Origin: a virus
Direction: 5' to 3' (one strand)
IMG/VR virus record: IMGVR_UViG_3300030104_004548
Span: 1-29,691 of that record
DNA length: 29,691 bases
This document shows positions 1 to 29,691 of this stretch, one piece after another. The translations under genes and the position numbers were made by a program. Every line of letters starts with the position of its first letter. Position 1 is the stretch's first letter. A model generated the notes under the pieces. That model worked only from the letters and a program-made list of their open reading frames with translations, was not told the DNA's origin and searched no databases.

Positions 1-158
1 TCTTTCACCAAAGTATCTGCTGCATCTGAACCAACAAAAACAATTTTAGTTTTTGCAGAAAAATCATCTTGAGCTCTATTTAAGGCTTTCCTTATAGCTG
101 TTTCATTAGAGCCTGGATGATGTTGTTGTATAACTTCTAGTAATTCTTTTTGAGTCAT
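1..158 (-). CDS. Neck/connector-type small protein (partial)
   Basis: Reading frame open from an ATG at 158 to the left window edge, so only about the first 52 residues are present. The start lies one base past the stop of the preceding 289-aa gene, as expected inside a tightly packed late operon. The visible part starts MTQKELLEVIQQHHPGS and continues as a helical, charged N-terminus. No domain can be assigned from this fragment. Its position two genes after the major capsid protein suggests a head-completion or head-tail connector role, but that rests on gene order only. Confidence 0.6.
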   Translation of the reverse strand, partial: MTQKELLEVIQQHHPGSNETAIRKALNRAQDDFSAKTKIVFVGSDAADTLVK

Positions 159-159
159 C

Positions 160-1029
160 TTAATCGCTCCACAATTCTTCTAATCTTTTCACTTCTAATT
201 CAACTTCTTCAGATAAAACCTTCATTTGATTTTGTAATAAACCTACAATCTCAGAATCCTCATCTTGTATTGCAGCATTAGCTAGTTTTTGATTAACTAT
301 CGCTAGTGCAAGTTTTGTAACTACTAAATTTTCTCCATCTTGTGGAAGAACTTCATCGAAATCAACATAATGATTACCTGTGCCAACTCCAGTTTCTGTA
401 TACTTTAAAGAAATTGTAGTATGACTATTTCTAGAAACATTGTCGTCTTGGTCCCCTCCAACAGGATTGGTATCAGGATAATAAAATCTTTCTATATAAT
501 AAACCTCTAAAGCACTTTTTGTATTTGGCATAGTGGTAATACCACTTCCAGGTGCTGTATAACCTGTAGTACTAGGAGCTGTATACAATCTTGGAGCAGA
601 AACACTATCTACTGCCTTTTTTTCAATCCAATATACTGGACTTGTATTTGTTGCATAGTAAATACTTTGATTATCTAAAGCTTGATAGCTTTTTTCTAAA
701 GACGTTCTGTTTGCTGATTTTCTTATATAGTTTTCAATACTTATTGAGTTACCATCCATAGTATGATTAGCTGAAGTTCTTATTACCATTAAAGGATGTC
801 TGTCTTCCATAAGTATTCCATCACCAGATGCTTCATCATTGTAATCAAGATTTGAAGGGTCTACTGATGGATTCATAGCAGAAAGCATTAATCTACTTGG
901 CATATTTATAGTAAGTGTTTGCCAAATAGTATCAGACCATAAATCATTCAATGCATTTATGTCATCTAGATAGGTTTCATTGTTTTGACCTAACTTTGCT
1001 AATACTTTATTTTTAATTGTTGCTGCCAT
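160..1029 (-). CDS. Putative neck / head-completion protein
   Basis: 289 aa, directly downstream of the major capsid gene in the late operon. I do not recognise the family by sequence. The N-terminal ~60 residues are helical (MAATIKNKVLAKLG followed by a D/N-rich helix). The middle (about 60-225) is rich in Ser, Thr, Tyr and Asn and looks beta-rich. The last ~50 residues form a strongly charged helix ending in EELWSD. Alpha-beta-alpha composition and position immediately after the capsid gene suggest an adaptor, head-tail connector or minor capsid protein. An alternative is a head-decoration or tail-fibre-attachment protein. Translation starts at ATG with a weak AGGG upstream. Confidence 0.6.
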   Translation of the reverse strand: MAATIKNKVLAKLGQNNETYLDDINALNDLWSDTIWQTLTINMPSRLMLSAMNPSVDPSNLDYNDEASGDGILMEDRHPLMVIRTSANHTMDGNSISIENYIRKSANRTSLEKSYQALDNQSIYYATNTSPVYWIEKKAVDSVSAPRLYTAPSTTGYTAPGSGITTMPNTKSALEVYYIERFYYPDTNPVGGDQDDNVSRNSHTTISLKYTETGVGTGNHYVDFDEVLPQDGENLVVTKLALAIVNQKLANAAIQDEDSEIVGLLQNQMKVLSEEVELEVKRLEELWSD

Positions 1030-1043
1030 TTAATCCCTTATGT

Positions 1044-1071
1044 TGTGCCCCCAGAATTAACCAGGGGCACA
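1044..1071 (-). promoter_or_regulatory. Intercistronic hairpin after the capsid gene
   Basis: Perfect 8-bp stem TGTGCCCC/GGGGCACA around a 12-nt loop, lying between the major capsid stop codon and the next late gene. There is no U-tract after it on the minus strand, so it is not a classical intrinsic terminator. A stem at this place would protect the 3' end of the capsid mRNA or partly lower read-through into the neck genes, which are needed in fewer copies. That function is inferred. Confidence 0.6.
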
Positions 1072-1087
1072 TTTATTAACATATTAC

Positions 1088-2566
1088 TTACGCGTTAGAA
1101 TCGGTAAAATCAATTACAGCGTGAGTCTCAGGAAGTAATATCTCAAGACCTGCTTCTGTAGTGATCATATCTTTTCTACCATCTACGTCATTTTCTTGAA
1201 CATTAGTTTCAACAAAAGTATCTCTCGATATTCCGTTTCCTGCTAATGGTCTCATTGATACGTTAGATAAGTCAACACATACTGCTTTATCTTCCATATC
1301 ACCTCTAAACAATGGATGTGCTACGAAATTCATAGAACCCCATGATGTTGAGATTGATGATACGTCAACTGGCATAAAGCTAGATGTTTTCACATCTAAG
1401 TTGGCTCTGAAGATTTCCTTTGCACTTCCACCACTCATAGAGTTTGATACAAAGTTGTTATCGCCTACTTTATGCAATGCATTGATAACTTTTCTAGATG
1501 TTAAGCATAACTTCTGTCCACTGTTGCCAGTTTCATAAGCCATGAAATCATCCATTACGTCTACTACACCATCATATGAGAAAGGAGCACTTACATCATA
1601 TCCAGCACTATTTACTGCAGTATTTCCGTAGTCCAATTCATATCTTTTGCCACCCTTGTTTTCTAGAAATGGTATTAAACCCCAAGATGTTCTTTCATCT
1701 TGTGATTCATATTTACCATAACCAAATAAGAAGGCATTTTCTAGATCCATTTTGTGAGACTTTAAGTGTTCAGCGTAAATACGTTTCCACTCATTTGCGT
1801 AACCTCTGTATCTAGTAGCCATAGTCGAACCAGACATTAATGGTACAGCTGTTTTGAATATCTGAGAATAGAACTCAACGTTAGTAAGTTCATCTCTCCA
1901 TCCATCAGGAGCACCAGATGCCTCAGCCCATTGTGAGCCAATTACTTGACCCTTACTAGAAGCTAAAGAACTGGATATAGCAGTACTAAAATCATCAACT
2001 TTAACGATTTTAGCTGCTGGTATCTTTAAGTACCCACCGTCTACTGTAGATGCTGTTTCCAAGTTAGATGGAATTTCATCATCAGATGAAGTTGGTTTTG
2101 TGTAGTAAGAAATATCAGTAGCAGCACCTTCAAACTTATATACTGTTCCTGCTATTCTTAAGATTTGGCCTGGAACAATAAATATAGGCGCATAAGACTT
2201 ATCACTGTCTTGTTGCCCATGTTTATTATAATCCACTGTAATTTTAATACCAGCTGAAACATTTTGGTCTACACCATCATCTGTACCATCTACTGTAGTA
2301 TCAGTGACTGCTGAAACACCTACTGCTGTAAAATTACGTCTTTGCCATTGGTTACGATATTCTAGTGGTTTCCACACTGTCTCATCGATTGGTTTTTTAC
2401 CTATTTTAGACAAATATGAGAAGAAAATGGATTCAGCTGGAGCTAATTCAGCTACTTTATCGCCAATTCCAAACGTTCTTCTGACATTATCGATACCTAC
2501 GTCACCAGTAAAAGCAACTCCAGGTGTCTGTGTCTTAACTAGGCCATTATTATAATCTGTTGCCAT
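1088..2566 (-). CDS. Major capsid protein
   Basis: 492 aa, placed between the scaffold gene and the neck genes, the standard position of the major head protein. The N-terminus is Gly/Asn-rich (MATDYNNGLVKTQTPGVAF) and followed by a helical stretch with FGIGDKVAELAPAESIFF. The C-terminal half has the mixed beta composition expected of an HK97-fold shell protein and ends in a conserved-looking segment with LEILLPETHAVIDF. The ribosome site AAAGGAGGG is strong, in keeping with high expression, and a stem-loop follows the gene. The specific capsid family (P22-like, N4-like or other) cannot be fixed from reading alone; the assignment rests on context, length and composition. Confidence 0.85.
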   Translation of the reverse strand: MATDYNNGLVKTQTPGVAFTGDVGIDNVRRTFGIGDKVAELAPAESIFFSYLSKIGKKPIDETVWKPLEYRNQWQRRNFTAVGVSAVTDTTVDGTDDGVDQNVSAGIKITVDYNKHGQQDSDKSYAPIFIVPGQILRIAGTVYKFEGAATDISYYTKPTSSDDEIPSNLETASTVDGGYLKIPAAKIVKVDDFSTAISSSLASSKGQVIGSQWAEASGAPDGWRDELTNVEFYSQIFKTAVPLMSGSTMATRYRGYANEWKRIYAEHLKSHKMDLENAFLFGYGKYESQDERTSWGLIPFLENKGGKRYELDYGNTAVNSAGYDVSAPFSYDGVVDVMDDFMAYETGNSGQKLCLTSRKVINALHKVGDNNFVSNSMSGGSAKEIFRANLDVKTSSFMPVDVSSISTSWGSMNFVAHPLFRGDMEDKAVCVDLSNVSMRPLAGNGISRDTFVETNVQENDVDGRKDMITTEAGLEILLPETHAVIDFTDSNA

Positions 2567-2582
2567 TAGTTAATTCCCTCCT

Positions 2583-3581
2583 TTAGAGAATGTTTGTATT
2601 GTTATTTGATTTAACAATCGCATCCATGAAATTATCAGTAGGATCTGAAGGGGCATTAGACTGAGCAGGTTGTACTCCCATTGGAGCAGGTACAGATTGA
2701 GCTCTTTGAACTTGTTTAAAACTCTTTGACGGAGGAGTTATAGTTGGTTTTTGAATAGTACCAGTATTATTGGTAGCCATTCCATTTTTATACTTATAGT
2801 ATCCAACTAAGTCATCCATATTAATAGATTTAGGGTCATTCATTGTATTGATGAAATCATCTACATTGTCACCTAAATCATATTTTTGATTCACATAGTT
2901 TCTAACATTATTCATTTCTTGAGCTTGTTGTACTGCAACCTCTCTTTGTTTATTTACTTCTTCTAACCCTTTGATTTTATCTGAATACGATTCACGCAGT
3001 TTCGCAACTTCATATTGATTAGCTAGAGAATTATATTGCATCATATCATCTCTCCAACTATCAACTGAGTCAAGATATTGCGCGCTTTCGCTATTAGAAT
3101 CATTCATTGCCTCTTCTCGAGAGAAACCCCTAGGTTGCTCAGGCTTAACAGGTGGAGGAGGAAACTCCTCTTGTTCCTGACTTGTGGGTGCAGCTTCCGC
3201 AGGTTTACCACCTGGCGTTATACTTTGCACGGCCTCTGGGTTGGCTCTAAGATAATCCACCATAGGTGCATATTCTTTAACCTCGTCTAATTGATTCTTT
3301 AATTTTGCAGCCTCTGACTGCCAATACTGATAGCGTACTTGATCATTAGTTTCAGGTTGTACTTCATTTTGAGTAAAATCCTGCTGTACTGGGGGCTGTG
3401 CTGGACCAGTGGTATCCTCAGGTTGAGGGGCTCTAGTCTCTGGAGGCATAGGTAATCCCATTGCTTGTTCAAACGAGTTATCAGCGGTATTTAATGCTTC
3501 TTGGGTGTCCATTATATCTTGCTCAAAAGCTGGTGCTTCTGGAGCTTGATTTTCTGGAGCCATGTTTTCATTAGCTTCCAT
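2583..3581 (-). CDS. Head scaffolding protein
   Basis: 332 aa, acidic and low-complexity. The N-terminal ~160 residues are rich in Pro, Glu, Gln and Ala (probably disordered). A helical, coiled-coil-like centre follows (about 165-235, with repeated Glu/Gln/Lys/Arg). The C-terminal region is short, with a Pro/Gln linker and a final amphipathic helix near DNFMDAIVKS, the typical capsid-binding end of scaffolds. It sits between portal and major capsid protein, and its ATG overlaps the portal stop in a TAATG, which implies translational coupling. No protease motif is visible, so this looks like a pure scaffold rather than a protease-scaffold fusion. Confidence 0.85.
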   Translation of the reverse strand: MEANENMAPENQAPEAPAFEQDIMDTQEALNTADNSFEQAMGLPMPPETRAPQPEDTTGPAQPPVQQDFTQNEVQPETNDQVRYQYWQSEAAKLKNQLDEVKEYAPMVDYLRANPEAVQSITPGGKPAEAAPTSQEQEEFPPPPVKPEQPRGFSREEAMNDSNSESAQYLDSVDSWRDDMMQYNSLANQYEVAKLRESYSDKIKGLEEVNKQREVAVQQAQEMNNVRNYVNQKYDLGDNVDDFINTMNDPKSINMDDLVGYYKYKNGMATNNTGTIQKPTITPPSKSFKQVQRAQSVPAPMGVQPAQSNAPSDPTDNFMDAIVKSNNNTNIL

Positions 3582-5953
3582 TATTTTTTCCTCTTACTTT
3601 TTGACGGCTTCTTAGATGCGGAAGAAGGTGCGTCTGATTTGTCTTTAATTGCATCTTGGGCGTCTTTTCTTAACATAGACAGGTTATCATCTAATCTCTT
3701 TTCAAATAAAGTTCCAGCCATTTTAGACTTTTGTTTTACTTGGTCTAAGTCAGTTTTAAACTTCTCAACTTCTACTTTCTGTTTAAGATGTACATTTTCT
3801 CTGGTAAGAGTTTGCATGTCGCCATTGACTTTCTTTAACTCTGCAGATAATTGTTCAACTTGTGCAGAAAGCTGTTGAATTGTGTCTGTTCGTTCTAAAA
3901 CACCCTCCATATCAAATACTTCGGTTTTCTTGAGGACTTCAGCCTTATCAATAATGCCTTTGCCATATGCATCCATATAAAATTCGAGTTCCGCATATCT
4001 GTTACTTGGAAGTGTCGAACCTGATACGTACACAACATCATATTTACCGATAGTAATATCGTTTACGATTTTTACTTCATTAGTCTTATCATCGTATAAT
4101 TTTTTATTTATTGCAAATTCAGTTAATGAATTGTTTGGATTAACAACTCTCATAACTTTTTCTTCTTGATACAACTCTTGCATCATTTGAATAGCTACTT
4201 TTGCTACTCTTTGTAAGCAAGACTCTACATCAGCAAGTTTTGACTTTATTTTTCTTTGACCAAACTCATCTAGGGATATAGTGGCCTTATAAGTTTGTGG
4301 GGCAGCTTGTGAGTTACCCATCATCATTTCATACAACCCGAGCTGATGGTCTATGTCGTTTTTCGCTGTCTGTTCGTTGTTGTAGAGCTCATTAGGAAGA
4401 GGTGCTGGTGATGCTACTACTGGCTGCCCCATATCAAAATCCACTTCTATACCAACTCCAGGCATTGCCCATTTCTCTTCAAATTCCTTCATATCTACAC
4501 TACCAGAAGGAACAAGGACCTTCATATTGGTAGCTGTAGTAGCATGGGCTATAATTAATGACCTGGTTTTATTGATATAGTCTTGTAAACCTTTAACCAT
4601 ACGAACATCACTCATTGGATATGGTGTTCTAGTATGAAGATTTACCATTGGGACTATAGGATAATTGCTAGATGGCAATATCCTTGAGTAGATATGAGTA
4701 TCGCCTATGACAACGCATTGCTTTACTTGCTTAACTGCGATTGGAACTGTTTCAATAAGCCCTTCACCTATTAAGTGAGCTTTACTTTTTATTTCAATTC
4801 CTGGCAATTGAGAAGCTTGACCAGCTTGTATCATTGCATTTTCTCTTGCATCTTTAACTTGTTTATCGATGCCTTCTCTTAATCTAATTAACTCAAGTTC
4901 CATTCTATCTGGAAGTATGCTTCCTAATTGAACTTGTTCTGTTAGTTGCTTTTCTTGTTCCATGTATTGGACTTCTAACTCTTCAGACATTTTATCAATA
5001 TCTTCGTCTAAAGCTTTTAGATTAGCATCTAACATTTGTTGTTTCATTTGAGACTGCTGTTCTTGAGCCTGAGCTACTTTTTCAGCGCCTTCAATTATTT
5101 TGCCATTGAGAATCCCTACCTCAGTGCTTATATACTGTTGAAATTCGTCTTCATTAAAACGATATTCTTTTCCAGTATATTTTTCATGCACTCTGTACAT
5201 ATTTACGGATACCTTATAAAAACGTTCGTATCCTCTTACATATTCATTGTCTCCCTCGGCAAGAGTATCAATGTCTCCAGGAAATGTCAGTCCTGTATTA
5301 TCAGTACGACCAGTTATTATACTGTCGCTATCATAAGAACCAGAAGATGCATCAATGGCATTTTTATATTGGGGATATAAAGATTTTGCTTGTTCTTTAG
5401 TAAAATTTCTTGATATAATTATATTTTCAGCATCGTCAAAAAATGGATCTCTGGAGTTAGGGTCTACATAAACATCTAAAGGGTCTATGTCTTTAAACAT
5501 AACTTCACCTTTACCATCATCAGCTAAAGGATTTTGATATACTAGTAAATAGCCTAATCCTGTAACATAATAATCATCGATAGCTTTACGTATAGAACCT
5601 CTACCATCAGAGACATCGTACATATATGTTAAAAGATTATTTAAAACATTAGCGACTTTGGTATCGCTATCTTCTCTTGGAGATACTTTAAAGGAGGGTC
5701 TGTTAGCAGTTAACATAGCTTTTGCTGTTTCAACTGCTGGATGAATACGATTGACGACAATAGGCGCCTGTCCTCTGCCTTCCATCACTTTAGTCTGTTC
5801 TTCAGTCCACTGTCGACCTAATCTGTATTCTTGATCTTCTCTGGCTTGTGATTCCCAAATATCTCTTTTACGTTTGTATAAATCAAAAAGACGTTTGGTT
5901 TCGTCTGCTATCGGCTCTACAGATTGGTCTTCAGGCTTTTCATATTGCGACAC
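3581..5953 (-). CDS. Portal protein (P22-like, large)
   Basis: 790 aa. It forms the dodecameric vertex through which DNA is packed and ejected. The first ~290 residues read as a portal of the large P22-like class (RLFDLYKRKRDIWESQ, QAPIVVNRIHPAVETAKAML, then an IDPLDVYVDP segment). Two features stand out. A long charged coiled-coil insertion occupies about residues 285-390 and is rich in Gln, Glu and Lys. A second coiled coil near 700-770 (LSAQVEQLSAELKKVNG and onward) fits an extended C-terminal barrel as in P22. The protein starts at GTG with AAAGG upstream. It lies between the large terminase and the scaffold, as expected. It may be somewhat longer than P22 gp1 because of the insertion. 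Confidence 0.9.
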   Translation of the reverse strand: MSQYEKPEDQSVEPIADETKRLFDLYKRKRDIWESQAREDQEYRLGRQWTEEQTKVMEGRGQAPIVVNRIHPAVETAKAMLTANRPSFKVSPREDSDTKVANVLNNLLTYMYDVSDGRGSIRKAIDDYYVTGLGYLLVYQNPLADDGKGEVMFKDIDPLDVYVDPNSRDPFFDDAENIIISRNFTKEQAKSLYPQYKNAIDASSGSYDSDSIITGRTDNTGLTFPGDIDTLAEGDNEYVRGYERFYKVSVNMYRVHEKYTGKEYRFNEDEFQQYISTEVGILNGKIIEGAEKVAQAQEQQSQMKQQMLDANLKALDEDIDKMSEELEVQYMEQEKQLTEQVQLGSILPDRMELELIRLREGIDKQVKDARENAMIQAGQASQLPGIEIKSKAHLIGEGLIETVPIAVKQVKQCVVIGDTHIYSRILPSSNYPIVPMVNLHTRTPYPMSDVRMVKGLQDYINKTRSLIIAHATTATNMKVLVPSGSVDMKEFEEKWAMPGVGIEVDFDMGQPVVASPAPLPNELYNNEQTAKNDIDHQLGLYEMMMGNSQAAPQTYKATISLDEFGQRKIKSKLADVESCLQRVAKVAIQMMQELYQEEKVMRVVNPNNSLTEFAINKKLYDDKTNEVKIVNDITIGKYDVVYVSGSTLPSNRYAELEFYMDAYGKGIIDKAEVLKKTEVFDMEGVLERTDTIQQLSAQVEQLSAELKKVNGDMQTLTRENVHLKQKVEVEKFKTDLDQVKQKSKMAGTLFEKRLDDNLSMLRKDAQDAIKDKSDAPSSASKKPSKSKRKK

Positions 5954-6004
5954 TAACCTTTATACCCCCATATTTACATACTAGTATGCATTGTAATATA
6001 ATAT

Positions 6005-7498
6005 CTATAAGGTCATCCAATCAAGAACTTTCTTTAACTTAGTAGACTTATCTTCAGCATTAAGTGACTTTAGCCGTGATGGTCTAGCACCTTCTAATGA
6101 GGTCCACAGTGCATCCATAACATCATCATGCTTACCTTTTGGGTAAGATAAAAACTCTGCTTGTGCTTCAGTATCCTGGCTTCTAAAGTAAAATTCACCT
6201 TTAGCAAACATAGGAACTAAAGATAATAGTCTTTCTGACTTTCTAGTTCTTGGTTTAACACCTTTTTCTAATCCAGGTATGTATAGATTCTCTTCTAACA
6301 TACGTTTTTTAACTGCAGCTCTCAATGCTTCTTGATATGCTACAGTCTCTATCTTCATCTTTCTATGTCTAAATTTTTTAAACTTTTCTATAATAATATC
6401 AGGCTGTTCTGCAGGAGATACATGTTTTCTATATAAATCCAATATATACTTATTACCTTCATGGTCTATTCCTATTGTAATTAAAACAAAAAAGTCAGCT
6501 CTAGCCGATAAAGAAGATGCAGGATCCACTCCACCATATACTTCAACTGGAATAACTTCTTCTCCGTCACCTGTTTCTTTAACTAAACATGGTGTACCTT
6601 CTCTTCTTTCAAAATCATATTGATGTAGTTTTATCCATTCTGGTTTAAATGGAGCTTCATCTGGAGATTGAGCTATATTCATATACTCTTGATAAAAACC
6701 ATTTATATTACCAACAGATGCATATTCTTCTTTAATGCCATCAATTCTTTCTTTTGGAAATCTTTCAGGCCAAATGGGTGTACCGTCATCTTCTATAATA
6801 GAATACCATAAAGTATTCCATGCTGGAGAGTCTTTAGCCCAATATAAAAAGCAATCCTCTGATATAACCGTACCAATCATAACTATTCTACCTTCATCTG
6901 ATAATGATGGTATAACAGCTTCTGTCATCCACTTTCTATTCTTTGCTCTTGCTTCTTGTGTAAATGCATTTAATTCTGATTCAAAGTCATCAACTATAAT
7001 TAAAGTAGGTCTTGTATCACCCTCAATAAAACCCCTAACTCTTTGCCCTGTACCTACAGCCACTATACGCACCCCATTGGCAGTTACTACATCTGTTGCC
7101 GTCCATCTCTTAGCTGTATTAGGACCTAAGTCACCGAAAAGGTCTGAAAATCTTTTACTATGAGTTAAATGATATTTAATACGAGATAAGAAGTTTATAG
7201 ACTGCGCCTGTGATTCAGAGATGATTACGATGAACTCTTCGTCATCTTCGTGTTTGAATGCGATTCTGTGTAGCGGTAATAGAAGTGAAGTAACTGTAGA
7301 TTTAGCTGTACCACGAGGCGCTGCTATTAAAACTCTTTTTTTATCTCTATTTCTTAAATCTCTATATATTTCATGATGAAATGGCGGTGTAGCTTTTCGC
7401 AAAGCTGTAGGAAAGCAAGTCCTACCAAATAAGGCAATATTTTTAAAAAGCTTCTTAAGAGCCTGTTTTTTAGCGTAGATAGCTTCAAAATCATTCAT
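6005..7498 (-). CDS. Terminase large subunit
   Basis: 497 aa DNA-packaging motor with N-terminal ATPase and C-terminal nuclease. Walker A is AAPRGTAKS (about 59-67), Walker B is LIIVDDFE (166-173) with Glu173 as likely catalytic base, and VMIGT (206-210) fits the coupling motif. The RNase H-like nuclease shows its first acidic residue in GGVDPASS (Asp325) and the distal acidic cluster in KHDDVMDAL (456-464). All key motor and nuclease residues seem present. The gene starts inside the end of the 56-aa peptide gene (ATGAATGA overlap), so it is probably translated by coupling. The portal gene follows after about 50 nt. Confidence 0.95.
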   Translation of the reverse strand: MNDFEAIYAKKQALKKLFKNIALFGRTCFPTALRKATPPFHHEIYRDLRNRDKKRVLIAAPRGTAKSTVTSLLLPLHRIAFKHEDDEEFIVIISESQAQSINFLSRIKYHLTHSKRFSDLFGDLGPNTAKRWTATDVVTANGVRIVAVGTGQRVRGFIEGDTRPTLIIVDDFESELNAFTQEARAKNRKWMTEAVIPSLSDEGRIVMIGTVISEDCFLYWAKDSPAWNTLWYSIIEDDGTPIWPERFPKERIDGIKEEYASVGNINGFYQEYMNIAQSPDEAPFKPEWIKLHQYDFERREGTPCLVKETGDGEEVIPVEVYGGVDPASSLSARADFFVLITIGIDHEGNKYILDLYRKHVSPAEQPDIIIEKFKKFRHRKMKIETVAYQEALRAAVKKRMLEENLYIPGLEKGVKPRTRKSERLLSLVPMFAKGEFYFRSQDTEAQAEFLSYPKGKHDDVMDALWTSLEGARPSRLKSLNAEDKSTKLKKVLDWMTL

Positions 7499-7661
7499 CT
7501 TTTTTTAACTTACATCCACAATCATTGCAACAAACAAAATCCTTAGGAGCATGAGAATTTTTATCTAATTCCTTTAAATGATTAAGTATCATCTTAGTCA
7601 CTAGGTCTAGCCTTACTAATTCAGTAGCAACCTGCTTCATTGTAGGTTTTTTAGGTTTCAT
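7491..7661 (-). CDS. 56-aa Cys-rich peptide between terminase genes
   Basis: Short gene in the gap between the terminase subunits. The ATG lies 11 nt inside the small-terminase gene and the TGA overlaps the large-terminase ATG by 8 nt. The peptide has a helical first 40 residues (MKPKKPTMKQVATELVRLDL and onward) and ends in CCNDCGCKLKKDE, a possible half zinc knuckle. I do not recognise the family. The double overlap argues strongly that it is translated. Its position suggests a packaging accessory, perhaps bridging the terminase subunits, but it could also simply couple their translation. Confidence 0.7.
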   Translation of the reverse strand: MKPKKPTMKQVATELVRLDLVTKMILNHLKELDKNSHAPKDFVCCNDCGCKLKKDE

Positions 7662-8424
7662 CTGTAGATGTTTTTGCCTCTATTTTAGTTTGTGTGCCTT
7701 TTAAATGTTGTTCTTCTTCATTTATTTCATCTAGAAGCTTTCTTGTAGCTGTAGCCTCTAATTGAGTAGTAGTTTTAGTTACAGTCTTATCTTTCATGCC
7801 TAACATATCTTGTATATTTTCTGCCACTCTAAGGAAATTCGTTATATCTCCCTTTTTTCTAGCCATTTCTAAGGCTTCATCTAATAAATCAATTGTTTTC
7901 GACCTATTGTGTCCTTTTTCACTTAATACTTCTTTTAATTCATCTTTTACCATGCTTTTAAACTCCTGTGTTCTCATCCATCGTTTTACAGTACGTCGCT
8001 TACTATCAGTAGGATCGCTAAGGACAGTATCAATAGCCAAATCCATGTCAAATACGACGCTATACACCATTGCGAGGTTTTTCCACTCCTGTGTCCCTCG
8101 TCTAACGTCAAGCTGAGATTTCCCAGACATAGTATGATTAGATACTCTCCCATCTGCTTTAAGCCTTTGACTAGGATACTTAGGAGAATGAAAGGCATAG
8201 CCAAAAGGCATACGCACATAATAACTATCAACGCCATTATCTCCTGTATAGCGTTTCTTTTGGATGATTTCTCCAACATAGTTATCATCAGTGAGCGCAT
8301 ATTCTCCTTTATCTGCCTCTTTCCAATACTTATAGTCTATTTCATTACTATCAGCTTCGTCTTTAGTGTATATATTGTAGGTTCGTTTACCTATATCTTT
8401 ATGTTTAATGCTTATTTCATACAT
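7651..8424 (-). CDS. Putative terminase small subunit
   Basis: 257 aa from the ATG at 8424 (MYEISIKHKDIGK). An alternative ATG at 8442 would add six residues. The inner start is preferred because it gives the 8-nt overlap with the upstream 40-aa gene seen elsewhere in this operon. The centre (about 115-205) is helical with RTVKRWMRTQEFKSMVKDEL, then a helix-rich segment containing RVAENIQDMLGM. This is the style of small terminases that bind pac/cos DNA through a helix-turn-helix and then oligomerise. The N-terminal ~100 residues are unrelated to anything I recognise. Assignment relies on helical content plus position just before the large terminase. Confidence 0.65.
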   Translation of the reverse strand: MYEISIKHKDIGKRTYNIYTKDEADSNEIDYKYWKEADKGEYALTDDNYVGEIIQKKRYTGDNGVDSYYVRMPFGYAFHSPKYPSQRLKADGRVSNHTMSGKSQLDVRRGTQEWKNLAMVYSVVFDMDLAIDTVLSDPTDSKRRTVKRWMRTQEFKSMVKDELKEVLSEKGHNRSKTIDLLDEALEMARKKGDITNFLRVAENIQDMLGMKDKTVTKTTTQLEATATRKLLDEINEEEQHLKGTQTKIEAKTSTDET

Positions 8425-8539
8425 CGTCTTCGTCCATTTCAAGGTCGCTAAACTCTATATCAAAACTTTGTGCCCAAAATATTAAAAAAATTATCAATGC
8501 TACGATTGTTAAGCCTGCATAGGCTATTAATTGAATCAT
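8417..8539 (-). CDS. 40-aa single-span membrane peptide
   Basis: Short gene with start and stop overlaps at both ends (TAATG with the 121-aa gene, 8 nt with the small terminase). The peptide is one hydrophobic helix (LIAYAGLTIVALIIFLIFWA, residues 4-23) followed by an acidic tail ending EMDEDDV. It could be a second lysis membrane protein (pinholin, antiholin or an i-spanin-like anchor), because the endolysin is two genes upstream. No lipobox or periplasmic coiled coil is present, so a spanin is unlikely. Confidence 0.65.
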   Translation of the reverse strand: MIQLIAYAGLTIVALIIFLIFWAQSFDIEFSDLEMDEDDV

Positions 8540-8904
8540 TAGTCAATCACTATTTCAACATCATCTTTACCAAATGCATTAGCCTGCATTTCGTCTATTT
8601 TTGAATAATACTTATCAAAAACTCCTTGTTGTGGATCACTTGATTTCTCCCATCGGGGTTTTCCTTTACTTCCAGTATTAATCCAGCCAAACTTAGGTTT
8701 TTCAGGAGCTTGACGTCCAATAGGTATTATATTTCCGTGATTATCTTTATATGCTGTTATAGGCTTGCTATTACCCATTTTTATGTAAGCTTCTTTAAGC
8801 ATATCCATTGGTTTTTTGCCGCTATACTTAGCTATACTGGCTAATTGCTTTTTATTATGTGTAATAAACAGTCCTACTACTATCCTTGCTGTATGCAGGT
8901 TCAT
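8539..8904 (-). CDS. 121-aa protein of unknown function
   Basis: Follows the endolysin with a TAATG overlap and an AAAGGAG ribosome site inside the endolysin end. The first ~45 residues are helical (HTARIVVGLFITHNKKQLAS, then KKPMDMLKEAYIKMG). The remainder is polar, with a Lys/Gly/Trp-rich centre and an acidic end. The hydrophobic start is too short and polar for a confident membrane span. It lies between lysis and packaging genes. I do not recognise the family; a lysis accessory or packaging-related role are both possible. Confidence 0.65.
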   Translation of the reverse strand: MNLHTARIVVGLFITHNKKQLASIAKYSGKKPMDMLKEAYIKMGNSKPITAYKDNHGNIIPIGRQAPEKPKFGWINTGSKGKPRWEKSSDPQQGVFDKYYSKIDEMQANAFGKDDVEIVID

Positions 8905-9299
8905 TATTCTCCTTTAATTTCAAAATGAGGGAAATCATCGAACCTATTATCATGTACATACCAATCCTGGTCCCAATCTCCTCCCCATCTTAGGTTTATT
9001 CCCATAGACTTTGCTATTCCGAGAACAAAACCAGCAAAAAGGTGAAAACGCTCCCTATCATCCCAATCGATAGGATAAGGAACCACATCCACAGCCCTAC
9101 TAGGATTAGAATTGTGACGGCCGTTTGGGTATTTAACCTTAGTCTTACCTTCATCAAACAATTTATCCTGTCTATCAGCGCTTCTATGGCCTTCAATAAC
9201 AGAACAATCCACATACTTAATAACCTCATTTAGCACCTTTTGTATTCTCTCATCGCATGTCTTTAAGTTTCTCTTACTTCTACTTCCAAATCTTGGCAT
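8904..9299 (-). CDS. Endolysin, M15-type peptidase
   Basis: 131 aa zinc peptidase expected to cut peptidoglycan stem peptides at lysis (VanY/L-Ala-D-Glu peptidase type). The zinc ligands fit H62 and D71 in GRHNSNPSRAVDVVPYP, and H125 in DFPHFEI, with a nearby acidic residue (Asp121/Asp122) as possible catalytic base. The segment SVIEGHRSADRQDKLFDEG is typical of phage M15 lysins. No signal peptide or cell-wall-binding domain is present, so release should need a holin. The start at 9299 is chosen because GGGGGA lies just before it and the ATG overlaps the stop of the holin-like gene. An in-frame ATG at 9347 has a poor ribosome site and would overlap that gene. Confidence 0.9.
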   Translation of the reverse strand: MPRFGSRSKRNLKTCDERIQKVLNEVIKYVDCSVIEGHRSADRQDKLFDEGKTKVKYPNGRHNSNPSRAVDVVPYPIDWDDRERFHLFAGFVLGIAKSMGINLRWGGDWDQDWYVHDNRFDDFPHFEIKGE

Positions 9300-9406
9300 T
9301 ATATCCCCCAAATAAGTATCGCCATAATAATCTTGTCTAAAATCCATAGACCTATCATTATGTTTAACTTTTGATGTGTTATTTCACTATTAGTCGGTAA
9401 CATCAT
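9299..9406 (-). CDS. Small holin-like membrane peptide
   Basis: 35 aa, MMLPTNSEITHQKLNIMIG followed by a hydrophobic helix ending ILIWGI. Its stop shares one base with the endolysin ATG, and its start overlaps the upstream gene in ATGATG. A single hydrophobic segment directly before a soluble endolysin fits a minimal holin or pinholin. The peptide is short even for holins, so function is inferred from position and hydrophobicity. The alternative start at 9403 removes one Met. Confidence 0.6.
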   Translation of the reverse strand: MMLPTNSEITHQKLNIMIGLWILDKIIMAILIWGI

Positions 9407-9516
9407 TTACTCTTTCTTGGGTGTCTTCTATTGTTGTTTTGGATAGAGACCTCGCCCTTATACTTTACACCTATAGTTGTAGTCTTTATTACGTTATGAC
9501 TATACTTACTACTCAT
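9403..9516 (-). CDS. 37-aa basic peptide, first gene of the late operon
   Basis: ATG at 9516 with a near-perfect AGGAGGG ribosome site. The stop overlaps the holin-like start (ATGA). The peptide is strongly basic, with a beta-like centre (TTTIGVKYKGEVSIQ) and an Arg/Lys-rich end (RRHPRKSK). No family recognised. The excellent ribosome site and four-base overlap support translation. It may act mainly as a leader that loads ribosomes for the coupled lysis genes, or as a small nucleic-acid binder. Confidence 0.65.
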   Translation of the reverse strand: MSSKYSHNVIKTTTIGVKYKGEVSIQNNNRRHPRKSK

Positions 9517-9752
9517 GTCTATATAACCCTCCTAGTATATTTAACAGTTAAAGACTATAGTTTACTTCTGTTGTACCTAGAGTATAGTCTTATGTCTAGA
9601 CTTAAGTAGTAGTTAACGACCGCGGGAATATATATATAATATAGCAAGACTTAACAATTAACTGCAACTAATTTATTTAACTAGTGTAATAACTGCATTT
9701 AACAGCAAAAATATATTCTGATGGTACCTTAACCTATACTTTACAACGATCT

Positions 9753-9775
9753 AGCCTAGAAAGGGCTTTTTTAGG
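9753..9775 (+). terminator. Short attenuator-like hairpin in the early leader
   Basis: AGCCT pairs with GGGCT (one G-U pair) around a 5-nt loop, followed by six T residues: the outline of a small intrinsic terminator. The same bases can form a rival 8-bp stem in which CCTAGAAA pairs with TTTTTAGG. Two exclusive folds across a U-tract suggest attenuation, but the stems are weak and the promoter has not been located. Confidence 0.4.
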
Positions 9776-9834
9776 TTGAAAAGTGCATTTGTAAAAAATT
9801 GCTGTAGAATGAGAGTACGTGATATACATAGACC

Positions 9835-9950
9835 CTACCCCGTCCGATTTCACGGGTCGCGTTGCGCCCCAGGTTGAAATTCGCAACTGCACGGGTTAGA
9901 TGTCTATTGAGACAGGTGTGTCTCTGCCCCTGCTCGCTTGGGCTCGTTTT
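9835..9950 (+). ncRNA. Structured GC-rich leader with competing stems
   Basis: This patch is clearly richer in GC than its surroundings. CCCGT (9838-9842) can pair with ACGGG at 9852-9856 or with a second ACGGG at 9891-9895. GTTGCG (9861-9866) pairs with CGCAAC (9882-9887). GAGACA-GGTG-TGTCTC (9909-9924) is a perfect hairpin, followed by GCCC/GGGC and TTTT near 9950. Competing partners for one strand are what a riboswitch or attenuator would show. It lies 60-180 nt before the first early gene. No known riboswitch consensus was recognised. Confidence 0.45.
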
Positions 9951-10013
9951 CCATCACTAATCCTGTGTAAATAAACGATAATACTGTTAATACAATTTAA
10001 TAAAGGAGTAGTT

Positions 10014-10463
10014 ATGAAAAATGTTAATACTGTAGTAGGCTTACCTGAATTAGTTCCATTCTCGTTCAAGAACGGGAAGGTACGAATTAAGACTAATAAC
10101 CCACAATTAGACAATGACGGAAAACCTGTCATTAAAGGTGGGAAATTAGCTTACCAGTGGGAAAATAAGCGTGACGCTGATAATAAACCCGTCTATGACG
10201 AGCGAGTTATCCTTATCACATTTATCCCACAGGACGGTCACATCATACCACCAAGCCTGTCTAAAGCGAAACTAAGCAAGTTAGTTAAGCACGCTAAGAC
10301 AAGTGGTATGGAGTTCCTTACTCAAGCAGATACCTCATACACGTTATCACGTGAATTTGAGCCACAGACTGAACAAGATAGTGACGATAATACTATCACT
10401 ACTATTACGGCGAAGTACATGCCTGCGTTCAAGTCTGCAGTAGCTCCTATGAGTGCTTGGTAG
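10014..10463 (+). CDS. 149-aa early protein of unknown function
   Basis: First gene of the early operon, with an AAAGGAG ribosome site. The protein is soluble and beta-rich at its start (MKNVNTVVGLPELVPFSF, then a Lys/Asn/Asp-rich stretch). It has a helical Lys-rich centre near 85-100 (SKAKLSKLVKHAKTSGMEFL) and a hydrophilic C-terminal part ending FKSAVAPMSAW. I do not recognise it. As the first early product it could be a host-takeover or regulatory protein. Its codons use more C and G than the genes downstream. An intrinsic terminator follows about 80 nt after the stop, so it may form its own transcript. Confidence 0.75.
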   Translation: MKNVNTVVGLPELVPFSFKNGKVRIKTNNPQLDNDGKPVIKGGKLAYQWENKRDADNKPVYDERVILITFIPQDGHIIPPSLSKAKLSKLVKHAKTSGMEFLTQADTSYTLSREFEPQTEQDSDDNTITTITAKYMPAFKSAVAPMSAW

Positions 10464-10514
10464 TCCTGGGTAAGTAAGCCACATCCTGAATAAGCTTCGG
10501 AGCCTGATAGAGCT

Positions 10515-10570
10515 TGGCAACAGAATCTATCAAGAAGTATTAGAGGGATGATACATGTATTATCCTTTTA
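10515..10570 (+). terminator. Intrinsic terminator after the first early gene
   Basis: GGATGATA-CATG-TATTATCC forms an 8-bp stem with one G-U pair, followed at once by TTTTA (stem from about 10546 to 10565). Just upstream GATAGA pairs with TCTATC around 14 nt (from 10515). The tail is short, so termination may be partial and let downstream genes be read at a lower level. Confidence 0.6.
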
Positions 10571-10645
10571 AGTCAGACCACAATAGAGCGTGGGTAGTAG
10601 TCTTTTAGTACACATAATACAGAATAATTAACCTTGGAGGTTCGT

Positions 10646-10798
10646 ATGAACATAGTAGGAATATTGAATGAGACTGATAAGTTTCGTCATTACTTAACAA
10701 GTGCTGGGACAGTTATGTCCATAGCCAAGGATACCTCAAATCCTGTAAAGAGAACTCAATCTCTTTCAAAGGCTATTCAATTAGCCAAGGGGTCTTAA
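10646..10798 (+). CDS. 50-aa early peptide
   Basis: ATG with a strong TTGGAGG ribosome site. The stop overlaps the next ATG in TAATG. The peptide is polar and helical (MNIVGILNETDKFRHYLTSA, then KRTQSLSKAIQLAKGS). No membrane span and no recognised domain. Coupling to the following membrane protein suggests joint expression, perhaps as a soluble partner. Confidence 0.65.
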   Translation: MNIVGILNETDKFRHYLTSAGTVMSIAKDTSNPVKRTQSLSKAIQLAKGS

Positions 10799-11031
10799 TG
10801 CGCGGGTATATAGCCTTAGGTAGGACCATAGTGTTGTATGGTTCTGCCGTAGGGTTTTGGTATTTAGTAATGCCTGCTCATTGGGTGCAACTGATCATAA
10901 TGATGGTAGTATTTGGTATCGTATTCGGTATATCATTTATTATCATTGGTAATATAGTCAACTATGTTATCAAAAGGCTTAGACAAAGGTATAAATGGGC
11001 TAAGCAAGTGTTTATAAATCCGAGTAGATAG
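10798..11031 (+). CDS. Small two-span membrane protein
   Basis: 77 aa. Two hydrophobic segments are seen, about residues 8-25 (GRTIVLYGSAVGFWYLVM) and 29-58 (WVQLIIMMVVFGIVFG and onward), followed by a strongly basic tail (KRLRQRYKWAKQ). The positive tail suggests that the C-terminus stays in the cytoplasm. An early, small membrane protein in a temperate phage could serve in superinfection exclusion, but there is no direct evidence. The stop codon lies inside the first copy of an 18-bp tandem duplication. Confidence 0.7.
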   Translation: MRGYIALGRTIVLYGSAVGFWYLVMPAHWVQLIIMMVVFGIVFGISFIIIGNIVNYVIKRLRQRYKWAKQVFINPSR

Positions 11032-11050
11032 TTAAATCCGAGTAGATAGT
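11015..11050 (+). repeat. Tandem duplication, two 18-bp copies
   Basis: TAAATCCGAGTAGATAGT occurs twice in direct, gap-free succession (11015-11032 and 11033-11050). The first copy holds the last codons and stop of the membrane-protein gene; the second is non-coding. It looks like a recent slippage duplication. Confidence 0.9.
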
Positions 11051-11062
11051 AATATTAGGTAT

Positions 11063-11093
11063 TAGGGGGCTATATGTCCCCTTATATCTTTTT
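11063..11093 (+). terminator. Intrinsic terminator before the large RNA region
   Basis: TAGGGGG pairs with CCCCTTA (one G-U) around an 8-nt loop, then TATCTTTTT. This is the best classical terminator in the early region. It separates the membrane-protein gene from the long non-coding segment that follows, which implies that the latter has its own promoter or depends on read-through. Confidence 0.7.
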
Positions 11094-11099
11094 AAAAAG

Positions 11100-11890
11100 T
11101 TTAGAAACAAAATTACGCAAGTAATCGGCAGTCTCATGTCGTTAGAATAAGTGTAGCAATACACCTAAAGTGGAATCCATGTTACGGAGGAAGCGCCAGT
11201 AATGGTTCATAGAGACAAGCACCTATATAGTGACTCTGAGGGCATCAGAAGAACTATACATCAAATGGTAATGATGTTGAGCTTAGTGATAAGCAATAAG
11301 ATAAGGTGTAGGATAATCAAGCTGAGGTGTGGTGCTAAGGCTGTTATCCAGTATTATGGTTAATCTTATAGTGATATAAGGCAACACCAGAAATACAGTG
11401 ATTATTGTTCACCAGATGATAATTGCAGTGTTGAGTAAGGTATTATGTATTGTAACGCAATATATAGCCTTTCCGATAGCGACTTAACACACACTACTGT
11501 TTAGCACTAAAAAATAAACAGACTAGCATGGGCGACCATGTTTAAGGAGAACAGCATCGGCATTAGTATCTCAAAGTGCGCTAATACTATGAACATATAA
11601 CCGTAAGGTTCACTGTGGAACATAGTGTATTACATCCTCCCAAGGGTTGTATTACTTGGTGACAAAAGCACTATACAGGTGGGCACATTTGTATAGCTGT
11701 TAGTAGTTGCTGAAAGAGACTAATGATGGAAAGCATGAAGCCGTATTTCATGTGCGCATGACAGTGTACTACACGCAAGTGTAGTGGATATGACTTAAAC
11801 CTTGAAAAGGGAATTTAGAGTCTAAAGTACTGTCGGAATAGGGATTAATCTCATCCTTATTCAACCCGTAAGGGTTCTTAGAACTTTTTA
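11100..11890 (+). ncRNA. Candidate giant structured non-coding RNA (~790 nt)
   Basis: No convincing gene in either strand, yet it is dense in hairpins, many with GNRA loops: ATTAC-GCAA-GTAAT (11112-11125), GTGTA-GCAA-TACAC (11151-11164), CATGG-GCGA-CCATG (11527-11540), AACC-GTAA-GGTT (11599-11610), ACTACAC-GCAA-GTGTAGT (11768-11785), CCTT-GAAA-AGGG inside a longer GACTTAAA stem (11792-11822), and AACCC-GTAA-GGGTT (11863-11876). There is also a 7-bp stem stacked at 11611-11627 and a 10-bp stem at 11836-11862. GTTC-TTA-GAAC-TTTTT (11874-11889) may end it. Size, GNRA density and a phage setting recall giant ornate RNAs such as GOLLD or ROOL. Membership cannot be decided by eye; strand is taken from the flanking genes. 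Confidence 0.6.
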
Positions 11891-11909
11891 AAAATGAGGA
11901 GGACAATAA

Positions 11910-12209
11910 ATGGGAAAAGTTAAAGGTTTATTACAAGACTATCATGATCATTATGGTTATGACTATGAAATAGATGACACAGCATTGTATGACTTTCAAC
12001 AACAGTGTCATGAAGAAGAATTGATGAGACAAGGTGTTATATCTGTCCCATTAGAACCAGGAATTGAACAAGATTCCTATAACGCCTATATGGAGGGCAG
12101 AATAGTATGTGGAGAACACACAAATACTGCCCGTACAGGTTCAGATACGAACTCGAAAAATGGGCAAACAGCACTTGGCCTGAGAAAAAGGCGAAGCATG
12201 CGAAAATGA
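11910..12209 (+). CDS. 99-aa early protein of unknown function
   Basis: Strong GAGGAGGA ribosome site. The first ~70 residues are acidic with many Tyr, His and Asp (LLQDYHDHYGYDYEIDDTAL), and the last ~30 are basic (LGLRKRRSMRK). No domain recognised. The acidic first part is typical of small phage inhibitors or DNA mimics, though this is only compositional. The basic end may be an accidental extension. It follows the large RNA directly, and its ribosome site sits just after the terminator-like hairpin at 11874-11889. Confidence 0.6.
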   Translation: MGKVKGLLQDYHDHYGYDYEIDDTALYDFQQQCHEEELMRQGVISVPLEPGIEQDSYNAYMEGRIVCGEHTNTARTGSDTNSKNGQTALGLRKRRSMRK

Positions 12210-12235
12210 GTAAAAGACAACTATATGCAATTTGG

Positions 12236-12370
12236 TATAGTAGATGATCGCACCAGGTACGCCTGACCGCCAAGAGCATGGTCCTAATTGAAGGAATATT
12301 GCCAAGAGCCTGTCCGCTAACCCCTGAGACATCCTGATTCTACTATACCTTTGTGTATTAAACCTAAGGA
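12236..12370 (+). ncRNA. Non-coding segment with UACG hairpin and repeated box
   Basis: No gene. CAGG-TACG-CCTG (12254-12265) is a short hairpin with a UNCG-class loop. The box GCCAAGAGC appears twice (12269-12277 and 12301-12309), each followed by a similar TG-TCC context. Repeated boxes beside a stable hairpin suggest a small structured or protein-binding RNA. Function unknown. Confidence 0.4.
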
Positions 12371-12379
12371 GGCATGAAT

Positions 12380-12547
12380 ATGAGTTTAAATAATAAGCAG
12401 ATAGAATCCTTAGAACGAGTTATAAGCTATATGTATGATGAAGAGGAAAAGCATTATGAAGAAGATAATAAGCCTCAAAATCATATATTCAGAGATGTAG
12501 TTCTTTTAAAAAGACTATTACACAAAAGGTATGAAACTAGGTATTAA
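12380..12547 (+). CDS. 55-aa acidic/helical peptide
   Basis: The start is the ATG 7 nt after AAGGAGG; an ATG six bases earlier is too close to that site. The peptide is helical and highly charged (MSLNNKQIESLERVISYMYD, then an Asp/Glu-rich loop, then LLKRLLHKRYETRY). No family recognised. A ribosome site for the next gene begins right after the stop. Confidence 0.65.
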   Translation: MSLNNKQIESLERVISYMYDEEEKHYEEDNKPQNHIFRDVVLLKRLLHKRYETRY

Positions 12548-12564
12548 TAAGGAGATAAAAGTTC

Positions 12565-12786
12565 ATAAAACTATTTAAAAGAGAGCTAAAAAAGTACAAT
12601 TGGTGGTATTCTGATGGAAGTCAGCCTATCAGCAATGGTCAAGCAGGACTAGTATTAGATGAAGATAATAACAAGAGGATCGACCATATAATAACAAGTT
12701 GTTGCAATTGTGGAGATTATTTCTTCCTAGAGGCAAAACATTTGCGACATTTGTTTAGCGTCGAGAAACCTAAAAAGAGCCGTTAA
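12565..12786 (+). CDS. ~73-aa zinc-knuckle-like protein lacking a normal start codon
   Basis: A clean frame with protein-like content follows a GGAG site, but it has no ATG, GTG or TTG at a useful place; the best start is ATA at 12565, ten bases after GGAG. The product is basic at its start (KLFKRELKKYNWWYSDGSQP), has SCCNCGDYFF in the middle (a possible metal site) and a basic end. Either AUA initiation is used, or an ATG-to-ATA change has lowered or ended expression. It could therefore be a pseudogene. Confidence 0.5.
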   Translation: MKLFKRELKKYNWWYSDGSQPISNGQAGLVLDEDNNKRIDHIITSCCNCGDYFFLEAKHLRHLFSVEKPKKSR

Positions 12787-13195
12787 TTATATATATGCAG
12801 ACCATACAAGGTTTGCCGACCAATCGGGTTATACCCCCGTATACCCAGGGTAGTAGCTGTTTAACGGCTTGCTGCTACCCAAACAATTAATAGAGAGGAT
12901 ATTGACAGGCGAGTACTATGTAGCTGATAACTGGGATAGTTTACTATCTGACTATCACTAACGAGGGTCAAGCCTCTCTAAAACTTAACACCCGTCATCG
13001 ATAGTACTGCACTGAGGGCTTCGGCCTGTTGATGGGTGTAAATCTGGCTGGCATACCTAACAGAGAGGCGGATTAAAGCACTGCAGTGGTGTCTGATGGA
13101 TTAACCATCTATGTCAAACTAAAGTATGCCAATAATTGGTTAACCACGGGGAGTGAGAGTCTAGTAGCGCTAGAGAGGCTCCCCACAACTTTGGA
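12787..13195 (+). ncRNA. Second structured RNA region (~400 nt)
   Basis: No gene over 400 nt, but successive long stems: GGGTAGTAGC/GCTGCTACCC (10 bp, 12848-12880); TAGAGAGG/CCTCTCTA closing 12891-12980, continued by TTGAC/GTCAA; ACACCC/GGGTGT (12988-13039) enclosing GGC-TTCG-GCC with a classical cUUCGg loop (13017-13026); GGCATAC/GTATGCC closing 13050-13130 around GATGG-ATTAA-CCATC; and GGGGAG/CTCCCC (13148-13184) around TCTAG-TAGCG-CTAGA. The stems form five consecutive domains. This could be one multi-domain RNA or several small ones. The strand is inferred from neighbouring genes. Confidence 0.6.
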
Positions 13196-13201
13196 GGTAG
13201 T

Positions 13202-13525
13202 ATGACTTGTTTAAAATGTTTTAAAAAAGACTCTAAAACAATAGAGCACAACTTGCCTGACATGCTAGCTCATTTAGCAAACTATACATTATGTAATAAA
13301 TGTGATGATAGTTTAGAAAAGGCAAGGCAAAGATATAAGTCACGTAGTGGCTATTATAAGAAAATACAACAGAGGTATAGAGACAACTTAAATCACCAGT
13401 ATATCAATCGATTATTGGCAGATAATAGTGATTTGTTGCCTAGTGATATACCAGAAGAGTTAACAGATGCTAAGCGACAGCATTTAAAAATGAAGAAATT
13501 AATCAAGGAGGAGTATGGCGAATAA
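13202..13525 (+). CDS. 107-aa zinc-finger-like early protein
   Basis: Starts 5 nt after TTGGAGG. An N-terminal CLKC (residues 3-6) and a second CNKC (about 31-34) make a CxxC...CxxC pair that could bind one zinc. The rest is a basic helix-rich region (KARQRYKSRSGYYKKIQQRY), fitting a nucleic-acid-binding protein. HNH endonucleases with this layout exist, but no H-N-H residues are seen, so nuclease activity is not claimed. The end overlaps the next gene by 11 nt. Confidence 0.7.
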   Translation: MTCLKCFKKDSKTIEHNLPDMLAHLANYTLCNKCDDSLEKARQRYKSRSGYYKKIQQRYRDNLNHQYINRLLADNSDLLPSDIPEELTDAKRQHLKMKKLIKEEYGE

Positions 13526-13742
13526 AAAGACAGATAATACAGATTATAAAGATTTTAACGAAATGGCTAAAGCACACAGAGTTGTGTTAAAGTCATTGAT
13601 TAATAAAGACTTACACTACGATAACAAGGAAGCCATAGAAATCAACAATGGCTTTGGTAAGCAAGTAAACTTCCTAAAGACAGTAATGGAAGGATACAAG
13701 TTGATGAAAGTAAAACCGTCCAAAAAGGACTTAAACCTATAA
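13515..13742 (+). CDS. 75-aa helical protein upstream of the Ubl gene
   Basis: Overlaps the previous gene by 11 nt and has a strong AAGGAGGA site. Lys/Asp/Asn-rich and helical (FNEMAKAHRVVLKSLINKDL, then QVNFLKTVMEGYKLMKVK). This pattern recalls small phage terminase-small-subunit-like or DNA-binding peptides, but nothing decisive is present. It is the last gene before the ubiquitin-like cassette and may belong to the same transcript. Confidence 0.65.
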   Translation: MANKKTDNTDYKDFNEMAKAHRVVLKSLINKDLHYDNKEAIEINNGFGKQVNFLKTVMEGYKLMKVKPSKKDLNL

Positions 13743-13762
13743 CTTAAGTAAAAGGAGGCATT

Positions 13763-14002
13763 ATGCCAGCAAATACAGGAGTAAACGTAGAAGTATCATC
13801 ATATACAAGAGGTGGTACATTTGAATCAGGTTCTTATGCAAAGTTAGCCGATGTACTTAGAGAGTACGCAGTAGATCAAGGCGAAGCTATTGTAGAAGTA
13901 ACTGGTGATGACGGCGAGGAAAGAAGAGTTACAGCTGCTATGAATTTACAAGAAGGTGATACTATTGTAATCATGAAGGCTAAAAACAAATCTGGAATAT
14001 AG
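13763..14002 (+). CDS. Ubiquitin-like beta-grasp modifier (Ubl)
   Basis: 79 aa. The pattern fits a beta-grasp fold: two strands (NVEVSSYTRGG, TFESGS), a helix (AKLADVLREYAVDQ), two more strands (EAIVEVTG, ERRVTAAM), then LQEGDTIVIMKAKN, the strand that leads to the C-terminus in ThiS, MoaD and ubiquitin relatives. The end is SGI, with Gly78 followed by one Ile. Removal of Ile79 would expose a C-terminal glycine suited to activation by an E1. The gene has a strong AAAGGAGG site. It is followed by E2-, JAB- and E1-like genes in the order known for PRTRC C-B-A-ThiF cassettes on plasmids. Known: Ubl, E1, E2 and JAB form conjugation systems in bacteria. Inferred: this protein is the modifier in a phage version. 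Confidence 0.8.
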   Translation: MPANTGVNVEVSSYTRGGTFESGSYAKLADVLREYAVDQGEAIVEVTGDDGEERRVTAAMNLQEGDTIVIMKAKNKSGI

Positions 14003-14026
14003 TCGGCATTAATTTTTAATTGGAAC

Positions 14027-14109
14027 GGAAGTAGTATGGGAATATTGTATATGAAGGACTTAACGACTTTCATTTATAACCCTACTAAGACATCTAGCGC
14101 ACTACTTCC
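14027..14109 (+). promoter_or_regulatory. Long-range stem between Ubl and E2 genes
   Basis: GGAAGTAGT (14027-14035) pairs perfectly with ACTACTTCC (14101-14109), closing a loop that contains a further stem ATGAAG/CTTTCAT. It lies wholly within the 129-nt gap between the Ubl and E2 genes, 14 nt before the E2 ribosome site. Such a stem could protect the 3' end of an abundant Ubl message or lower E2 expression relative to Ubl. There is no U-tract for a terminator. Confidence 0.55.
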
Positions 14110-14131
14110 CTTCCCTAACTATGGAGGTTAA

Positions 14132-15499
14132 ATGGAAGAATTATTGTTAAAATGGTGGGAAAGTTTTCCACGATTAGATTCTGACGCACCTAACATGAGC
14201 TTACGTAATCAAGCCACATATCTTTTAAAAAAGTATAAGACAATAGAGCACGAAATGGAAAATGTACGGTATCGTAATGATGAGACTACTGTTACAAAAG
14301 AAGTTCGAACTCTTGTACAATTTAAAGATGTTATATGTAAATACAGACCGCATCTCCATATGGGAGATTATTGGCTTGATGTTAAGGTGATAGATGAACA
14401 GGTGACCTATATGTTTCACTCTTTTATAGAACCTGAAGAAGGAAAAAAACAAATCATAAATGCAGAACATCCTCATTTAAGTAATGGAGTACCATGTTTA
14501 GGTAGTTTCCAGGGAGATTTAGCTACAAACTTTAAAGAAGGTAATTTTATTCAATTCTTTAGTGTGATGAAATCTTATCTACAAGCTTACAATGGACGTA
14601 GCACATATACTAGAGGTTCAGTATATAAAAAACAAAAGTTACATGGATATTTACATTCTTTTGAAGAAGTACAAGAGATGTTTGCTACTGAAGAAGACGC
14701 TGAAACTGGTAGATTAGATGTTTATGGAATAGGAAAAGATCCTATGAGATGGAATTGGCCTAAAGATATGACAGCTTTTCAACATGTTGAAGTTAAAGGA
14801 CAAGATTGTGTACATATGAGAAAATACATAGAAAGCAATAGATACCCAATATTATCAGCATCAAGATATAGCTTATTAAATACTTCAAGCGAAAGCAACT
14901 TGAAAGTATTAGGCTATATTACTACAGCTATGATTGTTGGAGAATTGCCACTATTTCAAGCATTTGAATTTGTTAGAGTATTCTTAATTACACTTCAAAC
15001 ACAATATGAAGGTGATTTAGACCCAAAAACAATGAAAATACTAGAAAAAATGGCAGCTAAAGTCTATGATGTTAAGACTAATGGTAGTTTCAGAGTCAAT
15101 GATAGGTACAATACCAGGGCATCAGGAGATTCAATTGCAGTATCAAAAGAAATATGGCCAATGGTTAGAGATTATTACGTTAATCCGTATGGAAATTCAC
15201 GTGAAAGGGACAAATTTCCTTTACATCTCAAATATTTAGGTCATCATTTATCAAACTTTTTAATACTTTTAAGAAAAAGAGCACCTCACCTAGCCAAAGC
15301 TAGCACATATTTAAATGAGACGAAGAATGCCTTAGATGTAAACGTATTAAATGATAAATATAACATTATAAAGAAAGAAGCCTACACAATGGCTTTATCA
15401 ACTATAGACAAAGAACGAAGGAGGTTTATAAATGAGCTCAACAAGCCCGAAATTAGTAATATCATCGGAACAGATGGACAAGGTACATTATTTACTTAA
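14132..15499 (+). CDS. E2-like conjugating enzyme with long C-terminal extension
   Basis: 455 aa; strong GGAGG site. The key segment is AEHPHLSNGVPCLGSF (111-126): His-Pro-His followed by a cysteine in PCLG, the layout of the E2/UBC active site (HPx...G.xCLG), with Cys122 as the likely thioester carrier. Predicted strands before it (LDVKVIDEQVTYMFHSF) fit the UBC sheet. Ordinary UBC domains are ~150 aa, so about 300 residues of mostly helical, Lys/Asp-rich sequence follow, with no recognised motif; this part may recognise the target or replace an E3. Bacterial E2 relatives (PRTRC-B, Bil and CBASS-associated proteins) are often shorter. The C-terminal 68 nt overlap the JAB gene. It lies between Ubl and JAB, which supports the assignment more than sequence alone. 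Confidence 0.75.
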   Translation: MEELLLKWWESFPRLDSDAPNMSLRNQATYLLKKYKTIEHEMENVRYRNDETTVTKEVRTLVQFKDVICKYRPHLHMGDYWLDVKVIDEQVTYMFHSFIEPEEGKKQIINAEHPHLSNGVPCLGSFQGDLATNFKEGNFIQFFSVMKSYLQAYNGRSTYTRGSVYKKQKLHGYLHSFEEVQEMFATEEDAETGRLDVYGIGKDPMRWNWPKDMTAFQHVEVKGQDCVHMRKYIESNRYPILSASRYSLLNTSSESNLKVLGYITTAMIVGELPLFQAFEFVRVFLITLQTQYEGDLDPKTMKILEKMAAKVYDVKTNGSFRVNDRYNTRASGDSIAVSKEIWPMVRDYYVNPYGNSRERDKFPLHLKYLGHHLSNFLILLRKRAPHLAKASTYLNETKNALDVNVLNDKYNIIKKEAYTMALSTIDKERRRFINELNKPEISNIIGTDGQGTLFT

Positions 15500-16298
15500 A
15501 AAGTTCAAATCTGTAGAATGGTCAGGACCAGCTTGGTATTCACATGTAAAAGATGAGAATGGATTTCCAAGTGTTGTGAAATTAGAATACTTCCACCCTC
15601 TTGATTTAGGTACAGCAGCAAATACCGATTGGGATGGTGAAGATTTAATTAAAATATATGCCAAATTAAGAAAAAAGTACCCTGAGATAGGCAAATCTTG
15701 GGTGCAAGGCAATATACATTCACATCATAGTATGGGAGCATTCTATAGTGGTACAGATGAACAACAGTGTATCGATGGAGCAAATGAAAACTTTTATTAT
15801 TCATTAGTAGTATCAACAAAAGCAGGCAAAGAACTGCATTGCGGCGTATCATACCCCGATCAGTTCGGACAAGTACATATTGTTGAAATGGATGATATAG
15901 AAGTTGAATTAAATAGGTCATTCGATAAAGAATGGAAAGAACAAGCAGCATTTATCAAAAAGAATAAGAAACCAGAATCTGTAACATTATGGAAATCTAA
16001 ATATGGAAATTATAATAATGCAGGTCAAGCAACGTTGTTTAATTCTTATAAAAAAAAAGAAGAACCAAAAACAACAAAGCAAGATAGGTACGAAGAGCAC
16101 ATAGATTGGCTTAGTTACAATGGTTCTTATGGTTTAAACAGTGAACAACAAGATCAGATGTATGATTGGGCAATGTTTGATGAGTTTGATGATATAATGC
16201 TTGAGTTTGAAAAAGGAAAGATAACGAAAAAAACTAGAGACTCAAAACTCAAGAAACTAGGAGTAGACGAATATGGCAGACCGTTACTTACGCAATAA
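15432..16298 (+). CDS. JAB/JAMM metallopeptidase (deubiquitinase-like)
   Basis: 288 aa. The JAMM zinc motif is complete: Glu29 (VEWSGP), then H96-S-H98 followed after seven residues by Ser106 and, two further on, Asp109 (NIHSHHSMGAFYSGTDEQ). This domain hydrolyses peptide or isopeptide bonds after the C-terminal glycine of ubiquitin-like proteins, for maturation or removal from targets. The C-terminal ~110 residues (from about 180) are charged and helical, possibly a substrate-binding tail. The start follows AAGGAGG within the end of the E2 gene, a 68-nt overlap, and its own end overlaps E1 by 26 nt. Likely job: mature the Ubl by removing its terminal Ile and recycle conjugates. Confidence 0.9.
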   Translation: MSSTSPKLVISSEQMDKVHYLLKKFKSVEWSGPAWYSHVKDENGFPSVVKLEYFHPLDLGTAANTDWDGEDLIKIYAKLRKKYPEIGKSWVQGNIHSHHSMGAFYSGTDEQQCIDGANENFYYSLVVSTKAGKELHCGVSYPDQFGQVHIVEMDDIEVELNRSFDKEWKEQAAFIKKNKKPESVTLWKSKYGNYNNAGQATLFNSYKKKEEPKTTKQDRYEEHIDWLSYNGSYGLNSEQQDQMYDWAMFDEFDDIMLEFEKGKITKKTRDSKLKKLGVDEYGRPLLTQ

Positions 16299-16953
16299 AG
16301 ACCTTATCAACCAATCAAGGCTAGATAAGATTACAGTAATAGGAGCTGGTGGTATAGGCTCTGCATTACTACAAAACGCTGCAATAATGGGATTTAAAGA
16401 AATAACCGTCTGGGACCCTGATATGTTAGAGGAACATAATTTATCCACAACATCATGGCCAGAGAAGTTCTTAAATATGCCAAAAGTAGCAGCTGCAGAA
16501 ACTGTTCTTAAGAATCTAAACAAGAAAGTATCTGTAAAAACAAAACCAGTATTCTGGCAAACAGGATCACCATTGGAAAATAAAGTATTTCTTACACCAG
16601 ATAATATGGAATGTAGAAAATATGTATATGAACAATGGAAGAAAAATCCAGATAGAGAGTTCTTAATAGATATGAGAATGGGGGCATTAGGATTTGAAAT
16701 AATAACCGTTACACGAGAGAACGATTATTTCATGGATTCCTATGTCCCTTCCTCCTCTATTCCAGACGACCCATGTACAGCAAAGCATACCATATTTTGT
16801 GGTAGTCTAGCAGCATCATACGGCCTTGCACAAGCATTTAATGTCTTGCAAAATAGATTGTATTATGCTTACATTTGGGGGTCGTTAGGTCCTGTTAGTT
16901 TACGTAGAGAGCATCTCGTAAAACCACAGAAAATAGAAAAAACTGCAGCGTAG
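16273..16953 (+). CDS. E1-like ThiF-family activating enzyme
   Basis: 226 aa Rossmann-fold adenylyltransferase. The nucleotide loop is VIGAGGIGS (22-30), the acidic residue after strand 2 is Asp48 (TVWDPDMLEEHNLSTTSW), and DNMECRKYV (110-118) corresponds to the conserved Asp-Asn and Arg/Lys region. Cys168 in DDPCTAKHT is the candidate thioester cysteine. The protein is minimal: no CxxC zinc pairs of MoeB and no added UFD or FCCH domain. It would adenylate the Ubl C-terminal glycine and pass it to the E2. A good AGGAG lies before the ATG, inside the JAB gene. A 15-bp hairpin follows the gene. Confidence 0.9.
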   Translation: MADRYLRNKDLINQSRLDKITVIGAGGIGSALLQNAAIMGFKEITVWDPDMLEEHNLSTTSWPEKFLNMPKVAAAETVLKNLNKKVSVKTKPVFWQTGSPLENKVFLTPDNMECRKYVYEQWKKNPDREFLIDMRMGALGFEIITVTRENDYFMDSYVPSSSIPDDPCTAKHTIFCGSLAASYGLAQAFNVLQNRLYYAYIWGSLGPVSLRREHLVKPQKIEKTAA

Positions 16954-16984
16954 TTATTGGTATTACTGCGTCTGTAATCAACTC

Positions 16985-17039
16985 AGAGACATCTGTCCCT
17001 AACTCACACTACTCACACTACATTGGGATAGGTGTCTCT
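16985..17039 (+). promoter_or_regulatory. 15-bp stem-loop after the E1 gene
   Basis: AGAGACATCTGTCCC (16985-16999) pairs along its whole length with GGGATAGGTGTCTCT (17025-17039), two G-U pairs, around a 25-nt loop that carries ACTCACACT repeated in tandem. It lacks a U-tract, and the ribosome site of the next gene starts a few bases later. It likely separates the Ubl cassette from the replication genes as an RNA-processing or stability element (inferred). Confidence 0.65.
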
Positions 17040-17053
17040 AAAAATGGAGAAAT

Positions 17054-17917
17054 ATGTTAAATATAAATAAAGTAAGTACAGATTGGTCAAGTGATTTACC
17101 AGGTGGTATTACATGGTATTTTATTGGTCAACCAAAAAGTGGTAAAACTACACAAGCTGCTTCATGGTCACCTAAAGGTAGTGATGGCGTTCTAGTCATA
17201 GACACTGACCTTGGTGCTGATTTTGTTGACAAAGCAAATGTAGTAACATGCTGTGCATTGAATCCTCCAGTAAGAGAACAGAAAAAAGATGGCGTAACAG
17301 TTACTAAAAATGGAGCTCCAGTAATAGAAATAGTCCCCACAAATGAGAGGGGATTCTATTATAGAGGTGGTCCAGACAGAGGTAAACAATGTCATGTTTA
17401 TTCTTTAGCTGAAATACTGACTGATTTAATGAAAAATTGGGACGAATATCCTTATGATACTGTAGTTATTGACACTATTGACCAAGTAAATGGTTGGATA
17501 GAAGACGTAGTAAAAAATGACTTAGGTATTGATAACATGGGTGATGGTTCCTGGGGTGCAGATTGGGCTGCAGCAAAGAGGAAAAACGCTGATATTGTCA
17601 AAAAGTTGCAAGACTTTATGAAAAAAGTAGGCGGTAACCTTATTTTAATATCACATGCAAAGCAAACAGCTATGACTGATGATAAAGCTCAGTTATCCCC
17701 TTCTCTTCCTAGTGGTTTAGGTAGAGTATTATGTGCAAAAGCAGACGTAATCGGATACGCAACAGTAAACAAGGCAACCCAAGACTATGAAATATCTTTC
17801 GAGGGTTATGATGAACGAATGGTTGGTTCAAGATTAGCGCCTTTAGCACAAAAATCCCTGCCTTTTGACTATGAGGCAGTAGTAAACGAAATAAAATCCT
17901 ATAAGGAGGAAAAATAG
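17054..17917 (+). CDS. Sak4/AAA_24-type recombination ATPase
   Basis: 287 aa. Walker A is GQPKSGKTT (25-33). A first Asp-rich strand VLVIDTD lies at 46-52. Walker B is TVVIDTID (136-143). LILISHAKQT near 195-205 is the sensor-like strand. This is the layout of the phage nucleotide-binding AAA_24 proteins that include Sak4 single-strand annealing recombinases. It is followed directly by an SSB-like gene, the usual partner. It probably loads on single-stranded DNA in replication and recombination. A TGGAG site precedes the ATG. Confidence 0.8.
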   Translation: MLNINKVSTDWSSDLPGGITWYFIGQPKSGKTTQAASWSPKGSDGVLVIDTDLGADFVDKANVVTCCALNPPVREQKKDGVTVTKNGAPVIEIVPTNERGFYYRGGPDRGKQCHVYSLAEILTDLMKNWDEYPYDTVVIDTIDQVNGWIEDVVKNDLGIDNMGDGSWGADWAAAKRKNADIVKKLQDFMKKVGGNLILISHAKQTAMTDDKAQLSPSLPSGLGRVLCAKADVIGYATVNKATQDYEISFEGYDERMVGSRLAPLAQKSLPFDYEAVVNEIKSYKEEK

Positions 17918-18508
17918 ATGGCTATAATGCGTTCTACAGTAAAAAGCGGTGGTGGAGATTGGCTAGGTATTAAAACTGGTACTATCAATAAAATCACTGA
18001 TGAATCTTCTAAATATGACTGGGCTGATGTATATCTAGTAGTCGAGTTTAAAGTAGAAGGATCAGAATATCCTAGGGTTATGAAAATAGCTGGTTCATAT
18101 GATAAAGAGCCTAATGGACAAATTACAGATTGTTCATTACTTAAAAAGATTACTTATTTCTTCGATTCAATCGGTGAAATGGGTGGTCCTAATCATATGG
18201 GTGAATGGGTTGATTCAAATGAAGCTGCTATAAGTGATATAGTAACTCATTTGCAACAGTACGTTGGACATCAGTTAACTATTTATGTATTTAAAGAGTT
18301 AGCTAAAAATGGTCAAGCTTATACAAGAGTACACAATAAAGTACTTCCTGTATCAGCTAAATCTGAAGAAGAGCTTACAGGTTATATTAATTTCTTGAAA
18401 TCTAAAGGATTCTTGAAAGAAGCTCCTAAAGACATGACCAATCCGTCTCAAAAAGTTGAGATGAACGGTACTGGTAATCTAGGGAATTTAGATATTGCAC
18501 AACTATAA
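17918..18508 (+). CDS. SSB-like replication protein
   Basis: 196 aa, starting one base after the preceding stop with AAGGAGG inside the Sak4-type gene. Beta-rich through about residue 140, with many aromatic and Lys residues (VYLVVEFKVEGSEYPRVMKI, QLTIYVFKELAKNGQAYTRV), as in OB-fold-like single-strand binding proteins that accompany AAA_24 ATPases. The end is flexible with an Asn/Gly-rich tail (GTGNLGNLDIAQL). There is no acidic DnaC-style tip. Function is inferred from neighbours and composition. It overlaps the primase-helicase by 14 nt. Confidence 0.55.
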   Translation: MAIMRSTVKSGGGDWLGIKTGTINKITDESSKYDWADVYLVVEFKVEGSEYPRVMKIAGSYDKEPNGQITDCSLLKKITYFFDSIGEMGGPNHMGEWVDSNEAAISDIVTHLQQYVGHQLTIYVFKELAKNGQAYTRVHNKVLPVSAKSEEELTGYINFLKSKGFLKEAPKDMTNPSQKVEMNGTGNLGNLDIAQL

Positions 18509-20279
18509 TTATATAGAGATTGCAAAAGAGACGCCTCGGAAACGGGGCGTTCTCATCCCTCGGAATGAACTTAAAAATCATTTAGGGGATGTGCCAGTAT
18601 ATCGTTCAATGTACCTATACGATCATGCAGCTGTTGACTTTGCTGATGCAAATAATAACAGTTTAAGGAATTATTATGGTTCCAGAGCTATTGACAATGT
18701 CTTAATTGATGTTGACAGAGAGCAAAATACAGACGATTTTACGTTAAGGAGGTGTCAAGGGTTGGTTTATCAGATGACAAAAGAACTTGACCTTCAAGAA
18801 CATTCATTCCGTGTATTTTTCTCAGGCTCTGGATACCATATAGTTATCCCTAATTCAGTTTTCAATTTTACACCATCAGAAGAGCTTCCATTTCATGTGA
18901 AAGAGACTATGGTAAAGTTATTTCCAGATATTGATGCAATGGTGTATATGAGAACTGGGCTATATCGTGTAGCACATACATTAAACAAAAAAACAGGGCT
19001 ATATAAAGTTCCACTTACATATAACGAAGTTATGACAAGCTCATGGCAGAAGATACATGACCTAGCTAAAACACCTAGATACGAATTTCCATATACAGAG
19101 CTATTTGGAGATGGTGAATTAGAGGGTTATAAAATATCTGAAGTAGCTATAAGCAGACCAATGGGTAAGGTTATGGAACCCAGAAAAATAGCAACCTGTA
19201 TTCAGACAATGTTTAATCAAGGACCACAACAAGGTTCAAGACACAAAACAATGCTTAGAATGATTTCACACTATAGACGAAACGGAATACCATCTCATGC
19301 AGCGAAAGCTATAATGATTGAATGGAATGACGGGCAGTTAAGAGAACAAGAAGTAATCGACCAGGTCGAATATTCTTATAATAAAGGCTATAAATATGGA
19401 TGCCAAGATGATTTAATGATGAGTCTTTGTAATCCAAAATGTATTTATTATAAAAGAAAAGATTACTCTGTTGAAGTCATGAATGCAAAAGACATGCAAA
19501 AAGACTTATCATCTAGACTAACTACTGATTTTACAGGAAGAAGTTATAATTTTTCAAAGCAACTCGGCTTAAACAATGTCGATTGTACATTCTTTCCAGG
19601 TGATTTAGTAACGATATTTGGTCCAACTGGTAGTAGTAAAACCACATTGGCACACAATATAGCGTTAGGATATGACCATTTTAATGATAGAATTGATGAA
19701 AAATCACAAATTCCTACACTGTATTTATCATTAGAGTTAGCAGGATGGTATATGCATAGAAGAAGTCTTCAAATTGCAGCGAATCAAAGTAAAGACAGCG
19801 TATCAGCTGATTACAATAATATATATCCTTTAGTAAAAGACAAAATATCGCACATTAACGTGCAGACTGTAGCCCCTACTTTAGAGCAGATACAAACAAA
19901 AATAACAGAACTACAACCATCCATGGTAGTCGTTGATTATATTGATTTAGTCGATACTCCTCCATCAGTTAGAGGAGAATATGAACAGATTAAATATATT
20001 TCCCACGGTTTATCAAGCATGGCAGTAAACAACGATGTTATTATTGTTCAGGTATCGCAGGTAAGTAGAGACTACAGCAGAAATGAAGTCTTAGACTTGT
20101 ACGCAGGTAAAGGATCTGGCGCAATAGAAAACGCTTCTAGAAAAGTTATTGGGTTAAATGGTCAAGCCAATTCACCTAATAAAGAAGTTAAGTTATTTAA
20201 AAATACTGATGGAGAGCTATTCGAGACAATGCTTGAATGGACACCATCTTTTAGATTACGGAGGACACATGTCGAATAA
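18495..20279 (+). CDS. Primase-helicase fusion (AEP primase + RecA/DnaB-like ATPase)
   Basis: 594 aa. The N-terminal part fits an archaeo-eukaryotic primase: IDVD (71-74) gives the metal-binding DxD, SGSGYHIVIPN (110-120) the second motif with His115, and DIDAMVY (144-150) the third. A middle region with CQDDLMMSLCNPKC (302-315) resembles the PriCT/cysteine region. The C-terminal half is a RecA-fold helicase: Walker A FGPTGSSKTTL (374-384), TLYLSLELAGW, Walker B MVVVDYIDL (476-484), and IIVQVSQVSRDYSR. It would prime and unwind at the phage fork. The start is TTG, 14 nt inside the previous gene, with a weak ribosome site, so coupled translation is likely. Confidence 0.9.
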   Translation: MHNYNYIEIAKETPRKRGVLIPRNELKNHLGDVPVYRSMYLYDHAAVDFADANNNSLRNYYGSRAIDNVLIDVDREQNTDDFTLRRCQGLVYQMTKELDLQEHSFRVFFSGSGYHIVIPNSVFNFTPSEELPFHVKETMVKLFPDIDAMVYMRTGLYRVAHTLNKKTGLYKVPLTYNEVMTSSWQKIHDLAKTPRYEFPYTELFGDGELEGYKISEVAISRPMGKVMEPRKIATCIQTMFNQGPQQGSRHKTMLRMISHYRRNGIPSHAAKAIMIEWNDGQLREQEVIDQVEYSYNKGYKYGCQDDLMMSLCNPKCIYYKRKDYSVEVMNAKDMQKDLSSRLTTDFTGRSYNFSKQLGLNNVDCTFFPGDLVTIFGPTGSSKTTLAHNIALGYDHFNDRIDEKSQIPTLYLSLELAGWYMHRRSLQIAANQSKDSVSADYNNIYPLVKDKISHINVQTVAPTLEQIQTKITELQPSMVVVDYIDLVDTPPSVRGEYEQIKYISHGLSSMAVNNDVIIVQVSQVSRDYSRNEVLDLYAGKGSGAIENASRKVIGLNGQANSPNKEVKLFKNTDGELFETMLEWTPSFRLRRTHVE

Positions 20280-20823
20280 ACCAACAACAAGAGATCTAAT
20301 AGGAACTCTTATTGACTTACAGATTGATAGAGATAATCAAGAACTTATGGAACCAGATAATCCTGGTCCATTAGCTTTAATTGATGACTCTATTGAAGAA
20401 GTAAAAAAAGAAATCTCTAAAAAAACGTCAGGTATTGACCATTTTATAATAGAGATGAACAAAAACGTTAATCTTATTGATGCTGAAATTAAAACGCATA
20501 TGGATGAGATTAAAAGATTGCGAGGACGTAAAAACGCAGTCAAAAGAACAGAAGATTACTTCAATAAAGACCTATTACCTATGATTATAGATACATGTGG
20601 TAATGATGGAGTGTTTCAAACGGATACAACCAGGTATAAGTTATATGAAACATGGGGCCCTATTGAAATAACTGATGAAAATGCTATAAATGATAACTAT
20701 AAGCGTTTTAAAGTAGAAATTGATAAAAAAGCAGCTCGTAAAGCAGCTATTGATGCCGCTGAAGATGGTATGGGAATTGCTGGATTTCAAATATCTAAAG
20801 TAAAACGTGTAAGGAGGACTTAA
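20269..20823 (+). CDS. Gp157-like protein
   Basis: 184 aa, matching the Siphovirus Gp157 pattern: a helical N-terminal region with IDAEIKTHMDEIKRLRGRK, a Phe/Thr-rich strand region (FQTDTTRYKLYETWGP), then IEITDENAIND and a Lys-rich end with AGFQISKVKRVRR. The family is widespread in phage replication modules and is often linked to host-defence resistance, but its activity is not established. The start at 20269 follows CGGAGGA; the in-frame codons before it run antiparallel to nothing useful and overlap the primase-helicase by 111 nt more. Confidence 0.75.
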   Translation: MSNKPTTRDLIGTLIDLQIDRDNQELMEPDNPGPLALIDDSIEEVKKEISKKTSGIDHFIIEMNKNVNLIDAEIKTHMDEIKRLRGRKNAVKRTEDYFNKDLLPMIIDTCGNDGVFQTDTTRYKLYETWGPIEITDENAINDNYKRFKVEIDKKAARKAAIDAAEDGMGIAGFQISKVKRVRRT

Positions 20824-20981
20824 TGGTAAGAGTTACTTATAACGATGGAGGGTCTTTGTTAACACTATTTAAATTATTTGGAATAGGTTATACAACAGTT
20901 AATGTAAAAGATGAAAAATCTATTACTATATCTTTTAACGTAGGTAAAGCACATACCTTCCTCACATTGGCCTGGATATAG
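20823..20981 (+). CDS. 52-aa small protein
   Basis: The ATG shares one base with the Gp157 stop (TAATG), and AAGGAGG lies just upstream. The product is beta-rich and mildly hydrophobic (MVRVTYNDGGSLLTLFKLFG, ending FLTLAWI) with no full membrane span. No family recognised. Confidence 0.65.
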   Translation: MVRVTYNDGGSLLTLFKLFGIGYTTVNVKDEKSITISFNVGKAHTFLTLAWI

Positions 20982-20993
20982 GAGGGTTAAAAT

Positions 20994-21479
20994 GTGGCAA
21001 AGTATAAGAAGAACGTAGTTAGAAGAGGAAGAGTAAGATATTGGGAAGACAAATTCATAAAGGTGTTACAAAAACACCACGGGCATTTCGCCAAAAAGAT
21101 CTTCCATAGGCTTATGAAAAAAACTTCTACACTAAAATCTTCACTTAAAAAGAGGAGTAAAGAATATGAAGTCTTATTTGATATTACTTTGGAGCAAATT
21201 AGAGAACTATTTTTACGATATTATGGGCGGAAGTGTCGGTATTGTCCTGATATATTGTTGGTTTCTAATATTGTATGCGACCATATGTACCCTCTTTCTT
21301 TGGGTGGTGATTCAACTCCTAAAAATCTCACAATAATATGTAAGAGATGTAATACTAGGAAAGGACACCTGACAGATAAAGAATATATTTCTCTGTTAAC
21401 CTTTCTAGAAAAGAAACCAGATAACATGAAGAAGTATGTATTACGAAAACTTGCAAAGGGGGATAATTTTGAGAGTTAA
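20994..21479 (+). CDS. HNH endonuclease
   Basis: 161 aa. Zinc-type HNH core in the second half: CRYC (81-84), the H-N-H site CDHMYPLSLGGDSTPKN (95-111) with Asp96, His97 and Asn111, and CKRC (116-119) followed by NTRKG. The first ~60 residues are strongly basic. It starts at GTG with GGAGGGT upstream; the overlapping ATG two bases earlier opens only a 9-codon frame. Free-standing HNH enzymes in phages are homing nucleases or packaging/replication helpers. Here, among early genes and far from the terminase, a homing or replication-linked role is likelier. No intron is visible around it. Confidence 0.85.
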   Translation: MAKYKKNVVRRGRVRYWEDKFIKVLQKHHGHFAKKIFHRLMKKTSTLKSSLKKRSKEYEVLFDITLEQIRELFLRYYGRKCRYCPDILLVSNIVCDHMYPLSLGGDSTPKNLTIICKRCNTRKGHLTDKEYISLLTFLEKKPDNMKKYVLRKLAKGDNFES

Positions 21480-21840
21480 CATGGTAAATGTAGTAAGAGG
21501 GTTTATTATTGCAAAACCCAAGCTTGCGGATAGTGACGTTGACTTAATATACGCAATATGGGCATGGCAGTTGCAAAACAACAAACCAACCCAAAACATC
21601 AAGCAAATGAATGCTAAAGACCTAATGAATTGTTGGAAAGACGGAAAAATTTCATCCGCTTTTAATATAAGTAGGTCTAGGAGAAAGTGTCAGCAACACT
21701 ATCCCGAAACACGTGGGGAAGCTTATGAAAAAAAACAGAAGCACCAGGAAAGAATTATTAAAGATGTCAAAAGAGAAGCTGATGTGGCAAATAGAAGAGC
21801 TGCAGAAGGAACTTCAAATACAAGTTCAGAGAGCGCTTAA
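21469..21840 (+). CDS. Small putative helix-turn-helix protein
   Basis: ~123 aa from TTG at 21469, seven bases after AAAGGGGG; an ATG at 21481 is the alternative. The first 100 residues are helical (DSDVDLIYAIWAWQLQNN, KQMNAKDLMNCWKDGKISSA) and contain RRKCQQHYPETRG, a pattern seen in small phage proteins that bind DNA through a short helical domain. The last ~35 residues overlap the following gene by 116 nt in another frame and look less conserved. Function unknown. Confidence 0.55.
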   Translation: MRVNMVNVVRGFIIAKPKLADSDVDLIYAIWAWQLQNNKPTQNIKQMNAKDLMNCWKDGKISSAFNISRSRRKCQQHYPETRGEAYEKKQKHQERIIKDVKREADVANRRAAEGTSNTSSESA

Positions 21841-21940
21841 GTATTATAGTGCCTACAATTTCTTAATGGACAACTTTGATGAACTACCTGATGATATAAA
21901 AGTACAGTTAGACAAAAGACTAAAAGACATAGGTCTTTAA
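21725..21940 (+). CDS. 71-aa coiled-coil peptide
   Basis: ATG after GTGGGGAA inside the previous gene. A helical, Lys/Glu/Leu heptad-like stretch (KEKLMWQIEELQKELQIQVQ) is followed by a compact acidic end (MDNFDELPDDIKVQL). The overlap with the preceding gene is long but the ribosome site and protein-like content of the non-overlapping part support it. No family recognised. Confidence 0.6.
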   Translation: MKKNRSTRKELLKMSKEKLMWQIEELQKELQIQVQRALKYYSAYNFLMDNFDELPDDIKVQLDKRLKDIGL

Positions 21941-21946
21941 AAAAAA

Positions 21947-22047
21947 TAAAGTATGGGGCGTAGTGAAAAGGTAATGTCAATTGCTAAACGGTTAGTTTAG
22001 AAATGATAGAAGTTAATCTCGTCGGGAGGAGCTGCGCCCTTACTTTA
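21947..22047 (+). ncRNA. Multi-branch structured RNA (~100 nt)
   Basis: Closed by TAAAGTA/TACTTTA (7 bp), a small internal loop, then GGGCGTAG/CTGCGCCC (8 bp with one G-U). Inside are CTAAAC-GGTTA-GTTTAG, a perfect 6-bp hairpin, and a short CTC-GTCGG-GAG. A long closing helix with internal branches is what a riboswitch or small regulatory RNA would look like. It sits 13 nt before the 33-aa zinc peptide gene. It is not a tRNA: no T-loop sequence lies before the 3' strand. Confidence 0.6.
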
Positions 22048-22060
22048 GATTGGAAAGTAT

Positions 22061-22162
22061 ATGAAAAACTATAAAATGACAAAGTGCATGGCTTGTCAGA
22101 GATTTATTTCAGCTGCAGCGTGCAACTTTGGATGTCCTTATTGTGGATATACAGACGGCTGA
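22061..22162 (+). CDS. 33-aa zinc-ribbon peptide
   Basis: Tiny gene 8 nt after a TGGAAAG site. CMAC (residues 9-12) and CPYC (25-28) give two CxxC pairs, enough for one zinc, with an additional Cys21. Peptides of this kind are common in phage early regions but of unknown role; a nucleic-acid or host-RNA-polymerase-binding role is conceivable. The structured RNA directly before it may control it. Confidence 0.6.
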   Translation: MKNYKMTKCMACQRFISAAACNFGCPYCGYTDG

Positions 22163-22174
22163 GATGTAACTATA

Positions 22175-22187
22175 CCTCCGTTGGAGG
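22175..22187 (+). promoter_or_regulatory. Anti-ribosome-site hairpin
   Basis: CCTCC-GTT-GGAGG is a perfect short hairpin 8 nt before the AGGAG site of the next gene. The CCTCC strand can instead pair with that AGGAG, so it may mask translation when the local hairpin is open. Confidence 0.35.
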
Positions 22188-22208
22188 AAATTAAAGGAGT
22201 CGGCAATT

Positions 22209-22379
22209 ATGACAAAGAAGGATTACGAACTAATGGCAGCGGTGATGAAAAGTCACAGCGTATTAAACAAAAAAGCAACAAAGGCGATAATGGAATCGTT
22301 GATAGAACATTTAAAGAAGGACAACCCGAAGTTTGATGAATCTAGATTTAAAGAGGCAAGTGGATATATTGATAATTAA
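22209..22379 (+). CDS. 56-aa helical peptide
   Basis: AAAGGAG site, nine bases before the ATG. Lys-rich and helical throughout (MTKKDYELMAAVMKSHSVLN, KKATKAIMESLIEHLKK, then DESRFKEASGYIDN). No family recognised; typical of small early phage proteins. Confidence 0.65.
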   Translation: MTKKDYELMAAVMKSHSVLNKKATKAIMESLIEHLKKDNPKFDESRFKEASGYIDN

Positions 22380-22418
22380 TCTCAGTATCATTATATTTAG
22401 GTTTTTCGGGCTTGAATT

Positions 22419-22620
22419 GGGTAGACCGAGGCACTTTGGGAGATTAGTGTCGCTAAGTCCTGCAATGCGCAAGGCCTACCCAAAAGTATTAAAATATAAA
22501 AAGGGCCAAAAAGCCCTGTGCGTAGAAGAAACTATTGAGGATTCTCACTATGTACAAGGGCTCAAGGCCCTTAAGTCTCTTATCCACGCACAACTATCTA
22601 GCGACACTATCCTCAATAGT
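22419..22620 (+). ncRNA. Structured RNA pair before the 22673 gene
   Basis: Two domains. First, GGGTAG-A-CC (22419-22427) pairs with GG-C-CTACCC (22473-22481), enclosing GGCACT/AGTGTC. Second, ACTATTGAGGAT (22531-22542) pairs perfectly over 12 bp with ATCCTCAATAGT (22609-22620), enclosing AAGGGC-TCAAG-GCCCTT; a similar hairpin AGGGC-CAAAAA-GCCCT lies between the domains (22502-22517). A perfect 12-bp closing stem at a distance of 66 nt is far beyond chance for this composition. No protein gene is convincing in 22380-22672, so I read it as RNA. Confidence 0.6.
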
Positions 22621-22672
22621 ACAACAACCTACCCTAATTATTCAACTATAACAAGATATAACTGGAGATATT

Positions 22673-23074
22673 ATGATAAGTAAAATCTACGGCAGCAATC
22701 AAATTTTATTTGCAGTTGGTTCTAGAAAAGGAAAGACTAAGAAACAGATTGCGAATATGGTACGAAACAGACAGTATAAGAAAAAGACTTATACTAGAAC
22801 AATAAACAAAAAAAGGAGGCCTCAGATGGGCTATACCAAGTTAGGTAAAGTAACCTTATACGTTAATAAGGACGCAACAGAAGAAAACAGACAACCACAT
22901 TTTAAAGGATACGTAAAGTTAGACCACGCTATTCCTAAAGGTGCTGAAATCGGCTTAGCAGGCTGGTTAAATGAAAAAGGTAACGATAAATCTTTATTTT
23001 TCGCAGTGAGCGCTAAAGATGAAGAGCTATCTAAATCAAACGATCAGGAGGACGATCTGTTTCCCCCATCATAA
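22673..23074 (+). CDS. DUF736-like protein with alternative start
   Basis: The long form (133 aa) starts at ATG 22673 after TGGAG. A second in-frame ATG at 22826 follows AAAAGGAGG and gives an 82-aa protein, MGYTKLGKVTLYVNKDAT and onward. The short part is the recognisable one: beta-rich, with PHFKGYVKLD and EIGLAGWLNE, resembling small phage proteins of the DUF736 type, and an acidic end (QEDDLFPPS). The ~51-residue N-terminal extension is basic (KKKTYTRTINKKRR) and may be a real second form or accidental. The strong inner ribosome site favours the short product. The function is unknown, perhaps nucleic-acid binding. Confidence 0.6.
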   Translation: MISKIYGSNQILFAVGSRKGKTKKQIANMVRNRQYKKKTYTRTINKKRRPQMGYTKLGKVTLYVNKDATEENRQPHFKGYVKLDHAIPKGAEIGLAGWLNEKGNDKSLFFAVSAKDEELSKSNDQEDDLFPPS

Positions 23075-23169
23075 TGGAATGGGAGGAGATAAAACGGGTT
23101 ATTATGCTTAGACACGAATTAGGTGTTAAAGAAGCAATTGACCTTGTTTTGTCAGAACGGGAGGTATAA
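23074..23169 (+). CDS. 31-aa peptide
   Basis: Both ends are TAATG junctions: its ATG shares a base with the previous stop and its stop with the next ATG. The peptide is amphipathic and acidic (MEWEEIKRVIMLRHELGVKE, then AIDLVLSEREV). Function unknown; the paired overlaps are the main evidence. Confidence 0.55.
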   Translation: MEWEEIKRVIMLRHELGVKEAIDLVLSEREV

Positions 23170-23390
23170 TGGTTAAACTGGTAAACTTAAGCAACATTCA
23201 TGAATCAAAACTAAGGTCAGAAGGAAAATTGGCAGGCCCTAAAGCTTTTTATTTAGAGGAATACAGAGGTTTAGATGTATTACAAAGAGCTAAAAAGGCA
23301 GCCCTTTCAGTATCAGATAATGGTAGATGTTGGTGGATTTATGATTGGGTATATAGAGAGTTAACATGGAGGGATCCAAAATGCGATTAG
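23169..23390 (+). CDS. 73-aa early protein
   Basis: CGGGAGG site before the ATG. Mixed composition with HESKLRSEGKLAGPKAFYLE, then a Trp/Tyr-rich end (GRCWWIYDWVYRELTWRD). No family recognised. Its last 10 bases overlap the following gene. Confidence 0.6.
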   Translation: MVKLVNLSNIHESKLRSEGKLAGPKAFYLEEYRGLDVLQRAKKAALSVSDNGRCWWIYDWVYRELTWRDPKCD

Positions 23391-23818
23391 CAGAACACAA
23401 TGAACTTCTTGAAGATATATTTAAAGAAGTTAGAGATATAAGAACGGCTGGTCAGAAGGAATACGCTCACGATGAGGATAATTGCTTTGCAAATTTTGAA
23501 AGAATAGCAAAGTTAATGGACTCAAATCGTGAGACTGTTCTAATGACATATCTAATGAAGCATATAGATGGAGTTCAATCTTATATAAAAGGTCATAAAA
23601 GTCAACGAGAAGATGTTAGAGGTCGAATCGTTGATATAATTGTCTATCTGACGCTATTATGGGGAATGGCTGACCAGGACGATATTAATGGTATCGATTT
23701 AGAGGTTAGCGCTGAACATCAAATGGCGAAAGAAAACAAATTCAAAGATGAATGGAAACAAGAACCAGATAGATTTAAAGTGGAAGGTTATGATAAAGAT
23801 GGAAACAAAACCACTTAA
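23381..23818 (+). CDS. Nmad1/DUF1599-like protein
   Basis: 145 aa from ATG 23381, eight bases after GGAGGG; an ATG at 23366 would remove that ribosome site. The core is the pattern seen in many phage proteins: a Tyr/Asp region (QKEYAHDEDNCFANFERIA), a helix with MKHIDGVQSYIKG, and REDVRGRIVDIIVYLTLLWG. This family (DUF1599, named nucleotide-modification-associated domain 1) is found near phage nucleotide and DNA-modification genes, but its reaction is not established. The acidic tail overlaps the next gene by 20 nt. Confidence 0.7.
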   Translation: MRLAEHNELLEDIFKEVRDIRTAGQKEYAHDEDNCFANFERIAKLMDSNRETVLMTYLMKHIDGVQSYIKGHKSQREDVRGRIVDIIVYLTLLWGMADQDDINGIDLEVSAEHQMAKENKFKDEWKQEPDRFKVEGYDKDGNKTT

Positions 23819-24077
23819 AGATGCTGAAGAATACATAGAGCAAAACATGAAGGCAGACAACGGCAATATGGGACTTATTGCTTGGAGATTTCTAGTAGGA
23901 TGTCGTATATTAGAGTGTCTGGAAGATATGAACGGAAGCCCTAAACAAGGGACTGATGTTAAGTTAGAATATCTTAATATGGACCACTCTAAACTACGAT
24001 TTGGCGACTACGAAATCTATCTGGCACATAAGCCCGATGGTCATGATGAAAAGTTAAATGAGCCGAACTCTAAGTAG
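23799..24077 (+). CDS. 92-aa protein, last early gene
   Basis: METKPLKDAEEYIEQNMK onward from ATG 23799; an upstream ATG at 23748 is possible but overlaps the previous gene more. Acidic, with a helical centre (MGLIAWRFLVGCRILECLED) and a beta-like end. No family recognised. It is followed by the 12-bp hairpin before the convergent integrase. Confidence 0.6.
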   Translation: METKPLKDAEEYIEQNMKADNGNMGLIAWRFLVGCRILECLEDMNGSPKQGTDVKLEYLNMDHSKLRFGDYEIYLAHKPDGHDEKLNEPNSK

Positions 24078-24100
24078 ACCTCAGCCAAGAGGCAATACTT

Positions 24101-24128
24101 TATAGGGGGAGATAATTCTCCCCTTATA
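24101..24128. terminator. 12-bp hairpin between convergent early operon and integrase
   Basis: TATAGGGGGAGA-TAAT-TCTCCCCTTATA: perfect apart from one G-U pair. It lies between the last plus-strand gene and the integrase end and covers the integrase stop codon. There is no long U-tract on either side, but the stem is strong enough to act as a two-way barrier. Confidence 0.6.
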
Positions 24129-24837
24129 AAACAAAATCTTCAACGTCAATAGCGCGAAAAGGTGCGTAATGTTTTTCAGTTGTTCTAACTGATGCATGAC
24201 CTAATAGTTTTGAAACTTTATATATAGACCAACCTTTTTTAATTAAGTGATAACCAAAAGAGCGTCTAAGGTCATGAAACCTACCTTCTACCCTGGCTTT
24301 TTTTAATTCTTTATTAAATCTCTTAGAAATGTATTCAGCTCTATAATTCCAGTGTTTTAAGGATTTTGAAGCACGTAAAGCCTGTTTATTCATGCGAACT
24401 AGCCTTGGCCCTGACTTACCCTCTACTTTAAAATAAGTGTCCGTAAAATCGCATATATTAAGTCCAACTAATTCTCCTCGACGAGCTCCAGTATAAAAAG
24501 CAAACTTTACAAAGTCTCTAAAAGCTTCATCTTCTATTGAACTGAAAATTATATTCAATTCATACATAGAGAACACCCTATTCCTAGGCTTTACACTACC
24601 AATATTTTCGAATAATGGTAGTTTAGTTTTTATATTATTTTTTTTCGCCCAACGTATAACAGTGTTTAATCTCTGTTTACAAATTATAGATGCTGCCTTA
24701 GTTTGTGGAATACCATTTTTAATATAGCTATTTAAGATTTGGGAAGTCATTTTACGACCTTGATTGGTCCAGTCCCAGTTTACAGAAAGGTAGGAATCAA
24801 TAACCTGATCCATTGGTTTTGCGATTAAGTTTAGCAT
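24124..24837 (-). CDS. Tyrosine integrase
   Basis: 237 aa tyrosine recombinase. The full active site can be read: R119 (TGARRGEL), K141 (EGKSG), H188 and R191 (FHDLRRSF), H214 (LLGHASVRTT) and the nucleophile Y224 (KHYA). The catalytic part fills roughly residues 85-237; the ~80 residues before it fit a core-binding domain. A separate arm-binding domain is missing, making it shorter than lambda-type integrases. It sits next to a tRNA-derived attP on the same strand. Integration would put the gene downstream of the host tRNA promoter (see findings). No excisionase was recognised. Confidence 0.92.
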   Translation of the reverse strand: MLNLIAKPMDQVIDSYLSVNWDWTNQGRKMTSQILNSYIKNGIPQTKAASIICKQRLNTVIRWAKKNNIKTKLPLFENIGSVKPRNRVFSMYELNIIFSSIEDEAFRDFVKFAFYTGARRGELVGLNICDFTDTYFKVEGKSGPRLVRMNKQALRASKSLKHWNYRAEYISKRFNKELKKARVEGRFHDLRRSFGYHLIKKGWSIYKVSKLLGHASVRTTEKHYAPFRAIDVEDFVL

Positions 24838-24865
24838 AGTTGCTCCGTGTTTTATAGAGGGAACG

Positions 24866-24906
24866 ACGTTGGCAACGTGATGCTCTACCAGCTGAGCTAC
24901 TCTCGC
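24866..24906 (-). other. attP: attP core: 5' half of tRNA-Gly(GCC)
   Basis: Read on the minus strand, the sequence matches tRNA positions 1-41: acceptor GCGAGAG, TA, D-arm GCTCAGCTGGTAGAGC, anticodon arm and loop TTGCCAA with a GCC anticodon. It breaks off inside the 3' anticodon stem; no variable loop, T-arm or 3' acceptor follows. A 13-bp palindrome ACGTTGGCAACGT (24866-24878) covers the anticodon stem-loop and is the likely crossover site. Because it lacks its 3' half, it is not a functional tRNA; it is best explained as the phage attachment site. Confidence 0.8.
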
Positions 24907-24929
24907 ATTTTTTCCACATCTTCCACTCC

Positions 24930-24945
24930 AAGTTCATTGGAACTT
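24930..24945. promoter_or_regulatory. Inverted repeat near attP
   Basis: AAGTTC-ATTG-GAACTT, a perfect 6-bp dyad 24 nt from the tRNA fragment. It could be an integrase/excisionase site or an operator. With TATATA directly beside it on both strands, a promoter for the reconstituted tRNA could also lie here. Confidence 0.4.
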
Positions 24946-25011
24946 ATATACTCGTATTTCTCATCGCAATAGAATTTTGGAAATATAGTATAACTTTTTT
25001 TGGAAAAGTAA

Positions 25012-28000
25012 TTATTCGGTATCTTCAGGTGTAGTTTGTACATCTTTTTTAATCTCCCTTGATAATTGTATATAAGGTATGCCTGTAGCTTTTTCTATAG
25101 TGTAGAATGGATTTTCTATTACACCTTTAGTATCTCTTAGTATTCTACCAAAAGGGAACATAGTCCAAAGGTAATAATCTGTTAACCTACTATAATCATT
25201 AGACAACATAGAACTAAAGACGGCAGGGGCCAACCGCAAGCCTGGCGGAGTAACCATTTGGAGCGGAGCAACAGCAGTTGGCCAATTGCCGAAAAAGGCT
25301 CTATCTCTTTCTTCTTCATTACCAAACAACCAATCAGACGTATCTTGAAACCAAGAATAAGGTTGAGGCATAGCAGTTTCGAAAAGAGAGTAAGCAAATA
25401 CATTGGACATACCAAGGACGAACATATCGCTTATAGTTTGTCGTTTAAATCTTTCATACTCCATAGTACCTGGACGATAACCATGAAGTCTTGCTTCTTT
25501 ATTAATATCATTTCTAAATCTTACAGAGTTCCAAGCCCAAGTTTGAAAACGTGTCATTACTTTACCTAAAGCAGTAGCACTAAATGCTGGTCTATATGGA
25601 GCAGAATATAAGAACTGTGTAGCTGTTACACCCTTCTTAGCCATTTCAATTAAAAATGGTTCATTTAAGTCCATATTAGCATGACCATATAGATCTCTTG
25701 CTTGTAAGTAATGCGCAGCAAAAGCGTCTCTTCTTAATGCTCTTTCAGGTGTTCTCATAAACCAAGCAGCTTTCTGGAACGCAGCTTCATCAATTTGATG
25801 CTTCTTAGCTAAGCTAATAAGACTTTCATCTTTAACCATTGGGTCTTTTTCTAATAACTTTTTAGCATCTCTTAAAAATCTTCTATATTTACCCTTTTTA
25901 AAGCTAGGATTGAGTCCAGCCTCATATAATACAAAGTTTGGAACAACACCATGACTGATCGCCCACTCTTCAATTTGTTTTTTAGACTCCCAACCTGTTG
26001 CTTTTCCAGCAATTTGAGTTCTCCAATACTCTACATTTCTAGCATTTCTCCAATTCTTCCAACCTGTAGATTGTATAGTATGTACAGTACCACCAAATAT
26101 ATTACCAGCTGCAGACTTAGGGTGAGCAAGTAAAGTGGCCATTTGATATTTAGCTTCAAGGTTAGACCAATGCCTTATATCCATTTCATCTACACCTTTT
26201 AAATTATCAGGAACTAAATCACTATCTTTCATTCCAATTTTTGTACGAATCCTATTTACCATATCTTTAACGTGATTATCAGCGAACCAACTATAAGGTG
26301 TACCTTTAATTTTCATTAAATCACCCATAGGACCATCAAGCCAAGACTCTTGAACTTTACTAGGGAAACCCATAGCTCTAGTGATGTAATCGTATATATA
26401 GTTATTCCAAGCAACAACCTGATCAGGACTATTCCATGTATCAATAGCCTTTCTGTTAAACTCTTGTAGCATCTTTTTAGATACAATCTGACCAATCTGT
26501 CTATGATAGGTGTCAATAAGATTTTTCTGGTAAATATCCCAAGAACCTAAATCTCTAGACCAACCAGGTAAATCAGTAGAACGAGATAACATATTACCAG
26601 CCACAGGGTCTTTCTCTAAATATCTAAAGTTTTCACCTTTACGACCCTCTGAAATCTCTTGTAATGCGCCATTAAGTAAATCAGTTTCATGAACATCGTT
26701 TACAATCCACTCACCAGACATAGATTTATATCGTAAAATAAGCTTACCAATCTCAACCTTTTTATCTTTATCAGACATCCCTGTACGACCTTCAACTTCT
26801 TTAATAGCAGCTTCAATAGCTCTTTTGGCTACTTTCTTATCTTGTATAAATTGAGGATGATAATCATTTGCTCTAAATTGGCCTGTTCTGTGGTATTTAG
26901 CTAAAGCAAGATTATTAATTAACTCTTGATATAACTTTTTACTTTCAGGGTCAACAGTCATTCTAATTTGTTCTTGAAGATTCTCAATCTGTATAGACCT
27001 AGATATTTTTCTAAGATTATCAAGACCAAGTCCCCAGCCTATGGGTTTACCCTCTTTCATATTTTTCATTATAACTTTAACAAACTTATTACTATCAATC
27101 ATTGGCAACATTGTATTCTCATTCCAATATTTAATGTCACCGTCTTTATCTTTCTGTACAAAGTCAAGAATAGGATCTTCAATATTATTATCTCTTACAT
27201 GTTTACCTAACTCTGGGTCATATTTATAATGCTTACCAGCAATCCAGCCATAAGTCTCAATTGCTCTTTTAGTTAAAGCATTGTTTATATTGTTAGCAAC
27301 CTGCCTACCAGTTTCTGTAAATGTTCCACCTTTTTTATTAACGCTAAACTTTTTCTTTTCAATACTCTTCCAACTTGCAATATCTTTGGCTTCTCTTAAA
27401 GAGGCCTCATATTCTTTAATTTTTATATAATACTGAGAATCTTTTTTATGTTTGTTTTTATTTTTAAAAGACCTTAAAGCACGTTCAGCAGTAACAACTT
27501 CACCTATATGCTGACCAATTCCTTCAGGAAGAGACTCATATCCAGTCTCATCTCTTAACAACTGTTCCAATATATTCTTCTCATCTTCATCAGACTTAAG
27601 AGCCATTGCTTCAACTTTACCTAATACAAATTGTATATTTTCAATAGTATGAGTAGGTGTACCTATGTCTCCTTGACGCCATTCACCCTTATAGTTTTGA
27701 AATCTTCCTGACTCTTCAAATATAGTAAAGTCTTTAACCATCATCTCCCTGGATACTGTTTTAGGAAATAACATCCAATGACGTTTTGCAAGTTCAACAA
27801 CGTTGTCTTTTGTAATAGCACCTCTTTGAGACCAATACGTACCAGTTCTCATTTCTTGAAAGAAGTTATTTAATACTCTGTAGTCTTCAACTCCAAGAGC
27901 GTCAAAGTTTTTACGAAGAAGTGAACGACTTATTTGGTTTAAATTTTTAGCTGAAGCTATACTTTTACCGTAATAATTAACGTGTCCTATTAATTCATCA

Positions 28001-29691
28001 ACCATCTTACGTTCAAAGTCAGATAATTTTGTCTTACCCATTTTTTGATAACGTTCCCTAGCATGAACTATAGAATCAACATCAGACTCGAATACATCTT
28101 TAGGAGCAACTTTAGACACTTCAAGGCTTTTATTCTCACCTTCTAATGCTTGAGTAACATCTATATCAAGTTTTTCATTAGTTTTATAATCAAATTGCTC
28201 TGAATAAACTTTGAGGAAATCTCTAATAGCCCGATCACTAGTCCATGCAGCGTTTAATCCTGTTTTTTCAAATAAAGTAGAACTACCACTATTTTCAATT
28301 TCTCTTAATAATGGGTTAATAATATTTTTTAAATCACTAGATAAGCCTTTTAAATCTTTATATTTAGCTAGATTTTGGCCTTTATGATATGTAGACATCA
28401 TTAGTGTATCGAATAAGTAAGACTCTTCAGGACTTAATGGTCTTCCCTCTGAATCTTTATCTAAGCCCCATTTATTTTTAGTTTTATAATCTGATATTCT
28501 TTTCTCAATCTTTTCTTGATTCATAAAAGGTAAAACATCAGGGTCTACGTTGAATATTTTAGACAATGTAACCTTACCCTCTGGACTAACATTAGTAACT
28601 GTTAAGTAATCATTTATACTGGTCTCAGCAGTTTTTAATTTTTGAGACCTGTCTATTTCTTTAGTTTTGTCAACAAACTTTGCCATGTTATGTATAAACT
28701 CATCCTGCATTCCTGCATTCCTTGCTAAATCAATAGCTCTTAAAAGTTGCAAAGCAGAAGCCCTATCCATTGCATCGTTTTGCATGAACTCTGTGCCCTG
28801 TCTATAAACTCTATCAACCATATTACTTCTATAGGTCATAACATTTTCAATTGCTTGCATGTATAATTCATCAGTTTTAAAATACTTCACATGTTCCCAT
28901 GGAAATGAATATGCGTTAAATGCTTTCTTACTCCATTGACCACCTAAATCTTTAAAGAAGTCTTTATAAGCTGCAGGATTTTTTATTAACATTTTTCTAT
29001 TGTCTAATAAGTAAAGCTTTTCTCCGACTACTTTTTGTGTAACTGGACTCTTAGCACTCTTAAATGAAAATCGTCCCAATAAACCACCATCTACGCCCTC
29101 AAATGAGTCGTTAATAGCTTTTAACTCTAAAGCAATGTCATTAAAGTCATCATATCTTTGGTTTAATTTATCTAAATCAACTTTAGCTGCTATATCATCA
29201 CTATAATCAATTGGGTCTAATATTTCTACCATTCTAGCCAACATATCTCCACGTTGACTTTCGTTTAATAAGTGTATTTTATTAGAGAACTCTTTTATTT
29301 CATGAGCATAAAAACGTCTATTTTGGTCCCAATTTCTAGAGAAATAACCTTTATTAAAACCTTGGTATACTTGAAATAATCCTTGTCTAGCATGAAAGTT
29401 TGGACTGAATTTGCTTTGTAAATCTTTTTTATTGCCATTCCAATCAACTTTAAACAACGAATGCCAACCTGTATCGAAAAACTTTTGTTGTCCTACTAAT
29501 CCAAGTTCATCAAGTGGGTCAGAACCAAAACCAATTTCTGCTCTAAATAGTTCTCTAGAAAAATCTAATTCTTTTTTATCTGTTCTAGGCTCTATAAATA
29601 TTTCGTATGTCTTTTTATCTCCATAAGGACTAACTATTAAAGACTCTCTATTATCTTCTTTATATTTCTTTTGAGTAGCCTCTGGAAGCTT
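25012..29691 (-). CDS. Giant internal virion / polyvalent-type protein (partial, 5' end missing)
   Basis: At least 1559 aa. The frame stays open to the right edge, so a TTG at 29457 is not the true start and the N-terminus lies outside. The sequence is charged and helical for the first ~1000 visible residues, with no enzyme motif I recognise. The last ~400 (from about LLAHPKSAAGNIFGG) are more hydrophobic and contain LGKVMTRFQTWAWNSVRFR, then FVLGMSNVFAYSLFETAMPQ. This end resembles the C-terminal domain of phage polyvalent proteins (LPD38-type), thought to be packed in the virion and injected with DNA. It is the last late gene before the integrase region. An alternative is an internal core/ejection protein without enzymatic domains. 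Confidence 0.75.
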   Translation of the reverse strand, partial: KLPEATQKKYKEDNRESLIVSPYGDKKTYEIFIEPRTDKKELDFSRELFRAEIGFGSDPLDELGLVGQQKFFDTGWHSLFKVDWNGNKKDLQSKFSPNFHARQGLFQVYQGFNKGYFSRNWDQNRRFYAHEIKEFSNKIHLLNESQRGDMLARMVEILDPIDYSDDIAAKVDLDKLNQRYDDFNDIALELKAINDSFEGVDGGLLGRFSFKSAKSPVTQKVVGEKLYLLDNRKMLIKNPAAYKDFFKDLGGQWSKKAFNAYSFPWEHVKYFKTDELYMQAIENVMTYRSNMVDRVYRQGTEFMQNDAMDRASALQLLRAIDLARNAGMQDEFIHNMAKFVDKTKEIDRSQKLKTAETSINDYLTVTNVSPEGKVTLSKIFNVDPDVLPFMNQEKIEKRISDYKTKNKWGLDKDSEGRPLSPEESYLFDTLMMSTYHKGQNLAKYKDLKGLSSDLKNIINPLLREIENSGSSTLFEKTGLNAAWTSDRAIRDFLKVYSEQFDYKTNEKLDIDVTQALEGENKSLEVSKVAPKDVFESDVDSIVHARERYQKMGKTKLSDFERKMVDELIGHVNYYGKSIASAKNLNQISRSLLRKNFDALGVEDYRVLNNFFQEMRTGTYWSQRGAITKDNVVELAKRHWMLFPKTVSREMMVKDFTIFEESGRFQNYKGEWRQGDIGTPTHTIENIQFVLGKVEAMALKSDEDEKNILEQLLRDETGYESLPEGIGQHIGEVVTAERALRSFKNKNKHKKDSQYYIKIKEYEASLREAKDIASWKSIEKKKFSVNKKGGTFTETGRQVANNINNALTKRAIETYGWIAGKHYKYDPELGKHVRDNNIEDPILDFVQKDKDGDIKYWNENTMLPMIDSNKFVKVIMKNMKEGKPIGWGLGLDNLRKISRSIQIENLQEQIRMTVDPESKKLYQELINNLALAKYHRTGQFRANDYHPQFIQDKKVAKRAIEAAIKEVEGRTGMSDKDKKVEIGKLILRYKSMSGEWIVNDVHETDLLNGALQEISEGRKGENFRYLEKDPVAGNMLSRSTDLPGWSRDLGSWDIYQKNLIDTYHRQIGQIVSKKMLQEFNRKAIDTWNSPDQVVAWNNYIYDYITRAMGFPSKVQESWLDGPMGDLMKIKGTPYSWFADNHVKDMVNRIRTKIGMKDSDLVPDNLKGVDEMDIRHWSNLEAKYQMATLLAHPKSAAGNIFGGTVHTIQSTGWKNWRNARNVEYWRTQIAGKATGWESKKQIEEWAISHGVVPNFVLYEAGLNPSFKKGKYRRFLRDAKKLLEKDPMVKDESLISLAKKHQIDEAAFQKAAWFMRTPERALRRDAFAAHYLQARDLYGHANMDLNEPFLIEMAKKGVTATQFLYSAPYRPAFSATALGKVMTRFQTWAWNSVRFRNDINKEARLHGYRPGTMEYERFKRQTISDMFVLGMSNVFAYSLFETAMPQPYSWFQDTSDWLFGNEEERDRAFFGNWPTAVAPLQMVTPPGLRLAPAVFSSMLSNDYSRLTDYYLWTMFPFGRILRDTKGVIENPFYTIEKATGIPYIQLSREIKKDVQTTPEDTE

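Follow-up and report, generated by a model that had tools for sequence, protein, structure and literature searches.

Positions 11100–11890 of the DNA analysed here (IMG/VR record IMGVR_UViG_3300030104_004548, 29,691 nucleotides, the whole of which is called the window) carry a GOLLD RNA on the plus strand, with its core at about 11112–11859 and a sequence that places it as a divergent member of this known giant-RNA family. The element is real and not unprecedented, being a further member of a known RNA family that default annotation overlooked. In the reading that we regard as very probably correct, the stretch encodes one GOLLD RNA of about 750 nt whose two-domain fold is borne out by covariation, and whose assembly into a cage and possible cargo would be those suggested by the GOLLD structure already solved. 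The features of the element are collected in Table 1.

Table 1. Features of the GOLLD element and its flanks (positions in the window)
Feature	Position	Strand	Evidence
Terminator-like hairpin AGGGGGCUAUAUGUCCCCU with U-rich tail, upstream of the RNA	11063..11084	+	pattern scan
First hairpin, AUUAC-GCAA-GUAAU; homolog loops GCAA, GUAA or UUCG	11112..11125	+	alignment, GNRA scan
GNRA loops (position of the G)	11117, 11156, 11199, 11286, 11371, 11532, 11603, 11775, 11804, 11868	+	GNRA scan
GOLLD 5' domain (cap domain in the published cage)	11126..11427	+	alignment, covariation, held-out model
Pseudoknot, loop of the first 5'-domain stem	11131..11135 with 11212..11216	+	helix search, covariation
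Loop-loop helix, hairpin-loop bases with loop bases	11330..11334 with 11410..11414	+	helix search, covariation
GOLLD 3' domain, RF02032 model positions 1-416	11428..11857	+	covariance match, held-out model
Helix across the linker	11473..11477 with 11556..11560	+	helix search, covariation
Variable linker; in this phage with a GCGA-capped hairpin (about 11525-11542)	11491..11555	+	alignments
Insertion of about 19 nt including the GUAA-capped hairpin AACC-GUAA-GGUU; absent from homologs	11594..11612	+	alignments
8-bp hairpin UACUACAC-GCAA-GUGUAGUG, then conserved GAUA	11767..11786	+	covariance match, alignment
3'-terminal GOLLD hairpin with conserved UAAUCUCA	11839..11859	+	covariance match, alignment
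Extra GUAA-capped hairpin 3' of the core, not conserved in L004	11863..11877	+	alignment, GNRA scan

Identity of the element

In a permissive Rfam search, the GOLLD model RF02032 matched the 3' domain over the full length of the model, with a score of 123.9 bits and an E-value of 6.5e-34. The gathering score of this model is 150 bits, which is an annotation cut-off and no defining feature of GOLLD; because the window's score lies under it, the Rfam scan of the window at default thresholds reported nothing. The E-value of the match satisfies the cut-off of 1e-5 that was used for GOLLD in a structural study (PMC12286853). RF02032 models the 3' half of GOLLD only, and the 5' half of the element, which falls outside the model, gave no Rfam match in the permissive search.

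A preliminary description of this DNA had left the identity open among GOLLD, ROOL, a divergent member and a new class, and had proposed a covariance-model search against Rfam. The search points to a divergent GOLLD and leaves no place for ROOL or for a wholly new RNA class, the latter being ruled out by the GOLLD match of the 3' half. That the element might instead be a ROOL, OLE, HEARO or raiA-type RNA has practically no probability left and is considered refuted: size and phage setting are similar, but none of these families gave a match in the window at E up to 10, against an end-to-end match for GOLLD. The reading as a divergent GOLLD is thus supported by the RF02032 match, by a close homolog (L004, below) that scores above the gathering score, by compensatory changes and by the lack of a protein frame.

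GNRA-capped stems also mark the stretch. Ten of them (at least 4 pairs, G-U allowed) lie in 11100–11890, where at least seven had been claimed, compared with a mean of 0.67 and a maximum of 4 in 500 dinucleotide shuffles; when only stems of 5 or more Watson-Crick pairs are counted, there are 7, compared with 0.02 in shuffles. The reverse strand of the stretch holds zero GNRA-capped stems, and every other stretch of 791 bases in the window holds, on each strand, at most one stem that satisfies the stricter definition. The minimum free energy of 11100–11890 is −240.7 kcal/mol (z −8.7), a value that 0 of 20 shuffles equalled. This fold, 8.7 standard deviations better than shuffles, together with compensatory changes in both halves, confirms the folded RNA that had been proposed, and the claim of about 790 nt without a gene agrees with a longest internal open reading frame of 53 aa. 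Nothing beyond that short frame speaks for an untranslated gap or a protein gene with chance hairpins. This explanation is refuted, with a negligible residual probability, by the shuffle controls, the covariation, the lack of a long frame and indels of mixed length between homologs. Two outcomes had been named beforehand as speaking against a structured RNA, a conserved protein frame across the segment and a lack of covariation in homologs; no such frame was found, and compensatory change is heavy in both halves.

Covariation in two domains and their loop contacts

About 20 phage loci with both halves of the RNA were collected from viral metagenome contigs, among the matches listed. Closest is L004 (IMGVR_UViG_3300030451_004942), a related phage whose terminase is 94% identical to that of the window and whose GOLLD sits at the same place; this GOLLD is 75% identical to the window's over 798 bp, that is, over the whole RNA, and reaches 163.5 bits, above the Rfam gathering score. 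Other loci passing this score include L206 (171 bits), L210 (165.7 bits) and L226 (166.9 bits). Pattern scans of viral contigs for the 3' domain yielded at least 11 loci (L125, L169, L193, L201, L203, L205-L210); the first pattern was too loose, and true GOLLDs were sorted from chance matches by stem complementarity and context. For the 5' domain, a long exact motif was too specific, with L004 as its only match, and a 5'-domain pattern alone together with a 5' profile yielded L211 (the opposite end of the contig that carries L125), L214, L216, L221, L226, L230, L231, L236, L239 and L241. A 3' profile matches downstream in all 5'-pattern loci except L211, L229 and L230, in which the sequence ends before the 3' domain would begin. 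Six loci from the 5' scan pass the Rfam GOLLD threshold (L214, L216, L221, L226, L231, L241), and L236 and L239 fall below it, yet have a strong 3'-profile match. That the loci found by their 5' domain carry the GOLLD 3' domain wherever the sequence extends far enough is an independent test of the assignment of the 5' domain to GOLLD. In bacterial genomes, a single scan detected the 3' motif at two loci, in a Treponema MAG and in Bisgaard Taxon 45.

Both domains show extensive compensatory change. In an alignment of 19 sequences of the 5' domain, compensatory change affects 49 of the 64 pairs predicted by RNAalifold; 95.5% of cells are paired and 257 cells are changed on both sides, whereas a control in which partners were slid by 1–3 columns gave 31–44% paired and 24–44 cells with both-side changes. 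For the 3' domain (24 sequences), both-side changes occur in 64 of 76 pairs, with 86% of cells paired and 384 cells changed on both sides, against 33–43% and 59–92 cells in the slid control; in the 8-bp hairpin at 11767–11786, 5 of the 8 pairs have changed on both sides. Shuffled controls, too, were far lower. Because the alignments that were scored also served to derive the structures, these are favoured over their slid versions, but the size of the gap to the controls and the clean swaps far exceed such a bias. In a few distant homologs, several of the predicted helices are disrupted. When the window, L004 and L125/L211 were withheld from model building, the resulting models still recovered the window in register: the 5' model R2, which covers a 104-position part of the 5' domain, at 11214–11315 (89.3 bits, E 9.8e-17) and the 3' model R1 at 11728–11863 (70.9 bits, E 4.6e-14).

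The 5' half also bears on the case of a new giant-RNA class in which, through domain shuffling, the 3' half alone would be common to GOLLD while an unrelated 5' half would serve another function, a case that we hold to be improbable. Its appeal lies in the coverage of Rfam, which models the 3' half only and matches nothing in the window's 5' half, and in the GOLLD 5' half being known as less conserved (PMC12286853). Such a divergent 5' half is, however, already part of GOLLD as defined; moreover, in all homologs whose sequence does not end early, the 5' domain accompanies the GOLLD 3' domain, immediately upstream of it, in the same order and at similar spacing. When the 5' model was applied to four left-out GOLLDs, weak matches were obtained (L124, E 0.0009; L141, 0.0045; L103, 0.39; L110, 0.85), and these sit upstream of the 3' domain.

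A helix search that assumed no nesting recovered about 28 covarying helices, three of which cross others (the pseudoknot, the loop-loop helix and the helix across the linker in Table 1). The pseudoknot reads GUCUC/GAGAC, GCCUC/GAGGC, GCUUC/GAAGC, GUAUC/GAUAC and GCUUA/UAAGC across homologs. The helix across the linker, which is absent from the Rfam model, has the variants CCGAU/AUCGG, CUGAU/AUCAG and CUGUG/CACAG, among others. In the window, the covarying loop-loop helices are perfectly preserved; they may form inside a single molecule or link separate copies. In the unbiased helix search, the L20-J13/15 kissing contact known from the published structure did not stand out, and it is neither supported nor contradicted by that search. 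As for the GNRA caps, those at 11156, 11286 and 11371 retain GNRA in most homologs although the stem sequences change, as would be expected of docking loops, and those in the linker (11532), in the insertion (11603) and 3' of the core (11868) are restricted to this phage or its nearest kin. The linker at 11491–11555, near the start of the 3' domain and flanked by conserved sequence, is the most variable stretch of the alignments, in length as well as in sequence, and by its position it would correspond to the linker found disordered in the interior of the published cage (PMC12286853).

Genomic setting and distribution

The window covers part of the genome of a marine tailed phage, with portal and terminase genes on the left (minus strand) and genes for a Sak4-like protein and a primase-helicase on the right (plus strand); the GOLLD lies between these two blocks. 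A DNA similarity search with the window gave no match among annotated phages in GenBank, and the best relatives of its terminase among annotated phages are only about 27% identical. Also present are a ThiF-family (E1-like) protein adjoining the phage replication genes (16273–16953, plus strand) and a 1481-aa open reading frame without any PHROG match (25012–29457, minus strand). Of the flanks described earlier, the upstream terminator corresponds to the terminator-like hairpin of Table 1, just upstream of which a tandem direct repeat, AATCCGAGTAGATAGT, occurs at 11018–11050. At the 3' end, a hairpin and a U-tract are present as described, the hairpin at about 11863–11877 being followed by some bases and then by the U-tract, but this part of the claim is weaker because the terminator scan made no call there and the hairpin is absent from the nearest homolog, L004.

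GOLLD RNAs are carried by phages or prophages, frequently near tRNAs. The window has no tRNA genes; tRNA or tmRNA-like genes stand just upstream of GOLLD in L205, L214, L231, L221, L207 and L208. RNAs of about 80 nt were seen beside GOLLD at L004:656-735 (minus strand), L207:9078-9159, L208:967-1047, L214:4640-4720, L231:866-946 (minus strand) and L241:957-1032 (minus strand), and they match both ends of the Rfam tmRNA model above its gathering score without the tag-coding part. Those that were read have a 7-bp acceptor stem with G3-U70, a T-arm and, where the anticodon or tag region would be expected, a short stem. The G3-U70 pair is an identity mark of alanine. ARAGORN called neither a tRNA nor a tmRNA in these RNAs, which from their sequence are possibly tag-less tmRNA-like RNAs or one half of two-piece tmRNAs, the latter being known from marine phages (PMC9004378). 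In L193, the GOLLD 5' domain is preceded, at a distance of about 450 nt, by a match to the Pistol self-cleaving ribozyme (4845-4907, minus strand).

Further structured non-coding stretches occur downstream of GOLLD in the window, at 12228–12355 and 12796–12985, with a long closing stem GGUAUAGUAGA/UCUACUAUACC and, for 12796–12885, a fold z of −4.4. A conserved non-coding element at 13048–13137, closed by the stem GGCAUAC/GUAUGCC, is 88–94% identical in the GOLLD-less phages L013 and L018 and in L125; two of its stems show swaps (GCAC-UGCA-GUGG to GCUC-UGCA-GAGG; GAUGG/CCAUC to GAUAG/CUAUC), and its motif is present in 6 viral contigs. None of these three stretches has an Rfam match.

A terminase search gave 80 related phage loci, one of which, L004, carries the homolog described above. 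A genome-wide family search returned zero matches even for the window itself (G000), and since both default and family searches miss the window, absence of GOLLD in relatives was retested by DNA comparison and a purpose-built model. By DNA search in 49 records, the window included, this GOLLD occurs in the window and L004 only, and the purpose-built model, which recovers the window, did not find GOLLD in 19 other long records, some of about 53 kb. Presence among close relatives is therefore likely to be patchy, bearing in mind that contigs may be incomplete, and GOLLD looks accessory, with close relatives whose long contigs are without it. Presence here and absence there offer a natural comparison for function.

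This absence from most close relatives is also what one might expect of a decaying or non-assembling GOLLD derivative that is retained for some other role, such as that of a DNA element, as are the insertion of about 19 nt unseen in relatives and a score below those of the homologs that pass the Rfam threshold. With the covarying loop-loop helices intact and GNRA caps far above chance, we think such decay quite unlikely.

Proposed assembly and comparison with known systems

Since no sigma-70-like promoter was found just upstream of the element on the plus strand, we infer rather than observe that the phage transcribes it from that strand. By analogy with the published 14-mer, copies of the RNA would come together by themselves, with no protein involved, as a hollow and symmetric cage in which the 5' domains would form the caps and the 3' domains the rings, with the linkers inside (PMC12286853). 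Least certain, the cage might be made during infection and enclose or display cargo, which would be an accessory and not an essential function of the phage; candidate cargoes would be the linker of the RNA itself and perhaps parts of the translation machinery, for example tRNA-like RNAs or ribosomes. That the linker or molecules related to translation would be enclosed, taken as a step by itself, is a tentative suggestion borrowed from the published guess (PMC12286853), with the chances leaning against it. In a further possibility, which must be called doubtful, this marine lineage, whose 5' domain is shorter and which has loop-loop helices of its own, would form a structural subclass whose cage differs in symmetry or size from the 14-mer, and within that same doubtful case the helices 11131–11135/11212–11216 and 11330–11334/11410–11414 would act between molecules.

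Beyond a GOLLD member that default annotation overlooked, what is new here is the collection of full-length relatives together with the 5'-domain covariation, without any claim to a first report of the 5' helices. With about 20 alignable full-length relatives, the 5' covariation and the three pseudoknot or loop-loop helices can be mapped onto the solved cage.

Among known systems, ROOL resembles the element as a giant, cage-forming phage RNA of similar length, and differs from it in that neither its sequence nor its structure has a match in the window. The GOLLD of L004 differs by being without the hairpins at 11594–11612 and 11863–11877 and by a tmRNA-like small RNA downstream. Compared with RF02032, the window's 3' domain has the stem order of the model and its conserved GUGGAUA, AAAG and UAAUCUCA motifs, but is without one internal model hairpin (about 17 positions) and has about 19 nt inserted around 11594–11612. 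The best studied relative is GOLLD env-38, a marine RNA which in vitro forms a hollow, protein-free 14-mer cage resolved by cryo-EM, its caps made of 5' domains, its rings of 3' domains, and the linkers lying in the interior; in GOLLD generally, conservation is universal for the 3' region and lower for the 5' region, and expression goes up at lysis (PMC12286853). Env-38 has 833 nt with a 5' region of 420 nt and adjoins a Met-tRNA, whereas the window's 5' domain spans about 300–320 nt and no tRNA is found. As compared by the published layout, the two share the succession of 5' and 3' domains, a variable linker that lies early in the 3' domain, a large number of stems and loop contacts, and a marine origin, the latter in the case of the window's relatives.
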